Below are positions 1 through 64,000 of a DNA stretch of 64,000 nucleotides, piece after piece. The notes beneath the pieces were generated by a model. It was given only the letters and a program-made list of their open reading frames with translations, was not told the origin of the DNA and did not search any database. A program made the position numbers and the translations under genes. The DNA lies in NCBI RefSeq assembly GCF_028736115.1, contig NZ_CP117877.1, positions 620,001 through 684,000 on the forward strand, written 5' to 3'. Each line of letters starts with the position of its first letter. Within the stretch, counting starts at the first letter, position 1. Source of the DNA: Mucilaginibacter sp. KACC 22063 (lineage in GTDB: Bacteria; Bacteroidota; Bacteroidia; Sphingobacteriales; Sphingobacteriaceae).

Positions 1-665
1 TTTACGTATTCTATACGATCAACAAAAGCCATATCTTCATTGAGCGGCCCCCAGCTTGCTTCCAGGTTTACGCCGTTTCTGAAAGGTGCAAGCCTGTCGC
101 CTCGTGCATTAACACGTGCATAGTTCCCCCAATGCTCCTGCATGGTTAAACCGCTTACGTTACGCGAAGCACCTTCCAGCATGTTGTAGATCTGCTGATC
201 TTTAATCTGATCTGCAGTTACTACCTGGATATTCTGAGGGATTTGTACTAACGGCTCATTAAGGCGCAAGGTTGGCGACGGTTCGTCAACTTTGTATTTG
301 CGTTTTCTGTCAGAGATGGAAACTTCTTTTAAAGCGTTGGCGCTCTCTTTAAGCATAAAGTTGATGGTAACAATGCCTTTAGTTACCGTTACGGATTGTT
401 CTTCTGTTTGTAAGCCTACGGCTGAAACACGCAAAGTATAAGTACCGGATTTTACCTTATTTAACTGATAGCGGCCTGCTTCGTTGGTAATAGTACCAAT
501 AGAAGAGTTCATGATACCTACGGTTACTGCTTCGGCTGGCTGGCCATCTGCGGTAGTTACCGTACCTCTGATAGTACCTGTTTGCGCATAGGCTGTATGA
601 AAGCTAAATCCCAAAAGGATTATTGATAAAAAGATGTAAAGTGGTTGGAGTCGTTGTGTTGTCAT
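1..665 (-). CDS. TonB-dependent siderophore-type receptor (5' part only)
   Basis: Outer-membrane receptor for TonB-driven uptake, probably of a ferric siderophore. The ATG is at 663-665 and the reading frame stays open to the left edge, so about 221 N-terminal residues are seen. They comprise a signal peptide ending AYAQ (about residue 31), a carboxypeptidase-D regulatory-like beta-sandwich (about 32-115), and the start of the plug domain with IPQNIQVVTADQIKDQQ, a wording typical of FhuA/FoxA-like siderophore receptors. The barrel lies outside the window. Two copies of an 18-bp repeat upstream suggest metal-responsive control (inference). The next gene upstream is oxyR, on the same strand. 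The substrate cannot be told from this part. Confidence 0.85.
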   Translation of the reverse strand, partial: MTTQRLQPLYIFLSIILLGFSFHTAYAQTGTIRGTVTTADGQPAEAVTVGIMNSSIGTITNEAGRYQLNKVKSGTYTLRVSAVGLQTEEQSVTVTKGIVTINFMLKESANALKEVSISDRKRKYKVDEPSPTLRLNEPLVQIPQNIQVVTADQIKDQQIYNMLEGASRNVSGLTMQEHWGNYARVNARGDRLAPFRNGVNLEASWGPLNEDMAFVDRIEYV

Positions 666-666
666 T

Positions 667-684
667 ATTTAGACTAATTATAAA
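667..684 (-). promoter_or_regulatory. Putative metal-regulator operator, proximal copy
   Basis: The plus-strand 18-mer ATTTAGACTAATTATAAA ends two bases before the start codon of the siderophore-receptor gene and is repeated exactly at 727-744. Its inner 17 bases are an imperfect palindrome (TTTA-G/T-A-C/A-T half-sites). An AT-rich imperfect palindrome upstream of an iron-uptake gene fits a Fur- or DtxR-family site, but the regulator is not identified. Confidence 0.45.
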
Positions 685-726
685 CAATGCGACAAAAGTA
701 ACCGCATTGTCATTACGATCCAAATA

Positions 727-744
727 ATTTAGACTAATTATAAA
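727..744 (-). promoter_or_regulatory. Putative metal-regulator operator, distal copy
   Basis: Second exact copy of the 18-mer seen at 667-684, 60 bp away start to start. Both lie in the short region between the end of oxyR and the siderophore-receptor start. The 60-bp phasing places the copies at the likely promoter and at the start-codon region (inference). Confidence 0.45.
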
Positions 745-751
745 TAATTTG

Positions 752-1687
752 TTAAATCTCTATTACTTCCTTCTTTTTCTTGTTCTTTAAACGCTTGGGG
801 ATAAAATCAAGGATCTCCGCTTTCAAAGCTTCGATCATACGGCGTTTCACAAAGTTCTTTTGAGTGACTATACTGATTTCCCGGGCGGGCTCAGGCGATT
901 TAAAATAACGTACCTTATCCAGTTGTTTATCAGTGAGTTCAGTAATGGCGAGTTCGGGTAAAATAGTAGAGCCACTGTTTTGATCAACCATTCTTTTAAG
1001 AGTTTCTATACTACCTGTATTGTATTCAAAATGCTGGAAGCCTTTTGTGCTTTTACGGCGCTGGCAAATGTTAAGCACCTGGTCGCGCATACAATGTCCC
1101 TCATTCAATACCCATAATTCTTCTAAGTCTATGTCTTCTGATACTATGCTTTTCTTTTTAGAAAGCCTGCTGTTTTTAGATACATAAGCCACAAAGTTTT
1201 CATAAAACAAAGGCGTTTCAGTCAGCATGGGCTCATGCAAAGGGGTAGATAATATACCGCAATCTATCATTCCCAGTTTAAGTTGCTGAATGATCTGCGC
1301 TGTGGTCTGTTCCCACACAATCAGTTTCACCTGCGGATACTTTTCGATAAAGGTTGTAATGATACGGGGCAAGATATAAGGCGCTACGGTAGGTATAATA
1401 CCGATTTTCAGTTCACCGGATAATTCTTTTTGCCGGTCGGTAATGATCTCTTTAATTTTCTGATGCTCTGCTAAAAGCACCCGTGCCTGTGCAATAATAT
1501 CATTGCCTATTTCTGTAGGTATGACCGGTTGTTTGCTGCGGTCGAATATTTTAACACCAAGTGTATCTTCCAGCTTTTGTATCTGCATACTTAAGGTAGG
1601 CTGAGTAACAAAGCATTTTTCTGCTGCGGCTACAAAACTGCGGTAGGTATCAACGGCTACAATATATTCGAGTTGTACAATCGTCAT
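752..1687 (-). CDS. oxyR: Hydrogen peroxide-inducible regulator OxyR (LysR family)
   Basis: LysR-type transcription factor that senses peroxide by disulfide formation. The N-terminal winged helix-turn-helix covers residues 1-60 (QLEYIVAVDTYRSF, TQPTLSMQIQKLE). The substrate-binding-like sensor domain follows from about residue 91. The redox motif GHCMRDQVLNIC puts cysteines at 199 and 208, the same numbers as the peroxidatic and resolving cysteines of E. coli OxyR. The length of 311 aa is normal. It is followed at 86 bp by an iron-type receptor gene, which would fit a joint iron/oxidative stress response, though an operon is not shown. The ATG at 1685-1687 is the natural start. Confidence 0.93.
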   Translation of the reverse strand: MTIVQLEYIVAVDTYRSFVAAAEKCFVTQPTLSMQIQKLEDTLGVKIFDRSKQPVIPTEIGNDIIAQARVLLAEHQKIKEIITDRQKELSGELKIGIIPTVAPYILPRIITTFIEKYPQVKLIVWEQTTAQIIQQLKLGMIDCGILSTPLHEPMLTETPLFYENFVAYVSKNSRLSKKKSIVSEDIDLEELWVLNEGHCMRDQVLNICQRRKSTKGFQHFEYNTGSIETLKRMVDQNSGSTILPELAITELTDKQLDKVRYFKSPEPAREISIVTQKNFVKRRMIEALKAEILDFIPKRLKNKKKKEVIEI

Positions 1688-1772
1688 GAACTAAAATTTG
1701 ATGCAAAAATACGACTATAAAATTTATCTATACATTAAGAAATAATTATAGATACTCGGTTTGAAATAAAAA

Positions 1773-1798
1773 AGTCCTGCCGGGTCAATGGCAGGACT
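1773..1798 (-). terminator. Intrinsic terminator after nrdJ
   Basis: Perfect 9-bp stem AGTCCTGCC / GGCAGGACT with an 8-base loop. Read on the minus strand it is followed by a run of T. It lies 57 bases past the nrdJ stop codon. Confidence 0.85.
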
Positions 1799-1855
1799 CA
1801 CATCAAATTAACTATATTATGCAAAGCTGCAGCTTTGCTTGCAGGGGCTAATTGA

Positions 1856-4800
1856 TTAACTACAACCCATAGAGTTACCGCAGTTTAAGCATTTATAACA
1901 GGTGCCGCTACGCACAGTAGTGTGTCCGCAGGTATTACATGCAGGGGCATCGCTTTGCACACCCATACTTAAATCAACACTAAGTTGTTTTTTAGCGCCG
2001 CTTTCTGATGTGGCTGCAATAGGCGCAGGTGTATAAATATTACTTTGGTCGGGGTTAAAATCATTATCCTCTAACTGTGGGTTACCCACCACTGCATTTT
2101 GTTCTGTAATTACATGTACCAGGTCGGTACGGTTCTGGTATTCATAACCCAGCATCCGGAAGATGTAATCTATAATAGATGTTGCGCTTTTGATATTAGC
2201 ATGTCCCATTACCATACCTGCAGGTTCAAAGCGGGTAAAGGTAAACTTGTCTACATATTCTTCCAGCGGCACTCCGTACTGCAAGCCCACGGATACTGCT
2301 ATGGCGAAGCAGTTCATTAATGAACGGAAGGTAGCACCCTCTTTGTGCATATCCACAAAGATTTCCCCTAAAGTGCCATCTTCATATTCGCCGGTGCGTA
2401 CAAAAACAGTTTGCCCGTCTATGCTTGCTTTTTGGGTAAAACCGCGGCGTTTGGCCGGTAAGGTTTTCTTTTGCACCACACGGCTCAGTTTGCGCATAAA
2501 GCCGGTATCTTTTGATTTCTCGATGATGGCCATTGCCGCTTCCAGTACCTGCTCCTGTGTAAGGTCGCTTAGCTTTAATTCGGCAGCTTTACCTAAAACC
2601 TCTTCAACAGCTTCCAGTTTATCATCTTCTTCTTTTACATCGGATTTGGTAGATAACGGTTGCGATAATTTACAGCCATCGCGATAAAGTGCGTTAGCTT
2701 TTAATCCAAGCTTCCATGATAATTCATAGCAATCTTTAATCTCATCAACCTTAGCCTCATTAGGTAAATTGATGGTTTTAGATATGGCTCCTGAAAGGAA
2801 AGGCTGTGCGGCAGCCATCATTTTAATATGGCCATGTGCATGGATATAGCGTTCGCCTTTGGCGCCGCATTTATTGGCGCAATCGAATATCTCATAGTGC
2901 TCCTGTTTAAGGTAAGGCGCGCCTTCAATGGTCATAGTACCGCAAACGTATTCATTGGCTTCGGCTATTTGTTTGCTGTTAAAACCTAAGGCCCGCAACA
3001 GATTAAAGCTCATGGAATTGTAGGTTTCGGTAGTGAAGCCTAATCTCTTCAAGGCATCTTCGCCTAATGTCCATACGTTGAAGGCGAAGCCAATTTCAAA
3101 AGCAGAAACTACGGCTTTATCAAGTTTCTCAATCTCATCATCTGTAAAGCCTTTTGCTTTTAAGCTTTCGGGGTTGATGTGCGGTGCGCCCTTAATAGTA
3201 GCAGCACCTTTGGCATAATTTACTATGGCAGTAATTTCATGCTCCTGGTAACCTAAGTTTCTTAAAGCTTCAGGAACGGCCTGGTTGATGATCTTGAAGT
3301 AACCACCGCCTGATAGCTTTTTAAATTTCACCAGGGCAAAGTCTGGCTCTATGCCCGTTGTATCGCAGTCCATTACCAGGCCAATGGTGCCGGTTGGTGC
3401 AATAACGGTTGTTTGTGCATTGCGGTAGCCATGTTTTTCACCCATTTCCACAGCCTTATCCCAAGCATTGCAGGCAGCTGATAGCAAATAGTCGGGGCAG
3501 TTGCGCTGGTCTATACCCGGAGGCAAAATTTCTAAGCCTTCATAGTTCTCTGTCGAATTGTAGGCCGCGTAGCGGTGGTTACGCATTACACGCATCATGT
3601 GTTCACGGTTTTCTTTGAAACGGCGGAATGAGCCAAGCTCGCGCGCCATCTCGGCCGAGGTAGCATAAGCAGTACCGGTCATAATAGCGGTAATAGCGCC
3701 GCCAATAGCACGTGCTTTATCACTATCGTATGGAATACCGTTAACCATTAAGGCCGAACCCAGGTTGGCATAACCTAAACCAAGGGTACGGTAGTCGTAT
3801 GATAGTTCGGCCACCTCTTTAGAAGGGAACTGTGCCATCAGTACAGAAATTTCCAATACGATGGTCCACACGCGGCAGCTATGTTCAAAGCCTTTCACAT
3901 CAAACTGGCGGGTATGTTTATCAAAATAATGCGCCAGGTTAATGGATGCCAGGTTACATGCGGTGTTATCCAAAAACATGTATTCTGAACATGGGTTCGA
4001 TGCATTGATGCGCCCACCTTCAGGGCAGGTATGCCACTCGTTGATAGTGCTGTCAAACTGCACACCCGGATCAGCACAAGCCCAGGCAGCAAAAGCGATG
4101 TCGTCCCAAAGTTTTTGTGCAGAGATCGACTTTACTGTTTTATTGTTCAAACGGCCAATCAAATCCCAGTTTGATCCGCTGTTTAAAGCTTTGAAAAAGC
4201 TGTTAGGAATACGGACAGAGTTGTTGGAGTTTTGACCTGATACGGTACGGTAGGCTTCACCTTCATAATCTGATGAATAACCGGCTGCAATCAATGCTGC
4301 TACTTTTTTCTCTTCTTCTACCTTCCAGTTTACAAAGCCTTCAATTTCCGGATGGTCCAGGTCAAGGCAAACCATTTTGGCTGCACGGCGTGTTGTTCCG
4401 CCTGATTTGATGGCACCCGCTGCACGGTCGCCAATTTTCAGGAACGACATTAAGCCTGATGAGTAACCGCCGCCGGATAGTTTTTCGTTTTCGCCACGGA
4501 TGCGCGAAAAGTTGGTGCCTACTCCTGAGCCGTATTTGAATATACGTGCCTCGCGTACCCAAAGGTCCATAATGCCGCCTTCGTTCACCAGGTCGTCATC
4601 AACAGATAATATAAAACAGGCATGCGGCTGCGGGCGTTCGTAAGCCGAAGTCGACTTAGTCAATTTTTCAGTAATCGGGTCAACGTAATAATGCCCCTGT
4701 GGTTTACCTGTGATACCGTAAGATGTATGCAAGCCGGTATTGAACCATTGTGGCGAATTTGGTGCGGCCAACTGTCCAACTATCGTGTAAACTATTTCAT

Positions 4801-5170
4801 CGTAAAATACCTGTGCATCCTGGGGGGAAGCAAAGTAACCGTAACGCATACCCCAATCTTTCCAGCAGTGGGCCATACGGTGTGCAACCTGTTTGATGCT
4901 TTTCTCTGAACCTAAGCTGCCATCGGGTTGAGGCACGCCGGCTTTGCGAAAATATTTTTGAGCAAGGATATCTGTAGCCACCTGCGACCATCCGGCCGGT
5001 ACTTCAACATCATTCATTTCAAATACGGCATCGCCCGACGGATTACGTATCACCGACGATCGTTTTTCATATTTAAACAAATCATAAACATTTACACCCT
5101 CCCTGGTGAAATATCTGTCTAACTTAAGCCCTTTCTGGCCTCCTGGTTTTTTAGAAGTACTCTTGCCCAT
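1856..5170 (-). CDS. nrdJ: Vitamin B12-dependent (class II) ribonucleotide reductase
   Basis: Makes deoxyribonucleotides from ribonucleotides using an adenosylcobalamin-generated thiyl radical, so it needs no oxygen. The 1104-aa length fits the long bacterial NrdJ form. Diagnostic segments are NSPQWFNTGL near residue 138, the YGSGVGTNFSRIRG loop, and NPCSE near residue 390 (radical-site segment), followed by NTACNLASINL. The C-terminal part contains a TSCPD-type region and ends in a cysteine-rich tail with CNTCG and CYKCLNCG, the swinging dithiol and likely metal-binding region. The gene is monocistronic: a terminator lies behind it and a 316-bp gap precedes it. No cobalamin riboswitch was recognised upstream. 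Confidence 0.96.
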   Translation of the reverse strand: MGKSTSKKPGGQKGLKLDRYFTREGVNVYDLFKYEKRSSVIRNPSGDAVFEMNDVEVPAGWSQVATDILAQKYFRKAGVPQPDGSLGSEKSIKQVAHRMAHCWKDWGMRYGYFASPQDAQVFYDEIVYTIVGQLAAPNSPQWFNTGLHTSYGITGKPQGHYYVDPITEKLTKSTSAYERPQPHACFILSVDDDLVNEGGIMDLWVREARIFKYGSGVGTNFSRIRGENEKLSGGGYSSGLMSFLKIGDRAAGAIKSGGTTRRAAKMVCLDLDHPEIEGFVNWKVEEEKKVAALIAAGYSSDYEGEAYRTVSGQNSNNSVRIPNSFFKALNSGSNWDLIGRLNNKTVKSISAQKLWDDIAFAAWACADPGVQFDSTINEWHTCPEGGRINASNPCSEYMFLDNTACNLASINLAHYFDKHTRQFDVKGFEHSCRVWTIVLEISVLMAQFPSKEVAELSYDYRTLGLGYANLGSALMVNGIPYDSDKARAIGGAITAIMTGTAYATSAEMARELGSFRRFKENREHMMRVMRNHRYAAYNSTENYEGLEILPPGIDQRNCPDYLLSAACNAWDKAVEMGEKHGYRNAQTTVIAPTGTIGLVMDCDTTGIEPDFALVKFKKLSGGGYFKIINQAVPEALRNLGYQEHEITAIVNYAKGAATIKGAPHINPESLKAKGFTDDEIEKLDKAVVSAFEIGFAFNVWTLGEDALKRLGFTTETYNSMSFNLLRALGFNSKQIAEANEYVCGTMTIEGAPYLKQEHYEIFDCANKCGAKGERYIHAHGHIKMMAAAQPFLSGAISKTINLPNEAKVDEIKDCYELSWKLGLKANALYRDGCKLSQPLSTKSDVKEEDDKLEAVEEVLGKAAELKLSDLTQEQVLEAAMAIIEKSKDTGFMRKLSRVVQKKTLPAKRRGFTQKASIDGQTVFVRTGEYEDGTLGEIFVDMHKEGATFRSLMNCFAIAVSVGLQYGVPLEEYVDKFTFTRFEPAGMVMGHANIKSATSIIDYIFRMLGYEYQNRTDLVHVITEQNAVVGNPQLEDNDFNPDQSNIYTPAPIAATSESGAKKQLSVDLSMGVQSDAPACNTCGHTTVRSGTCYKCLNCGNSMGCS

Positions 5171-5486
5171 TTTGTTAAATATTTGTTAAAATAAGATAAC
5201 CATAAGGTTCAGGCGTTTTAACTCAAATTTATCTATCGCAAATCCTTGTACAATCCGTAGTTTTCAACAGGTCTTTTACAAAACAGCCACTACAATGCGG
5301 TTGTGAATTTATTTGGCTCTTTTACAGGGCATTAAGGGTGTGGAAAACTATTGATATTGGAGTTTTTAAGGTTTTTTTTCTTAACTTGCGGGTCTGTTTA
5401 GGCACGTATATTGTAAAATGTATTAAAGTAGTTAAACTATAACATTAAATGTTTATCAAATAAACGTTAAACAAAAGCAAAAAGTC
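5171..5486. other. Intergenic region upstream of nrdJ
   Basis: 316 bp between the nrdJ start and a candidate 28-aa ORF. It is AT-rich and should hold the nrdJ promoter on the minus strand. A possible plus-strand promoter near 5393-5415 (TTG ... TATATTG) could serve the small ORF. I see no tRNA, riboswitch or repeat here. Confidence 0.4.
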
Positions 5487-5573
5487 ATGAGTTATCTAAG
5501 AATTTATTGGGATTTCCGTTTTGCAAAATTGGGTAAGCTTCAGGGTAAAGTTTGCAAAGCAAAGATCTACTAA
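5487..5573 (+). CDS. Candidate 28-aa basic small protein
   Basis: ATG start with an A-rich stretch upstream (AAAGCAAAAAGTC), which is how Bacteroidota ribosome sites often look, then 28 codons to TAA. The peptide begins MSYLRIYWDFRFAKLG and is rich in Lys, Arg and aromatic residues, with one Cys. It sits alone in a 535-bp gap between nrdJ and pyk and is followed by two short inverted repeats (around 5591-5632) and the pyk-side terminator at 5654-5685. No family is recognised. It may be a real micro-protein or a chance ORF; comparison with related genomes would decide. Confidence 0.3.
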   Translation: MSYLRIYWDFRFAKLGKLQGKVCKAKIY

Positions 5574-5653
5574 AGGTAGGTACAACTAAATCCGGTGGGA
5601 TATACGATATCCGCATTTATTATATAGCCGGACATCAAAAAAGGAATTAAATA

Positions 5654-5685
5654 AAAAGGGAATAATCATTTGATTATTCCCTTTT
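5654..5685. terminator. Bidirectional intrinsic terminator after pyk
   Basis: Near-perfect palindrome: arm AAAAGGGAATAATCA at 5654-5668, short TT loop, arm TGATTATTCCCTTTT. A/T tails on both sides allow termination of pyk (minus) and of any plus-strand transcript from the candidate small ORF. Confidence 0.85.
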
Positions 5686-5705
5686 CTGTATCATTAAGTT
5701 TGTTG

Positions 5706-7142
5706 TTATTCTACAACAGTAACTTTTAGCATGTTGGTTTTGCCTTGTGCTTTGATAGGCACCGCTGCAGTATTAATTACCACATCGCCGGTTTCAACCA
5801 GGTTTTCAGTTTTAAGTATGCTGTTTACATCATTAATTGATTTATCAGTACTTTCTAAACCGTCATAGTAAAAGGCCTTTACACCCCAAAGCAAGCTTAA
5901 TGTATTAAGCAGGTGCTGGTTTGATGTAAAAATGTAAGTATTGGCTTTAGGGCGGTGGCTCGAAATCTCGAACGCCGTATAGCCCGAAGTTGTCATGGAA
6001 ACAATAGCCGAAGCATTGGTATGCTCTGCTAAATAAACAGCAGAACCGCAAAGCGCATCGCTTAAATAATTTGGCGAAGCAGGGTTTTCAACACTGTCTT
6101 TGTTTGCATAAAACGGATAGCCAAGTTCTTCAACGTTACGAACGATTTTAGCCATCGTTTCAATAACAATCAGCGGGAATTCGCCTACAGAAGTTTCACC
6201 GCTTAGCATCACCGCGTCGGCACCGTCTAAAACAGAGTTGGCAACGTCGTTAACCTCGGCACGTGTCGGGCGTGGCGTAGTGATCATTGACTCCAGCATC
6301 TGGGTAGCAACAATTACCGGTTTTGAAGCCGCACGGCATTTACGTGCAATCATTTTTTGCAACAAAGGCACTTCTTCAAGCGGCATCTCAACACCAAGGT
6401 CACCGCGGGCAACCATTACACCGTCTGTTTCGGCAATAATAGCGTCTATGTTGTCAATAGCTTCCGGTTTTTCGATCTTGGCAATTACGCGTGCCGATTT
6501 ATTATTGCGGGCAATGATGCGTTTAAGGTCAATAATATCCTGTGCGTTACGTACAAATGATAAGCCTATCCACTCTACATCGCTTTGTAAAGCAAATTCA
6601 AGGTTTTCGATGTCTTCTTCAGTTAAGCTTGGGATAGACACCTTAGTATTAGGAAGGTTAACACCCTTGCGTGAAGTTAAGATGCCACCATGCAGTACTT
6701 CGCAGATAACAGTATCTTTTCTGTTGGTTTCAACTACTTTAAGCTGTAGTTTACCGTCGTCAAGCAATATGGTTTCACCAGCTTTAACATCCTGAGGGAA
6801 CGACTCGTAAGTAATATATATCTGCTCGTCGTCGCCGATGCACTCATTGGTTGTAATTTTAACCTGTTTGCCATTTACTAAATGTACACCGCCATCTTTA
6901 ACCAGGCCAATGCGGATTTTAGGGCCTTGTAAATCGGCCAGGATGCCAACATTAAGCTTGTATTGCTGGTTAATATCGCGGATCAGATCGATCACTTTCT
7001 GATGATCTTCGGGCTTACCGTGCGAAAAATTTAAGCGGCACACGTTTACGCCCGCCTGGATCATGGCTAATAACACATCCCTCTTGGCCGAGGCTGGGCC
7101 CATTGTAGCCACAATTTTAGTTCTGTTGTTAGATAGTTTCAT
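5706..7142 (-). CDS. pyk: Pyruvate kinase
   Basis: Cytoplasmic enzyme of the last glycolytic step, turning phosphoenolpyruvate and ADP into pyruvate and ATP. At 478 aa it has the usual length without an extra C-terminal domain. Seen motifs are TKIVATMGPAS at the N-terminus, RLNFSHG, the lysine-containing IAKIEKPEA active-site strand, the signature ARGDLGVEMPLEEVP near residue 245, and MLSGETSVGEFP. The start codon ATG at 7140-7142 gives the expected MKLSNNRTKIVATMGP start. A 91-bp gap separates it from the IPExxxVDY gene upstream on the same strand, a neighbour pair common in Bacteroidota. Confidence 0.97.
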   Translation of the reverse strand: MKLSNNRTKIVATMGPASAKRDVLLAMIQAGVNVCRLNFSHGKPEDHQKVIDLIRDINQQYKLNVGILADLQGPKIRIGLVKDGGVHLVNGKQVKITTNECIGDDEQIYITYESFPQDVKAGETILLDDGKLQLKVVETNRKDTVICEVLHGGILTSRKGVNLPNTKVSIPSLTEEDIENLEFALQSDVEWIGLSFVRNAQDIIDLKRIIARNNKSARVIAKIEKPEAIDNIDAIIAETDGVMVARGDLGVEMPLEEVPLLQKMIARKCRAASKPVIVATQMLESMITTPRPTRAEVNDVANSVLDGADAVMLSGETSVGEFPLIVIETMAKIVRNVEELGYPFYANKDSVENPASPNYLSDALCGSAVYLAEHTNASAIVSMTTSGYTAFEISSHRPKANTYIFTSNQHLLNTLSLLWGVKAFYYDGLESTDKSINDVNSILKTENLVETGDVVINTAAVPIKAQGKTNMLKVTVVE

Positions 7143-7233
7143 ATATTAATCGGGTCTGACTTTCTAATTTATAATGTTAATTGTATCAAGTATGTTGCAA
7201 ATAGTGTCCGATTGACGCTTTTGAAAAACCGCG

Positions 7234-7665
7234 CTAAAATAAGAGATTTTCGCGTGATTTTATTTTTTTAGGATCAATCTTTACAGCGGCTACTATATCA
7301 GGTATTTTATTTAACATAGAGATAATATCTTCCAGATCCTGTGGGTCAATGTAGTTCTTTATCATTAAAAAATAATCTACTTCACGCATTTCTGGTATTA
7401 ATAATCCATCTGATCCTTTGTTGGCAATAAAGTAAAAGTCGGTTTCGCTGGCCTCCCAGTAATGATTAAAGACCGAAAACCGTGCCGGGTCATCGTTATG
7501 ATGTATATCAACCTCAAGGTCTGGCTGGCGTACAAAATTAAACCGCAACTGCTTGTTTATATAGTAGCAAATACGGTAATCTTTTAAGGAAGATGTAACA
7601 GCTATAAGTACAAAATCAAGGTCGATCTCAAACTTTAATACGCGCTTGTTCAAAGTTAGTTGCAT
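7234..7665 (-). CDS. IPExxxVDY family protein
   Basis: Small 143-aa protein carrying the family's name-giving motif, here IPEMREVDYFLMIKN near residue 97. The family is restricted to Bacteroidota and is usually found beside pyk and divergent from acpP, exactly as here. No catalytic residues, signal peptide or membrane segment are apparent, so it should be cytoplasmic. Its function is unknown; conserved linkage to pyruvate kinase and fatty acid genes hints at a metabolic or regulatory role, but that is inference. Confidence 0.88.
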   Translation of the reverse strand: MQLTLNKRVLKFEIDLDFVLIAVTSSLKDYRICYYINKQLRFNFVRQPDLEVDIHHNDDPARFSVFNHYWEASETDFYFIANKGSDGLLIPEMREVDYFLMIKNYIDPQDLEDIISMLNKIPDIVAAVKIDPKKIKSRENLLF

Positions 7666-7742
7666 TATTATAAGAAGGTAAAGCTACTGATTTGAAACAC
7701 TTAGCGTAAACATTTGTTATTTTTTACTGTAAAGATTTTAGA

Positions 7743-7773
7743 TTTGATATTTAAAGGAATTTACTTTTCTTTG
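7743..7773 (+). promoter_or_regulatory. Bacteroidota-type promoter of the acpP operon
   Basis: TTTG at 7743-7746 and TTTCTTTG at 7766-7773 match the Bacteroidota -33 (TTTG) and -7 (TAnnTTTG) elements with one mismatch and a 19-bp spacer. It lies 37 bases upstream of acpP. Confidence 0.65.
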
Positions 7774-7810
7774 CACAGAAAATTTATTAATCAATTAAAC
7801 ATCAAAGACC

Positions 7811-8047
7811 ATGTCTGATATCGCTTCAAGAGTAAAAGCTATTATCGTAGAAAAATTAGGTGTTGACGAAAGTGAAGTAACACCAGAAGCAAGCTTCACC
7901 AACGACCTTGGTGCAGACTCGTTAGACACCGTGGAATTAATCATGGAGTTTGAAAAAGAATTTAACGTGGCTATTCCTGACGATCAGGCTGAGACTATTG
8001 GTACTGTTGGCCAGGCTATCGCTTACCTTGAAAAAAACGTTAAATAA
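7811..8047 (+). CDS. acpP: Acyl carrier protein
   Basis: Carries growing fatty acyl chains on a 4'-phosphopantetheine arm. The 78-aa acidic protein has the attachment motif [18 protein letters not shown] with the modified serine at residue 37. First gene of acpP-fabF-rnc: fabF starts 19 bp downstream and a good promoter lies upstream. Length, charge and motif leave little doubt. Confidence 0.98.
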
Positions 8048-8066
8048 GCTCCCTTACTACGTTTAA

Positions 8067-9320
8067 ATGGAGTTTAAAAGAGTTGTAGTAACCGGGCTTG
8101 GCGCACTTACTCCAATTGGAAACACCGTTGCAGAATACTGGAGCGGGTTGATCAATGGAGTGAGTGGGGCTGCCTTTATCAAAAGTTTTGATACAACCCA
8201 TTTCAAAACCAAGTTTGCCTGCGAGGTAAAGAATTTTGATGCCGATGCGTTTCTGGGCCGTAAAGATGCCCGGAAGCTGGATCCTTTTGTGCATTATGCA
8301 CTGTTTTCAACAGAAGAAGCTGTTAAAGATGCCGAACTGAATTTTGACACCTTAGATACCAATCGTATCGGTGTGATCTGGGGTTCGGGTATCGGCGGCT
8401 TAAAAACCTTTCTGGACGAAGTAGTGAATTTTGCTAAAGGTGACGGTTCGCCGCGGTTTAATCCTTTCTTTATCCCTAAAATGATTGCTGATATCGCCCC
8501 GGGCCATATCTCCATCAAATACGGCTTACGCGGACCGAACTTTACCACTGTATCTGCCTGCGCATCATCAAACAATTCGCTTATTGACGCCTTTAACTAC
8601 ATCCGTTTAGGCAAAGCGAACATGTTTATCACAGGCGGTTCAGAGGCGATTATTAATGAGGCCGGTATTGGCGGTTTTAACGCCATGCATGCGCTTTCTA
8701 CCCGCAATGATGACCCTGCAACGGCATCGCGCCCGTTTGATCTTGACCGCGACGGTTTTGTTGCCGGTGAAGGTGCAGGTACCATTATACTGGAAGAGCT
8801 GGAGCATGCCAAAGCACGTGGTGCAAAAATTTATGCTGAAATGGTAGGCGGTGGCATGAGTGCCGATGCTTATCACATGACAGCTCCGCATCCCGAAGGC
8901 TTAGGTGCTGCCCTGGTAATGAAAGCTGCCCTTGAAGATGCTAATATGACACCTGCAGATATTGATTACGTTAACGTACACGGTACGTCAACGCCTATCG
9001 GCGACCCACAGGAAGTTAAAGCTATAACAGATGCTTACGGTGATGATGTTTACCGCATTAATATCAGCTCGACCAAATCAATGACCGGTCACCTTTTAGG
9101 TGCTGCCGGTGCGGTTGAAGCTATTGCGGCCATCCTTGCTGTTAAAAATGATATCATTCCGCCAACCATCAACCACTTTACTGATGATCCGGCATTTGAC
9201 AATCGTATTAACTTTACCTTTAACCAGGCGCAAAAACGTGTTGTGCGCGCTGCACAAAGCAATGGCTTTGGTTTTGGTGGGCATAATGCTTCTGTGATAT
9301 TTAAAAAATACCAAGATTAA
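8067..9320 (+). CDS. fabF: Beta-ketoacyl-[acyl-carrier-protein] synthase II
   Basis: Condensing enzyme of type II fatty acid synthesis that extends acyl-ACP with malonyl-ACP. The 417-aa length is normal. The catalytic triad is visible: Cys165 in TVSACASSNN, His in NVHGTSTPIGD (about residue 305), and His in KSMTGHLLGAAGA (about 342). It lies 19 bp after acpP and 10 bp before rnc, so the three genes are very likely cotranscribed. Confidence 0.97.
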   Translation: MEFKRVVVTGLGALTPIGNTVAEYWSGLINGVSGAAFIKSFDTTHFKTKFACEVKNFDADAFLGRKDARKLDPFVHYALFSTEEAVKDAELNFDTLDTNRIGVIWGSGIGGLKTFLDEVVNFAKGDGSPRFNPFFIPKMIADIAPGHISIKYGLRGPNFTTVSACASSNNSLIDAFNYIRLGKANMFITGGSEAIINEAGIGGFNAMHALSTRNDDPATASRPFDLDRDGFVAGEGAGTIILEELEHAKARGAKIYAEMVGGGMSADAYHMTAPHPEGLGAALVMKAALEDANMTPADIDYVNVHGTSTPIGDPQEVKAITDAYGDDVYRINISSTKSMTGHLLGAAGAVEAIAAILAVKNDIIPPTINHFTDDPAFDNRINFTFNQAQKRVVRAAQSNGFGFGGHNASVIFKKYQD

Positions 9321-9330
9321 GTGTGTTTGA

Positions 9331-10056
9331 ATGCCAGTAAGACGGTTTTATAAGCTTTACTTATCACCAAGCAGGAAATACGTAAAAACATTAAAAAATT
9401 TGCTCGGCTTTGTGCCGGGCAATTTGTCTTTATACCGGTTAGCATTTCGGCATAAGTCGGTTGCGCAAAGTGTAAAGAAGGGTGTTAAAAACAGTAATGA
9501 AAGGCTTGAATTTTTAGGCGATGCCGTGTTAGGCAGCGTTGTTGCCGAGGTGCTTTTTAAATTGTACCCCTACAAAGACGAAGGCTTTTTAACCGAGCTG
9601 CGTTCAAAAATAGTTAATCGTGTTAACCTTAATCAGCTGGGGCGTAAACTGGGGTTTGAAAAACTGGTGGAGTACGATAGCCGCATGATCAGTAATACCC
9701 GCCAGGGATCACTTTTAGGCGATGCTTTTGAAGCTTTGGTAGGTGCTGTATACCTGGATAAGGGATATGATTTTACCAAAAACTTTCTGATCAATCACAT
9801 CATTAAGCCGCACATTGATATCCATACATTAGAGCAAACCGAAACTAATTTTAAGAGCAAGCTGATTGAATGGTGCCAGCGCCACGGCAAAGATATTCTT
9901 TTTGAGCATATCACTAATCAGGATGGCGAAAGCAGCAAATTGTTTACGATTTGTGTAAACATTGACGGCGATATTATGGGTACCGGTAAAGAATTCAGTA
10001 AAAAGCTTGCCGAGAAACTGGCCGCAGAAAAAGCCTGCGAAGCTTTAGGGATATAA
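9331..10056 (+). CDS. rnc: Ribonuclease III
   Basis: Double-strand-specific endoribonuclease that processes rRNA and mRNA. The 241-aa protein has the RNase III signature NERLEFLGDAVLGSVVAE (about residues 51-68), a second acidic motif GDAFEALVGAVYLDKG (about 130), and a C-terminal double-stranded RNA-binding domain ending KLAEKLAAEKACEAL. It starts 10 bp after fabF; the acpP-fabF-rnc order is conserved in many bacteria. Confidence 0.96.
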   Translation: MPVRRFYKLYLSPSRKYVKTLKNLLGFVPGNLSLYRLAFRHKSVAQSVKKGVKNSNERLEFLGDAVLGSVVAEVLFKLYPYKDEGFLTELRSKIVNRVNLNQLGRKLGFEKLVEYDSRMISNTRQGSLLGDAFEALVGAVYLDKGYDFTKNFLINHIIKPHIDIHTLEQTETNFKSKLIEWCQRHGKDILFEHITNQDGESSKLFTICVNIDGDIMGTGKEFSKKLAEKLAAEKACEALGI

Positions 10057-10064
10057 AAGTATTT

Positions 10065-10244
10065 TTATCGCGCTTCGGGCAAATCCATCCAAACTACTTC
10101 TCCGTCTGAAATAGCTTTAGTAAAACTTACCACCCATTTTTGACCAGAATCGTTAGCTAATTCAATATCGATATAGTTACCTTCAACTTCTTTCGGATCA
10201 GGTAATCGCTCGCGGGCTTGTTTAATAAGTTCTTTATTGATCAT
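10065..10244 (-). CDS. Small hypothetical protein (59 aa) overlapping the upstream gene
   Basis: ATG at 10242-10244, stop at 10065-10067. The peptide starts MINKELIKQARERLPDPKE and continues with a predicted beta-rich part ending VVWMDLPEAR. Its ATG overlaps the TGA of the preceding gene (10241) as ATGA, a typical sign of translational coupling, so it is probably a real second cistron. It is convergent with rnc, only 8 bp away. Family not recognised; no signal peptide or membrane helix. Confidence 0.72.
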   Translation of the reverse strand: MINKELIKQARERLPDPKEVEGNYIDIELANDSGQKWVVSFTKAISDGEVVWMDLPEAR

Positions 10245-10978
10245 GGCTTTGAATGGAATATATCTACAGGTGCCTGGTAACCGACCTTCTTAAATGTTTC
10301 ATATGATTTTTTAATATAGGCGATAATATCATAATCAGCCCATTTCTTCAGATCATCATATGATGGCCGATAGTTTTCCATAAAATGTTTAAGATCATCA
10401 CCGGTTAAACCTGTAGTTTTCGATACCAGTTCGGGCGTATACCTGCGGTCAACCTCGGTGGCTTCCTGCTCGCGTTTGGCATATTTTATAAAACGCTTTT
10501 CATTTTTGGCATCCTTGCCAAATAACTCGTGCAAGGTGGTAAGCGGGTTAAAAATGCGTGCCAATACCGGTGGATCGCCATCAAAATATATACCCTTCTT
10601 GCGGTAGTCCGTAATTACCCCGTTAAGTTCCTGCTTTTTGGTTTGCCCCTGTATGGTAACCTGATCCAGGGTAATACTTGGCAATAAAGTGATATATAAG
10701 GGGCTGTAGCTGTCGACACCTTGCTTATAGGGTGTAAAGCCCTCTTTCTCTACAAGGATAGTGTCGCCAATACTTGCTTTGATGATAAATTCTCCGTAGA
10801 AATTACTTTTGCAGCTCTCGTTGGTCTTTAGGTTGGTGATGGTTGCAGCCGCAATCTTCTCCAGCATTCCTTTTTTAAACAAGATGCCACGTACATATTC
10901 AGCCTGCTGTGCTTTTGTAAGCAAAGGCATAAACAGCATAGCCAGCAGCACGTATTTAGAAAAAAAGTTTTTGAGCAT
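10241..10978 (-). CDS. Secreted protein with carboxypeptidase-like regulatory domain
   Basis: Exported protein of unknown role. The chosen ATG at 10976-10978 gives MLKNFFSKYVLLAMLFMPLL, a signal peptide ending TKAQQ; an in-frame ATG 19 codons further upstream would put extra residues before it. Residues about 27-110 look like the carboxypeptidase-D regulatory-like sandwich common in Bacteroidota surface proteins (VRGILFKKG, SNFYGEFIIKASIGDTILVEKEGF). The C-terminal half is charged, helical and unassigned. The stop codon overlaps the start of the 59-aa gene. No receptor barrel follows, so it is not a TonB-dependent receptor. Confidence 0.75.
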   Translation of the reverse strand: MLKNFFSKYVLLAMLFMPLLTKAQQAEYVRGILFKKGMLEKIAAATITNLKTNESCKSNFYGEFIIKASIGDTILVEKEGFTPYKQGVDSYSPLYITLLPSITLDQVTIQGQTKKQELNGVITDYRKKGIYFDGDPPVLARIFNPLTTLHELFGKDAKNEKRFIKYAKREQEATEVDRRYTPELVSKTTGLTGDDLKHFMENYRPSYDDLKKWADYDIIAYIKKSYETFKKVGYQAPVDIFHSKP

Positions 10979-11077
10979 ACCCTTGGTAAATATACATATA
11001 ACAACGTTTGGTAAATGTGAAAAAGTGTTAAACACTCCGTAAAGCTATATCGGTCGTTGCCTTTAAGTTAAAGTTTT

Positions 11078-11085
11078 TATCTTTG
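11078..11085 (+). promoter_or_regulatory. TAnnTTTG promoter element upstream of the SulP gene
   Basis: TATCTTTG is an exact match to the Bacteroidota -7 element, 93 bases upstream of the SulP ATG, leaving a leader of roughly 90 bases. Confidence 0.5.
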
Positions 11086-11178
11086 TGATATGTGAATACT
11101 CCACGTCCTAATGCCTGATTGTGCAGGCCATTTCTTTACCATATTTCACTTATCTGTTTATTTTTCTATTAACTGAGG

Positions 11179-12705
11179 ATGAAGCCTTATTTGCGTCTTT
11201 TTGACTTTTCACAAAAAATTAATTATAAAAACGAAATCCTGGCAGGGCTAACCGTAGCCATGACCATGATCCCTGAATCATTATCTTTTGCCATACTTGC
11301 CGGTTTTCCGCCGCTGGTGGGTTTATATGCTGCCCTTATTATGGGTTTAGTTACCGCAATTTTTGGCGGCAGGCCGGGCCTGGTATCAGGCGGGGCGGGC
11401 GCTACCGTAGTGGTTTTAATAGCACTTATGAAATCTAACGGGATCGAATATGTGTTTGCAGCAGTAGCTTTAGCGGGTGTTATCCAGATATTGATCGGGG
11501 TTTTCAAACTGGGGAAATTTATAAGACTGGTACCGCAGCCTGTAATGTATGGCTTTGTAAACGGACTTGCCGTTATCATTTTTATGGCCCAGTTAGAACA
11601 ATTTAAACACGTAGTTGACGGGCAAGAGCAATGGCTTACCGGGCAGCCATTGTTTATAATGGGCGCACTTGTGGCTTTAACAATAGCCATTATTCTGCTG
11701 CTGCCTAAAATAACAAAGGCAATCCCGCCATCGTTGGTGGCAATAATTGTGGTTTTTGCATTGGTACTGGGGTTTGGCATTCCTACTAAAGTGGTAAGAG
11801 ACATTGCTGCGGTAAGCGGCAGTTTGCCCCCTTTCCATGTACCGCAGGTGCCGTTTAATTTAAATACATTGCAGATCGTGCTTCCTTATGCGCTAATTAT
11901 GTCATGCGTAGGCTTAACAGAAGGCCTGCTTACTTTAAATCTGGTTGACGAGATGACAGGTACCAAAGGCAATAGTAACCGCGAGTGTATAGCGCAGGGC
12001 AGCGCAAACATGCTGAACGGGTTTTTCTTCGGCATGGGCGGCTGCCCCATGATTGCGCAAACACTGGTCAATCTTTCTGCCGGTGCAAGAGCAAGGCTGT
12101 CGGGTATTATAGCTGCGTTAACTATTTTGTTAATTATACTGGCAGGTGCCCCTGTTATTGAACGTGTGCCTATGGCTGCATTAACAGGTGTAATGATTAT
12201 GGTAGCCGTAGGTACTTTTGAGTGGGTTAGTTTTCGTATCATTAACAAAATGCCTAAGCAGGATATTTTTGTAGGCATATTGGTGGCTGTAATTACCGTA
12301 TGGCTGCATAACCTTGCACTTGCTGTACTTATTGGTGTTATTATTTCGGCATTGGTGTTTGCATGGGAAAGTGCTAAGCGCATCAGGGCACGTAAGTATC
12401 TCGACGAAAAAGGTACAAAGCATTATGAAATATATGGCCCGCTCTTTTTCGGTTCGGTAACGGCATTTAACGAAAAATTTGATGTAACAAATGATCCGGA
12501 ACAGGTAATTATTGATTTTAAAGACAGCCGCGTAGCTGATATGTCGGCAATTGAAGCTTTGAACAAACTTACCGAACGGTATCATAAAGCAGGCAAAACC
12601 CTGCACCTTAAACACCTGAGCGGTGATTGCAGACGCTTACTGAAAAATGCCGAAGATATAATCGATGTTAATATTGTGGAAGACCCTGCATATGTAATAG
12701 AGTGA
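11179..12705 (+). CDS. SulP family inorganic anion transporter
   Basis: Inner-membrane secondary transporter of the SLC26/SulP family, moving sulfate, bicarbonate or similar anions; the substrate cannot be read from sequence. The 508-aa protein opens with the family signature GLTVAMTMIPESLSFAILAGFPPLVGLYAA split over the first two helices. It has about ten or more hydrophobic segments to residue 400 and a cytoplasmic STAS domain (about 415-505, QVIIDFKDSRVADMSAIEAL). It has its own promoter and no cotranscribed partner. Marine and soil bacterial homologues often act as Na+-linked bicarbonate importers, so that role is possible. Confidence 0.9.
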   Translation: MKPYLRLFDFSQKINYKNEILAGLTVAMTMIPESLSFAILAGFPPLVGLYAALIMGLVTAIFGGRPGLVSGGAGATVVVLIALMKSNGIEYVFAAVALAGVIQILIGVFKLGKFIRLVPQPVMYGFVNGLAVIIFMAQLEQFKHVVDGQEQWLTGQPLFIMGALVALTIAIILLLPKITKAIPPSLVAIIVVFALVLGFGIPTKVVRDIAAVSGSLPPFHVPQVPFNLNTLQIVLPYALIMSCVGLTEGLLTLNLVDEMTGTKGNSNRECIAQGSANMLNGFFFGMGGCPMIAQTLVNLSAGARARLSGIIAALTILLIILAGAPVIERVPMAALTGVMIMVAVGTFEWVSFRIINKMPKQDIFVGILVAVITVWLHNLALAVLIGVIISALVFAWESAKRIRARKYLDEKGTKHYEIYGPLFFGSVTAFNEKFDVTNDPEQVIIDFKDSRVADMSAIEALNKLTERYHKAGKTLHLKHLSGDCRRLLKNAEDIIDVNIVEDPAYVIE

Positions 12706-12765
12706 TTTACAAATCACTTTAATGCGTAGCTCAATTCTGCCAGTCCAATAAATCACAAAAAAACT

Positions 12766-12773
12766 TATCTTTG
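12766..12773 (+). promoter_or_regulatory. TAnnTTTG promoter element at the yicC start
   Basis: TATCTTTG ends only three bases before the chosen ATG at 12777. Transcription from this element would begin at or next to the start codon, so the message may be leaderless. Confidence 0.6.
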
Positions 12774-12776
12774 CAC

Positions 12777-13652
12777 ATGTTAAAGTCAATGACAGGGTAC
12801 GGCATTGCTGTAACCGACTCTGGCAGCACCAAATATACGGTAGAGATCAAATCTCTGAACAGCAAGTTTCTCGAGCTGTCGCTGCGCATGCCTAAAGCTT
12901 TGTCTGATAAAGAATTTCAGTTGCGTACCGAATGCAACAAGCAGATAGAACGTGGTAAGGTAAATCTGAGCATCAATATTGAATATGCCGATGCGCAAAA
13001 TAAAGCGGCCGGTATCAATACCGAACTGCTAAAGCATTATTACAACCAGTTAAAAGCAGCAAGTGAGGCTTTAAACGAGCCGGCAAATAATCTGCTGCAA
13101 TTGGCTTTAGGCTTGCCCGAAGTAGTGAAATTTGATGAAGATACCCTGTCTGAAGACGAATGGAAACAGGCAGAAAGCACCTTTAAACAGGCATTGGCAG
13201 CATTTCAAAAATTCAGGGTGGATGAGGGCAACGTATTGGAGCAGGAGCTTAAAAACCGTATTGCTATCATACTGAATAACCTTGAACTGGTAGTTAACGA
13301 AGAGCCTAAACGTGTAGCCATTGTTCGCGAGCGTTTAGATAATTATTTGGCTGAGGCTGTAGGGCGTGAAAATGTAGATCAGAACAGGCTTGAGCAGGAG
13401 TTGATCTATTATATTGACAAGCTGGATATTACTGAAGAAAAGGTGCGCTTAAAAAGCCATTGCGATTACTTTTTAGAAACGCTGAAAAGTGACGACGCTA
13501 ATGGTAAAAAGCTTGGATTTATATCGCAGGAAATTGGGCGAGAAATAAACACCCTCGGCTCAAAAGCAAATGATGCCGCTATACAAAAATTGGTAGTAGG
13601 TATGAAAGAAGAGCTTGAAAAGATCAAAGAGCAATTATTAAACGTGTTATAA
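12777..13652 (+). CDS. yicC: YicC family endoribonuclease
   Basis: Member of the YicC/YloC family, characterised in E. coli as an RNA-cleaving enzyme. The N-terminus LKSMTGYGIAV is the family hallmark, and the C-terminal DUF1732 region reads QEIGREINTLGSKANDAAIQKLVVGMKEELEKIKEQ, in two parts. Length 291 aa is typical. The ATG at 12777 is preferred over an in-frame TTG two codons earlier because MLKSMTGYG is the conserved start. gmk follows at 78 bp, a widespread gene pair. Confidence 0.93.
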   Translation: MLKSMTGYGIAVTDSGSTKYTVEIKSLNSKFLELSLRMPKALSDKEFQLRTECNKQIERGKVNLSINIEYADAQNKAAGINTELLKHYYNQLKAASEALNEPANNLLQLALGLPEVVKFDEDTLSEDEWKQAESTFKQALAAFQKFRVDEGNVLEQELKNRIAIILNNLELVVNEEPKRVAIVRERLDNYLAEAVGRENVDQNRLEQELIYYIDKLDITEEKVRLKSHCDYFLETLKSDDANGKKLGFISQEIGREINTLGSKANDAAIQKLVVGMKEELEKIKEQLLNVL

Positions 13653-13730
13653 TAGTTATCGAGTTACTGTGTTACTCAGTATTAGTACACATTAGCTAAT
13701 GACTCAATAACCCCAAACAAGTAATAACAA

Positions 13731-14300
13731 ATGACCGAAGGCAAACTGGTTATATTTTCTGCACCGTCGGGAGCCGGTAAAACAACAATTGTACATCATT
13801 TGCTGGGCAAAATGCCCGAACTTGAATTTTCTATCTCGGCTACTACACGTGAGGCACGCGGCGATGAAGTAAATGGTAAGGATTACTATTTCATCAGCAA
13901 GGAGGAGTTTCTGCACCGTATTGCAAAAAAGCAGTTTGTAGAGTTTGAGGAAGTATACACCGGTACATTTTACGGCACCCTGCGCGAAGAAATTGAACGC
14001 ATTTGGGCTACGGGTAAAACCGTGATTTTTGATATTGACGTAGAAGGCGGATTACACCTTAAACGTAAATACCAGGATCAGGCATTGGCGATATTTGTGC
14101 AACCGCCATCATTAGAGGTTTTAAAAGAACGATTAACAGGGCGCGGTACAGATAGTCCTCAAAAATTATCTGAGCGGTTTGAAAAGGCGGAGAAGGAACT
14201 TAACTATGCTCCTAAGTTTGATGTGATCTTAAAAAATTACGATCTGGATGTTGCCTGTGCAGAAGCTGAATCGCTGGTACGGAATTTTATAAGCGCTTAA
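13731..14300 (+). CDS. gmk: Guanylate kinase
   Basis: Phosphorylates GMP to GDP with ATP. The 189-aa protein has the P-loop SAPSGAGKTT (residues 10-19), the GMP-binding segment SATTREARGDEVNGKDYYF and the FDIDVEGG strand. Only the usual core of the family is present. It sits between yicC and nadD, all on the plus strand with gaps of about 80 bp. Confidence 0.97.
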   Translation: MTEGKLVIFSAPSGAGKTTIVHHLLGKMPELEFSISATTREARGDEVNGKDYYFISKEEFLHRIAKKQFVEFEEVYTGTFYGTLREEIERIWATGKTVIFDIDVEGGLHLKRKYQDQALAIFVQPPSLEVLKERLTGRGTDSPQKLSERFEKAEKELNYAPKFDVILKNYDLDVACAEAESLVRNFISA

Positions 14301-14383
14301 TTTAAAAATATCGCAAGTATTTTTTGTTTTTATTGATTTTTTTTCAATAAATTAGGGTAAACGTTGTGTTATAAGTTTGTGAA

Positions 14384-14956
14384 ATGAAGATCGGTTTACT
14401 ATTTGGTTCTTTTAATCCTATACATATTGGCCACTTGATTATAGCAAACTATATGGCCAATCATACAGAACTGGATAAAGTATGGCTGGTTGTATCTCCA
14501 CAAAACCCATTTAAAAAATACGGGGATCTGATTAATACTTATGACCGGCTGGAGATGGCCCGCCTGGCTACCGATAACGCGCAAAATATAGAGGTAAGTG
14601 ATGTGGAGCTTAAAATGCCGCAGCCTTCTTACACCATTGACACGCTCACTTTACTTAAAGAGAAATACCCGCAGCATGAGTTTGCACTGATTATGGGTTC
14701 AGACAATCTTGTGTCATTGCATAAATGGAAAAACTCTAAACTGATACTGCGCGATTACCGCATTTTTGTTTATCCGCGCCCCGGGTATGAAAACGCCGAA
14801 CTGGCCAACCATCCATCTGTTACGATCACCATGACACCCCTTATGGAGCTGTCGGCAACATTTATCCGGAAATCAATTGCTGCAAAAAAGAACGTGCAGT
14901 ATTTTGTTCCAGACACTGTTTTAAAATTTATTGAAAACAAAAACCTTTACAGGTAA
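14384..14956 (+). CDS. nadD: Nicotinate-nucleotide adenylyltransferase
   Basis: Joins nicotinate mononucleotide and ATP to make deamido-NAD, an essential NAD synthesis step. The nucleotidyltransferase motif GSFNPIHIGHL (residues 8-18) and the later ELSATFIRKSI (ISSTxxR-type motif) are present. The 190-aa length matches the family. The run yicC-gmk-nadD is a common arrangement in Bacteroidota. Confidence 0.96.
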   Translation: MKIGLLFGSFNPIHIGHLIIANYMANHTELDKVWLVVSPQNPFKKYGDLINTYDRLEMARLATDNAQNIEVSDVELKMPQPSYTIDTLTLLKEKYPQHEFALIMGSDNLVSLHKWKNSKLILRDYRIFVYPRPGYENAELANHPSVTITMTPLMELSATFIRKSIAAKKNVQYFVPDTVLKFIENKNLYR

Positions 14957-14992
14957 TTTAAGCGTAGAAAGCAGTGCCGGCTTTCGTTATTT

Positions 14993-15595
14993 TTAACTTC
15001 CGGAATTAATCGGGGTTGCTCTCAATGCCTTTGCAACTGCAACCAGATTAGCCGCTGCTGACTTTGCCGTTTTTACCGACCACTCTTTCCTGAAATCAGT
15101 TTTTAAATAGGATGTACCCGGACCAGGACCATTGTTCCAATAGGTGTAGCTTTGTGGCGCTATAGTGAAGCCAACATCCATTAATGCACCGGCCATTTCA
15201 ACCACTACGTGCCTTGCACCATCTTCATCTCCTGTTACTACAAAGCCTGCCACTTTGTTAAACGTTACCGGATAGCCTTTATCATCCTGCATATTATAAG
15301 TGCCATTCAAACGCTCCAATACACGCATGGCAATGCTCGACATGCTGGCCATCCACGTAGGGCTGGCCATAACTAAAATATCACTCGCCAATATCTCTTT
15401 AAGTATATCTGGCCATGCATCGCCGTTGCCCATATCAGATTTGGGGCCGGTATGCACGTCATGGTCAACAATGCGTATCATTTTTACATCGGCTCCAAGC
15501 CGTTGCAGTTCGTCCATCACTTCGGTTGCTAAAGCTTCGGTGTTTGATTGCAGCGGCGAAGGTTTAAGGGTGCAGTTTAAGATCAATGCTTTCAT
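14993..15595 (-). CDS. Flavodoxin-like NAD(P)H-dependent FMN reductase
   Basis: 200-aa flavodoxin-fold protein. The FMN phosphate loop is NCTLKPSPLQSNTEAL near the N-terminus, and MASPTWMASMSS near residue 97 is the second FMN loop. TGDEDGARHVVVEMAGALMDVGF fits the NADPH-dependent FMN reductase/flavodoxin_2 type. It likely reduces quinones or flavins in the cytoplasm. It follows a copper-bundle protein gene on the same strand, but a terminator between them argues for separate transcripts. Confidence 0.85.
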   Translation of the reverse strand: MKALILNCTLKPSPLQSNTEALATEVMDELQRLGADVKMIRIVDHDVHTGPKSDMGNGDAWPDILKEILASDILVMASPTWMASMSSIAMRVLERLNGTYNMQDDKGYPVTFNKVAGFVVTGDEDGARHVVVEMAGALMDVGFTIAPQSYTYWNNGPGPGTSYLKTDFRKEWSVKTAKSAAANLVAVAKALRATPINSGS

Positions 15596-15611
15596 AAGGT
15601 GTTATAAAATA

Positions 15612-15640
15612 AAAAGCTGATATGTATGATACCAGCTTTT
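15612..15640 (-). terminator. Intrinsic terminator between the copper-bundle gene and the flavodoxin gene
   Basis: Arms AAAAGCTG and CAGCTTTT with an inner TAT/ATA pair and a T-rich tail on the minus strand. It lies between the 15664 stop and the 15595 start. Confidence 0.75.
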
Positions 15641-15663
15641 ACAATAATTGTTTAACAATGTGA

Positions 15664-16011
15664 TTAGTCTTGCGTTACCGGTTCATGATGCGCGTGGCAT
15701 GCCTCTGCACATTTGCGGCATGCTTCTGCGCAACGCTGGCAATGTTCCATGTCATGTTTGCCGCATTCGTCAGCGCAAAGCCTGCATATTTCCTCGCAGA
15801 TAACAAGGTACTGGTGTGCAATTACCGAATTGCGCTGTAATAATCTTGCCGCCTGGCTGCAGATATCAGCACAGTCGCGGTCGAGGCGTATACATTGCGC
15901 CATTGACTTTACATCATCTTCTCCTAAACAGCTGGTAGCGCAGTTTTCGCAAGCTAAAACACAGTCGAGCAGTGTTTGAATAAGCTGCTGGTGGTTATGT
16001 TGTTGTTCCAT
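15664..16011 (-). CDS. Four-helix bundle copper-binding protein
   Basis: Csp-like (DUF326) copper storage protein. The 115-aa chain has 16 cysteines in CxxC/CxxxC spacing along four predicted helices (for example CVLACENCATSC and CQRCAEACRKCAEAC) plus His-rich ends (QQHNHQQ, CHAHHEP). Such bundles bind many Cu(I) ions. There is no Tat or Sec signal, so this should be the cytosolic type. It has its own terminator and no copper exporter nearby. Confidence 0.92.
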   Translation of the reverse strand: MEQQHNHQQLIQTLLDCVLACENCATSCLGEDDVKSMAQCIRLDRDCADICSQAARLLQRNSVIAHQYLVICEEICRLCADECGKHDMEHCQRCAEACRKCAEACHAHHEPVTQD

Positions 16012-16074
16012 AATAATAAGTCTTTATATAAACTACCTTATTAATTGCAACCTGTTTTCAGAAATGTGAAATAG

Positions 16075-17142
16075 TTACCAATGCTTTAACTGGCGTATGT
16101 AATCTGTAAGTTCGGTTGCCAGCAATTGATGCTCAGCCATATCCGGGTGTGTACCGCAACCACTTGTGTAGCGTTTACTAAAAAAGTAATGGCTCACTTT
16201 TTTATCGCCCGATTTGTTGATGTAGCTATTTACTGCAATTATATATTTTTTAAGAACCGGTAGCAGGGCTGCATCTGCCATGGGGCTGCTCAGACAAACA
16301 ATTTCTGCTTTAGGGTAATGGCCGCGAAGTGCTTTTATGAAGTTTACGTAAGCGCTGCAAAACGCGGTTGAATCCTGCACGCCATCATTTTGACCCAGGC
16401 AAACGGTTACCACATCGGGCTGGTACCGGTAAAAATCCCACTGCAATGAGTCGGCACGCATATCTGTTTTATCAAATACCTGTGGCATGGTGATTTTCAT
16501 GTCGCAGCAACTATGGATAAGGCCAATGCCAGATACTGATGACAGATGATACTGTGCGCCAAGATTACGCGCCGTAGCAGCGCCATAACTCATGTAGGCG
16601 TTGTTTTGATCATACCATTGCCCTGTACCACATGGAACGGACAGATCCATTGCACTGCCACAGGTAATAGAATCGCCTAGGTATTCAATTTTGCGAACCG
16701 GTGCTTTGGTTGGTGTTAGCAGTTGTTCGCATCTTATCCCGGTAAATTCAAGATAACCAATCCCGGCTTCAGTGTCTTTGCAAATGGTAATGGTATGTTC
16801 ACCGTCAGGCAAGTTACTGGCAGCTTTTATAATATTCTCTTTTCCGGTGGTTTGAACCCGAAATGGCTTCTGGTCATCAATAGCAATTTCAATATAATTA
16901 TGCGTTGTTCCGTATAGCTCCTGGTCGTTTAGCATTACCTCACAGCTTGTCCCTTTAAACCTTGCAATAATGTATACGCCCGGCGACCAAAAACGGGGTT
17001 TCGTTGGGTTACGAAAGTCTATGCGCCCTACGTATTGTATGCGCTGGTCATTTGCCGGATAAGTTTGTATTGCTGCTTTATTTTTGCCCAGAACGGCCAT
17101 GCAGTTCAGAATCAACAGGAAGGATATAACAGGTAACTTCAT
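16075..17142 (-). CDS. SGNH/GDSL esterase, CE2-type acetyl(xylan) esterase-like
   Basis: Secreted hydrolase probably removing acetyl groups from carbohydrates. The ATG at 17140-17142 is chosen because it gives the signal peptide MKLPVISFLLILNCMAVLG; upstream in-frame codons run into the terminator of the preceding gene. An N-terminal jelly-roll domain (about 25-130, IQYVGRIDFRNPTKPRFWSPG) is followed by the SGNH domain: block I YLGDSITCG, block III CLGQNDG, and a closing GCGTHPDMAEHQ with the catalytic Asp-x-x-His-like pair (here H-P-D order, as in CE2 enzymes). Two-domain make-up matches CE2. It may be free-standing or read-through from 17261. Confidence 0.85.
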   Translation of the reverse strand: MKLPVISFLLILNCMAVLGKNKAAIQTYPANDQRIQYVGRIDFRNPTKPRFWSPGVYIIARFKGTSCEVMLNDQELYGTTHNYIEIAIDDQKPFRVQTTGKENIIKAASNLPDGEHTITICKDTEAGIGYLEFTGIRCEQLLTPTKAPVRKIEYLGDSITCGSAMDLSVPCGTGQWYDQNNAYMSYGAATARNLGAQYHLSSVSGIGLIHSCCDMKITMPQVFDKTDMRADSLQWDFYRYQPDVVTVCLGQNDGVQDSTAFCSAYVNFIKALRGHYPKAEIVCLSSPMADAALLPVLKKYIIAVNSYINKSGDKKVSHYFFSKRYTSGCGTHPDMAEHQLLATELTDYIRQLKHW

Positions 17143-17209
17143 GATCTCAGCGTAAATCATAAATATATTATATTGAATCAGACTATTTGCCGGTGAGCTA
17201 TAAAATAAA

Positions 17210-17240
17210 AAAGGGCAAAAGCCTAAGCCTTTACCCCTTT
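17210..17240 (-). terminator. Intrinsic terminator after the DUF6515 gene
   Basis: On the minus strand the arms are AAAGGGGTAAAGGC and GCTTTTGCCCTTT around a TTAG loop, followed by TTTATTTTATAG. It lies 21 bases past the stop at 17261. Confidence 0.8.
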
Positions 17241-17260
17241 GAAACGGAAAATAAATTCCT

Positions 17261-18343
17261 TTAATAGTTATCCTGGCCAACGTCTGTTACACGATATACT
17301 TTCTGGCCATTTTGGTCGCGTTCTTCGTGATAGTAAATTCCTGCCGGGTCAACATAATATTTTTCACCGTCGATCTTTACTTTTCTGCAATTAGGAGGCA
17401 ATGCCTGTACAACTTCTCCGGGTTGTAATATGTTACCTTGATCTTGTTGCATTTGTTGCTGGCCCTGGCCCTGATCAGGATAATAACCAGAATCGTCAGT
17501 AGCATATGGGTCGGCGGCACCTGTGCTTAACTGACCGTCTTTACCGGCAATTTGATATACCAGGCTACCATCATCTTTAGTTACCGGCAAATAATATACA
17601 CCGTTAAGCTCATAATATTGCTGCCCGTCTATCACTATTGATTGTGCACCTGAAGGCAGTTGTGCAATTTCGGCACCCAGTGGCGGTTCAACCACGGTAT
17701 ATTGATCGTTATCATAGTTATAGAAATAACCGCCGCTATAGAAATATTGATCAGATCCCCACCAGAATGGAATGTATCCATAAGGCAGCACACCGATAGA
17801 AAATCCTAAACGAGGAGCATAGTAACGGCCATAAAAACCGCCGTGATAGTAGTAGCCACCTCTCCATGGACGGAAATATGCCCTGCCGCCATAATAGCCG
17901 CGTGATCCCGGACGGAATCCCATACCCGGGCGATAATAACCCGGACGGGTACGATAAGCCATACCTGTACCAAAACCCGGCCTGCCGCCGCCAATACCAC
18001 CGCGATAACCGAAGTTGCTGCGTGGGGCAATACCTGCACGGCCATTGAAGCCGCCATTACGAGGGCTTATGCCAAAGTTTGAACGGGGTGCTGACATTAC
18101 ACGGCCTCCGCCGCCATTAAAGCCGCCCATACGTGGAGCGCCTCCAAAGTTACCGCCTGAACGGCCACCTGAAAAACCACCACCACCGTGGAAACCACCG
18201 CCTCCACCACCACCGCGCATGGCGCTTCCGCCGCCGCCACCTCCTCCGCCGCCCCTGCGTTGAGCATTTGCGGTATCGAAAGAAGTAACAGTTAACAGCC
18301 CGCTGATAACTGTCAGGGATAATAATTGATATATGCGTTTCAT
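17261..18343 (-). CDS. DUF6515 family glycine-rich secreted protein
   Basis: 360-aa exported protein of unknown function. A signal peptide ends near residue 27 (FDTANAQ). Residues 30-160 are extremely rich in Gly, Arg, Phe and Tyr (runs of GGGG, GFNGGG and YRPG). The C-terminal half has two copies of a short beta module: LPSGAQSIVIDGQQYYELNG near 225 and LPPNCRKVKIDGEKYYVDPAG near 315, the DUF6515 core. A Gln-rich linker (QGQGQQQMQQDQG) separates them. It likely acts at the cell surface or in the periplasm as a structural protein; no catalytic residues are seen. Confidence 0.82.
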   Translation of the reverse strand: MKRIYQLLSLTVISGLLTVTSFDTANAQRRGGGGGGGGGSAMRGGGGGGGFHGGGGFSGGRSGGNFGGAPRMGGFNGGGGRVMSAPRSNFGISPRNGGFNGRAGIAPRSNFGYRGGIGGGRPGFGTGMAYRTRPGYYRPGMGFRPGSRGYYGGRAYFRPWRGGYYYHGGFYGRYYAPRLGFSIGVLPYGYIPFWWGSDQYFYSGGYFYNYDNDQYTVVEPPLGAEIAQLPSGAQSIVIDGQQYYELNGVYYLPVTKDDGSLVYQIAGKDGQLSTGAADPYATDDSGYYPDQGQGQQQMQQDQGNILQPGEVVQALPPNCRKVKIDGEKYYVDPAGIYYHEERDQNGQKVYRVTDVGQDNY

Positions 18344-18454
18344 AATTTAGTTCCTATCAAACAGAATTAATAACTGTTTATTATTAAGACTATAACGAAC
18401 GCAAATAGTTTAATTATACCTTAAAAAATAATTAAGCCTACTTTAACATGACAC

Positions 18455-19342
18455 TTAAATATTATTGACAGGATAGTACCTGATATAGTCGATAAACATT
18501 GACTGCGGAAAGGCGCTGTCATCAACACCCTGCGCGCCGCCCCAATCGCCGCCGATTGCCAAGTTAAGCATCAGGTGAAACTTTTGATCAAAGGGCCAGG
18601 TTTGGCTGTTATTCTTTCCGTCATTGATAAAAGTATAGATCTGCTGGTCATCGATATAACCGGTAATAGATGTAGGTGTCCAGTCTAACCGGAAAACATG
18701 ATATTCGGTGGTAGCGTTAGTGAAGCTCATATTGCTTCCTTTCTGTGTACCAAGCGTATGGTTGTACACACTTGTGTGTACGGTAAAATAAAAATTAATA
18801 GGATCATAGCCCACGTGCTCCATCAAATCAATCTCTCCGGAATTTGGCCAGTCGCCGTAAAGTTTATCAGTTGGTAAAAACCATATGGCAGGCCATGTGC
18901 CTAAGCCAGCCGGCACTTTAGCGGCTACCACAAAACGTCCATATAAGAAATTGCCGTTCCCTTTTGAAAATAGCCTGGCCGAAGTATACTTCATACCGCC
19001 CATGCTTTGCTTACGCGCAGTAATGACCAGGTTACCGCCCGACATTGTTACGTTACTGCCGTTGGTATAATATTCAAGTTCGTTGTTTCCCCAGCCGCTT
19101 CCGCCAACATCGTAGCCCCATTGGCTGGCATCAGGCTTGCCATTGCTGTTAAATTCCTGTACCCATGACGGGTTGGTATCAAAAGTGTAGGTTTTGTTAA
19201 AATCAGGAACAACTTTTTTACTGGTTTCTTCTACCTGATCATCTTTTTTACCACATGCAGAAAGGCTGATTGCAGCAACACAAATAGCTGTAGTTATATA
19301 CTTAAGGGGTGCTATATGCTTAATAAACGCCATCTGCATCAT
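18455..19342 (-). CDS. Glycoside hydrolase family 16 lipoprotein (beta-glucanase/laminarinase-like)
   Basis: Surface lipoprotein that should cleave beta-1,3 or mixed-linkage glucans. The lipobox LSAC sits near residue 30. The catalytic motif GEIDLMEHVG near residue 169 supplies the Glu-x-Asp-x-x-Glu nucleophile/acid pair. DGKNNSQTWPFDQKFHLMLN and GGDWGGAQGVDDSAFPQSMFIDYIRYY are typical C-terminal strands. An ATG at 19340-19342 is preferred to the in-frame TTG four codons upstream. It stands alone, not inside a Sus-type locus. Confidence 0.92.
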   Translation of the reverse strand: MMQMAFIKHIAPLKYITTAICVAAISLSACGKKDDQVEETSKKVVPDFNKTYTFDTNPSWVQEFNSNGKPDASQWGYDVGGSGWGNNELEYYTNGSNVTMSGGNLVITARKQSMGGMKYTSARLFSKGNGNFLYGRFVVAAKVPAGLGTWPAIWFLPTDKLYGDWPNSGEIDLMEHVGYDPINFYFTVHTSVYNHTLGTQKGSNMSFTNATTEYHVFRLDWTPTSITGYIDDQQIYTFINDGKNNSQTWPFDQKFHLMLNLAIGGDWGGAQGVDDSAFPQSMFIDYIRYYPVNNI

Positions 19343-19413
19343 AAATTTTTTCAACTAAATATAACAAACATTTATCCGGTTTGGACATTGTTTATAGATC
19401 AATATATACAAAT

Positions 19414-19746
19414 ATGTGGGAACCTAACGATAACGCTTCGGATAACCAGGACGGTTATTTGAATGATAATGACGATTTAAGGCCAGAAGCAGGTAGTGCA
19501 GATGCAGCCGAACTTAATGAGTTGCAATATGAAGAATCATTAATATCACGCCATGCTGATGAAAGTGAAGATGCAGCTAATGGGCAAAAAGGTGAAGGCT
19601 ACGAGCATGCAGAAGGAACGGCACAACGCCCGCTGACTACGCAAGGCGACAGCGCCGAAATGGAAGAGAATATGGGAGGTACAACCAATCTGTCTTTAGA
19701 TCAGCTGAAGCGGGAACATGATCCCGAAGGCAATCCGAACGAATAA
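19414..19746 (+). CDS. Acidic hypothetical protein
   Basis: 110-aa, highly acidic, hydrophilic protein beginning MWEPNDNASDNQDGYLNDND and containing many Asp, Glu and Asn residues. It probably has little fixed structure. The ATG at 19414 is preferred to a TTG 11 codons earlier. No signal peptide, helix-turn-helix or known domain is visible. A terminator follows directly at 19753, supporting a real transcript. Confidence 0.65.
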   Translation: MWEPNDNASDNQDGYLNDNDDLRPEAGSADAAELNELQYEESLISRHADESEDAANGQKGEGYEHAEGTAQRPLTTQGDSAEMEENMGGTTNLSLDQLKREHDPEGNPNE

Positions 19747-19752
19747 TAGCAG

Positions 19753-19780
19753 CAGCCCGGCAAGTCCGGGCTGTTTCTTT
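19753..19780 (+). terminator. Intrinsic terminator after the acidic hypothetical gene
   Basis: 8-bp stem CAGCCCGG / CCGGGCTG with loop CAAGT, followed by TTTCTTT. It lies just past the stop at 19746. Confidence 0.85.
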
Positions 19781-19803
19781 ATACAGCCTACAAATCATTT
19801 ACT

Positions 19804-19811
19804 TACTTTTG
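19804..19811 (+). promoter_or_regulatory. TAnnTTTG promoter element of trmB
   Basis: TACTTTTG matches the Bacteroidota -7 element exactly, 16 bases before the GTG start of trmB. Confidence 0.55.
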
Positions 19812-19827
19812 CATTTTAATTTTTTAA

Positions 19828-20478
19828 GTGGGAAAAGATAAGTTAAAGCGATTTGCTGAGATAGCAACTTTCGACAATGTAGTGGAGCTTGAAGCCGGTA
19901 AACCTTTTAAAGGTAATTGGGCTAAGGAGTTTTTTAAAAATGATAACCCGGTTGTACTGGAACTGGCTTGTGGAAAAGGCGAATACACGGTGAATCTGGC
20001 CAAAATGTTTCCGGACAAAAACTTTATCGGTATAGATTATAAAGGCAACCGGATTTGGCGCGGTGCTAAAACCGCTGTTGAAGAAGGTATCAAAAACGTA
20101 GGCTTTCTGCGTATACAGATCGAGAACATTACTGATTATTTCGGTGATCACGAGGTTGACGAAATATGGATCACATTTCCAGACCCGCAACCGCAGATCA
20201 GCCGTGAAAAGAAACGGCTTACCGCACCACGCTTTCTGGATAAATATAAGCTGATCTTGAAAGAAGGCGGCTACATTAACTTAAAAACCGATAACGATGG
20301 CCTGCACGAATATACTGCCGGGGTAATTGATGCCGGAGGCTTGAAACTGCATGTACGCACAGAGGATGTTTACAACTCTGAGCATCTGAACGAAGTATTG
20401 TCGATCAAGACTTACTACGAGAAAAAATACTTACAAAGCGCTAAAAATATTAACTATCTTAAGTTTTCATTTGTCTGA
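19828..20478 (+). CDS. trmB: tRNA (guanine-N7-)-methyltransferase
   Basis: Methylates G46 of tRNA using S-adenosylmethionine. Residues about 45-60 (VVLELACGKGEYTVNLA) form the SAM-binding motif I, and EIWITFPDPQPQISREKKRLT is the TrmB-specific substrate and catalytic loop, followed by GGYINLKTDN. The length of 216 aa is normal. GTG at 19828 is the first start codon after the promoter. The alkyltransferase-like gene begins 4 bp downstream, so both are probably cotranscribed. Confidence 0.94.
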   Translation: MGKDKLKRFAEIATFDNVVELEAGKPFKGNWAKEFFKNDNPVVLELACGKGEYTVNLAKMFPDKNFIGIDYKGNRIWRGAKTAVEEGIKNVGFLRIQIENITDYFGDHEVDEIWITFPDPQPQISREKKRLTAPRFLDKYKLILKEGGYINLKTDNDGLHEYTAGVIDAGGLKLHVRTEDVYNSEHLNEVLSIKTYYEKKYLQSAKNINYLKFSFV

Positions 20479-20481
20479 TAC

Positions 20482-20814
20482 ATGAAAGATGAAAACTTTT
20501 TTGAGCATGTTTGGGAAGTTACCCGCCAGATACCCAAAGGCAGGGTAACATCTTATGGTGCCATTGCAAAGGTACTTGGCGTGGGTAATTTGTCGCGCAT
20601 GGTGGGCCATGCTATGGGGGAATGTGGCAAAGCTAATCCGCCTGTGCCTTATTACCGCGTTGTAAACAGCAGCGGCCATTTAACCGGCGATCCATCATCG
20701 GCAGATAAAAGGCAACAGCTCCTTGAAGAAGAAGGCATAGAGGTAAAGAACCTCAAGGTGCAAAATTTCAAAAAAGTATTTTGGGATCCGGTTAAAGAGC
20801 TTAATTACGAGTGA
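20482..20814 (+). CDS. Alkyltransferase-like protein (MGMT family without active-site Cys)
   Basis: 110-aa protein made only of the DNA-binding domain of O6-alkylguanine alkyltransferases (QIPKGRVTSYGAIAKVLG and RMVGHAMGEC). In true methyltransferases the next motif is PCHRV; here it reads PYYRVV, so the alkyl-accepting Cys and its neighbour His are both Tyr. By analogy with ATL proteins it should bind O6-alkylguanine lesions and hand them to nucleotide excision repair. It cannot transfer alkyl groups itself. It lies 4 bp after trmB and overlaps the convergent VOC gene by 10 bp. Confidence 0.9.
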   Translation: MKDENFFEHVWEVTRQIPKGRVTSYGAIAKVLGVGNLSRMVGHAMGECGKANPPVPYYRVVNSSGHLTGDPSSADKRQQLLEEEGIEVKNLKVQNFKKVFWDPVKELNYE

Positions 20815-21167
20815 TATTCCAGTAACTCCATCTGGTTGCCGAAGGGATCAATAAAAGCAAAGCGGTTGCGGTTGGCAATCTTTCTCTGCTCTTTAAATTT
20901 TACGCCGTGTTTTTCCAGGTGCTTGCGGGCCGCATCAAGGTCGGTTACTTCAAAAGCGGTGTGGCGCATGGTATCAAACCTGTGTGCTTCAACGCCAATA
21001 TGCAACTCAATATCCCCGGCCTGAAACCATAAACCTTCGTCTGTTAGTTCCACAGCACGTTCTATTTGCCGAAGCCCGATTACATCAGTATAAAACAAGC
21101 GTGCCTCTTCCAGTCTTTCGGCAGGCACACAAATATGGATATGGTCGGTACGTTTAAAATTGATCAC
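20805..21167 (-). CDS. VOC family (glyoxalase/bleomycin resistance-like) protein
   Basis: 120-aa protein with the paired beta-alpha-beta-beta-beta modules of the vicinal oxygen chelate fold (TDHIHICVPAERLEEARLFYTDVIGL; HTAFEVTDLDAARKHLEKHG; RFAFIDPFGNQMELLEY). Candidate metal residues are His10, His67-type and Glu near the C-terminus. The substrate is unknown. The start codon is GTG at 21165-21167. The gene for a two-helix membrane protein ends 11 bp upstream, so tilS, that gene and this one may form one minus-strand operon. Confidence 0.82.
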   Translation of the reverse strand: MINFKRTDHIHICVPAERLEEARLFYTDVIGLRQIERAVELTDEGLWFQAGDIELHIGVEAHRFDTMRHTAFEVTDLDAARKHLEKHGVKFKEQRKIANRNRFAFIDPFGNQMELLEYHS

Positions 21168-21178
21168 GGTGCAGTTTC

Positions 21179-21661
21179 CTACTTTTTCATTTCTTCTTGT
21201 ATGGCACGCATCAGTTCATTTAAGTGTTGCGAACCGATGATATAAACCAGTCCGTCGCGATCAGTAAGATGTACGGCATCATTACCTGCGGTATAAAAAC
21301 GGATAGTGCCTTTTTTATGAAGGTTGTAAACCGGGTTGTTAAAAAGGTAGCGGCTGTAAGTGCCTTTTTCGGCTTTAACAATGCTGTTAAGGTCTATCTT
21401 AACCAGGCGGGTGGTCCACAAACCATCCAGTAAAATGCTTTTGTTAATTACCCGCGTACGAAAGTGCAGCAAAAAGCCAAGAATGATAGAAATGATGATG
21501 ATGGCAAACCCAACTACAGCAAGCAGGTCGCCGTTATTTTCGCGTTCATCAGTGAAAAAATAAACCGCAAAGCATATCAAAGCCAATACCAACCGTATGG
21601 TTATCGGTATCCATTCGCGGCCCAAGTATTGCTTTTCGGTAAATGCGGGTTTATCTGTCAT
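21179..21661 (-). CDS. Membrane protein with two transmembrane helices and a PH-like domain
   Basis: 160-aa protein. Two hydrophobic helices (about 18-37, ITIRLVLALICFAVYFF, and 46-66, LLAVVGFAIIIISIILGFLL) are followed by a soluble beta-rich part (SILLDGLWTTRLVKIDLNSI ... VYIIGSQHLNELMRAIQEE) that resembles bacterial PH-like domains. The function is unknown. Its ATG overlaps the tilS stop codon by 4 bp, indicating translational coupling. Confidence 0.75.
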   Translation of the reverse strand: MTDKPAFTEKQYLGREWIPITIRLVLALICFAVYFFTDERENNGDLLAVVGFAIIIISIILGFLLHFRTRVINKSILLDGLWTTRLVKIDLNSIVKAEKGTYSRYLFNNPVYNLHKKGTIRFYTAGNDAVHLTDRDGLVYIIGSQHLNELMRAIQEEMKK

Positions 21662-22995
21662 GCGCTTTCAGTTAATTCGAAGATAGCTATTTTTTTAGTT
21701 TCGGCTGTTATTTTATACCTGTTGTCGATCCGCAGGCCAGCAACCCATATAATATCGCCATTGCCATTAACTAATAAAGGGATCTCGCTTTTACTGTGTA
21801 GGGGCGTTTTAAGACTGATGAAAAAGTCGCTCAGCTTTTTTCTTGCCTTCATGCCTAAAGGGTAAAAATAACTGCCGGGCTGCCATGTACGCAACACTAA
21901 GGGATAAACCAAAAGCCCGGCATCAACTGCCGCTACCATAGGTTCACGCTTAATCTCGTAAGGCAGTTCTGCTTTAGATATATTGAATTTGTAGATGCCA
22001 AATGCAACATCCGTATCATTTTCATTAATAAAGACTTCGCTTGCCGTATTTTTCCCTTTAGGAGAAATGATCAGCTTTTCTCTATCCAGGATTAACAGCC
22101 AAAGCGGGGCTTCAAACCTTCGGCCCGAATGCTTATCGAGGCTTGCAATAACATCATTTGTGGTTGTATCATTAAATCCAAAAGGTTTTAACAAACCATT
22201 CAGGAGCAAATGCATGGGCGACAATGCTTTAAGCGCATTAATCGGTATATGCACCTCACCTTTGTGATAAGTAAATGCCGTTTTGCGTATTTCTTCCAAC
22301 TTGGCTTCAAACAGTTGTTCAAGCTCGGCAAAATGCTGCAAATGCTCCTGGAAGGTATTTTCAAGATTAGGGTTAAGCTCTTTTAGCTTTGGAATCACAT
22401 CGTGCCTGATCTTGTTACGCGCGTATTTAACCGACGAATTAGAGCTGTCTTCAACAAAGCTGAGTTTTTCATCTGCTACAGCCTGTGCTATTTCCTCGCG
22501 CGTAAAGCCAAGCATCGGCCGTACCAAATTACTGTTACGGGGTTTAATGCCATGCAAACCTGCAATACCTGTACCACGGGTAAGGTTCAGCAATATTGTT
22601 TCTATTGTATCGTTCTGATGATGCGCTAACGTAATAACATCATAACTATGCTGCTGCCTTAATTGTTCAAACCACTGGTAACGCAGGTTTCGCGCCGCCA
22701 TCTGTATAGATAACTTATGTTCTGTAGCGTATTTAGTTGTATCGAAGTTTGTAGTGTAAAATGGCACGCCATACTCATCAGCCAGATTCTTGCAAAATTG
22801 CTGGTCGCGCAAAGCTTCATCGCCGCGTAACATAAAATTGCAGTGTGCTATGGCAAAGTTGTAACCGCAGGCATGCAACAAGGTAGCCATCAAAACAGAG
22901 TCGACACCACCACTTACTGCGGCAAGTATTGTACTTTGCTTGTCAAAAAGCTGGTGTTGCTGTATAAAGGCATTAAACCTTGCTAATGGTAGCAT
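21658..22995 (-). CDS. tilS: tRNA(Ile)-lysidine synthase
   Basis: Essential ATP-dependent enzyme that changes C34 of tRNA-Ile(CAU) to lysidine. The PP-loop ATP site SGGVDSV is near residue 28, with AHCNFMLRGDEA and LAHHQNDTIETILLNLTRGTG as further N-type motifs. The C-terminal TilS substrate-binding domain includes PLGMKARKKLSDFFISLK. The ATG at 22993-22995 is favoured over one ten codons upstream because the family starts close to this point. It is divergent from the OstA-like gene, with a 47-bp shared upstream region. Confidence 0.94.
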   Translation of the reverse strand: MLPLARFNAFIQQHQLFDKQSTILAAVSGGVDSVLMATLLHACGYNFAIAHCNFMLRGDEALRDQQFCKNLADEYGVPFYTTNFDTTKYATEHKLSIQMAARNLRYQWFEQLRQQHSYDVITLAHHQNDTIETILLNLTRGTGIAGLHGIKPRNSNLVRPMLGFTREEIAQAVADEKLSFVEDSSNSSVKYARNKIRHDVIPKLKELNPNLENTFQEHLQHFAELEQLFEAKLEEIRKTAFTYHKGEVHIPINALKALSPMHLLLNGLLKPFGFNDTTTNDVIASLDKHSGRRFEAPLWLLILDREKLIISPKGKNTASEVFINENDTDVAFGIYKFNISKAELPYEIKREPMVAAVDAGLLVYPLVLRTWQPGSYFYPLGMKARKKLSDFFISLKTPLHSKSEIPLLVNGNGDIIWVAGLRIDNRYKITAETKKIAIFELTESA

Positions 22996-23030
22996 GCTCA
23001 AAATTAATTTAATAAGCGCAACCAAAAAAC

Positions 23031-23038
23031 TAATTTTG
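23031..23038 (+). promoter_or_regulatory. TAnnTTTG promoter element at the OstA-like gene start
   Basis: TAATTTTG ends four bases before the GTG start at 23043, so the transcript would begin nearly at the start codon. Confidence 0.55.
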
Positions 23039-23042
23039 TACT

Positions 23043-25535
23043 GTGGTAAAATATCTGTTCACTTGTTTATTGCTTTTCACCGGATTACTGGCTTTTAGTC
23101 AGCAGCAGAAAAAGAAATCCGTAATTAACCTGGTCCGCTCAGACCGGAGCCAGGGGATAAAACGCAATGGCGAGGACGTTATAAAAGTATACAACGGTGT
23201 TTTTAAGCAGGAGTTTTCTACCCTGCGGTCAGACAGTGCCTACATTTATCCGCAACGAAACACGTTTGAAGCCTACGGCCATGTTAACATCAACCAGGGT
23301 GATACGCTGAATATCTATTCAGATAAATTGAATTATAATGAAAATACGCACATTGCAATACTGACCGACAATGTGAAAATGGTGGATAAAGATGCCACGC
23401 TTACCACCAATTATCTTACCTATAATACCGCTACACGTATTGGTACATATACCGGCGGTGGTAAACTGGTAAATAAGGACAATACCTTGACCAGTACCAA
23501 CGGCTATTACTTTGCCTTCAGCCGCGATTCTTATTTCCGTTATAATGTCACCTTAACTACGGTTGATGCGCTGATCAAGACAGATACGCTTCGGTACAAT
23601 ACCGGCAGCAGGATCGCCTATTTTTATGGTCCGACACATATTTATGGCAAGAAAAAGGATACGCTTTATACAGAGAACGGAAACTACAATACGATAACAG
23701 AACAGGCTTATTTCGGTAAAAAGAACCTGTATACCCAGGAAACAAAATCGTTAAAAGGGGACAGCCTTTTTTACGACAGGCTGAAAGGTTTTGGCCGGGC
23801 TATTAAAAACGTAGTGTTTAACGATAATGAGCAGAAAATAACATTGCATGGCCAGATCGGCACGTTTACAAATGCCGACCAGCGTGCGGTAGTAACACGC
23901 AATCCCTGGGTAACTATTATTACAGAAGAGAAAGACACCACTAAAACGGATACCGTTAAAAAAGCTACTAAAGACAAAAAGGAAGTTAAAAACAAGCAAC
24001 AGCCTGTTTTAAAGCCAGCTCCCAATACCAAAGCTTTAACCACCGAACTTAAACAAGAAACACCGGCTGATAAACCTAAAGTTGCGACAACACCTGTGGT
24101 TACAGCAGCCGATTCTGCAAAGCAGCAGGCTAAAACAAATAATAAGAAACCGGCGCTCAAAGCAAAATCTGGAGATAAGCCATTAGCCGTAAAAGACACC
24201 GCAAAAATAAAGCGCGATACCATTTATATGGTTGCCGACACGCTGGAAACGCGGACGCTGACCTATAAAGAACTAAAGACGCTGCAGGAGAGGGTTCGCA
24301 TGCTTAATGATACCTCTGCAGCTGCGCGTAAAGCGTTGGCTACGGCGAGGGCGTTGAAGAATCCATCGAAATTTTTAACGGCAATTACTCCTAAAATACC
24401 ATCGGATACCAGTTTCAGGCATCGCGAATTTTTTGGTAAGCCTGCACCAAAAGCGGCCCCGAAAAATACCAAAGTTGCAGTCGCCAACGGCAAAAAGACG
24501 GCAGCCGATTCCCTGAAACGCAAGCCAACGATAGCTAAAACCGATTCGGTTAATTTGTTGCACACATACAAACTGAGCGATACCACACATGTGCGTATTC
24601 TGATCGGGCATTATAACGCCAAGATCTACAAGTCAGATCTGCAGGCAAAGGCCGATTCAATATTCTACAGTTCAAGTGACTCCACCATCCGATGTTTTGA
24701 TCATCCTATGTTGTGGTCGCAGGGTTCGCAAATGTCGGGCGATACCATTTTATTGCAGATGAAGAATAAAAAGCTGGATAATATGGACATCTATCCTTCG
24801 TCGTTTATTGTGAATACGGAGAAAGACGACACTACGCATTTTAACCAGATAGCCGGTAAGAAGATGAAGGGCTATTTTGCTGATAATAAACTGAGCCGGA
24901 TGTTTGTATCGGGCAATGCTGAGAGTATCTATTTTCAGCGGGACAGTTTAGGTGCGGTGACAGATATGCAGCGTTCGTTATCCAGCCTGATACGCGCCAA
25001 CTTTAAAAATAACGAACTGCAAAACCTGAAATTTTCGGGCAAGCCGGAGCATCGCGACGGCCCGTTAAATAAGTTTAAGGAAGACGAGCAGATACTCAAA
25101 GGCTTCATCTGGAAACCGCATGACAGGCCCGAGTCAAAAGAGCAACTGATACCAGAGCTTGACAAGGAACATAAGTATAAGCATAATATATCGGCGCCGA
25201 AATTAGTGCCGGGCAATACAGGAAAAGGCAAGCCCGTGACCAAGCCAGCGGGCAATGTACCTGCTTCCAAGGATTCGGTTGGTACTAATATCAAAGCCAA
25301 GCCTGTACCGGCCGCGCAGGATTCTGTAGGCGTAAAAGTAAATACCAAGCCTGGATCCGCATCAAAGGACTCTACCGCTGCGCAAAGTGGCAGTAAACCG
25401 GCCGTTGTTACACCTGCACAAAAGCAGCCTGCAACACAGCAGAATGGCAGGAGGGTGATACAGAATGTAATTATTCAGCCGAAGCCTTCAACCGCGCCAC
25501 TGCCGGAAGATACAACCAGTAAAAAGCCCATGTAA
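23043..25535 (+). CDS. OstA-like (LptA/LptD N-domain) protein
   Basis: 830-aa exported protein related to LPS-transport OstA proteins. The GTG start at 23043 gives a signal peptide MVKYLFTCLLLFTGLLAFSQ. Residues about 30-290 are repeated short beta strands (YPQRNTFEAYGHVNI, DKLNYNENTHIAILTDNVKM, YNTATRIGTYTGGGKL), the stacked beta-jelly-roll pattern of LptA-type bridges. A Lys/Pro/Thr/Ala-rich low-complexity insert (about 290-480) is followed by a second OstA-like strand region (about 500-700) and another Pro/Lys-rich tail. It probably works in the periplasm in LPS or outer-membrane assembly; this is inferred from the fold. It is much longer than LptA. Confidence 0.85.
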   Translation: MVKYLFTCLLLFTGLLAFSQQQKKKSVINLVRSDRSQGIKRNGEDVIKVYNGVFKQEFSTLRSDSAYIYPQRNTFEAYGHVNINQGDTLNIYSDKLNYNENTHIAILTDNVKMVDKDATLTTNYLTYNTATRIGTYTGGGKLVNKDNTLTSTNGYYFAFSRDSYFRYNVTLTTVDALIKTDTLRYNTGSRIAYFYGPTHIYGKKKDTLYTENGNYNTITEQAYFGKKNLYTQETKSLKGDSLFYDRLKGFGRAIKNVVFNDNEQKITLHGQIGTFTNADQRAVVTRNPWVTIITEEKDTTKTDTVKKATKDKKEVKNKQQPVLKPAPNTKALTTELKQETPADKPKVATTPVVTAADSAKQQAKTNNKKPALKAKSGDKPLAVKDTAKIKRDTIYMVADTLETRTLTYKELKTLQERVRMLNDTSAAARKALATARALKNPSKFLTAITPKIPSDTSFRHREFFGKPAPKAAPKNTKVAVANGKKTAADSLKRKPTIAKTDSVNLLHTYKLSDTTHVRILIGHYNAKIYKSDLQAKADSIFYSSSDSTIRCFDHPMLWSQGSQMSGDTILLQMKNKKLDNMDIYPSSFIVNTEKDDTTHFNQIAGKKMKGYFADNKLSRMFVSGNAESIYFQRDSLGAVTDMQRSLSSLIRANFKNNELQNLKFSGKPEHRDGPLNKFKEDEQILKGFIWKPHDRPESKEQLIPELDKEHKYKHNISAPKLVPGNTGKGKPVTKPAGNVPASKDSVGTNIKAKPVPAAQDSVGVKVNTKPGSASKDSTAAQSGSKPAVVTPAQKQPATQQNGRRVIQNVIIQPKPSTAPLPEDTTSKKPM

Positions 25536-25624
25536 ATGCTGTTTTTTGCGACAAATAGCCAACAAATTGCGTATTTATATTTCTAACAAGTTTCGCTACA
25601 TTGCGTTTATTAATTGATACCATA

Positions 25625-26752
25625 ATGAAAAAACTTACTGTACTTGCTATGATACTTGCACCGGCAATGCTGTTAGCCCAGAAGAAGGCCCCCTCTACAT
25701 ATGACCTTGTAATAGGTACTTATACTAAAGGCAAAAGCCAGGGTATACAGGTGTACCGTTTTTATACTGAAACAGGCAAATTAGCTTACTTAAGCCAGGT
25801 GCCAACAAGTAATCCATCTTATGTTACAGTAAGCAATGACAATAAATTTGTTTATGCCGTTAACGAAGATGGTAAAGATGGCGGCGTAAGTGCGTTTAAG
25901 TTTGATGCCAACACAGGTGTCTTAACTTTTATCAATAAGCAATCATCACAAGGGGCAGATCCATGCTATATAGCTGTTGACAAAGCAAAGAAAAACCTGC
26001 TGGTAGCTAATTACTCAAGCGGAAACTTAACCGTGCTGCCTGTAAATAAAGATGGATCAGTTTCCGCAGTATCACAAAACCTTCAGGATGAAGGCAAGGG
26101 CCCTAATGCGTCCCGTCAGGAAAAAGCACACGTACACATGGGTGCATTCACTCCCGATGAAAAGTTTGTTTTGTATACTGATCTGGGTATTGATAAGGTG
26201 AATGTTGCCCGCTACAAAGCGAATGCTGAAAAACCATTGCAATTGTTGCCGCAAAATGCAGCAACAGTGATGGGTGGCCATGGCCCGCGCCATTTTGTTT
26301 TCTCAAACGACCGTAAGTTTGTTTATCTGGTTACAGAAATGGGATCGCAGATATATAGTTATAAATATGATGATGGCAAGCTTAAACAAATACAATCGGT
26401 TACCATGCTGCCTGACGGCTTTAGCGGAGATACCGGAGCTGCTGCCATTAAAATATCGCCAGATGGCCGTTTTCTTTATGCTTCGAACAGAGGCGCAGCT
26501 GATGATATTGTAATTTATTCGATCAACAAAGAAAGCGGTATGCTAACTTACGTAGACAGGGTTTCTTCATTGGGCAATAATCCACGTGATTTTGCGATTG
26601 ACCCTACCGGTAATTTCTTATTGGTTGCCAACCAGGATTCAGATAATATCGTGGTTTATAAGATTAATCAATCTACCGGTAAATTAACATTAACCGCTAC
26701 AAGAGTTGATATTGGCAACCCGGTTTGCCTGAAGTTTACATCAGCTCAATAA
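25625..26752 (+). CDS. Secreted lactonase-family beta-propeller (6-phosphogluconolactonase YbhE type)
   Basis: 375-aa protein with a signal peptide (MKKLTVLAMILAPAMLLAQ) and a seven-bladed propeller of the Lactonase family (PF10282). Examples of its repeats are SNPSYVTVSNDNKFVYAVNE, MGAFTPDEKFVLYTDLG and NNPRDFAIDPTGNFLLVANQ. Cytoplasmic YbhE hydrolyses 6-phosphogluconolactone; the signal peptide here makes a different, extracytoplasmic lactone substrate likely. ATG 25625 is used rather than an in-frame TTG eight codons upstream. A strong terminator follows. Confidence 0.9.
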   Translation: MKKLTVLAMILAPAMLLAQKKAPSTYDLVIGTYTKGKSQGIQVYRFYTETGKLAYLSQVPTSNPSYVTVSNDNKFVYAVNEDGKDGGVSAFKFDANTGVLTFINKQSSQGADPCYIAVDKAKKNLLVANYSSGNLTVLPVNKDGSVSAVSQNLQDEGKGPNASRQEKAHVHMGAFTPDEKFVLYTDLGIDKVNVARYKANAEKPLQLLPQNAATVMGGHGPRHFVFSNDRKFVYLVTEMGSQIYSYKYDDGKLKQIQSVTMLPDGFSGDTGAAAIKISPDGRFLYASNRGAADDIVIYSINKESGMLTYVDRVSSLGNNPRDFAIDPTGNFLLVANQDSDNIVVYKINQSTGKLTLTATRVDIGNPVCLKFTSAQ

Positions 26753-26770
26753 TCAATAGAACTGACATTA

Positions 26771-26803
26771 AATAAGAAAAGCCCTTAAAGGGCTTTTCTT
26801 ATT
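26771..26803. terminator. Bidirectional intrinsic terminator between convergent genes
   Basis: Arms AATAAGAAAAGCCCTT and AAGGGCTTTTCTTATT form a 16-bp perfect stem with one unpaired base. It serves the lactonase gene and the convergent lipoprotein gene, whose last codon lies inside the hairpin. Confidence 0.9.
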
Positions 26804-27284
26804 TTTTAGCGAAGGTATAAACCACATATCCGGTACCGGTGCCTAAGCTAACAGGCGTTTTAAGTACCATGGTATTGCCATCATTTGAGGCTACATATAA
26901 CTGGTAGCCTTCTGCTACGTTTTTAGGTTTATCACCCTGATAGATCTTTTTAAACTGAAACATCTGTCCTGATGGGTCATTGTTGTTAACAGACCAGTAG
27001 ATGCTTTGCGAAGTACCATTGCTAAGCGTATACATACCATTGCCGCTGTTGGTTAACTGCCATGTGCTGTTGATAAAAGCTGCTGGTGGCGCCTGGTCAA
27101 AAACAGACTGAACCGAACCTTCAACAAGGTTTTCATAGTTAACATTAGTTACTGTCCATGTGCCGGTAAATTTTCCGCGAGAAACGTTTACAGTACCGTT
27201 AGCTGCATTACGGGTACTTGAGCAATTGGCAAATAATAAGGTACACACCATTAAGGCGCATAACACTTTCAATGAAGTTTTCAT
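26799..27284 (-). CDS. Lipocalin-like lipoprotein
   Basis: 161-aa lipoprotein with the lipobox LLFANC near residue 20. The mature part (RGKFTGTWTVTNVNYENL, FINSTWQLTNSGNGMYTLSNG, VYTFAKK) has the strand pattern of small Bacteroidota lipocalin-like proteins. The likely place is the outer membrane or cell surface. The ligand is unknown. The start at 27282-27284 gives a good signal peptide. Confidence 0.82.
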   Translation of the reverse strand: MKTSLKVLCALMVCTLLFANCSSTRNAANGTVNVSRGKFTGTWTVTNVNYENLVEGSVQSVFDQAPPAAFINSTWQLTNSGNGMYTLSNGTSQSIYWSVNNNDPSGQMFQFKKIYQGDKPKNVAEGYQLYVASNDGNTMVLKTPVSLGTGTGYVVYTFAKK

Positions 27285-27345
27285 AATAGATTCGAGTTTT
27301 ACAACAAAGCAAACACAAATCCTGCCAAAAAAGTTTTATAGCCGA

Positions 27346-28494
27346 TTACGGAGCCGTTGTTACAGGTTTTAAATTGCTGATCACTTCGTGGTACATCTGC
27401 TCATACTGCGGTAATATGTTTGACAGTTCGAAGGTGCGGGCATGGGCCAATGCATTCTCTTTAAAGGTAGCCAACCGTTCCTCGTCTTGCAGCATATAAA
27501 TGGCACGCTTTGCCATGCCATCAACATCAGCCACGTCACACAGAAAACCGGTAACGCCTTCGATATTTAACTCGGGCAAACCTCCGGCGTTTGAGCTGAT
27601 GACAGGCACTTTGCAAGCCATCGCTTCAAGGGCAGCCAGACCAAAACTTTCAGATTGAGAAGGCATCAGGAACAGATCCGATACGGAAAGGATCTCTTCA
27701 ACGGCATCCTGTTTTCCCAAAAAACGAACGCTATTAGTAACGTTAAGGTCGCGGGCCAGTTGCTCACATTCGGGGCGGTCTTGTCCGTCGCCCACCATCA
27801 GTAATTTTGATGGGATAGACTCCAATACCTTAGCAAAAATGCGGATCACATCCTGCGCACGTTTTACCTTCCGGAAATTGGAGGTATGTATAAGTATCTT
27901 TTCACCCTCTGGTGCTATTGCCTTTTTAAAGTGGTCTTTAGGTTTAAGGCTGAAACGGCTCAGATCAATAAAGTTGGTAATTACCCTTATGTCTTTTTGA
28001 ATATCAAAAAAGCGGTAAGTATCCTGTTTCAAATGCTCCGAGACAGATGTTACACCATCACTTTTATTAATGGAGAATTCAACCACCGGTTTGTATGTGC
28101 GGTCATTACCCACTAAAGTAATATCGGTACCGTGTAAAGTGGTAACCACCGGGATGCTGATGCCATAGGTAGCCAGTATTTGTTTAGCCATAAATGCCGC
28201 CGAAGCATGCGGAATAGCATAGTGTACGTGCAGTACATCCAGCTTTTCAAACCGCACTACATCAACCAGACGGCTGGCAAGGGCAAGTTCATAAGGCGGA
28301 AAATCAAACAATGGGTATTTACTTACGGCAACTTCGTGGTAAAAAAGGTTTTCGGAAAACAGATCGAGGCGGGCCGGCTGATTATAAGTGACAAAATGCA
28401 CCTGGTGGCCGCGATTGGCCAATGCCTTGCCAAGTTCTGTAGCTACAACACCGCTGCCGCCAAATGTTGGGTAGCAAACTATTCCGATTTTCAT
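27346..28494 (-). CDS. bshA: N-acetyl-alpha-D-glucosaminyl L-malate synthase
   Basis: GT4-family glycosyltransferase that joins UDP-GlcNAc and L-malate in the first step of bacillithiol synthesis. The N-terminus [20 protein letters not shown] and the [23 protein letters not shown] segment are diagnostic of BshA. The donor-site motif [25 protein letters not shown] is near residue 280. The 382-aa length is typical. The other bacillithiol genes (bshB, bshC) are not in the window, which is usual because they are unlinked. Confidence 0.95.
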
Positions 28495-28642
28495 TAAATC
28501 CTTTTTATTAAGTTGTGAAAAGACAAGGTTAATTAAGCCTCACTAATTCATTGCAATGTTAACAGCAATTTACTGCAAAAGTGTTATACAGATGTAAAGT
28601 TTGTGGCATAAGCCTGTTACAATCATGGGCTATATAACAGCA

Positions 28643-28661
28643 AAGCCCCGTAAAGGGGCTT
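28643..28661 (-). terminator. Likely terminator hairpin after the DUF3606 gene
   Basis: 7-bp stem AAGCCCC / GGGGCTT with a five-base loop just past the DUF3606 stop. The T-run is weak, so efficiency is uncertain. Confidence 0.55.
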
Positions 28662-28666
28662 GTTGC

Positions 28667-28846
28667 TCATTTCTTTTTATTCTTGATGTATTTTTCAATT
28701 TCGGCCCTGTCATTTGAGCCGGTTGCACGTTTGGCACCTGTAATAGCCTGCGAACTGACACCCAGCTTTTCGGCCAGGTATTTAACTTCATATGGCTGCG
28801 ACGAGTTTACTTCCCGTCTTTCAACCTTTGATCCCTTTTTTGCCAT
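28667..28846 (-). CDS. DUF3606 domain protein (59 aa)
   Basis: Small basic protein starting MAKKGSKVERREVNSSQPYE and containing VKYLAEKLGVSSQAITGAKR, the helical core of DUF3606. This has the look of a helix-turn-helix and may bind DNA, but no function is established. The family is common in Sphingobacteriaceae, often in several copies. ATG at 28844-28846, TGA at 28667-28669; it is followed by a hairpin. Confidence 0.82.
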   Translation of the reverse strand: MAKKGSKVERREVNSSQPYEVKYLAEKLGVSSQAITGAKRATGSNDRAEIEKYIKNKKK

Positions 28847-28936
28847 TGTTCTTATAAATTAACTAATATGAAAACACAGCAGTAGAGCAAAAAGTTTTAA
28901 AAGGGCGATGAAGCGTAACGTAGTTATGATAAAGAT

Positions 28937-29410
28937 TTAGTTGCTTTTCCTGACATAGGTTTCAATGATTTCGCGATTGATATTCAAGCTGTCTATCCGC
29001 TCAATGCCTTTTTGCACAAGTGTATCGCTGTGTACTGTTAGCTTAAACTTAAAATCATGGTTTTCCCATTCGCGCTCGTTACAGTATTCAAGATGTTCAG
29101 AATAGTCATTGCCGGTTAATTTAAACGTTCCGGCACCAGAGTCATACAATGGCGTTTTTTGCTTGCCGTGGCTTAGGTCGTGGTTAAAGAAAGCAAAGTG
29201 CGTTTCGTTATACATCTTGATCATTTCTGTAGGTGCGCCTTTCCCCGGATAAGCAACAGCGGTGTCGCCTTTAGTGATGATCTTATCTGATACTAATTGC
29301 CAGGTACCTACAATAGGCGATTGTTCGTCTTTTTGCTGCCTTGCAGATTTATGCTGTTTGCAGGCTGAGAAGGCGAGCACAGCTAAAATTAAAAAGTGAT
29401 GAGATTTCAT
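28937..29410 (-). CDS. Hypothetical lipoprotein, lipocalin-like
   Basis: 157-aa lipoprotein: signal peptide MKSHHFLILAVLAFSAC with lipobox FSAC near residue 17. The mature part starts with a charged linker (KQHKSARQQKDEQS) and then VGTWQLVSDKI, a common opening of lipocalin-like domains in this phylum. GAGTFKLTGNDYSEHLEYC and KLTVHSDTLVQKG continue the strand pattern. Function unknown. Confidence 0.78.
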   Translation of the reverse strand: MKSHHFLILAVLAFSACKQHKSARQQKDEQSPIVGTWQLVSDKIITKGDTAVAYPGKGAPTEMIKMYNETHFAFFNHDLSHGKQKTPLYDSGAGTFKLTGNDYSEHLEYCNEREWENHDFKFKLTVHSDTLVQKGIERIDSLNINREIIETYVRKSN

Positions 29411-29462
29411 GTTTTAGTTGATTGTTAAGACTAAACTAATGAAAATGAAATGAAACAAAAAA

Positions 29463-29482
29463 CGCCACAAAAATTTGTGGCG
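29463..29482 (-). terminator. Intrinsic terminator after the serine hydrolase gene
   Basis: 9-bp stem CGCCACAAA / TTTGTGGCG with a two-base loop, followed on the minus strand by TTTTTTGTTTC. It lies 23 bases past the stop at 29506. Confidence 0.88.
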
Positions 29483-29505
29483 CTATGCTAATGGTGTAAT
29501 AATAA

Positions 29506-31329
29506 TTACATCCCTTTGTTAATCGCATCATAAATGGCATCCATAATGCGGGGACGGATGTTAAGGCTGCCCAGCTTATCAGATACTTTCGGATTAACCC
29601 TGTTAGAAAGGAAAACATAAACCAGTTTCTCTTTCGGGTCAACCCAAACGCAGGTACCTGTATAGCCGGTATGCCCAAAGGTGCCCGGGTTAGCTTCGTG
29701 CGATGGATAATGGCTATCTGCAAGTGGCCCCCAGCCGTCAAAACCTAATCCACGGCGGCTCACGTTCGACTGCCTTGAGGTGAACATTTCCACAGTTTCA
29801 GGCTTAATGTATTGCACGCCACCATAACTGCCTTTATTCCTATACATCTCGAATAATATGGCCTCATCATTTGCACTGGCAAAGAAACCGGCATGGCCAG
29901 ACACGCCGCCTACCATACCTGCACCCTGGTCATGCACATAACCAATCAGTAAGCTGTGTCTGAAATAGGTATCGTCCTCAGTCGGGATGATCTGATCTGG
30001 TTTAAACCTGTTGCGTGGTAAAAAGCCAGCTGTTTGCATACCCAACGGGTTGTAAAAGTTCTGCTGTGTATATACATTAAGCGGTGTGGCTGTGATGGCT
30101 TCCACAATCTCTTTCATAAAATACATGCTCAGGTCACTATATACATACTGCCCGCGTGTACGTAGGGCCGAGTTAAGCATTTGCGGCAGCATTACATCCT
30201 TGTAATAATCTTTACGCAGGTAATAGCCGTCGGCTACTTTAGTTGGGTAAGCTGCCGATGAGTCACTGCTGTGGTCTTCGGGACGCAGCTTTTCATAAAA
30301 AGGAATATAAGGTATCAGGCCTGCCTGGTGCAGCATCAGTTCGCGTACGTGTATATCACGTTTATTAGTATTAAGTGCTGCCGGCAGGTAAGTGCTCATG
30401 GTGGAGTCGAGGTTGATACGACCTTCATCATACAACTTCATTACCTCTGGCGTAGTAGCCGAAACCTTGGTAACCGATGCCATATCGAATATGTCGGTAA
30501 TCTTATCAGGCAAACCGGTGGTATCATAAGTATGATAACCGTAAGCCTTATTAAAGATCACCTTACCATCCCTGGCAACCAGCACAACGCATCCCGGCGT
30601 GGCATGCTGCCTGATGGCTTCCTGCGCAATAAGGTCAATGCTGTTATTCAGGTTATTTGAGTTAATACCGGCCTCTTCTGGTATGGTATACTGAAGGCGA
30701 ATCTTCTCGGTATTGAAGCCTGCACCTTTTGAGTATTTTGCCGAAAAGCTTTTAGGCAGTTTCTCAGTAGCTGCTATACCACCGAAAATTACCTGCGGAA
30801 CGTACATGGCTGTCATGTACGATGCCTGTTCAGACCAGATGATCGGCGCAGTAATATCATTTAATGCCGACAGTGCGCGCCCGGCGCCGTAGTAAGCTAT
30901 GATTACGTTTTTAAGCTGCTGGCTCGACCTGATGAAATCAAGTAGGGCTGTGTTGCCCATGTCGTTTTCAGTAAGTTCGAAAACAACGGTGTTATAAAGC
31001 TTTAGGTCCTGGGACAGATTGGCGATCTGGTCCCCTTTATAACTATTGGCGTTGATAAGTTCTACGTGTGTGTATTTATTCAGCAGGCTATCAAATGCTG
31101 CCGAGTAAGAATATTTGAAATGTACGGCAGCCACTTTTGCATCCTCAAGCTTTTTAAGCGGGATCACCTGCATTTCATTATTTAACAGAACGGTAGATTT
31201 TTCGGCGGCTTTTTTCTCAGTTAAGAATTGCTGACTGGTTAAACTTACTGGTTGTTGTGCACAGGCCGATTGTACACCAAGAATAGCACCTAACAAAAAC
31301 AGCACAATCTGCTGCCTATTTTTTTTCAT
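29506..31329 (-). CDS. Serine hydrolase (class C beta-lactamase family) with a GH3 C-terminal-type domain
   Basis: Exported 607-aa protein. The ATG at 31327-31329, behind an AAAAGG sequence, gives MKKNRQQIVLFLLGAILG as signal peptide; an ATG five codons upstream is also possible. Residues about 30-215 resemble the C-terminal alpha/beta domain of GH3 beta-N-acetylhexosaminidases (AAEKSTVLLNNEMQVIPLK, MYVPQVIFGGIAATEKLP). Residues about 235-600 are a penicillin-binding/beta-lactamase domain with the catalytic SVTK (S-x-x-K), YSDL and GHTGYTG motifs. Related Bacteroidota proteins carry a full GH3 catalytic domain in front, which is missing here. It overlaps the amidohydrolase gene end by 14 bp, so both are one operon. 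A role in cell-wall fragment turnover is inference. Confidence 0.85.
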   Translation of the reverse strand: MKKNRQQIVLFLLGAILGVQSACAQQPVSLTSQQFLTEKKAAEKSTVLLNNEMQVIPLKKLEDAKVAAVHFKYSYSAAFDSLLNKYTHVELINANSYKGDQIANLSQDLKLYNTVVFELTENDMGNTALLDFIRSSQQLKNVIIAYYGAGRALSALNDITAPIIWSEQASYMTAMYVPQVIFGGIAATEKLPKSFSAKYSKGAGFNTEKIRLQYTIPEEAGINSNNLNNSIDLIAQEAIRQHATPGCVVLVARDGKVIFNKAYGYHTYDTTGLPDKITDIFDMASVTKVSATTPEVMKLYDEGRINLDSTMSTYLPAALNTNKRDIHVRELMLHQAGLIPYIPFYEKLRPEDHSSDSSAAYPTKVADGYYLRKDYYKDVMLPQMLNSALRTRGQYVYSDLSMYFMKEIVEAITATPLNVYTQQNFYNPLGMQTAGFLPRNRFKPDQIIPTEDDTYFRHSLLIGYVHDQGAGMVGGVSGHAGFFASANDEAILFEMYRNKGSYGGVQYIKPETVEMFTSRQSNVSRRGLGFDGWGPLADSHYPSHEANPGTFGHTGYTGTCVWVDPKEKLVYVFLSNRVNPKVSDKLGSLNIRPRIMDAIYDAINKGM

Positions 31330-32968
31330 AAACCTTTTCACCATTAATATATGTTTTTAACACCTTCACATTAGGCAAAGCATTGCCTTTTACCTTCATA
31401 ATATCCTTGTCAAGTATCACAAAATCTGCATACTTGCCCGGTTCAATACTTCCTTTTTCCTTTTCCTCAAAATTGGCCTTAGCTGCCCAGATGGTCATGC
31501 CGCGCAAAGCCTCTATACGGTTTAAAGCATTTTCTTTCTGGAAGCCATTAGCCGGAAAGCCTTTTAAATCCTTGCGTTCGGTTGCAGCATAGAACGTGTA
31601 TATCGGGTTAATGTTCTCTACCGGAAAGTCAGTTCCTAACGGTAGCCAGCCGTTTTGTTTAAGCAATGTTTTATAGGCGTAAGCCGTTTTCAAGCGCGTT
31701 GCACCTAAACGCTGCCCGGCCCAGTACATGTCAGATGTGGCATGTGTTGGCTGTACAGAAGGGATGATGCTGTTTTCGCCGAAAAGCTTTACGTCTTCAG
31801 GCGCTACAATTTGTGCGTGTTCAATTCTCCAGCGGCGGTCGTTTTTGCCTTTAAGCGCAGAAGCATAAATTTTCAGCATCAGCCTGTTTGCAGAATCGCC
31901 AATGGCATGTGTACACATCTGAAATCCTTTTGATGCCAGTTTATCGGCAATCTCCTGGAAATGTTCGGGCTTGCTGCGCAAAAATCCTTTCCAGTCCTTA
32001 CGGTCGCTGTAAGGTTGCAGCAAACATGCCCCGCGTGAACCCAATGCGCCATCGGCATAAACTTTAAATGCACGTACATTTAGACGTGGGGTTTTAAACG
32101 CACCGCGTTTAAACAAATACTCAAAACTGGCCGGATTGTCTGAAAGCATCACATACATGCGCATCTTCAATGAGCCTTTATGTTGTAGCTGCGCAATGGT
32201 ATTCACCATAGTATAAGGCAGGCCGCAATCGTCAACCGTGGTAAGGCCAACAGCGAAGCAGTTGCGCTGTGCATCAACAAAAGCCTGGTCAACCATCGCC
32301 TCGGTAGGTTCCGGTATTTTGTGTTCAACCAACTGAACGGCATTGTCAACTAATATACCGGTAAGTTTACCTTTAATGGTCTCAATCTGGCCGCCGTTGA
32401 TGGTTTGTCCGGGTTTTATACCTGCAATGTTCAAAGCGGCCTGGTTGGCAATAGCGGCATGCCCGTCTATGCGCGATAGCAGTACTGGCCTCACCGGGAA
32501 TAAAGAGTCTAATTTTGCCTTATCAGGATATTGTTTTTCTTTCCAGTCGTTTTGGTCCCATCCGTGCCCTATAATCCAGCCTTCGGTATTGCGTTTACTG
32601 AATACAATGGTCGAGTCGATGATCTCGTTCCAGCTTTGGGTGCCGGTAAGATTCACCTCCTGCAATGTCATGCCGTACTCGTAAAAATGCGTATGTGCAT
32701 CTATAAAGCCGGGATAAACAGGGTTGCCGCCTGCATCAATAACCTCTTTGGCGAGATACTTTTTTTCAAGTGTATCCAGTTTGCCTACGGCTGCTATTTT
32801 TCCGTTAGTTACTACAAAGGCATTGGCAGTGGTAAAGTTACTGTCGACTGTATATACAAGTGCGTTTTTTACAAGCAGATCGGCGTTATATTCTTTTTTT
32901 TGCTGGCAGGCAGCAAGTAGCGCAGCCAATATTAGTAGTGAAGTATTTTTTTTAAGTACGGCAAACAT
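31316..32968 (-). CDS. Amidohydrolase family lipoprotein (YtcJ-like)
   Basis: 550-aa metal-dependent hydrolase of the amidohydrolase superfamily. The lipobox LLAAC near residue 20 predicts a lipid anchor. IDAHTHFYEYG near residue 92 is the first metal-binding HxH motif, TVDDCGLPY and CTHAIGDSANRLML give later metal-site strands, and GTDFPVENINPIYTFYAA is the terminal Asp motif. YtcJ-like enzymes of this family act on unknown amides or N-acyl compounds. It lies just upstream of and overlapping the serine hydrolase gene. Confidence 0.9.
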   Translation of the reverse strand: MFAVLKKNTSLLILAALLAACQQKKEYNADLLVKNALVYTVDSNFTTANAFVVTNGKIAAVGKLDTLEKKYLAKEVIDAGGNPVYPGFIDAHTHFYEYGMTLQEVNLTGTQSWNEIIDSTIVFSKRNTEGWIIGHGWDQNDWKEKQYPDKAKLDSLFPVRPVLLSRIDGHAAIANQAALNIAGIKPGQTINGGQIETIKGKLTGILVDNAVQLVEHKIPEPTEAMVDQAFVDAQRNCFAVGLTTVDDCGLPYTMVNTIAQLQHKGSLKMRMYVMLSDNPASFEYLFKRGAFKTPRLNVRAFKVYADGALGSRGACLLQPYSDRKDWKGFLRSKPEHFQEIADKLASKGFQMCTHAIGDSANRLMLKIYASALKGKNDRRWRIEHAQIVAPEDVKLFGENSIIPSVQPTHATSDMYWAGQRLGATRLKTAYAYKTLLKQNGWLPLGTDFPVENINPIYTFYAATERKDLKGFPANGFQKENALNRIEALRGMTIWAAKANFEEKEKGSIEPGKYADFVILDKDIMKVKGNALPNVKVLKTYINGEKVYEKK

Positions 32969-33079
32969 AGGCGCTAAAGTACAAATGGTTTAAAGCTATA
33001 TACAACTATGAAACGCTAAAGTTATGGGTTCAAATATTTAATTTAGCATCCGGAAACGAAATTGAAGGGAATATATTAA

Positions 33080-34957
33080 ATGTTTGACATCATACAGCTT
33101 TTACCAGACGCCGTTGCTAACCAGATAGCAGCCGGAGAAGTGGTGCAGCGACCTGCATCGGCGGTAAAAGAACTGGTTGAAAATGCGATAGATGCCGGTG
33201 CCGATAAGATACAGCTGATACTTAAAGACGCAGGAAAGTCATTGATCCAGATCATAGATAATGGCTGTGGTATGAGCGTAACTGATGCACGTATGTGCTT
33301 TGAACGCCATGCTACATCAAAAATACGCAAGGCCGAAGACCTGTTTGCTATTCGCACGATGGGTTTCAGGGGCGAGGCTATGGCCTCCATTGCGGCTATT
33401 GCGCAGGTAGAAATGAAAACCCGCCGCCACGAAGATGAGCTGGGTACCTGTATTGATATTGAAGGATCTGAAGTTGTTAAGCAGGAACCCTGTGCTTCAC
33501 CTGCCGGCACCTCAATATCGGTTAAAAACCTGTTTTATAATACGCCTGCCCGTCGTAACTTTTTAAAAAGCAACCCGGTGGAGATGCGCCACATCCTTGA
33601 TGAATTTCAGCGCGTGGCATTGGCAAACCCTAAAATATTTTTCACCCTGCATCACGAGGGACAAGAGGTTTATCACCTGCCATCTACCACGCTAAAACAG
33701 CGCATTGTGCATTTGCTGGGTAATAACTACAACCAACGCCTGGTGCCTGTTGAAGAGGATACCACCATTATCAAACTGCATGGCTTTGTGGGCAAGCCCG
33801 AGTTTGCCCGTAAAACAAGGGGCGAGCAGTTCTTCTTCGTAAATAATCGCTTTATAAAGGATAACTACCTTAACCATGCTGTGCTTACAGCATATGAGCA
33901 GTTATTGCCCGAAGATAGCTTCCCGCTGTATGTACTTTTTATCGAGATCGATCCTTCGAAGATTGATATTAACGTGCATCCTACAAAAACCGAGATCAAG
34001 TACCAGGACGAGAAAGCCATTTATGCGATCATCCGTTCGGCGGTTAAACGTTCTCTGGGTAAATACAATATTACCCCAACGCTTGATTTTGACCAGGAAA
34101 ACAGCATTGAGCATTTGATTACGCCTAAACCGCTTGATCAGATCGTGCCGCCAACTGTAACATTCAATCCTAACTTTAACCCGTTTAGTGAACCTGCCTC
34201 CGCAGGTAAATCTGCCGGGGGCGGCAGCAGCCGCAGCTATATGAATGAAAGCGGTTACCGCGAACGTTCTGCCATACCTGATAACTGGCAAACGCTGTAT
34301 CAGATCAGTAAAAAGGAGCGGCTGGAGCAGCATGCCATGGAAATGGAGCAACCTAACATTACACTCGACGACGAGCAGGTAACCAAAACCAGCGAACGCC
34401 AGTTGTTCCAGATCCATAATAAATACATCCTGTCGCAGATCAAATCCGGCTTTATGCTCATTAACCAGCAGTCGGCACATGAGCGCATTTTGTACGAGCG
34501 TTTTTTACAGCAACTGCAAAACCATTCGGGATTAAGTCAGCAAAGTTTATTTCCGGAGACGGTTACACTAAACGGCAGCGATTTTGAGTTATTGAAAGAA
34601 TTACTGCCCGATATACGTGCATTGGGCTTTGATATTCGCGAGTTTGGCCCTAATACCGTAGTGGTGGATGGTGTGCCCGCTGATATTAACCATAACAGCG
34701 AGCGCGAATTACTGGAAAGTTTACTGGAAGGCTTTAAAAACAATACAGCCATTTTAAAGTTAGACAAGCGCGACAACCTTGCACGTACATTAGCGCGTAA
34801 TGCAGCAACAAAAGCAGGCACTAATTTATCATTAGATGAAATGAACCTGCTGATAGATCAGCTTTTTGCATGCGAAATGCCCAACCAGGCGTTGAACGGC
34901 AAACCGGTGATCAGTACTTTTACATTAAACGAATTAGCCGAACGGTTTGAAAAATAA
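33080..34957 (+). CDS. mutL: DNA mismatch repair protein MutL
   Basis: GHKL ATPase that links MutS mismatch recognition to strand excision. N-terminal motifs: IAAGEVVQRPASAVKELVEN (ATP site helix), DAGADKIQ, DNGCGM, and GFRGEAMASIAAIA. The C-terminal dimerisation domain includes LINQQSAHERILYERF. No DQHA(x)2E(x)4E metal-binding endonuclease motif is seen in its usual form (QSAHERILYE is close to it), so endonuclease activity is uncertain. The length of 625 aa is typical. The first rhomboid gene starts 21 bp downstream. Confidence 0.95.
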   Translation: MFDIIQLLPDAVANQIAAGEVVQRPASAVKELVENAIDAGADKIQLILKDAGKSLIQIIDNGCGMSVTDARMCFERHATSKIRKAEDLFAIRTMGFRGEAMASIAAIAQVEMKTRRHEDELGTCIDIEGSEVVKQEPCASPAGTSISVKNLFYNTPARRNFLKSNPVEMRHILDEFQRVALANPKIFFTLHHEGQEVYHLPSTTLKQRIVHLLGNNYNQRLVPVEEDTTIIKLHGFVGKPEFARKTRGEQFFFVNNRFIKDNYLNHAVLTAYEQLLPEDSFPLYVLFIEIDPSKIDINVHPTKTEIKYQDEKAIYAIIRSAVKRSLGKYNITPTLDFDQENSIEHLITPKPLDQIVPPTVTFNPNFNPFSEPASAGKSAGGGSSRSYMNESGYRERSAIPDNWQTLYQISKKERLEQHAMEMEQPNITLDDEQVTKTSERQLFQIHNKYILSQIKSGFMLINQQSAHERILYERFLQQLQNHSGLSQQSLFPETVTLNGSDFELLKELLPDIRALGFDIREFGPNTVVVDGVPADINHNSERELLESLLEGFKNNTAILKLDKRDNLARTLARNAATKAGTNLSLDEMNLLIDQLFACEMPNQALNGKPVISTFTLNELAERFEK

Positions 34958-34978
34958 CCACAACAGCTTTAACAATTT

Positions 34979-35698
34979 ATGAGTGCATACAGGCAAAACC
35001 CATTAGCCAACATTCCGCCGGTAGTTAAAAACCTGCTGATCTTAAATGTCATTTGCTTTTTACCATACATCGTATTCAGCGAAGATTTTTATGATAAAAA
35101 TTTCATCCAGAACCTGGGCGTGTTTTATTTTAACTCGCCGCTGTTTAAACCCTGGCAGTTGGTCACCTACATGTTTTTCCATGGCGGTTGGGCACATATC
35201 ATATTTAATATGTTTGCGCTGTATTCATTTGGCATGGTGATAGAATATGCGCTGGGCTCTAAGAAATTCTTTCAGTTTTACTTTATCTGCGGCCTGGGCG
35301 CTATTGCCCTGCAAATGATCGTGCAGGCTTACGAGGTTTATGCATTAACAGGCCACATTATGCTCGACCTGCATAAAGACATCCCTGTGGATGCAGCAGG
35401 CATGAAAAAATTACAGGAGATTTATTTCGGGCCAATGGTGGGTGCCTCAGGTGCCATATTCGGCTTGCTGGTTGCCTTTGGAATGCTATTTCCTAATGCC
35501 GAACTGATGATACTTTTTATCCCGGTTCCGGTTAAAGCGAAATACATTATACCCGTATATATCGTTATTGAAATAGGCTTGGGCATCAGTCAGTTTACAG
35601 GCGATTCGGTAGCACATTTTGCACATTTAGGAGGGGCTATTATCGGCTTTATATTAATTAAGCTTTGGCGGGTGCAAAGGCCAAACAATTTTTTTTAA
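34979..35698 (+). CDS. Rhomboid family intramembrane serine protease
   Basis: 239-aa polytopic membrane protease. The catalytic Ser is in GASGAIFGLL (GxSG motif) and the His in HFAHLGGAI. The FFHGGWAHIIFNMFALYSFG loop/helix is the family's structural signature. About six helices are predicted. It follows mutL closely and is followed by a second rhomboid, so the mutL-rhomboid-rhomboid-EEP run is probably one transcription unit, as seen in other Sphingobacteriales. Confidence 0.92.
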   Translation: MSAYRQNPLANIPPVVKNLLILNVICFLPYIVFSEDFYDKNFIQNLGVFYFNSPLFKPWQLVTYMFFHGGWAHIIFNMFALYSFGMVIEYALGSKKFFQFYFICGLGAIALQMIVQAYEVYALTGHIMLDLHKDIPVDAAGMKKLQEIYFGPMVGASGAIFGLLVAFGMLFPNAELMILFIPVPVKAKYIIPVYIVIEIGLGISQFTGDSVAHFAHLGGAIIGFILIKLWRVQRPNNFF

Positions 35699-35751
35699 GA
35701 TATGTAAGTTATATACACAGTACCTACCGTATAAAGACATTTTAAAGGATC

Positions 35752-36648
35752 ATGAACACCACCTGGCAAAACATTAAATACAAGTTGCTGTACTCTGGCA
35801 GTAAACTTAATGTGCTAATAGCCATAAACGTTGCCGTATTTGTGCTGGTTTATGTGCCAGGCATTTTTGAGCAGTTGTTTGTAACCGGCCTTGGCCGCCC
35901 AAGCGTAATTGTAAGCTATGCACAGGAATATCTGGCCATGCCAGCATACCTGCCCAAATTAATCACACGTTTCTGGACGCCAATTACGTATATGTTTATG
36001 CACCAGGGTATATTTCACATCCTGTTCAATATGCTTTGGCTGTACTGGATGGGGCAATTGTTTGAAGAATACCTGGGTACCAAACGCACAGTTGGCTTAT
36101 ACATAATGGGTGGTTTGTTAGGGGCTTTATTGTTTGTAACGGCGTTTAACCTTGTTCCTGCTTTTTCACAATCAGAATTATTGCCATTGACAACCGTTGC
36201 AGGTGCATCGGCAAGTGTGATGGCTATAGTGATTGCCACCGCTACCCTGCTGCCTAACTATACCATATTCCTGATGTTTTTAGGCCCGGTAAAACTAAAG
36301 TGGGTAGCATTATTCTATGTACTGTTCGACTTTTTAAGCATTGCAGGCCCAAATGCCGGTGGCGAAATTGCACACCTTGGAGGCGCTTTAATGGGCTTTA
36401 TTTATGTGAAGCAGCTGCAACGCGGAAATTATCTCGGTGAAGGCTTTACAAATTTATTCAAACCTAATCCTAAAATTAAGGTGGTAAGCCATAATACAGG
36501 CTATCAACGCTCGGCCGGCAGAAACGCAAATAACTACCCTGCTCAAGAAGAGATAGACCGTATACTGGATAAAATATCACAGTCTGGTTATGACAGTTTG
36601 AATAAAAACGAAAAAGAGATCCTTTTCAGGGCAAGCAATAAAGATTAA
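35752..36648 (+). CDS. Rhomboid family protein with C-terminal DUF6576 tail
   Basis: 298-aa membrane protein, second of a tandem rhomboid pair. MHQGIFHILFNMLWLYWMGQ gives the rhomboid loop-helix signature, the nucleophile region reads GASASVMAIV (Ser kept, following Gly replaced by Ala), and EIAHLGGALMGF holds the His. A soluble tail (EEIDRILDKISQSGYDSLNK) is the DUF6576 extension seen on Bacteroidota rhomboids. The altered GxSG may change activity. Its stop codon is immediately followed by the ATG of the next gene. Confidence 0.9.
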   Translation: MNTTWQNIKYKLLYSGSKLNVLIAINVAVFVLVYVPGIFEQLFVTGLGRPSVIVSYAQEYLAMPAYLPKLITRFWTPITYMFMHQGIFHILFNMLWLYWMGQLFEEYLGTKRTVGLYIMGGLLGALLFVTAFNLVPAFSQSELLPLTTVAGASASVMAIVIATATLLPNYTIFLMFLGPVKLKWVALFYVLFDFLSIAGPNAGGEIAHLGGALMGFIYVKQLQRGNYLGEGFTNLFKPNPKIKVVSHNTGYQRSAGRNANNYPAQEEIDRILDKISQSGYDSLNKNEKEILFRASNKD

Positions 36649-37755
36649 ATGAAACCTAAAGAAGGCCCTGGCTTTTTCACTAAGATACTTTTATTCATTA
36701 ATTTTCTTTTGGTTGTGGCGCTGCTGTTAAGCTACCTGGCGCCGGTTACTAATCCTGTTAAAACATGGATCATCCCTTTCCTGGGATTGGGTTATCCGCC
36801 TTTATTATTAGCAAATCTCATCTTTATCGTGTTTTGGGCGATAAGCAGGCGTTGGTATGCACTATTATCGGTTGTGGCCATCTTAGTAGGTTTAAAACCT
36901 TTACAAAATACCATTGGCTTTAACGAGGCGCGGACCTATAAGCAAAAAATTTCGCCGCAGGCCATAAGGGTAATGACTTATAATGTGCATAATTTTAAGC
37001 GTTTCGGCGCCAGAAATGATGTATCAACCAAGCATGAAATTTTAGATATTATCAGCCAGTATCAACCAGATATTTTAGGTATACAGGAGTTTTATACCAA
37101 GTTCCGCGGCGAATATGCCATGCGCGATTCCATCAAATACTTTCTGCATGCCAACATGTATTTTGAGGCCGTAAACTACAATACGCCTTATGATGCCGCG
37201 GGCATGGCTATCTTCACTAAATACAAGATTATTAACCAGGGGCTGATCTGGCTTTCGGATCCCGGCAATGGCAACCAATGCCTCTTTACAGACCTTGTTA
37301 ACAAACGCGATACCTTCCGCTTTTACAGCATCCATTTAAAGTCTATTGGTTTTGACCAGGAAGACTACCAGTCGATGGACAACGTGCCTAAAGGCAAAAC
37401 AGATATGCACTCATACCGCCGTATAGCAGGTAAGCTTAAACAGGCCTTTATCAAGCGCAGCAAGCAAGTGGCTATTATAAAGGCACATGCCGCAAAATGC
37501 CCTTATCCATATATTATTTCAGGCGATTTTAACGATACCCCATCATCATACGCGGTACATACCATCGGCACCGGGATGAAAAATGCTTTTTTTGAAAAAG
37601 GCAGTGGCTTGGGAAAAACTTACAACGGCGATTTCCCAAATTATCAAATTGATTATATCTTCACAACCAAACAGTTTAGTGTGCGTAATTACCAGGTGAT
37701 TGAAAGAAAACTATCAGACCATTACCCCGTATACAGCGATTTGCTGTTGAAGTAA
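36649..37755 (+). CDS. Membrane-anchored endonuclease/exonuclease/phosphatase family protein
   Basis: 368-aa protein. Three N-terminal hydrophobic segments (about 10-90) are followed by an EEP-fold domain: VMTYNVHNFKRFG (Asn motif), ILGIQEF (catalytic Glu), YSIHLKS, SGDFNDTPSS (Asp/Asn) and the closing LSDHYPV (catalytic His). Such proteins cleave phosphodiester or phosphomonoester bonds; the substrate (nucleic acid, lipid or sugar phosphate) cannot be told. It starts on the base after the rhomboid stop, so expression is coupled to it. Confidence 0.9.
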   Translation: MKPKEGPGFFTKILLFINFLLVVALLLSYLAPVTNPVKTWIIPFLGLGYPPLLLANLIFIVFWAISRRWYALLSVVAILVGLKPLQNTIGFNEARTYKQKISPQAIRVMTYNVHNFKRFGARNDVSTKHEILDIISQYQPDILGIQEFYTKFRGEYAMRDSIKYFLHANMYFEAVNYNTPYDAAGMAIFTKYKIINQGLIWLSDPGNGNQCLFTDLVNKRDTFRFYSIHLKSIGFDQEDYQSMDNVPKGKTDMHSYRRIAGKLKQAFIKRSKQVAIIKAHAAKCPYPYIISGDFNDTPSSYAVHTIGTGMKNAFFEKGSGLGKTYNGDFPNYQIDYIFTTKQFSVRNYQVIERKLSDHYPVYSDLLLK

Positions 37756-37802
37756 TTTACACAGTAACGACGGCTGCAACAGTATCTCACACCGAAAAAT
37801 CG

Positions 37803-37810
37803 TAAGTTTG
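37803..37810 (+). promoter_or_regulatory. TAnnTTTG promoter element at the cysS start
   Basis: TAAGTTTG, an exact match to the Bacteroidota -7 element, ends five bases before the cysS ATG, so the transcript should have almost no 5' leader. Confidence 0.6.
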
Positions 37811-37815
37811 CCAAC

Positions 37816-39276
37816 ATGAAACAAAGTTTATTTGTTTACAATACTTTAACACGCCAAAAAGAAGAGTTTAAGCCGCTTAACGCCCCGCATGTGGGCATGT
37901 ATGTTTGCGGCCCTACTGTATACAGCGATGCACACATGGGCAATGCCCGTACTTATATATCTTTCGACCTTATTTTCCGTTACCTTTCACACTTGGGCTA
38001 TAAGGTGCGCTATGTGCGTAACATAACCGATGCCGGCCACCTGGAAAGTGATGCGGACGAGGGTGAGGACAAAATCTCTAAAAAGGCAAAGCTTGCCAAG
38101 CTGGAGCCTATGGAAATTGTGCAGAAATACACGGTAGGTTTTCACGAGGTAATGCAGGTTTTAAATATCCTGCCGCCAAGCATTGAGCCAACTGCTACAG
38201 GCCATATCATAGAGCAAATAGAACTGGTAAAATCAATAATTGCTGAGGGGTATGCTTATGAGGTTGATGGTTCCATTTATTTTGATGTTGAGAAATATAA
38301 TCAGAAGCACAACTATGGTGTATTAAGCGGCCGTAACCTTGACGACCTGCTGAATAACACCCGTACTTTGGGCGGGCAGGAAGACAAGCGCGGCAAACTC
38401 GACTTTGCGCTTTGGATAAAAGCCAAGCCTGAGCACCTGATGAAATGGACTTCTCCATGGAGCATAGGCTTCCCGGGCTGGCACCTGGAATGCTCTGCCA
38501 TGAGCCGTAAATATCTTGGCGACCAGTTTGATATTCATGGTGGAGGTATGGATTTAATACCTACGCACCACACCAACGAAATAGCACAAAACGAAGCTTG
38601 CTGCCATACTAACCCTGCGCGTTACTGGGTGCATACTAATATGCTTACCGTTAACGGCCAAAAAATGTCGAAGTCATTAGGTAATAGTTTTTTACCTCAT
38701 GAATTGTTTAGCGGCAACAATAAGATTCTGAATAAGGCTTACAGCCCTATGACAGTTCGTTTCTTTATGTTGCAGGCGCATTACCGCAGCACGCTTGATT
38801 TTAGCAATGAGGCAATGGAGGCATCAGAAAAAGGTTTCAAACGTTTAATGAATGCCTTTAACCTGCTTGATGGTTTAAAAGCCGGCAATAAAACTGAAGT
38901 TGAGATTGAGCCGATACGTAACCGTTGCTATGAAGCATTAAATGATGATTTTAACAGCCCTGTTCTGATTGCAGAATTATTTGAAGCTACCCGCATCATC
39001 AACTCGGTGCATGATGGTAAAATGGTAATCGACGAGAAGAATATTGCCGAACTGAAAGCTTTGATGAATGATTTCGTGATTGACATTCTCGGCCTAAAAA
39101 ATGAGCAAGCTGCCAATGATGAGCTGCCACGTGTTGTGGATTTTATTGTGAACCTGCGCAGTGAGGCTAAGGCTAACCGTGATTATGCAACGTCTGACAA
39201 AATCCGCGACGGACTGCAAAAAGTGGGCATACAGCTTAAGGACAGCAAAGAAGGGACGACCTGGACTAAAATATAG
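37816..39276 (+). CDS. cysS: Cysteine--tRNA ligase
   Basis: Charges tRNA-Cys. At 486 aa it has the usual class I layout: GPTVYSDAHMGNARTY (HIGH motif as HMGN) near residue 32, the zinc-site Cys/His cluster with WHLECSAMS, and KMSKSLGN near residue 280, followed by the DALR-type anticodon region. It is followed at 15 bp by a convergent AraC-type gene. Confidence 0.97.
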   Translation: MKQSLFVYNTLTRQKEEFKPLNAPHVGMYVCGPTVYSDAHMGNARTYISFDLIFRYLSHLGYKVRYVRNITDAGHLESDADEGEDKISKKAKLAKLEPMEIVQKYTVGFHEVMQVLNILPPSIEPTATGHIIEQIELVKSIIAEGYAYEVDGSIYFDVEKYNQKHNYGVLSGRNLDDLLNNTRTLGGQEDKRGKLDFALWIKAKPEHLMKWTSPWSIGFPGWHLECSAMSRKYLGDQFDIHGGGMDLIPTHHTNEIAQNEACCHTNPARYWVHTNMLTVNGQKMSKSLGNSFLPHELFSGNNKILNKAYSPMTVRFFMLQAHYRSTLDFSNEAMEASEKGFKRLMNAFNLLDGLKAGNKTEVEIEPIRNRCYEALNDDFNSPVLIAELFEATRIINSVHDGKMVIDEKNIAELKALMNDFVIDILGLKNEQAANDELPRVVDFIVNLRSEAKANRDYATSDKIRDGLQKVGIQLKDSKEGTTWTKI

Positions 39277-39290
39277 TTGTAAGCAATACC

Positions 39291-40205
39291 TCAATTAAAA
39301 GCTTTCCTGAATTCTAAAGGAGATTGATTGGTTTTTGCCTTAAACAGCTTATTAAAAGATTGCGAATGCTCAAAACCCAATTGGTACGCAACTTCGCTTA
39401 CGGTTAAGCTGGTAGTTGATAGTTTTTCTTTTGCCTTTTCAATCAGCTTTTCGTGTATGTGCTGCTGTGTGCTTAAGCCGGTAAGTGCTTTCAGCATGGC
39501 CCCAAGATAAGTTGGCGACATATTTAGCGCATCGGCTATATCCTGCACTGCCGGTAAACCGTCGGTGACCTGCTTTTCATTTGCAAAATAGTCGTCAAGC
39601 CATTGTTCAAGCTTATCTAATATCTGGTGATTAGCCGCCCGACGGGTAATAAACTGACGGTGATAAAAGCGTTCGGCATAATTGAGCATTACCTCTATCT
39701 GCGAAATAATGATATCCTGGCTAAACTTATCAACGTTAGAAGAATACTCCTGTTTAATCAGGCTTAAAAGCCCGTTAAGGATTCGCTCTTCCTTTTCGGA
39801 AAGAAAAAGCGCTTCATTTACGGCATAATCAAAAAACTCAAATTTCTTAATAGTTTTGGCCAATGCGGTGTTCCACAAAAAGTCAGGATGGATAAATAAT
39901 ACCCATCCTGTATGTGTTGCATCTTTGTCTGATTCTATACCAATAACTTGACCCGGGGCCGTAAAAAACATTACCCCTTCATCAAAGTCATATTGCTGCT
40001 GCCCGTACTTGTATTTTAGCCTGGTGCCCTGTTTTACAGAAATACTGTAAAAGTCGAGCACAGCCGTTTGCTTCACAGGTTCTTCGGGCAGTTTTACATC
40101 CTGTAGGTCAATCACACTGATGAGCGGATGCTGCGGCCTGGGCAAACCACGAAGCTCGTGCAATTGCGATATACTTTTAACTTTAAATGGCACAGATGCA
40201 GGCAT
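39291..40205 (-). CDS. AraC family transcriptional regulator
   Basis: 304-aa regulator with an N-terminal cupin-type sensor domain (YKYGQQQYDFDEGVMFFTAPGQVIGI) and a C-terminal double helix-turn-helix (about 205-300: DALNMSPTYLGAMLKALTGL; TTSLTVSEVAYQLGFEHSQS; FNKLFKAKTNQSPLEFRKAF). It lies only 8 bp after an NmrA-like oxidoreductase gene on the same strand and may control that gene. The inducer is unknown. Confidence 0.9.
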   Translation of the reverse strand: MPASVPFKVKSISQLHELRGLPRPQHPLISVIDLQDVKLPEEPVKQTAVLDFYSISVKQGTRLKYKYGQQQYDFDEGVMFFTAPGQVIGIESDKDATHTGWVLFIHPDFLWNTALAKTIKKFEFFDYAVNEALFLSEKEERILNGLLSLIKQEYSSNVDKFSQDIIISQIEVMLNYAERFYHRQFITRRAANHQILDKLEQWLDDYFANEKQVTDGLPAVQDIADALNMSPTYLGAMLKALTGLSTQQHIHEKLIEKAKEKLSTTSLTVSEVAYQLGFEHSQSFNKLFKAKTNQSPLEFRKAFN

Positions 40206-40213
40206 AATGCAAT

Positions 40214-41113
40214 TTACTGATTTTGTTGATAGGCCGCGGCAAAGTCTTTGGCAAAGTCGGTCAGTTTTACCTTACCCAATACTGGTTTATGCTGATAGAA
40301 GTCATCGTACAAAGTACCATCGCGTACGGGTATATTCATTTCAACATAACCCTTTGCAGTTTGTGGGGCCATGCCTGCTGCCAGTAAACCGTCCACCATT
40401 TGTTCGTCGCTGATCTCTACCCATTGTAAGTCAGGTTTACCGATGGCTTCGCCTAAAGTCCTGGCAATATCAGCTCCGGATATTTCGTCGCTGGCGATAT
40501 AACGGATGGTTCTACCCTCAAACGGCTTCTCTATTTCTTCGGCTATCACTGCTGCAATATCCAAAGGTGATACCCAAGGCGTTTTGCGGGTAAGGCTGTT
40601 ATTAGAGAAGATAGCGCCTTGTTGCTTAATCATCGGGATGAACTGGTACAGCACATAATAAAACCCAACCGGTCGCATAAATTTAATAGAAACATCTTCA
40701 GGTAATTCCCTCAATATGTTCTCCACATTGTAATGGAACCGCAACAGGCCTGGGCCTTTGTCTGCACCGATACTGCTCAGGTGGACGATCTTTTTCACTC
40801 CAGAACGCTCAATGGCTTCTTTGTAGTTTCTGCCGATTTGCGTGGTCGCCTCAATAACATCAAGCGAATGATCAAAAAAAGCATCGCTTTTTAATGTTTC
40901 CATCACATAGACAATGTCGGCACCTGTAAAGGTTTGCGCCAGGAAATCTGCGTCCTCCATAGTGCCGATGGCTGCCCTTGCGCCTAATGCTTCAATAGCG
41001 GCCTTACGATCATTACTGCTGCTGATTACGGTTACCTGGTGCCCTTTTTGGATAAGCTCGGTGGTTAGCGGTTTGCTGATATTGCCCAATGAGCCGGTTA
41101 CTACTATTTTCAT
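40214..41113 (-). CDS. NmrA-like/SDR-type NAD(P)-binding protein
   Basis: 299-aa atypical short-chain dehydrogenase. The Rossmann motif VVTGSLGNISKPLT is at the N-terminus, SSIGADKGPGLLRFHYNVEN contains the region that in active SDRs has Tyr-x-x-x-Lys, and TPWVSPLDIAAVIAEE is typical of NmrA/quinone-oxidoreductase-like members. No classical YxxxK is seen, so it may be a sensor or a non-classical reductase. ATG 41111-41113 is preferred over the upstream in-frame start because it directly begins the Rossmann strand. Confidence 0.85.
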   Translation of the reverse strand: MKIVVTGSLGNISKPLTTELIQKGHQVTVISSSNDRKAAIEALGARAAIGTMEDADFLAQTFTGADIVYVMETLKSDAFFDHSLDVIEATTQIGRNYKEAIERSGVKKIVHLSSIGADKGPGLLRFHYNVENILRELPEDVSIKFMRPVGFYYVLYQFIPMIKQQGAIFSNNSLTRKTPWVSPLDIAAVIAEEIEKPFEGRTIRYIASDEISGADIARTLGEAIGKPDLQWVEISDEQMVDGLLAAGMAPQTAKGYVEMNIPVRDGTLYDDFYQHKPVLGKVKLTDFAKDFAAAYQQNQ

Positions 41114-41201
41114 ATTGGTAATTTTTATCATACAAACGTAGCGCTTACCAATTGCCCACCTGTAGCCTAATCAATTGTTGTTGTAGCCGAATTTGGATAC
41201 T

Positions 41202-41615
41202 TTACTTAACAAATCTTTCAAATTTCTGAACAGCTGCTTCGGTAACAGGTGTAAAGAAATTTACAAGGTTTCCGTCCGGGTCGCGGAATAACAATGACCT
41301 GTTACCCCAAGGCATGGTTGTTGGCTGTTGTACAATGCTGGCAGCTATTACATCTTCCAATCTTTTGTATTCGCTATCTACATTTGCTACCAGAAATTCA
41401 ATGATAGCTGTGCGGTTTAAACCTGCTTCGGCAACATGGCTGCCACCAAATAATTGAAGCGTTTTGGTACTGCCAATTGCCAGCGTTGCTGATGGCGTTT
41501 GTAATTCAGCAAAATCTTCGGTGTATCTTACCGCGGTTAAACCTGTTATTTGTTCATAAAACTTCAACAGCTTTTCTACATCAGCTGTAATAATCCTGAT
41601 TGATACGATGTTCAT
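41202..41615 (-). CDS. VOC family protein
   Basis: 137-aa glyoxalase-fold protein starting MNIVSIRIITADVEKLLKFY, with the second half RSLLFRDPDGNLVNFFTPV typical of the family. The substrate is unknown. The ATG at 41613-41615 is used; eight further in-frame codons upstream start with a fresh ATG that is less family-like. It begins 37 bp after the WYL regulator gene and is likely its cotranscribed target. Confidence 0.85.
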   Translation of the reverse strand: MNIVSIRIITADVEKLLKFYEQITGLTAVRYTEDFAELQTPSATLAIGSTKTLQLFGGSHVAEAGLNRTAIIEFLVANVDSEYKRLEDVIAASIVQQPTTMPWGNRSLLFRDPDGNLVNFFTPVTEAAVQKFERFVK

Positions 41616-41652
41616 CTTTGTCTTTTTAAATTGAGGCAAAGATGAAATAGGC

Positions 41653-42384
41653 TTATGACAAGGGTATGTCAGGGGTGGTAAAGTTTTTTTCTTTTTGAGC
41701 CAGATAATCTGCCAGGTTTAGTTGATGCGGTTTAAAATGCTCGTCGAGCACCAATAATTTCAAAATCTTATCCAGGCGAAACATCCTGAAATTCTGCCTT
41801 AACCTGCAATAGGCAATCAGCAGCCAATTCTCTTGCTGACTGTAGTATAAAGCAAAAGGCTCTACGCTTCGCAATGTTTCTTCGTTACTATGCTCAGCAT
41901 GATAGGTTATCTTCAACACCCTGAATGAGGTAAGCGCATTTTGAATCAGCGCTAATGAGCTGCTTGCATTATTGCCGGCTATAGCCGGACTGATCGCAAT
42001 TCTGTTAGATAGCAGCTCCGCTTTCTCCTTAGCCGGGTATTGCATCACTGATTTCACCTTACTTACAGCCGCTGCGTATTCTTTACTTAATGACGAATCG
42101 GTACTCTTTAACAGTATTTGTTCGGCAGTTATTAAGGCATTTGCCTCGCCCTCGGTAAATGTTACCGGTGGCAGGCGGTAGCCATCCATCAGGCTGTAAC
42201 CTTTGCCTTCGTTAACAAAAATGGGGATGCCTGCCTGCTCCAATGCTTTTACATCCCGGTATATGGTTCTGATGCTTACATTGAATTTTACTGCCAGTTC
42301 CGAAGCTGTAATTAACCGCTTAGTTTGCAATTGGGTTACTATTGCAGTCAGCCGGGAAATTCGCTTTATGTCATTCTCTTTCAT
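41653..42384 (-). CDS. YafY/WYL-type transcriptional regulator
   Basis: 243-aa regulator. The N-terminal winged helix (RLTAIVTQLQTKRLITASEL, VSIRTIYRDVKALEQAGIPI) is of the HTH_11 type. The C-terminal half (YYSQQENWLLIAYCRLRQNFRMFRLDKI) is the WYL ligand-sensing domain. It lies just upstream of a VOC gene on the same strand, a common pair in Sphingobacteriaceae. Confidence 0.9.
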   Translation of the reverse strand: MKENDIKRISRLTAIVTQLQTKRLITASELAVKFNVSIRTIYRDVKALEQAGIPIFVNEGKGYSLMDGYRLPPVTFTEGEANALITAEQILLKSTDSSLSKEYAAAVSKVKSVMQYPAKEKAELLSNRIAISPAIAGNNASSSLALIQNALTSFRVLKITYHAEHSNEETLRSVEPFALYYSQQENWLLIAYCRLRQNFRMFRLDKILKLLVLDEHFKPHQLNLADYLAQKEKNFTTPDIPLS

Positions 42385-42499
42385 TCATAGCAGGGATTTA
42401 GCTGGCAAGTATAAATGTAATTAAGAAATTACAGATTTCACTCTTTGCACTATTCTGTGTAATTTAATACAAGCTTAACTTTAATGGCGATATAACCTG

Positions 42500-42507
42500 T
42501 AGTTTTG
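42500..42507 (+). promoter_or_regulatory. TAnnTTTG promoter element of the YncE/phosphatase gene
   Basis: TAGTTTTG matches the -7 element, 16 bases before the ATG at 42524. Confidence 0.5.
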
Positions 42508-42523
42508 CAAATTAATTGCGGCC

Positions 42524-45238
42524 ATGTCTAATAAATATAAATTCCTCCCGTTACTTGCTGTAGCATACCTTTCTTTCTCATCCTGCCATTCATTTTTCGG
42601 TTCAGACAAAAAAAATGGTTCTGCTGAGCAGTTGAAACATCATTCGGCTTATGACGATAGTACCTTAAACAGAAAAGTATTGCCGGTAATGATGCCTTAC
42701 AACCGCATCATTCAACCCGCAGGCGAACTGATTACCTATGGCAGCCCTGAGTTAGAGAACCACAGCCTTGACCTGAAACAGATCCCCGGCACTAATCTTA
42801 TTGCAATTGAAGATCGTTACGGAATTGCCATCATCGATAAAGATCAAAAGAAACTGGTAAGCCGCTGGACATACCCAAATGACAATGCCTACCGGGGTAT
42901 GATGAGCACTTACTCGGGTATTGAAGTAGCTCAGATTAACGGGCAGGTGCGTATTTTCTGGAGTGCTGCAAGCGGCGACATCGGCAAGTCTATTGTGTTG
43001 GATGCCATTTGGGACGGAAATAAAATAAGCATAAAAGACACTTTTACATTTACACCCGAAGCCCCGGCTCCGCTTGCTTTGCCTAACGAGGTGGCAGTTA
43101 ACCAGGAAAACGGCAAATATTACCTGTACGTTGTATTAAACGGCAATAATACTTTAGTTAAAACAGACATCGCTACCAAAACAACAGTTTGGGCAGCACC
43201 AACCGGTGTTGCTCCATACGGTTTAACCATTGTTAACGGTAAAGCTTTTGTAACCAATTGGGGCGGCGACATGCCATCCGACAAATCAAAAGCCGAAGTG
43301 GCGGGTGTGCCTTACGGGAAAGTTTATACCGACCCTGTGACCGGTGCCACACGCGAAGGCTCTGTAGCGGTATTTAACCTGGCTGATGGTAAGCAGATCA
43401 AAAGTATCCCTGTTGGCCTGCACCCGAATGATATTATCGCCAGCCATAGCGGCAACAATCTTTATGTAGCTAACAGCAACAGCGATGCCGTATCGGTTAT
43501 TAATGTTGCATCGCTGAAAAAGACAGAAGATATATCAGTTAAGATCAACGCCGGGAAACAAGGCTTTATCGGCGATTCGCCGAATGCTTTAGCGATTAGC
43601 CCCAATGACGAAACTTTATATGTGGCTAATGGCATGGACAACGCCGTCGCTGTAATTAACTTAGGTAAACAAGGCGTAAAAAGCAATGTATCCGGTTATA
43701 TCCCTACAGAGGCTTATCCCGGTGGTTTGGCCATTGATGAAGGGCATTTATTTGTGGCTAACCTGGAAGGCGAGGGTGCCAGAGTAAATACCAAAGAGAT
43801 GAAGGGCGGTAAGGGCGAAGCCACCGATTTCCCGGATGATGCCTATAACTCGCACCATCAAAAAGCTACAGTTTCTATTATTAACCTTCCGGATGCTGCA
43901 ACGCTGGCTAATTACACAAACAAGGTAAAAGACCTGATGCTTAATTTCCGTACGGAACTGGCCAGGCTTACGCCACGACCTAATCAACCGGCAAGGCCAA
44001 TGCCCGAGCGTATTGGCGAGCCTTCGGTATTTAGGCATGTGATTTACATTATCAAAGAGAACCGTACTTACGACCAGGTTTTAGGCGACCTGCCATTAGG
44101 TAACGGGCGTAAAGAATTGTGCGTTTTTGGTGACAGCGTAACCCCTAACCAGCACCAGTTAGCGCGTAGCTTTGTTACGCTTGACAATTATTATGCTTCG
44201 GGTAAATGCTCGGCAGAAGGACACCAGTGGACTGATGCAGGTATGGTAACTGATTACATAGAGAAGAATGTACGTGCCTGGTTCCGTAGTTATCCGCACG
44301 TGCAAACTGATGCTATGGTTTACAGCAAAAAGGGATTTATCTGGAACAATGCCGCTGACCACGGTAAAAGTGTAAGAATTTTCGGCGAAGCATCATTACC
44401 AAATATTGATACCAAATTAACCTGGACAGATATCTATAACAACTACAAGGCAGGCAAGCCTTTGATATTCACCAACGTTAGTACCATAGCACGCGTAAGG
44501 CCAATGCTTTCGCAAACTTATCCGGCTTCAGACTATCTTAAAATTACCGATCAGATACGCGCCGATGCCTTTATCAAAGAGCTTAAAGAAATTGAAAATA
44601 AGCCCGGCGACCAGTTCTATAACTTATCGGTAATGGCTTTATCAACAGATCATACTACCGGCACTCGTCCTGGCATGCCTACGCCACGGGCAATGGTAGC
44701 CGATAACGACTTAGCAGTGGGGCGGATTATTGAAGCGGTAAGCAAAAGCCGTTTCTGGAAAAACACGGTGATCTTTGTTACCGAAGATGATTCGCAGGCT
44801 GGTTGGGACCATGTTTCCGCCTACCGTACCACAGGTTTTGTGGTAAGCCCTTACAGCAGGATGCAAAGGGCGGTGTCTGTAAATTATAACCAAACATGTA
44901 TGGTACGCTCCATTGAGCAGATCTTAGGCATACCACCAATGAACCTGATGGATGCTACGGCACTACCCATGTTCAGTTGTTTTGATAATAAACCATCTTC
45001 ATACGTATATACGGCTGTGTCTAATAAAATAAAGCTGGACGAAATGAACCCTACCTTGTCTTCATTAAAAGGGAAGGACCGCTATTATGCGCAACAATCG
45101 CTACGGCCGGAGTACAATCACGTTGACGGGGGTAATGACGATGTACTGAACCGAATCTTATGGCATTACAGTAAAAAGGGTAAAGAATATCCAAAGAAAT
45201 TTGCCGGAAAGGCAGACCTGGTTGATGATGACGATTGA
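42524..45238 (+). CDS. Bifunctional YncE-type propeller / alkaline phosphatase-superfamily lipoprotein
   Basis: 904-aa exported protein. The lipobox LSFSSC is near residue 21. Residues about 60-460 form a YncE-like beta-propeller (GLHPNDIIASHSGNNLYVAN, DSPNALAISPNDETLYVANG). Residues about 500-860 belong to the phosphoesterase/phospholipase C-like branch of the alkaline phosphatase superfamily (VIYIIKENRTYDQVLGDL, NYYASGKCSAEGHQWT, VIFVTEDDSQAGWDHVSAYR). A surface phosphoester-cleaving role is inferred. It is convergent with the phosphodiesterase-bearing SusCD locus, to which it may be functionally related, but it has its own promoter. Confidence 0.9.
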   Translation: MSNKYKFLPLLAVAYLSFSSCHSFFGSDKKNGSAEQLKHHSAYDDSTLNRKVLPVMMPYNRIIQPAGELITYGSPELENHSLDLKQIPGTNLIAIEDRYGIAIIDKDQKKLVSRWTYPNDNAYRGMMSTYSGIEVAQINGQVRIFWSAASGDIGKSIVLDAIWDGNKISIKDTFTFTPEAPAPLALPNEVAVNQENGKYYLYVVLNGNNTLVKTDIATKTTVWAAPTGVAPYGLTIVNGKAFVTNWGGDMPSDKSKAEVAGVPYGKVYTDPVTGATREGSVAVFNLADGKQIKSIPVGLHPNDIIASHSGNNLYVANSNSDAVSVINVASLKKTEDISVKINAGKQGFIGDSPNALAISPNDETLYVANGMDNAVAVINLGKQGVKSNVSGYIPTEAYPGGLAIDEGHLFVANLEGEGARVNTKEMKGGKGEATDFPDDAYNSHHQKATVSIINLPDAATLANYTNKVKDLMLNFRTELARLTPRPNQPARPMPERIGEPSVFRHVIYIIKENRTYDQVLGDLPLGNGRKELCVFGDSVTPNQHQLARSFVTLDNYYASGKCSAEGHQWTDAGMVTDYIEKNVRAWFRSYPHVQTDAMVYSKKGFIWNNAADHGKSVRIFGEASLPNIDTKLTWTDIYNNYKAGKPLIFTNVSTIARVRPMLSQTYPASDYLKITDQIRADAFIKELKEIENKPGDQFYNLSVMALSTDHTTGTRPGMPTPRAMVADNDLAVGRIIEAVSKSRFWKNTVIFVTEDDSQAGWDHVSAYRTTGFVVSPYSRMQRAVSVNYNQTCMVRSIEQILGIPPMNLMDATALPMFSCFDNKPSSYVYTAVSNKIKLDEMNPTLSSLKGKDRYYAQQSLRPEYNHVDGGNDDVLNRILWHYSKKGKEYPKKFAGKADLVDDDD

Positions 45239-45245
45239 TCAGGCG

Positions 45246-45284
45246 AAAAAAAGAAAGCAGGCCCTAAGCCTGCTTTCTTTTTTT
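45246..45284. terminator. Bidirectional intrinsic terminator
   Basis: 17-bp stem (AAAAAAAGAAAGCAGGC / GCCTGCTTTCTTTTTTT) with loop CCTAA between the convergent YncE/phosphatase gene and the PHP metallohydrolase gene. Confidence 0.92.
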
Positions 45285-45299
45285 AATGGGGATAGTACT

Positions 45300-46523
45300 T
45301 TAAAACTCCGGATCGAAGTTGAAATAAATAGGATTTGATAAAGCTACCATGTTACCGGTAAGCTTTACTGATGTTGGTACCTGCGGATAATCTGCTGGTT
45401 TGCCTTCAACAGTTACACGATAATAGGTACGGCCGGTAAGATCAGGCGTATCTGTAAATTCCACCTTGGGATCTTTTCCTGTTATTTTGTAGGTGTTAAA
45501 ATCTCCGCCATTTTTTACCACCTTAACAGTATAAGTTGAGTCGGTAAAGGTTTTTCCTTTCAATTCTACGCGAAACTTTACGGCTTTACCCGTGGCTTTT
45601 ATATTATCGCCCATCATCATGTCAGGTTTGCCATCTTCGTTGGTGTCGGCATAAAACTCCACACGTGGGCTGTACGGATTAGCGCTTACTGATACACGGC
45701 CGTTGGTTAGTGCATCAACAATGGCTTGTGGTGAGCGCGAGGTGGCAAACACCCAGGTAGTAGGTGTGCCTACATAATTTGCAGTAGCCTCAAATGTGCT
45801 TTTGCTTGGCTTTTCGTCTCCCTGCGGTACGCCATGATGTGCATCGCTGCCGCCACGGCCTGTTAGTTTTCTGCCTGATGACAGCATATCATCCCAGATC
45901 ATGATAGCGTTGGCATTTTTAGACCAGATAGCAGAATTCCATACTTCGATAGATTGTACCAGGTCATAAGAATAACCGAAATGATCTTTACCACTTGGAT
46001 GATTGGCCGACAAGTGAACATTGAGTCCTTTTTTAACTGCCCCAATCACCACATCACGCTGATCACGTACATCGAATAATCGCTGGTGGTCATAAGGCTT
46101 GGCCGAAAATACATTACCGTGCCCGCGTACAGTGGTCCATTCTGCACCATAAAGTAATACTACAGATTTAGATTTAAAATCAGGGTCGGCCCAGGTATTG
46201 TGCATTACATCGCCGTTAACATGGTTGTCATGGTCGGTGATGCATACGTAATCTATTCCGTTGGTTTCGCAGAATTTAATGATCTTACCGACCGAGTTAT
46301 TAGTAGATTCCTTACTGTGCCTCGAATGCACATGCAAGTCGCCTTTTAACCAGGTGCCTTTGTCAAGGTCGGCTACAGGTTGTATGGTGGTGATCTCTTT
46401 CTGAGTCCAGGGATTAATATGCTCTTGTTGTGCATGGGCAGAAAATGAAGCCAGCAAAGCCGATGCAAAGAAGAGCAGTTTGCCGTTTTTTGAAGCCTTA
46501 TGTTTCAGTTGGTTACTGATCAT
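45300..46523 (-). CDS. CehA/McbA-type PHP-fold metallohydrolase
   Basis: 407-aa exported hydrolase with a signal peptide ending SAHAQ near residue 32. The PHP metal site is visible: KGDLHVHSRHS (HxH) near residue 60, CITDHDNHVNGD near 95, and GGSDAHHGVPQGD near 230. CehA/McbA-type members cleave ester or phosphoester bonds. A C-terminal beta-sandwich (about 300-400) follows. It is the last gene of the sigma-mini anti-sigma-susC-susD-PI-PLC-PHP run, 9 bp after the phospholipase gene, so both enzymes should act on the same imported or surface-bound substrate. Confidence 0.88.
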   Translation of the reverse strand: MISNQLKHKASKNGKLLFFASALLASFSAHAQQEHINPWTQKEITTIQPVADLDKGTWLKGDLHVHSRHSKESTNNSVGKIIKFCETNGIDYVCITDHDNHVNGDVMHNTWADPDFKSKSVVLLYGAEWTTVRGHGNVFSAKPYDHQRLFDVRDQRDVVIGAVKKGLNVHLSANHPSGKDHFGYSYDLVQSIEVWNSAIWSKNANAIMIWDDMLSSGRKLTGRGGSDAHHGVPQGDEKPSKSTFEATANYVGTPTTWVFATSRSPQAIVDALTNGRVSVSANPYSPRVEFYADTNEDGKPDMMMGDNIKATGKAVKFRVELKGKTFTDSTYTVKVVKNGGDFNTYKITGKDPKVEFTDTPDLTGRTYYRVTVEGKPADYPQVPTSVKLTGNMVALSNPIYFNFDPEF

Positions 46524-46532
46524 TGATGATAG

Positions 46533-47606
46533 TTAGTTTGATAAGTGGTTGAAAATTGGATCGGTACGGAAATACTTTTCACCATCCGGGAAACTCACAA
46601 CGTAGTCTGATTTAAAATGTGTGCTTTTCAGGTAGTAGTCTGTCGTAATAACCTGCGCGCCAGACTTCATTGCCGCTTCGAAATCGCTATAGTCATTATT
46701 CCTTGCTTGTTGAGTGTCATGGTCGGCACGTGTGCGGATGATATAGCCTCTTTTTACCAGTTGCGGAATTTCCGGATCGTGCGGATCATTCCTGATCATA
46801 AATGCCGCCTCTGCTGTACCAGGCTCTGCATTTGCAAATATAACACGGCCTTTTAGAGACGGATGCCCTGACATGTAAATATTCCGCTTACGCTTTCTGT
46901 CGTCCAGAATAAAAAGAAACTTGCCTCTTGCTGCTTTCAAAAGCGGCCAGTTGCCATGTTCTACCGCATCATTCAGCGTTTTGTAATTACCTCTTACATC
47001 ATCGGGGGTGATCAGGTGCTCTTTGCCAAGGTAGCTTAGCATATCCCTGTCAACTTCGGCAAAGCGCTGTGCTGTAAAAGGCTCAGGCTTAATGCGCTGG
47101 TCTTTTGACCCACCGTCTTTGGGCTCAAGCGTTATAAAAACAGGCGTGTGGTCCGGGTGCGCGTCCGACCATTTTTTTAATTGTGTAAGCGCGTCTTTCA
47201 GCGTTGGGCAGCTGCTTCTGTAATCATAATCAATTACATGGAAAACCTTAAAGCCGGGCGCTTCCATTTCATGATTAACATCATAAGGCGCCTGGCCGGG
47301 TACAATTTCCAGGCCCTTGGGGTGTGCATACTTCCCACCTTTAGTATCTGCGTAAATATCAATTTCAAGGTTGCGCAAGCCCATATCCAGTTGATCGGCT
47401 AATGGAATGTGCTCATAATCCAGCCCGGCAACATCGGGGTTTTTGGCAAGCATCAGTTTGTACAGTGTTGTATCAATAGCCTGCTTATAGCTATTGTGCG
47501 ACCCTATCACCTGAAGATGGTTAATAGGTGTGTCGTTGATGTCCTGCTGTAACGATACCGTTGCCGCTGCAAGCAAAATTGTGGCCGTAAGAGATTTTAA
47601 TATCAT
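46533..47606 (-). CDS. Ca2+-dependent phosphoinositide-specific phospholipase C-type protein
   Basis: 357-aa secreted phosphodiesterase of the PI-PLC TIM-barrel superfamily. Signal peptide at residues 1-19. GSHNSYKQ near residue 35 holds the catalytic His, LEIDIYAD the metal-binding Glu/Asp, and HVIDYDYRS plus FITLEPKDGG further active-site residues. In this family the enzyme cuts phosphatidylinositol or related inositol phosphodiesters. Place in a SusCD operon suggests that it prepares a phospho-compound for uptake (inference). A terminator hairpin precedes the gene. Confidence 0.88.
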   Translation of the reverse strand: MILKSLTATILLAAATVSLQQDINDTPINHLQVIGSHNSYKQAIDTTLYKLMLAKNPDVAGLDYEHIPLADQLDMGLRNLEIDIYADTKGGKYAHPKGLEIVPGQAPYDVNHEMEAPGFKVFHVIDYDYRSSCPTLKDALTQLKKWSDAHPDHTPVFITLEPKDGGSKDQRIKPEPFTAQRFAEVDRDMLSYLGKEHLITPDDVRGNYKTLNDAVEHGNWPLLKAARGKFLFILDDRKRKRNIYMSGHPSLKGRVIFANAEPGTAEAAFMIRNDPHDPEIPQLVKRGYIIRTRADHDTQQARNNDYSDFEAAMKSGAQVITTDYYLKSTHFKSDYVVSFPDGEKYFRTDPIFNHLSN

Positions 47607-47621
47607 CGTATAAAACTAAAA

Positions 47622-47643
47622 AGCGGCAGATTGCTCTGCCGCT
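47622..47643 (-). terminator. Intrinsic terminator between susD and the phospholipase gene
   Basis: Perfect 9-bp stem AGCGGCAGA / TCTGCCGCT with a four-base loop, followed on the minus strand by TTTTTAG. It lies inside the operon, 12 bases past the susD stop codon, and would lower expression of the two hydrolase genes relative to susCD. Confidence 0.85.
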
Positions 47644-47654
47644 GTAATTTATTA

Positions 47655-49247
47655 TTAATAGCCCGGATTTTGAACCAGGTTAGGATTTGTTTTTAGCTCG
47701 GTTGAAGGAACTGGATACAACCTGCGGGTAAGGTCTTTGTTCATGGTCAGCACGTCATTCGGTAATTTGTACTCTACCTCAAACTGGCCGAAACGGATCA
47801 GATCATTCCGGCGCCATCCTTCCCATGAAAGCTCCCTGGCGCGTTCGTCCAGTAAACCTTGCAGATCAACTGACGTAGCCGCATCTGCACCGGCGCGGGT
47901 ACGCAATTTGTTCACCAGTAAAAGCGGCGTTTGTACTTCGCCGTTTACAGTTGAAACGCTTGCTCCACGTAACTCAGCCTCTGCTTTCATCAGGTAAACA
48001 TCGGCAAGACGGAATACCGGTACATCATTACCATTTAAACGGGTAGACTGGATGATGGTAGGGTCTGGGTAGTATTTGATTGAACGTACACCTTCGGCCT
48101 GGCTGGCAATAGTGTTACCTAAGTCCATTGGTTTGCCGGGTACCAGTACCAGATCCGGCGTAATCACTACTTGTGTAGTGGTGCCCGGATAATAAACGGG
48201 TTGATTAGTGAAGCCGCCGTTACCATCAGGGTAATATTGCGGGCCAACTAACCAGGTTTTGGTACGGAAGTCATTCGGAACATTAAAGCGCTTGTAAAAC
48301 TCAGGCGTAGTGCTCATGGCAATACTCAGGTTCACGTTCATGCCATAAGCTTGTGCCAGGTAAAAGAAGAAACCAAAACGGGTAAACTGGTTACCTGGAA
48401 TCTGCTGGTCATAAGGAATAGCAAAAATAGTTTCGTTGATCTGCGGGCCGTTGTTCGGTAAAAAGATATCGCGGTAACGGGCATCAAGCGAATAGTTCTT
48501 ATTATTCTGCACACTGTCGCACATGCTAACTACATCCTGGTAACGGGCTGCGCCGGTATAAACTTCAGAATTAAGGTACATTTTAGCCAACAGTGCGAAA
48601 ACCATGCCTTTGGTTGGCCTGCCATATTGCAGCGTATTGGTTGAAGCATTACTGGTTTTTGAAGGCAGGGTTTGTAATACATCTTTCAGTTCGCTTTCAA
48701 TAAAACTGAAAACCTTGGCACGCTGCTGCGTAGCAGGTGGCGTACTTACCGGAAAGCTGGTGATGATTGGCACGTTACCATACAAATCCATCATAAAGTA
48801 GTAGTATAAAGCACGCATGGCACGGATCTCTGCTATAGCGGATTTTTTAGTAGCATCTGAAGATGGAGATGTGCTTACCACGCTTAGTAAACGGTTACAG
48901 GTGTTGATACCGCTGAACCCCCATTGCCATACACCAATTACGTTTGGGTGGTCAAAGGTCCAGCTATGATAATGTAACTGGCGGTACTGGCCGCCGTCGT
49001 CGAAGTTACCATCACGCGCAGGGATGATGGCTTCATCGGTAGATAGTTCCTGCATACGCCAGTAATTTACCGCATAGCTGGAAGATAAGTTAGAGTACAT
49101 GGTACCCAAAAGGGCATTATAATCTGATGCCGTAGTTGGGAAATTTGATTTTACGTATTGCGATTCTACCGGTACATCAAGTTTAGTACAGGCGCTGAAA
49201 GATGCTACCGCAGCAACCCCAGCTATAATAGAAAGTATCTTTTTCAT
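47655..49247 (-). CDS. SusD/RagB family nutrient-binding outer-membrane lipoprotein
   Basis: 530-aa surface lipoprotein that caps the partner SusC channel. The lipobox SFSAC is near residue 19. The TPR-like N-terminal half (RAMRALYYYFMMDLYGNVPI near residue 150) and the C-terminal LRLADVYLMKAEAELRG- and RARELSWEGWRRNDLIRFG-type motifs (here FRLADVYLMKAEAELRG and ERARELSWEGWRRNDLIRF) are standard for SusD. It lies 18 bp after susC. The substrate cannot be read directly; neighbours point to a phosphodiester compound. Confidence 0.96.
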   Translation of the reverse strand: MKKILSIIAGVAAVASFSACTKLDVPVESQYVKSNFPTTASDYNALLGTMYSNLSSSYAVNYWRMQELSTDEAIIPARDGNFDDGGQYRQLHYHSWTFDHPNVIGVWQWGFSGINTCNRLLSVVSTSPSSDATKKSAIAEIRAMRALYYYFMMDLYGNVPIITSFPVSTPPATQQRAKVFSFIESELKDVLQTLPSKTSNASTNTLQYGRPTKGMVFALLAKMYLNSEVYTGAARYQDVVSMCDSVQNNKNYSLDARYRDIFLPNNGPQINETIFAIPYDQQIPGNQFTRFGFFFYLAQAYGMNVNLSIAMSTTPEFYKRFNVPNDFRTKTWLVGPQYYPDGNGGFTNQPVYYPGTTTQVVITPDLVLVPGKPMDLGNTIASQAEGVRSIKYYPDPTIIQSTRLNGNDVPVFRLADVYLMKAEAELRGASVSTVNGEVQTPLLLVNKLRTRAGADAATSVDLQGLLDERARELSWEGWRRNDLIRFGQFEVEYKLPNDVLTMNKDLTRRLYPVPSTELKTNPNLVQNPGY

Positions 49248-49265
49248 CGTGTATGTCGAATTGAA

Positions 49266-52247
49266 TTAGAATGAAGCGTTTATGCCAAAAATGTAAGTAC
49301 GGGTTTTTGGATAATAGTTATTGTTGTCGATACCCGGGGTCAAGCCGCCCATGTTAATCTCAGGGTCTATGCCTTTGTATTTAGTAATTACAAATAGGTT
49401 ATTGCCAGACAGGTACAGTCTCAGCCTTTTAATTGCGCTGATGTTTGTTTTGATGGTATAGCCAAGGGTTGCATTATCCAATCGCAGGTAAGAGCCGCTT
49501 TCCAGGTAACGGTCTGATATCAGGTAAGCGTTGATGTCTTTAAATGATTCACCTAAAGTATAGCGCGGGATATTCTGAAGTTTGGCATCGGCTGGGTTAT
49601 TTAATGAAGCCAGTGTAGCATTCAATATCTTGTTACCATAAACACCTCTTACCAGGAAGTTAAGGTCGAAGTTTTTGTAATAGAAACTGTTTGACCAACC
49701 GTAGATCATTTTCGGCTGGGCGCTGCCTGCATAAAACTGGTCTGTAGTAAGCGGCTGGGTGGCAATAGTATTGCCCGCTGCATTTTGATAAGTACTTACG
49801 CCGTTTGCGTTTTTGCCCATGTAGTGCCACAGGTAAAAAGCGCCTACAGGCAAGCCTGCCTGAATGATCTGGCTGGAATTACCCGATTGCCCTTTTCCTC
49901 CTAATTGTGCTGTATAAATGATAGGCAGGTTACTTGAAAGGCTTTCTACTACGTTTGTGTTGTGCGAAACGTTGAAGGATGTTTTCCAGCTAAAGTCTTT
50001 TGTTTTAACGGCAGTAGCATTCAACACCACCTCAATGCCGGTATTTTTAACATTACCAGCATTTACAGTTAAAGACGGATAAACATATTGCGTTAAAGAA
50101 ACAGGAGTATCATAGATCAGGTCAGATGTTTTCTTGATATAATAATCTACCGAACCTGTTAACCTGTTCTGGAACAAACCGAAATCCAAACCGATATTAG
50201 TTGTGGCTGTGCTTTCCCATTTCAGATCAGGGTTTTCATTCTGTATCGGGCCAATGGCGTTTACGATGTTACCGTTGTAGTAGAATTTGCTGCTGCTTTG
50301 GGTACCATAAACCACCAGTGCTGAGTAGGCAGAGAAACCGGTACTATTACCAGATTGGCCATAACCTACTCTCAGTTTCAAATCGCTGATGGTTGGAATG
50401 TTGCGCATAAATTCTTCGCTGCTGATTCTCCATGCACCTGAAATGGCAGGGAATAAGCCCCAGCGGTTGTTGATACCAAACGCAGAAGAACCGTCGCGGC
50501 GTAACGAGCCTTGTAAAAGGTAACGGTCTGCAAACTGGTACTGAACACGTCCGTAGTAAGAAATCAGGCGCAGAATAGAGATCGGGTTGTTATCAAAAGC
50601 GATCTGTGAAACCGACGAAGGGTTAGAAAGGTACAAGTTGTTATAAGTAATGGCATCATTAGAAAAGTTCTGTGTCTGCACACCAAAACCATCGTTCACG
50701 CGGTTCTGCTGGTATGAGTAACCTGCTAACAACTTAATATTATGCTGGCCGAAAGTACGGTCATAGTTGAAGTATGACTCCAATACGTCGTTAGTGTTCA
50801 GATAGGATGAACGTCTGGCCACACCGTTCAGGCCTACTGCAAGGCCAGACTGGCTATTGATATAGCTGCCATAGTTATTCTGGTCGCGTTGGGTTGATCC
50901 GCTTAAGGTAAACTTCAGGCCATCGATGATATTCACCTCGGCAATACCGTTGATCAGTGTTTTTTCGTTCTTCTGCTGAATGGTGTTATTGTTCAGTAAC
51001 GAAAGCGGGTTTAAAGTGCCGCTACCTGTACGGGTATAGTTCTCTTTATAGCTGCCGTCAGGGTTGAAAGGCGATACCGTTGGTAAATAGAACAGCATAG
51101 CCGGCAACACGTTGCTTTGGTAAATGTCGTCAGAGTTGCTTTTGCTGTCGGTCACGTTCAGGCTCAGTTTCAACCTGTCGTTAAAGAAGCGCTGATTTAT
51201 ATAACCACGGATGATGATGCGCTCTAAATCAGTACGTTTTAAGATGCCATTATTTTTAAAGTAGTTTACGCTTGCGCCATAATCAGAGCTTTTGCCTGCA
51301 CCGCCGTAAGATAAGTTGTGGTTTTGTGAATAACCGGTACGCTCAATCAGGTTTTGCCATTTGGTGTCAGACCCATCGTCATCTATCGGGTTTGCCAATG
51401 GTTTCTGTCCATTGTCTGCCAAATATTTACGCAACTCGGGTGCAGTAAGCATATCTATCTGCTTAGAAACTTTATTGATGCTGCCGTAAGCGCTGTAATC
51501 TAAACGGGCCTGGCCAAGTTTGGCTCTCTTGGTAGTAACGATAATTACACCGTTAGCCGCTCTTGAACCATAAATGGCGGTAGATGCCGCATCCTTCAAT
51601 ACGTCGATGCTTTCAATATCAGCAGGAGCAAGCACATCAATAGAAGCACCTGGTACACCATCAATTACGTAGAATGGCTCTTGGGCTCCGTTACCTGTTC
51701 TGAAAGTTGATGGGCCACGCAGAATTACCGCAGGTTTCTGGTTAGGGTCGCCGCTTTGTGTTACGTTTAAACCGGCAACTTTACCCTGAAGCAATTCTGC
51801 AGGCGTAGTGATCACACCCTGATTAAAGTCTTCGGATTTAAGCGAGGTGATTGATCCGGTAACGTCTTTTTTGCTGGCTGTACCATAACCAATAACAACA
51901 ACATCCTTTAAGGCTTTAGCTGTTGTTATCAGCTTTACGTTCATCATGCTGTTGCCGTCAACCGGTTTTTCAACTGCATTTGCGCCAATAAATGTAAAGC
52001 GAAGCACGCTGCCAGCGTTTGCCTGGATGCTGAAACTACCATCTGGCTTGGTAACAGTACCGGTTGAGGTGCCTTTAATAGTTACCGTTACGCCAGGAAG
52101 CGGTGCGTTGGTTTCGTCAGTAACCATACCTTTTATCGTCCGGCTCTGGGCGTAAGTTGCCGGGCTTTGCATTAGTGCCAATGCCGTAAGCGGAATAGCT
52201 GCAATGCTGTAAAATGGCCTTAAAAAAAAGGAGTACATTTTTTTCAT
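49266..52247 (-). CDS. SusC/RagA family TonB-linked outer-membrane transporter
   Basis: 993-aa TonB-dependent transporter. A signal peptide ends TYAQS near residue 35. A carboxypeptidase-D-like domain (IKGMVTDETNAPLPGVTVTI) is followed by the plug (VVIGYGTASKKDVTGSITSL; GVPGASIDVLAPADIESIDV; AASTAIYGSRAANGVIIVTT) and a 22-strand barrel ending with an aromatic residue (GINASF). No N-terminal STN signalling domain is present. A bipartite promoter-like element sits 68-93 bases upstream of the ATG. It pairs with the SusD gene. Confidence 0.97.
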   Translation of the reverse strand: MKKMYSFFLRPFYSIAAIPLTALALMQSPATYAQSRTIKGMVTDETNAPLPGVTVTIKGTSTGTVTKPDGSFSIQANAGSVLRFTFIGANAVEKPVDGNSMMNVKLITTAKALKDVVVIGYGTASKKDVTGSITSLKSEDFNQGVITTPAELLQGKVAGLNVTQSGDPNQKPAVILRGPSTFRTGNGAQEPFYVIDGVPGASIDVLAPADIESIDVLKDAASTAIYGSRAANGVIIVTTKRAKLGQARLDYSAYGSINKVSKQIDMLTAPELRKYLADNGQKPLANPIDDDGSDTKWQNLIERTGYSQNHNLSYGGAGKSSDYGASVNYFKNNGILKRTDLERIIIRGYINQRFFNDRLKLSLNVTDSKSNSDDIYQSNVLPAMLFYLPTVSPFNPDGSYKENYTRTGSGTLNPLSLLNNNTIQQKNEKTLINGIAEVNIIDGLKFTLSGSTQRDQNNYGSYINSQSGLAVGLNGVARRSSYLNTNDVLESYFNYDRTFGQHNIKLLAGYSYQQNRVNDGFGVQTQNFSNDAITYNNLYLSNPSSVSQIAFDNNPISILRLISYYGRVQYQFADRYLLQGSLRRDGSSAFGINNRWGLFPAISGAWRISSEEFMRNIPTISDLKLRVGYGQSGNSTGFSAYSALVVYGTQSSSKFYYNGNIVNAIGPIQNENPDLKWESTATTNIGLDFGLFQNRLTGSVDYYIKKTSDLIYDTPVSLTQYVYPSLTVNAGNVKNTGIEVVLNATAVKTKDFSWKTSFNVSHNTNVVESLSSNLPIIYTAQLGGKGQSGNSSQIIQAGLPVGAFYLWHYMGKNANGVSTYQNAAGNTIATQPLTTDQFYAGSAQPKMIYGWSNSFYYKNFDLNFLVRGVYGNKILNATLASLNNPADAKLQNIPRYTLGESFKDINAYLISDRYLESGSYLRLDNATLGYTIKTNISAIKRLRLYLSGNNLFVITKYKGIDPEINMGGLTPGIDNNNYYPKTRTYIFGINASF

Positions 52248-52562
52248 GAATAATACGTGTTAATTGTTGTTGGATTTAAAGTTTCTTGATAGTTAATGAT
52301 GCTCATTTACTACAATTACGGTTTGGCGGCGGGCTACCCCTATCCTTAATGATTATTTAATAGAGATGAAGAAAACAAACAAGGCAAACTGTTGTAAGGC
52401 CTCGTTTTAATGTAACCAGAGGTGCTTTTATTCAGAAAGTGTGTTAAATTTTAGTTAAGCCGGGCGGCTAAACAATAGATGTTGGTAAAGGATGTGAATT
52501 TTTTTTAAAAAAGTAATAAGTAAACACGAAGAGTGTGTTTAAAATAAGGAGAATGAAATCAG
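52248..52562. other. Intergenic region between the mini anti-sigma gene and susC
   Basis: 315 bp. It holds the putative ECF promoter at 52315-52340 and, near the mini anti-sigma stop, a weak inverted repeat AAACAC...GTGTTT (52513-52531) that could end the sigma/anti-sigma transcript. No further FecR-like coding sequence was found here in any frame I checked. Confidence 0.5.
52315..52340 (-). promoter_or_regulatory. Putative ECF-sigma promoter of susC
   Basis: Read on the minus strand: GGGGTAGCCCG, nine bases, CGTAAT. The same two blocks with the same nine-base spacing occur at 52794-52819. The block spacing and the CGT-type -10 resemble ECF-sigma promoters; the ECF gene lies next door. Confidence 0.65.
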
Positions 52563-52793
52563 CTAATCTTTATCCCGGTTAATTTTCCGCTCAATTGCGC
52601 GAAGCATTTTTTCTGTAGTATCTGAGTCAAGCGGTTTAGTATCTGGGTTGTTTAAAAAAGCTGATTCGTCCAGGTATTTTTCCAATTCCTGCGGATGCGC
52701 TTCAAAATATTTATTCAAGAATAAACGCTCTTCTTCGCTGCATTTAAACTGCAGGTACCGATTGATCAGGTCTTCGGTTATATTCATGCCCAT
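52563..52793 (-). CDS. Mini anti-sigma-like protein (FecR N-terminal domain only)
   Basis: 76-aa protein (74 if the second ATG at 52785-52787 is used). DLINRYLQFKCSEEERLFLN and EAHPQELEKYLDESAFL closely resemble the N-terminal cytoplasmic anti-sigma domain that opens Bacteroidota FecR proteins. The membrane helix and periplasmic FecR domain that normally follow are absent; the frame ends in charged KINRDKD. Position between an ECF sigma gene and susC is exactly that of a FecR gene. It may be a soluble, membrane-free anti-sigma factor, or a remnant. The putative ECF promoter overlaps its first ATG, which favours the second start. Confidence 0.75.
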   Translation of the reverse strand: MGMNITEDLINRYLQFKCSEEERLFLNKYFEAHPQELEKYLDESAFLNNPDTKPLDSDTTEKMLRAIERKINRDKD

Positions 52794-52819
52794 ATTACGT
52801 ACCAGACACGGGTTACCCC
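52794..52819 (-). promoter_or_regulatory. Putative ECF-sigma promoter of the mini anti-sigma gene
   Basis: Minus strand GGGGTAACCCG, nine bases, CGTAAT, matching the susC copy in both blocks apart from one base. It lies between the sigma gene and the mini anti-sigma gene. Confidence 0.65.
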
Positions 52820-52886
52820 TAATGCCAACTAAAGTTTAACGGTAAGTTTAAGAAAAGTATATAACGGATTGATGAAGAAAGCCGGA

Positions 52887-53402
52887 TTAGCCTAATGCAG
52901 TGCGCAATTGCTTAATAGCTTTTGAGATGTGGTTCTCTACCGTTTTTGTGGATAAGCCTAATGTGGAAGAGATTTGTTTATAGGTGTAATTATCTATCCG
53001 GCTCAATTTAAATACCTTTTTACGTACCGGGGGCAGCTTTTCCATCGCGGCTATTACATTGCGCAATGTGTCCTTAGCAACAAAAGGGTCATTATCAATA
53101 TGGCCGGTATGTAAACCGCTAACCCATTGGATGTATTTATCCTTTGTGTTACCCCGGCGGTATTCGTCAATCAGCAACATTTTGGCAATCTGAAAAAGCT
53201 GTACCTCAATGCTGTGATCGTCAGAAATTTTTGCGCGGTTTTCCCAGAATTTTACAAAGGCCGATTGCACAATATCTTCTGCCAGGAAAGGTATCTGCGT
53301 TTTGTTGTAGATGTAATTATAAAGCCTGGTATGGTACAGGTAATAGACCTTCTTAAAACAGTCGTGATCGCCTTGTTTAATATCGTCTATTTGTATAACC
53401 AT
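52887..53402 (-). CDS. ECF-type RNA polymerase sigma-70 factor
   Basis: 171-aa sigma factor of the Bacteroidota expansion family that controls SusCD loci. Region 2 reads AEDIVQSAFVKFWENR near residue 40. Region 4 (MEKLPPVRKKVFKLSRIDNY; YKQISSTLGLSTKTVENHIS) contains the DNA-binding helix-turn-helix. ATG at 53400-53402. It is followed by the mini anti-sigma and susC genes on the same strand and is separated from the upstream lanthipeptide operon by a terminator. Confidence 0.94.
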   Translation of the reverse strand: MVIQIDDIKQGDHDCFKKVYYLYHTRLYNYIYNKTQIPFLAEDIVQSAFVKFWENRAKISDDHSIEVQLFQIAKMLLIDEYRRGNTKDKYIQWVSGLHTGHIDNDPFVAKDTLRNVIAAMEKLPPVRKKVFKLSRIDNYTYKQISSTLGLSTKTVENHISKAIKQLRTALG

Positions 53403-53510
53403 AACTGCAACAAATGTTGTGTTATGATATGATAAGAAAATAGCGATTTAATTAAGAAATTGTTAAAAAGAGTTAAATGTATAAGGGGTTAAAAAGGTTT
53501 TTAAATAAAA

Positions 53511-53549
53511 ACCTGCATAAGAAAGTACTATGACTTTCTGTATGCAGGT
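53511..53549 (-). terminator. Intrinsic terminator at the end of the lanthipeptide operon
   Basis: Long hairpin with arms ACCTGCATAAGAAAGT and ACTTTCT-G-TATGCAGGT (16 paired bases, one bulged G, six-base loop), followed on the minus strand by TTTTTATTTAAAAACC. It lies 38 bases past the receiver-protein stop. Confidence 0.9.
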
Positions 53550-53587
53550 ATAACAAGGTCAGTTGTTAGTTTTGTTGTGATAAGTAT

Positions 53588-53962
53588 TTAGTAGGATATT
53601 TTACTTAATGCTTCATGAACTACATTTTCAAATATTTGATAAGAAAACGGCTTGTTTAATACGGCTACATATTTTATTCCTAAGCTTTTAATATAAACCT
53701 CTGTATGTGCAGTAGTAATAATGATATTTCCGTATTGACTGATACATTGGTCAATTTCTGCAACATTTGATAAGGGGCTATCCAAAAGGTCAAGAAATAC
53801 GATATCAACTTTACAATGCGATTTAGCTGATAAGTTTTTTGAAGAAGTTTCTCTCCATAATACTTTAAGAGTATCTGCCCGCCGAATAAATTTACTAAGC
53901 AGTTCATACGCCAGCTCTTCATCTTCAACAATTCCGCATGTATAAACAGCTGCATTTGCCAT
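53588..53962 (-). CDS. Stand-alone response-regulator receiver protein
   Basis: 124-aa protein consisting only of a CheY-like receiver domain. The acidic pair VEDE is at residues 12-15, the phospho-acceptor Asp58 lies in IVFLDLLDS, the Thr switch in IITTAHTEVY, and Lys104 in LNKPFS. It resembles the receiver half of the LytTR regulator upstream, but the LytTR DNA-binding half is missing. ATG 53960-53962 is used, not the TTG one codon earlier. It starts 32 bp after the precursor peptide gene and is the last gene before the terminator. It may act as a phosphate sink or partner for the adjacent kinase (inference). Confidence 0.85.
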   Translation of the reverse strand: MANAAVYTCGIVEDEELAYELLSKFIRRADTLKVLWRETSSKNLSAKSHCKVDIVFLDLLDSPLSNVAEIDQCISQYGNIIITTAHTEVYIKSLGIKYVAVLNKPFSYQIFENVVHEALSKISY

Positions 53963-53994
53963 CAAAATATTTTGTAATGTACCTGACTTAATTA

Positions 53995-54159
53995 TTAATT
54001 TCTTTCTGCCAATCTGGCCAGGCTAAAGCAAAGTTGTGATGTTGTAGGAAATGTGCCGGTAGGAAAGTCCATACCATCTGCATTATTTACAGATAACCTT
54101 GACACTGTTTCTTTCTTTAATTTAAGTAATGATTTTGGGTTAGGGTTTAAGGTTTTCAT
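53995..54159 (-). CDS. Class I lanthipeptide-type precursor peptide (54 aa)
   Basis: Short gene between the LytTR regulator and the receiver gene. The leader contains LLKLKKETVSRLS (residues 11-23), matching the L-K-L-x-K-E-T-I-x-x-L leader motif of Bacteroidota class I lanthipeptides. The core-like part has six Thr/Ser (34, 36, 39, 40, 41, 46) and a single Cys44 in TTSQLCFS, suitable for one (methyl)lanthionine ring plus further dehydrated residues. There is no Gly-Gly; the best cleavage candidate is after Gly29 (NNADG). An A-rich ribosome site (CCAAAAACAAAAGAC) precedes the ATG. Context: two LanC-like genes, an LLM oxidoreductase and a C39 exporter upstream on the same strand. The product's activity is unknown. 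Confidence 0.85.
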   Translation of the reverse strand: MKTLNPNPKSLLKLKKETVSRLSVNNADGMDFPTGTFPTTSQLCFSLARLAERN

Positions 54160-54215
54160 GTCTTTTGTTTTTGGTTTATTAAAAGAACAAAAACATGATT
54201 ATCGTCACAATTTAA

Positions 54216-54250
54216 TTCGACCAATTAAAGTCAAATTTCGACCAATTAAA
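54216..54250 (-). promoter_or_regulatory. Direct repeats, likely LytTR regulator binding site
   Basis: TTCGACCAATTAAA (plus strand) occurs exactly at 54216-54229 and 54237-54250, a 21-bp period, that is two helical turns. LytTR regulators such as AgrA and ComE bind pairs of short direct repeats with about this period. A TGTTTTTG element (minus strand, 54188-54195), one base off TAnnTTTG, lies about 20 bases downstream, placing the repeats near -32 to -66 of the precursor promoter. Confidence 0.75.
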
Positions 54251-54264
54251 TACTGAGCAGCTGT

Positions 54265-55038
54265 TTATAAGGCTCCGCCTTCTGCAAGGCCCTTTATAGC
54301 TTCGCGGTACCTGATACCAATGGGCACTTCTTCATTGGTTATCAGCTCTATGGTATTGCCGTTGATAGATTTTACAGATGATTTTCTGACAATGAATGAT
54401 CTGTTTACCCTTAGAAATTCTCTCTGAGGTAACATCTCTTCTATTTTAGTCATGGTCATGTGGGTTATAAGCACTTTTGATGAGGTATGTATCTTCAGGT
54501 AATCCTTCATACCCTCAACAAAATGGATTTCATCTATAGAAACATTTACAAACTTTTTATTCTCCTTAAAAAGGATCTGCCTGTTTTTAATTTCTGCTTC
54601 GCCAGATACTGGCTTGTTTAATTCAGTAGTCAAGGCAGGGTCATTCGCAGGCAATAAATGTTCGGTGCTTCGCGCCAGTTTATCTTTAACTTTATTTATA
54701 GCTTTTACAAAACGTTCAAATGTTATTGGCTTTAAAATAAAATCAAGCACATCAAGTTCGTAACCATCAACAGCATACTCGGGATATGCAGTTGTAAGTA
54801 CAATTAAAGGTTTATAAGAACTGAAGGTTTTAATAAACTCGATACCGGTCATTTCGGGCATATTAACATCCAGAAATATAAGATCAGGTTTTAAAACAGA
54901 AACTCTTTCAATTGCATCAATTGCATTTTCACATTTGGCCAACAGGTTAAGCGATGAAATTCTGCCTATATATTTTTCAATCAGATCCTGTGCTAATGGC
55001 TCGTCATCAATTACAACACATGATATGCTACTTTCCAT
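54265..55038 (-). CDS. LytTR family response regulator
   Basis: 257-aa two-component regulator. The N-terminal receiver has the acidic pair DDE, phospho-acceptor Asp57 in LIFLDVNMPEMTG, and Lys in FILKPITFERF. The C-terminal LytTR domain (about 155-255) has EIHFVEGMKDYLKIHTSSK and REFLRVNRSFIVRKSSVKSI, the family's DNA-binding core. ATG 55036-55038 is chosen; it lies two bases after the kinase stop. Paired with the LytS-type kinase, it presumably activates the precursor gene directly downstream through the direct repeats at 54216-54250. Confidence 0.95.
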   Translation of the reverse strand: MESSISCVVIDDEPLAQDLIEKYIGRISSLNLLAKCENAIDAIERVSVLKPDLIFLDVNMPEMTGIEFIKTFSSYKPLIVLTTAYPEYAVDGYELDVLDFILKPITFERFVKAINKVKDKLARSTEHLLPANDPALTTELNKPVSGEAEIKNRQILFKENKKFVNVSIDEIHFVEGMKDYLKIHTSSKVLITHMTMTKIEEMLPQREFLRVNRSFIVRKSSVKSINGNTIELITNEEVPIGIRYREAIKGLAEGGAL

Positions 55039-55040
55039 AT

Positions 55041-56150
55041 TTACCAAATTTTCAACAGTACGTTATATATTTTCTCATCTTCTGATATTTCAAGCGTATG
55101 GCGGTTGGGGTATAGTAAGTCCAACCTTCTCCTGGTATTAGATACACCAATACCCCCTACTGACTTTCTTAAATTAGCTGCTGGCTTTAGATTAGTTACT
55201 TCAAAACAAAATGCTTTTGTATCATCTATCCATGCATTAATCTTAATCCACGAATCTTTTACCATTTTATCAACGCCATGCTTAAAGGCATTTTCAACAA
55301 AATTGATCAGCAATAACGAAGGTACTTTAACCACATCCAGATCATCGGCTATATTTAATTCTATTGACAGCCTGTTACTGTGCCTGATGTTCTGGATATC
55401 AATATAGTTTTTTATGAAATACAATTCTTTACTGGCATCAATTTCCGAGGCATTTGAATCATAAAGTGCATAACGCATCATACTTGAAAGCGCAAAGACC
55501 ATTGATGCAGCTGTTTCGTCCTTGTCTTCAATTAAAGAATATACGCTGTTTAGTGTATTAAACAAAAAGTGCGGATTAATCTGCGAGCGCAAAAAATTGA
55601 GTTCGAGCGTAAGATTATCCTTTTCAAGTTTAAGCTTCTCTAACCTCGATTTAAAAGCAACCCTGAATATTTTAATCGTTAAAGCTGGAAATAAAGCTAA
55701 GCCCAGCTGCTCGAAATGAAAATATAATACATTGTAATCTTTTACAAATGTCCAGGCACCATATTGCGATATGTTTTTTACAAACCGCCGGTAATAGGGA
55801 GGCATATCCTGTGTGTGGTTGATATAATTATATAGGTAATATGCGCTTATACCATATATAGTTAGTGTAAATAGGAGTATCAGGCTTACATAAAAAGCTG
55901 TATGAATGGCATCCTGCTTAGTTTTTAAGGCAAATGAAACGCCATAAAAGCAGGCTAATATGATGATGTACTTTTGTAATCCGATGAGGTATGTAGCAGT
56001 AGGGTGGCTATCGCCCGTGACCCATTGCGCCTGAAACAGAAACCATTTAAAAATGAGCAACCAAAACGCAATATGAATTATAACGGTAGTGGAACGGCGG
56101 CTGTTTGTGCCAGAAAGTATTGCTGTGATTTGGTTAGTTTGTTTTGACAT
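55041..56150 (-). CDS. LytS-type sensor histidine kinase
   Basis: 369-aa membrane kinase of the His_kinase (PF06580) family. About four hydrophobic segments lie in residues 20-165, without a large extracellular domain, as in peptide- or quorum-sensing kinases. The phospho-acceptor His194 is in LRSQINPHFLFNTLNS. The ATP-binding N-box reads LLINFVENAFKHGV, and the G-box KSVGGIGVSNTRRRLDLLYP. It sits between the exporter and the LytTR regulator genes. It may sense the secreted lanthipeptide or a cell-envelope signal (inference). Confidence 0.94.
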   Translation of the reverse strand: MSKQTNQITAILSGTNSRRSTTVIIHIAFWLLIFKWFLFQAQWVTGDSHPTATYLIGLQKYIIILACFYGVSFALKTKQDAIHTAFYVSLILLFTLTIYGISAYYLYNYINHTQDMPPYYRRFVKNISQYGAWTFVKDYNVLYFHFEQLGLALFPALTIKIFRVAFKSRLEKLKLEKDNLTLELNFLRSQINPHFLFNTLNSVYSLIEDKDETAASMVFALSSMMRYALYDSNASEIDASKELYFIKNYIDIQNIRHSNRLSIELNIADDLDVVKVPSLLLINFVENAFKHGVDKMVKDSWIKINAWIDDTKAFCFEVTNLKPAANLRKSVGGIGVSNTRRRLDLLYPNRHTLEISEDEKIYNVLLKIW

Positions 56151-56237
56151 TCAATAGTTTGCTTATTGTATATGCCTTATTATTATAATTTGTAAGATAG
56201 TGAAATTTGTTTTAACCACAAATACGTGTATTAATTA

Positions 56238-58427
56238 TTAGTTACCAAGTTCAAGCTGGTTTTTTATAAGCTCATAATAAAATCCGCGGGTATTTACCAG
56301 GTCTTCATGTTTTCCCTGCTCAACAATCTGCCCGGATTTTAAAACAATGATCTGATCGGCATTTTTAACCGTGCTTAGCCTGTGCGCTACCACCACCACC
56401 GTACGCCCTTTAAAGGCCTGGTTAAGATTATGCATGATTTTCGTTTCATTATTTGCATCAAGAGCATTGGTGGCTTCATCAAAAAACATATAATGAGGAT
56501 CCTTATATATAGCCCTTGCAATAAGTATGCGCTGTTTTTGGCCCTGGCTTAGCCCATTGCCTTCTGCACCGATCTTTGTATTTAACCCCAGCGGCGATTG
56601 TTTAATAAACTGGTCGATATTAGCAGTTTTTATGGCGTGTAACAGGTTGGCCGAGTTAAATATCTCGTTACTCACCATGATATTGTTAGCAATAGTATCT
56701 GAAAATATAAACCCATCTTGCATTACCACTCCGCATTCTTTTCTTAAGGCCGCATGTGATATGGTGCTATAATCTGTTTCGCCCATTTGCAATGTGCCAC
56801 TATCAGGGTTATATATTTTTAATAATAATTTCAGAATAGTTGTTTTACCGCTGCCACTGTCGCCAACAATAGCAGTTATTTTTCCTTCGGGAATATATAA
56901 ATCAATACCTTTTAATACCGGATGGTTACCAGCCCCCGGATAAGTAAACGTAATGTTGCTTAAACGGATAGACTTGTCAGGAGGGAGGCGCTTAATAAAC
57001 TGCCGGTCATCTGGCTCTTCATCTGATACTTCATGCACATCATTCAGACGGTCGACACTTATTTTTGCATCCTGCGCACTTTGTAAAAACTGTATAAACT
57101 GTTCAACCGGCGAATTTAACTGGCCAACAATAAATTGTATGGCCAGCATGGAACCAAGTGTCAGGTTTCCGGAAATTACCAGCTTGGCAGCTAAAAATAC
57201 AATAAGGATATTTTTAGTTTGATTGATAAATACTGCACCCACTTGCTGGTACTGGCTTAGTGATAAGCTTTTGGTGTTAAATTTAAACAGCTGAGCCTGT
57301 ATACGCTCCCATTCCCAAAGCTTTTGTGTTCCGCAATCATTCATTTTAATTTCATGGATACCACTCATTAACTGAATAATATTATTTTGATTGGCTGCAG
57401 ATATTTCAAACCGCTTATAATCTAATTTCTTGCGGAATTTAAGAAAGAGATAAACCCATGTAAAATAGGTTAAGCTCCCCCCTAAGAAAATCAAAAAGAT
57501 ACTTTGACTATAAGATACCAGCACTGATCCGAATACAATGAGCGTTATAAATGAGAAAACAGTATTAAGGAACGTACTTGTTAAAAATGTTTCTACTCTT
57601 TTCTGATCACTTATCCGCTGCATAATGTCACCGGTAATTTTGGTATCAAAAAATGACAGAGGTAACCTGAGCAGTTTGGTTAAAAAATCTGAAAGAATGG
57701 AAATACTGATACGCGTACTAATGTGAAGTAATATCCATCCGCGTATCAGCTCAATGGTAGTTTGCCCGAGCGAAAGCATCAACTGCCCCAGCAATATCAT
57801 ATTTATGAAATTGATATTGTTGTTATTGATACCTATATCAACAATTGACTGTGTTAAAAACGGAAATATCGTTTGCAGCAGGGCTGCTGCTAAAAGACCA
57901 ATCAGTAATTGTATAAACAGTTTTTTATAGCCTCTGAGATACCTCAGTATTTTTGTCGCTTTAATAGAGGTGTCCTGCTCCTCTTCTTCGGTATAAAAAT
58001 TTGGGGTAGGCTCAATCAATAATACTATACCATCCTGCTTTTTTTCAGCAGCATTAAATGCCCATTTTTGCAGAAACTCTTTTTTGGGATAAGAAAGCAA
58101 CGACTTGCCCGGGTCTGCTACAAAAACCCTATCCTTTTTAATTTTATATACGACAATAAAGTGATTTTGGTCCCAATGGGCTATACACGGTAAATGGATA
58201 CTTTCTTTAAGATCCTCATAATTTACCCTTGCGCCAACTGTACGAAACCCGATCTGTTCAGCAGCCTGGCTTATACCCAACAAAGAAACACCGTTACGGC
58301 TATGTTTGGTTTTTTGCCGTAGTGTATCAAGGCTAAAGCGTTTTCCATAATACTTGGAGATCATCTTTAAACAAGTGGGCCCACAGTCCATTGATTCAAG
58401 CTGACGATAGTATGGGAAAGATGCCAT
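56238..58427 (-). CDS. Peptidase-containing ABC transporter (C39 exporter)
   Basis: 729-aa inner-membrane exporter that trims and secretes leader-bearing peptides. Residues 1-140 are a C39 cysteine peptidase: Cys15 in MDCGPTC, His89 in DQNHFIVV, Asp105 in VADPGKSL. A six-helix ABC membrane domain (about 165-440) follows, then the ATPase with Walker A GDSGSGKTT, signature LSQGQKQR, Walker B YMFFDEATNAL and switch His in VVVAHRLS. It is in the same operon as LanC and precursor genes, which makes it the lanthipeptide exporter. It has a normal catalytic triad, while the precursor lacks the Gly-Gly normally cut by C39 domains. Confidence 0.95.
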   Translation of the reverse strand: MASFPYYRQLESMDCGPTCLKMISKYYGKRFSLDTLRQKTKHSRNGVSLLGISQAAEQIGFRTVGARVNYEDLKESIHLPCIAHWDQNHFIVVYKIKKDRVFVADPGKSLLSYPKKEFLQKWAFNAAEKKQDGIVLLIEPTPNFYTEEEEQDTSIKATKILRYLRGYKKLFIQLLIGLLAAALLQTIFPFLTQSIVDIGINNNNINFINMILLGQLMLSLGQTTIELIRGWILLHISTRISISILSDFLTKLLRLPLSFFDTKITGDIMQRISDQKRVETFLTSTFLNTVFSFITLIVFGSVLVSYSQSIFLIFLGGSLTYFTWVYLFLKFRKKLDYKRFEISAANQNNIIQLMSGIHEIKMNDCGTQKLWEWERIQAQLFKFNTKSLSLSQYQQVGAVFINQTKNILIVFLAAKLVISGNLTLGSMLAIQFIVGQLNSPVEQFIQFLQSAQDAKISVDRLNDVHEVSDEEPDDRQFIKRLPPDKSIRLSNITFTYPGAGNHPVLKGIDLYIPEGKITAIVGDSGSGKTTILKLLLKIYNPDSGTLQMGETDYSTISHAALRKECGVVMQDGFIFSDTIANNIMVSNEIFNSANLLHAIKTANIDQFIKQSPLGLNTKIGAEGNGLSQGQKQRILIARAIYKDPHYMFFDEATNALDANNETKIMHNLNQAFKGRTVVVVAHRLSTVKNADQIIVLKSGQIVEQGKHEDLVNTRGFYYELIKNQLELGN

Positions 58428-58454
58428 GATAGTTATTGTTTTAGATCGTGTATA

Positions 58455-59405
58455 CTAAGCTGCTGTTTGTTTTACTCTGCGCACTTTAGCAGAATCGGGC
58501 AATGAAAACTCCTGTGCTATAAGCTCAATGCCCATAAGCCTGTCTTTAGGTTCTTTTGCAGCATTCATGAAAATGATTTCATCAACACCATACTTTTCGC
58601 TGAAGGCTAAAAAGGCTTCATGAAACTGTGCAGGTGTCCCTGTAATATTATACCCGAAACCATCGCGCAGCGGGCCTACCGCTCTTTTTGCCTTAGCGGT
58701 GGTTTTGTGGCAGATACCTGAAACTACAAGATTTACTTTCGGATAACGATTGTGCTTATTATAAAATGCTTCTTTAAACTCCGCTAATTTATCCTTGTGA
58801 GCCTCCATGTCAGCATTGGTATGAAAGATGGACCTTGAAAGATTAGTGCCATGCTCCAAAGCTCTATCGATGCTCTTACCCATACCTGTACTTAGCGACC
58901 AAACGTCTGGGTTAACGCCTTTATATGGTGACACAACTGTGCCTATTTGAAGAACTTCACTTTCGTTATTAATGATATAGAAAAATTTATCCAGATTGTT
59001 TTTGAAGGCTTCGGGCATATTCAGCCCTTCTATGCCTGTAGCCAATTGAGCGACGGACGACATTACTCCGCCATTTGCCAAGCCAAGATCAATGCGGTTA
59101 GGAAACAGGTTGGTAAGCATTTTAAAGTTACATGCTACGTGATATGGCTGATGTATACTTAATAATATTCCAGCCGTGCCTATACGTATCTTTGATGTCA
59201 TGGAAGCAAGTATAGGTATCAATATAGTAGGGTCATTCCAGGTATGGGTAGGGTCGGGGATGTGATGCTCGCCCAGCCAAAACCTTGAATAGCCCAACTC
59301 ATCTGCCTGATAGGCATAATTAATCAAATCATTAACTTTTAAAAGGCTGTTAAGCTTTGCGGTTCTGATACCAAAATCAATTAACCCTATTTTTAGCTTT
59401 TCCAT
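58455..59405 (-). CDS. Luciferase-like (LLM class) flavin-dependent oxidoreductase
   Basis: 316-aa TIM-barrel flavoprotein. YSRFWLGEHHIPDPTHTW near residue 39, SKIRIGTAGILLSIHQPYHV near 70 and RIDLGLANGG near 103 are classic bacterial luciferase-like motifs, and later NVVVSGIC/TPAQFHEAFLAFSEKYG-like segments complete the fold. In actinobacterial lanthipeptide loci an F420-dependent member of this superfamily (LanJC) reduces dehydroalanine to D-alanine. Bacteroidota lack F420, so an FMN-dependent counterpart acting on the modified peptide is a reasonable guess. It lies 27 bp from the exporter and 17 bp from LanC, firmly inside the operon. Confidence 0.9.
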   Translation of the reverse strand: MEKLKIGLIDFGIRTAKLNSLLKVNDLINYAYQADELGYSRFWLGEHHIPDPTHTWNDPTILIPILASMTSKIRIGTAGILLSIHQPYHVACNFKMLTNLFPNRIDLGLANGGVMSSVAQLATGIEGLNMPEAFKNNLDKFFYIINNESEVLQIGTVVSPYKGVNPDVWSLSTGMGKSIDRALEHGTNLSRSIFHTNADMEAHKDKLAEFKEAFYNKHNRYPKVNLVVSGICHKTTAKAKRAVGPLRDGFGYNITGTPAQFHEAFLAFSEKYGVDEIIFMNAAKEPKDRLMGIELIAQEFSLPDSAKVRRVKQTAA

Positions 59406-59422
59406 AATTAAGGTTTATTTAG

Positions 59423-60634
59423 TTACATTAAGAATATGCTTTGCCATTTCTGATTCCCTCCAAGCGCTTCATTAATCAGCACCAGCATTACACCAGGTAT
59501 ACCCATTAATAATTGCTCGGCACGCCCGTTACTTTCAGGATCTTTTAGTTCGTTCTGTATGTAATTATGGGTATATTCCATCCAGAAGTTTTTAGTATCC
59601 ATATATTCAGGCAAGGGCTGTTCACGGTAAAGTGCGTTATACATTAATACCATACTTGCCGATCCGTGGCATAAATGGGCATTCTCTATGCCTGATTCTT
59701 CTTCTGTAAGGCGTGTACAGGTATCCCTGCCTAACGTATCTGCTTTAATAAGCAGTTCAGGCATATTAAGAACATCTGCACAACGGTAAAACACTAATGC
59801 AATATTTAAGTCGCCATAGCACCAGCCCATCCTGTCATTATATTTTTTGATGTTCTCGGGGGCTGTTCTGGCAAAGTTTTCATCAATGGTTACAGGGAAG
59901 TAAGAATATACGCCATCGGCCCTTTCGGGCTTACGTTCTAAACCAAGTATATACTTAAGCATACCGATTATCAGTCCGCGTATTTCCGGTTGTAAAATGC
60001 CTGCTTTGTAAATATCCAGCAATACCAGTATCAGGCCGCTTTGCCCATGTGCAACTCCAAGATCAATATCTGCTGAGCGGTTTTGCTTGGAGATGTGTGA
60101 ATTGAAGAACCTGACCCCATGTTCATCCTCCATCTTTAAAAGCATTAAGCTTTCAAAAGCATCCGTTATGTAATCTTTTATTTTGCCATTATAATCAATA
60201 CGGTTTACCAGATAACTTAAGGCACCAGCAGCACCATATAAAAAATCAATATTATTATTTGCCAAATAAGTTTTAGCGCTCTTATATACCATCTCGTCGA
60301 AAACAAAAAACTCATCATCCTGCAATTCTATATCTATGATATTATCCTGATTTAAGGTCATTATAACCCTGCACAAAGAGGGGAGTACCCATGGTATTTC
60401 AAGTATCGCCTCGGGTGAGCCGCTTTTAAAATAGTCGAACAATTCATCAAGATAGGTGACCGCAGTTTCAATATTTTCTTCATTCCCAAGCAGCTTATAA
60501 TTATATGCCAGGTATAGAATACGCCCCAACTTGCCCGAAAACAACGAATTGCCTTTGAACGGCAATGACGCAATTACATGCTCGCCTGTTTTAATCTGCT
60601 CTATAAGCTTGCTTTCAATTTGTTCTTCAATCAT
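59423..60634 (-). CDS. LanC-type lanthionine cyclase
   Basis: 403-aa zinc enzyme of the LanC family that adds Cys thiols to dehydrated Ser/Thr to close lanthionine rings. All known key residues are visible: His196 in GVAHGQSG (general acid/base), Cys272 in WCYGDLN, and Cys322-His323 in LCHGSAS (zinc ligands). The alpha/alpha-barrel repeats are recognisable throughout. It starts 13 bp after a second LanC-like gene and is followed by the LLM oxidoreductase. This should be the active cyclase of the locus. Confidence 0.93.
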   Translation of the reverse strand: MIEEQIESKLIEQIKTGEHVIASLPFKGNSLFSGKLGRILYLAYNYKLLGNEENIETAVTYLDELFDYFKSGSPEAILEIPWVLPSLCRVIMTLNQDNIIDIELQDDEFFVFDEMVYKSAKTYLANNNIDFLYGAAGALSYLVNRIDYNGKIKDYITDAFESLMLLKMEDEHGVRFFNSHISKQNRSADIDLGVAHGQSGLILVLLDIYKAGILQPEIRGLIIGMLKYILGLERKPERADGVYSYFPVTIDENFARTAPENIKKYNDRMGWCYGDLNIALVFYRCADVLNMPELLIKADTLGRDTCTRLTEEESGIENAHLCHGSASMVLMYNALYREQPLPEYMDTKNFWMEYTHNYIQNELKDPESNGRAEQLLMGIPGVMLVLINEALGGNQKWQSIFLM

Positions 60635-60647
60635 GATGGTTTAGTTT

Positions 60648-61865
60648 TTAATAGCCGATAAATTTGATCAGATCTTTTGTGCCTGCCTGTAATGCCATCA
60701 GGCTAAGCCCAAGCCCTGACAGGCCTTCATAAAGCGTAAAGTTTACATGTGGGTTACCCTGGTTGTAGTAACCCGAATAACCGGCAGGTTTTCCGGGCTG
60801 CTGTAGCTGTACCTGCATTACCGAATACCAATAATCTGCAGCAATGGCGAAATCTTCAAGCTGATATTCCTGATACAAGTTGCTAAACAGGGTAATAAGG
60901 CCCGATGTCCCGTAAATAACAGAAGCATCATGTATGTTACAGGTTGATAAAGACCGCCTTAAAGCCGAGTGACGTAGGCTGTTTAAACCTTGTTCATATA
61001 AAAGCTCATTATTTAAACTTTTTCCTGCTTTTAAAAGCGCATAACCAATACCCAGGTCGCCATAGCATAAGTTTAGCGGGCTATTGGCTTTTTCTTCACC
61101 AACAATGTCTGGAAAACAGCTATCGCTTTTTTCATTTTTATGATCAATAAGATACTGGCAGGCTGCATTTATGCAATCCTTTATTTCAGTTATTCTGTAA
61201 TCTGAATTACTATCAACAATTTCTGTCAGCAGCAGAATTACGGAGGCCACACCGTGGCTCCATCCCAGGTATATATTGCTTTTATTAAAAAGTTTCGACA
61301 CCCAATAGGTGCTGCCACTGCCGGTATGCTGAGCAGAGCTTAATAAGGTATCGATAATGTGCTGAATAGCCTCCCTTACTTCGGTATATGCTGAACTATT
61401 GCGTTGCAGGAAATAGTAGGCAAGTGTAAGGAAACCTGTAAATCTGTCGAAATTTTGTTCAGCACATAATTTATTTGCACCATTGATTGCCTTTAAATCA
61501 ATTTGCCTGAGCACTTCATCAAAGCTATGGTCCAGGAACCCTTCATTTTGAAGATGTGTAATAAACATCCCTAATTCAGCAATATCATTGTAGTATAAAG
61601 CGCCGTTTATTTTATGTGCATACAGATCTTTTATAGCCCCAAGCAGGATACTTTCGCATAGGTTGATGTATTTAGGGTCTTCATTTACCCATGTAGCATA
61701 ATTATAAAAGAACAGTGCTGCGCCGCATTTGCCATTAGTAACTCCGGGTGATAAAGGAAGTGCAGTAATATGATCTTCAAGATATGAAGCAATTTCATGC
61801 AGCTTGTCAATATCAGCACCTGTTACCAGAAGTGCTGTTTCACTATTTAATTCTACTTTGCTCAT
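60648..61865 (-). CDS. LanC-like protein lacking two zinc ligands
   Basis: 405-aa LanC-family protein. ATG 61863-61865, directly after AGGAG, is preferred to an earlier in-frame start; it overlaps the end of the receptor gene by 23 bp. His204 in GWSHGVAS and Cys267 in LCYGDLG are kept, but where LanC has Cys-His-Gly this protein reads Ile317-Tyr318-Gly319 (ASVIYGTSG). With two of three zinc ligands gone it should not bind catalytic zinc in the usual way. It may be a pseudo-enzyme that helps its active neighbour, or have another activity. It diverges widely from its neighbour, so this is not a recent duplication. Confidence 0.88.
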   Translation of the reverse strand: MSKVELNSETALLVTGADIDKLHEIASYLEDHITALPLSPGVTNGKCGAALFFYNYATWVNEDPKYINLCESILLGAIKDLYAHKINGALYYNDIAELGMFITHLQNEGFLDHSFDEVLRQIDLKAINGANKLCAEQNFDRFTGFLTLAYYFLQRNSSAYTEVREAIQHIIDTLLSSAQHTGSGSTYWVSKLFNKSNIYLGWSHGVASVILLLTEIVDSNSDYRITEIKDCINAACQYLIDHKNEKSDSCFPDIVGEEKANSPLNLCYGDLGIGYALLKAGKSLNNELLYEQGLNSLRHSALRRSLSTCNIHDASVIYGTSGLITLFSNLYQEYQLEDFAIAADYWYSVMQVQLQQPGKPAGYSGYYNQGNPHVNFTLYEGLSGLGLSLMALQAGTKDLIKFIGY

Positions 61866-64000
61866 CTCCTGCTGAATTTTTGTTTGATGGTTTAATTTTT
61901 TTAGATCCAAAGGGATAGCTGATTGAAAACTGTAAAAAATTTGAATCCCAACGGTATACGTCACGCGTTATAAGGTCTGGAAGCACTGCCACTGATTTTG
62001 CACGTGCCGATTTAAATACGTCATTGTAGGTAAGCCTTAATGTTGGGCCTTTGTCAAAACTTTTTTGCAGGCCTAAAGTAACCTGATACTGCGGACTGTA
62101 ATGATAGATACCACTTGGCATTGACGATTGGAAATAACCAGATAATTGCGGCTGCCAATGATCAGGAAGTTTGAAATAATTACTGATACCATATACACCG
62201 TAAAAACCCGAATTGGTTATCTGGCTCACATCATTTTTCTGGTACTCGAGGTGAGATATATTAATGTTGTTATAAATAGAAAGCCATTTAGCTACTTCTA
62301 TAGGTATGGTGAAATTTATATAATACTGGTATAAGTTTTTAAGGTTCTGGGCACTGATACGTGTTATGCGCGAATCATCTGTTTCCCTTTGCGTAACATA
62401 ATTGATGGTGCTTGATGTAACAGAATAACCGGCTGAGGCTACGTAAGTATTCTTTAAAGTGTATGTAAGGTCTATTGTATTTGTGTATTCTGGTTTAAGA
62501 AATGGATTTCCCTGGCTGTAGGTATAGATATCCATGAAGTATATGAACGGGTTAAGATCCTGATAGCTGGGGCGGTTGATCCTGCGGCTGTACGATAAAT
62601 TAAGTGAGTTATCTTTATTAATGTCCTTGCTAAGTATCAGCGAAGGGAACAGATTAAAATACTGGCGTTTTACAACATTTTGTGTAGTGACCAGGTTACC
62701 GTCAGAATTTGTCAGCTCGCCACGTAGGCCAAGCTTATATTCGTAAGTGCCTAACTTGTTGCTGTAAACAGCATAGCCTGCACTTATTGATTCTTTATAT
62801 TTAAAATAATTACTTCTTGTAGGGTCATTAACCCATTGATTGTTGTTAAAAAGCTCGTATTGTGCATTATTGTCTGTATTAACCGTACTGAATTTCAATC
62901 CGGCTTCCAGTTTGCCTTTACCTAATGATTGTTCGTAATCTGTTTTAGCCACCCAGATATTGATTTTTGTAGGCAGGTTGTTACGCAGATCAAGCCCACC
63001 GATGGGGACGGCACTTCCGGGAATAGTGTACGTGTTCTCAATATTGTTAAACTGCGAAGAGTTGTAAGCAGAGTAGTTAACCTCAGCAGTGATGATCTTA
63101 GTAGAATCAATACTGTGTTTAAAACTTAAATTACCGCTGTATTGATGCTTATTGTCTTTAGTAAATGTATTATTGTTCAGCACAGAATCGACAACATTAG
63201 CTGCCTGCAAAATATTTGTGTTACTATACGCATACAGGTTCTTTTTAAAATTGAAGCCGGTAAATAAGATATTGAAAGCTGTTTTAGGCGATGCATTAAA
63301 ATCAAGCCCTACACGATAATTATGTGCATATGTTTTATATGGGCTGTAGGTGTATGAATTATGGATATTGGTAACCTCATTAGCATTTTGAGGATTCAAA
63401 TAATCAAGTTCAAGCTGCTCTTTTGACCTGGAGTTGCGATAAGAGAAATTGTAACCTCCATATATAATTACTTTGCCGCTTTTGTGATTAATGCTGAAGC
63501 CCTCATTGGTTCTTTTTGATTGACCCACTGCAACACCTGCATTAATGGTACCAGTAGTACCATCGAGGCTGGCCTTTTTTGTAATGATGTTGATAATACC
63601 GCCGCCGCCCTGGGCATCGTACTTTGCACCGGGATTAGATATTATTTCAATTTTGTCAATGGTATTGCTTTGAAAGCTTTTTAGAAAGGCCGCCAGATCT
63701 GAGCCTGCAAGGTAAGTTTTCTTGCCGTCTACCATTACTGTAGTACCCTGCTTGCCGTTTAATGAAATGCTTTCACTTTGAGGGTTAACATATATGCCTG
63801 GCGCTTTTTCAAGCAATTGTATGGCATCATAACCACTACCAAACACGGTATTACTAATATTAAATACAATGCGGTCGCTTTTTGCTTCTATTAATGGCCT
63901 TTTACCTGATATCACCACACCTGCAAGTGCTTTTACACTTGCATTAAGTTTTATATCAATATTTAAAGTTTCGCCTTGCTGCAAGGCTATGTTTTTGAAT
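61843..64000 (-). CDS. TonB-dependent receptor-like outer-membrane beta-barrel (5' end missing)
   Basis: About 718 residues seen; the frame is open at the right edge. The first part (VVISGKRPLIEAKSDRIVFN; YDAIQLLEKAPGIYVNPQ; QSNTIDKIEIISNPGAKYDA; GGGGIINIITKK) is the plug domain, preceded by the end of a carboxypeptidase-D-like domain. The rest is a 'outer membrane protein beta-barrel' (OMP_b-brl_3) region. It ends in charged KKIKPSNKN rather than the usual terminal aromatic residue. As the first visible gene of the lanthipeptide operon and overlapping LanC-like by 23 bp, it may import or pass the product across the outer membrane, or serve in immunity (inference). Confidence 0.9.
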   Translation of the reverse strand, partial: FKNIALQQGETLNIDIKLNASVKALAGVVISGKRPLIEAKSDRIVFNISNTVFGSGYDAIQLLEKAPGIYVNPQSESISLNGKQGTTVMVDGKKTYLAGSDLAAFLKSFQSNTIDKIEIISNPGAKYDAQGGGGIINIITKKASLDGTTGTINAGVAVGQSKRTNEGFSINHKSGKVIIYGGYNFSYRNSRSKEQLELDYLNPQNANEVTNIHNSYTYSPYKTYAHNYRVGLDFNASPKTAFNILFTGFNFKKNLYAYSNTNILQAANVVDSVLNNNTFTKDNKHQYSGNLSFKHSIDSTKIITAEVNYSAYNSSQFNNIENTYTIPGSAVPIGGLDLRNNLPTKINIWVAKTDYEQSLGKGKLEAGLKFSTVNTDNNAQYELFNNNQWVNDPTRSNYFKYKESISAGYAVYSNKLGTYEYKLGLRGELTNSDGNLVTTQNVVKRQYFNLFPSLILSKDINKDNSLNLSYSRRINRPSYQDLNPFIYFMDIYTYSQGNPFLKPEYTNTIDLTYTLKNTYVASAGYSVTSSTINYVTQRETDDSRITRISAQNLKNLYQYYINFTIPIEVAKWLSIYNNINISHLEYQKNDVSQITNSGFYGVYGISNYFKLPDHWQPQLSGYFQSSMPSGIYHYSPQYQVTLGLQKSFDKGPTLRLTYNDVFKSARAKSVAVLPDLITRDVYRWDSNFLQFSISYPFGSKKIKPSNKNSAGDEQSRIK

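Follow-up and report, generated by a model that had tools for sequence, protein, structure and literature searches.

A small gene lodged between two regulator genes encodes a 54-residue peptide whose leader and core resemble those of Bacteroidota class I lanthipeptide precursors. It lies in the window analysed here, 64,000 nucleotides spanning positions 620001-684000 of a single-contig 4.8 Mb genome. With fair confidence, this is a real and conserved class I precursor gene that lacks the Gly-Gly half of its leader, is controlled by a LytTR regulator, and has its product modified by the dehydratase LanB. By computation, the gene is conserved in a sister genus, its homologues there are under selection, and it is linked both to LanB and to an upstream site shared with other transcription units. 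The product is probably an unusual modified peptide.

A truncated leader and a probable additional precursor

The frame reads from an ATG at position 54159 to 53995 on the minus strand (Table 1), and its full product is MKTLNPNPKSLLKLKKETVSRLSVNNADGMDFPTGTFPTTSQLCFSLARLAERN. The first-pass annotation had placed a 54-codon gene here, between two regulator genes, with one Cys and six Thr/Ser after the leader. Each of these points stands: the gene is borne out by homologues, selection and a promoter-type repeat, and it is flanked by a LytTR response regulator on one side and a receiver-only regulator on the other. Also supported is the proposal of a precursor gene in a class I cluster, with a leader of Bacteroidota class I type and a conserved Thr/Ser...Cys core. 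The leader half, LLKLKKETVSRL, fits LxLxKx5L (as LKLKKETVSRL), the leader motif of Bacteroidota class I precursors (PMC7268733). All six members of the family, namely the window peptide and five homologues, carry this motif together with a core of the form TT[ST]xLC[FW], and all six lack a Gly-Gly leader end. In a leader HMM comparison with 7339 six-frame open reading frames, the peptide leader outscored every non-precursor frame. The TTSQLC of the core resembles ring A of nisin, a likeness that is no test of the assignment.

The expected match to a curated leader family was obtained in part. NF038153 (NCBIfam lant_leader_L1a) was the best family match for all three members scanned, covering the first 22-24 of its 32 positions, but the scores of 12.0 bits for the window peptide and 16.3 and 14.5 bits for the other two all fall under the curated cut-off of 22 bits. 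The shortfall comes from the absence of model positions 23-32, the second leader half with its Gly-Gly site. Consistent with this, a profile comparison with canonical precursors aligns residues 1-24 only, at E 7e-5 and an hhalign probability of just 64%, which implies that the half expected for the dehydratase is kept and the exporter half is missing. Many such Bacteroidota precursors end in Gly-Gly and are accompanied by a C39 protease, Gly-Gly being common rather than universal (PMC7268733). With no Gly-Gly site of the kind that C39 exporters use, the peptide is not predicted to be a cargo of the C39 transporter encoded nearby. Other Gly-Gly-less precursor-like peptides were seen beside LanB in Chitinophaga-type loci (L075:9465-9632, L077:9549-9686, L078:9545-9679; e.g. 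MKKQSAKKLSLGKIRIANLKAQQFEDKKPTLVTGCSFRKCTPTI).

Table 1. Features of the peptide locus and its cluster (plain coordinates are window positions; prefixed ones lie past the window end)
Feature	Coordinates	Strand	Remarks
Terminator-like hairpin, then U run	53511..53549	-	-22.4 kcal/mol, z -5.8; after receiver gene
Receiver-only response regulator	53588..53962	-	No output domain; receiver Asp, Thr and Lys aligned and kept
Precursor-like peptide gene, 54 aa	53995..54159	-	Leader half and core TTSQLCF, without Gly-Gly site
Possible -7 promoter element TCTTTTA	54180..54186	-	Weak match; placed by spacing
Tandem LytTR-type site, predicted	54216..54250	-	Two perfect copies of TTTAATTGGTCGAA, period 21 bp
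LytTR response regulator	54265..55047	-	Response_reg and LytTR domains; likely start ATG 55038
Sensor histidine kinase	55041..56150	-	PF06580 type
C39 peptidase/ABC exporter	56238..58427	-	
Luciferase-like (LLM) oxidoreductase	58455..59405	-
LanC cyclase	59423..60634	-	Zinc ligand motifs WCYG, LCHG
LanC-like protein, start uncertain	60648..61964	-	Without second Cys and His of zinc site
TonB-dependent receptor	61843..63984	-	Extends past window end, start G000:C1:684266
Six canonical Gly-Gly precursors	L017:12840-14290		39.6-52.2 bits to NF038153
Complete LanB	L017:14382-17534		Full length, PF04738 and PF14028
HlyD-like membrane-fusion protein	L017:17542-18432

The peptide had also been assigned to one operon with LanC, the LLM oxidoreductase and the C39 exporter; strand and gene order agree with this, but the peptide has its own predicted promoter. 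The window genes from the TonB-dependent receptor to the LytTR regulator form one arm of a divergent cluster. The receptor gene comes first in this arm and has a tandem site 55 nt upstream of its start. The other arm lies past the window end, where six canonical Gly-Gly precursors and LanB occur at a distance of 0.8-5.5 kb, placing LanB ~12 kb from the peptide gene. Because these canonical precursors and LanB lie just outside the window, the peptide is to be regarded as an additional, atypical precursor and not as the main one of the cluster. The zinc site of LanC, Cys...Cys-His, is complete. Its LanC-like neighbour keeps one zinc Cys and has IYG in place of CHG, a form conserved beside an intact LanC in three Hymenobacter clusters (L065:8824-9969, L066:8832-9989, L067:8757-9965), which marks it as a conserved pseudo-LanC.

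These three Hymenobacter loci share the order of the window arm, with identities of 70-73% for the C39 exporter, 54-57% for the regulator and 39-47% for LanC, and two of them have LanB and canonical precursors within reach. In none of them does the small peptide follow the regulator, although locus L067 stops 277 bp past its regulator and is weak evidence of absence. A role for the peptide as a core component of this cluster type was therefore rejected. Small Cys-free peptides sharing YWW[IF][ED] were seen at L017:18618-18806 (690618-690806), L017:12563-12715 (684563-684715) and L065:5652-5882; two have a Gly-Gly leader, and one scores above the bacteriocin_sig cut-off. Both copies of the window genome, just past the window, have an upstream tandem site. 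Possibly, these are the C39-exported inducing peptide for the kinase.

Homologues at a reduced locus in a sister genus

Five genomes from a second genus in the family, which gene content and relatives suggest is the Sphingobacteriaceae, carry homologues of the peptide in the same genomic place. They were reached through the neighbouring receiver-only regulator, which led to two genomes (peptides of 49-50 aa, between the receiver-only and LytTR regulators), and then through a three-member peptide profile, which added three more. The profile matches have E values of 1e-18 or better and lie in that same place. The gene order in all five is kinase, LytTR regulator, tandem site, peptide, receiver-only regulator, with LanB adjacent to the kinase and divergent from it. 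Between the window and these relatives the LytTR regulator is 73-76% identical, and the receiver-only regulator, which follows the peptide in each, 51-53%; the search that led to the first two genomes gave 52-54% for the latter. Purifying selection acts on the five homologues: pairwise dN/dS is 0.14-0.44 (0.14-0.25 within four, 0.40-0.44 against the fifth; the window sequence was excluded for its indels). Single-sequence searches returned no homologue in 149 other genomes of the peptide's own genus and, once the frames were read, chance matches only in 395 genomes of the class. The conservation anticipated for related strains thus holds for another genus of the family, and fails for the 149 genomes of its own genus and for the Hymenobacter clusters.

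The locus in these five genomes is reduced to LanB, regulators and the peptide. Over the 17-33 kb surveyed around each, no LLM gene, C39 exporter, canonical precursor or LanC lies near the peptide, and no other precursor-like peptide lies within reach of LanB. LanC was sought genome-wide in two: one (G379) has LanC genes elsewhere, and the other (G795) has a single LanC-like protein, which is without two zinc ligands. The product there may be a linear, dehydrated peptide. The same genus also holds Gly-Gly-bearing cousins with a similar core (GG-IPVTTITRRFCC), some beside LanC. Sister-genus LanB and that of the window cluster form a group at 100/100 support, with Hymenobacter outside; the sister genus may have lost the canonical arm, but separate gains would fit as well. 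In G795, LanB is followed by a gene with a tandem site of its own (L143:11463-12566), whose putative product, an exported zinc peptidase (DUF5700, HEMHH), is a candidate leader protease; the remaining four loci showed no such gene.

A shared tandem site upstream

The two 14-bp copies of the repeat, at 54216-54229 and 54237-54250, read TTCGACCAATTAAA on the plus strand and end 57 nt upstream of the peptide ATG. A tandem LytTR-type site of the same 21-bp period lies 57-61 nt before the peptide start codon in all six genomes. LytTR regulators usually use two direct repeats of 9-11 nt, set 11-13 nt apart and ahead of the promoter (PMC4847170), and the site agrees with this rule for a LytTR regulon. 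The possible -7 element has equally spaced counterparts at the sister promoters (TATTTCG, TACTTCG, TCCTTTG and TTCTTTG), and a similar spacing recurs across the transcription units of the window cluster: site, 30 nt, -7-like heptamer, start codon. Comparable direct repeats stand upstream of small-peptide promoters in the AgrA/HdrR type of LytTR bacteriocin promoter (PMC6193735, PMC4847170). There, repeats of ~9-11 nt are separated by spacers of 11-13 nt, while the site described here, which is predicted, has a 21-bp period and differs in phylum, promoter type and repeat sequence (TTNGTCKA).

A scan with the peptide's own repeat found a second tandem site, ahead of the Gly-Gly peptide at L017:18618. 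The degenerate pattern YWNRTCKA-N13-YWNRTCKA, derived from four window-cluster sites, two of them read by eye, has 16 matches in the genome, five of which fall within the 16 kb cluster. Since the reversed control pattern has 19 matches genome-wide, it is the clustering that counts; and since the pattern came from the window cluster, only the Hymenobacter and sister-genus matches are independent. Each Hymenobacter locus has one, directly before the receptor gene, and the five sister-genus loci have 12, with at least one ahead of every peptide gene. Homologous loci contain 20 matches in 168 kb, whereas 395 kb of control loci contain none. The tandem site also stands ahead of the cluster's other transcription units and of those in the related Hymenobacter clusters. 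It offers a handle for finding more regulon members.

Proposed function and its alternatives

Regulator binding, modification, ring formation, processing, export, activity and role are what we infer from these genomes. The histidine kinase/LytTR pair would control the peptide through the upstream tandem site, as it would the rest of the cluster's transcription units. LanB would recognise the retained LxLxKx5L half of the leader and dehydrate Thr/Ser of the TT[ST]xLC core; in the window strain, whose LanC is intact, one ring could then be closed onto the lone Cys. The reduced residues put forward in the first-pass annotation are likewise conjectural. Processing by the C39 exporter is improbable, so that either another protease would act or the peptide would stay in the cell. 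Judged from sequence, the peptide is most likely expressed from a LytTR-controlled promoter of its own and serves LanB as a substrate. It is read as a precursor because leader and core are conserved, gene order is the same and dN/dS is low, and because LanB is adjacent in five relatives that have no other precursor-like peptide within reach, the LanB proteins group together and the sites are shared. Doubt attaches to this reading because the score is below the cut-off, Gly-Gly is lacking and 12 kb separate the gene from LanB in the window genome, and because the peptide is absent from the Hymenobacter clusters and the rest of its own genus and LanC from the locus in five of the six genomes. 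A tentative and on the whole doubtful elaboration is a reduced, LanB-only signalling unit, made up of LanB, kinase, LytTR regulator, Gly-Gly-less peptide and receiver-only protein, with a dehydrated peptide inside the cell. In such a unit the peptide would possibly be uncyclised and unexported, for example a feedback signal rather than a secreted antibiotic.

Conceivably, the peptide is regulatory and unmodified, a decoy in the leader pocket of LanB or an effector of the kinase, forming a feedback unit with the receiver-only regulator. A leader half kept without its export half would suit this, as would the constant neighbourhood of the receiver-only regulator under a shared site and the lack of an exporter and of LanC nearby in five genomes. 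However, TT[ST]xLC[FW], the residues on which LanB and LanC act, is as conserved as the leader, and a pure decoy would need no such core; we regard this explanation as unlikely. Less probable still, the gene is what is left of a canonical precursor gene that lost its Gly-Gly site and is decaying. The Gly-Gly-bearing cousins of the sister genus and the restriction to one genome within its own genus would be expected of a remnant, but the five homologues under purifying selection likewise lack Gly-Gly, and the promoter geometry is retained; decay could have affected the window copy alone. The empty single-sequence searches in the genus and the class sample might have suggested a chance open frame, to which we assign a negligible probability, as it is refuted by homologues matched so strongly at the same place and with dN/dS < 0.45.

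Taken as a class I precursor, the peptide shares with its Bacteroidota counterparts (NF038153) the leader motif, the Ser/Thr...Cys core and, in the window, a cluster with LanB, LanC and C39. It departs from them in lacking Gly-Gly, scoring below the cut-off, having a single Cys and sitting between regulator genes, and in its five relatives the neighbourhood holds neither LanC nor an exporter nor a Gly-Gly precursor. The Pedobacter lusitanus class I lanthipeptides (PedA15 and others; cited in PMC12328550) belong to systems of the same class and phylum. The pinensins of Chitinophaga are class I and of the same phylum; a pinensin-type precursor in L068 ends its leader in GGGG, unlike the peptide. 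A conserved class I precursor family is missed by the curated leader model, for which its scores are too low, and LanC-anchored mining (PMC7268733) would miss it in five of six genomes because no LanC is nearby. If LanB does modify the peptide, a class I dehydratase is retained in five species where the peptide is its only local partner, and the role of dehydration without LanC and a C39 exporter becomes directly testable. Elsewhere in the window genome, two further frames match the LanB N-terminal family (G000:C1:3448161-3449993 and 4596691-4598715; 991 and 907 aa).
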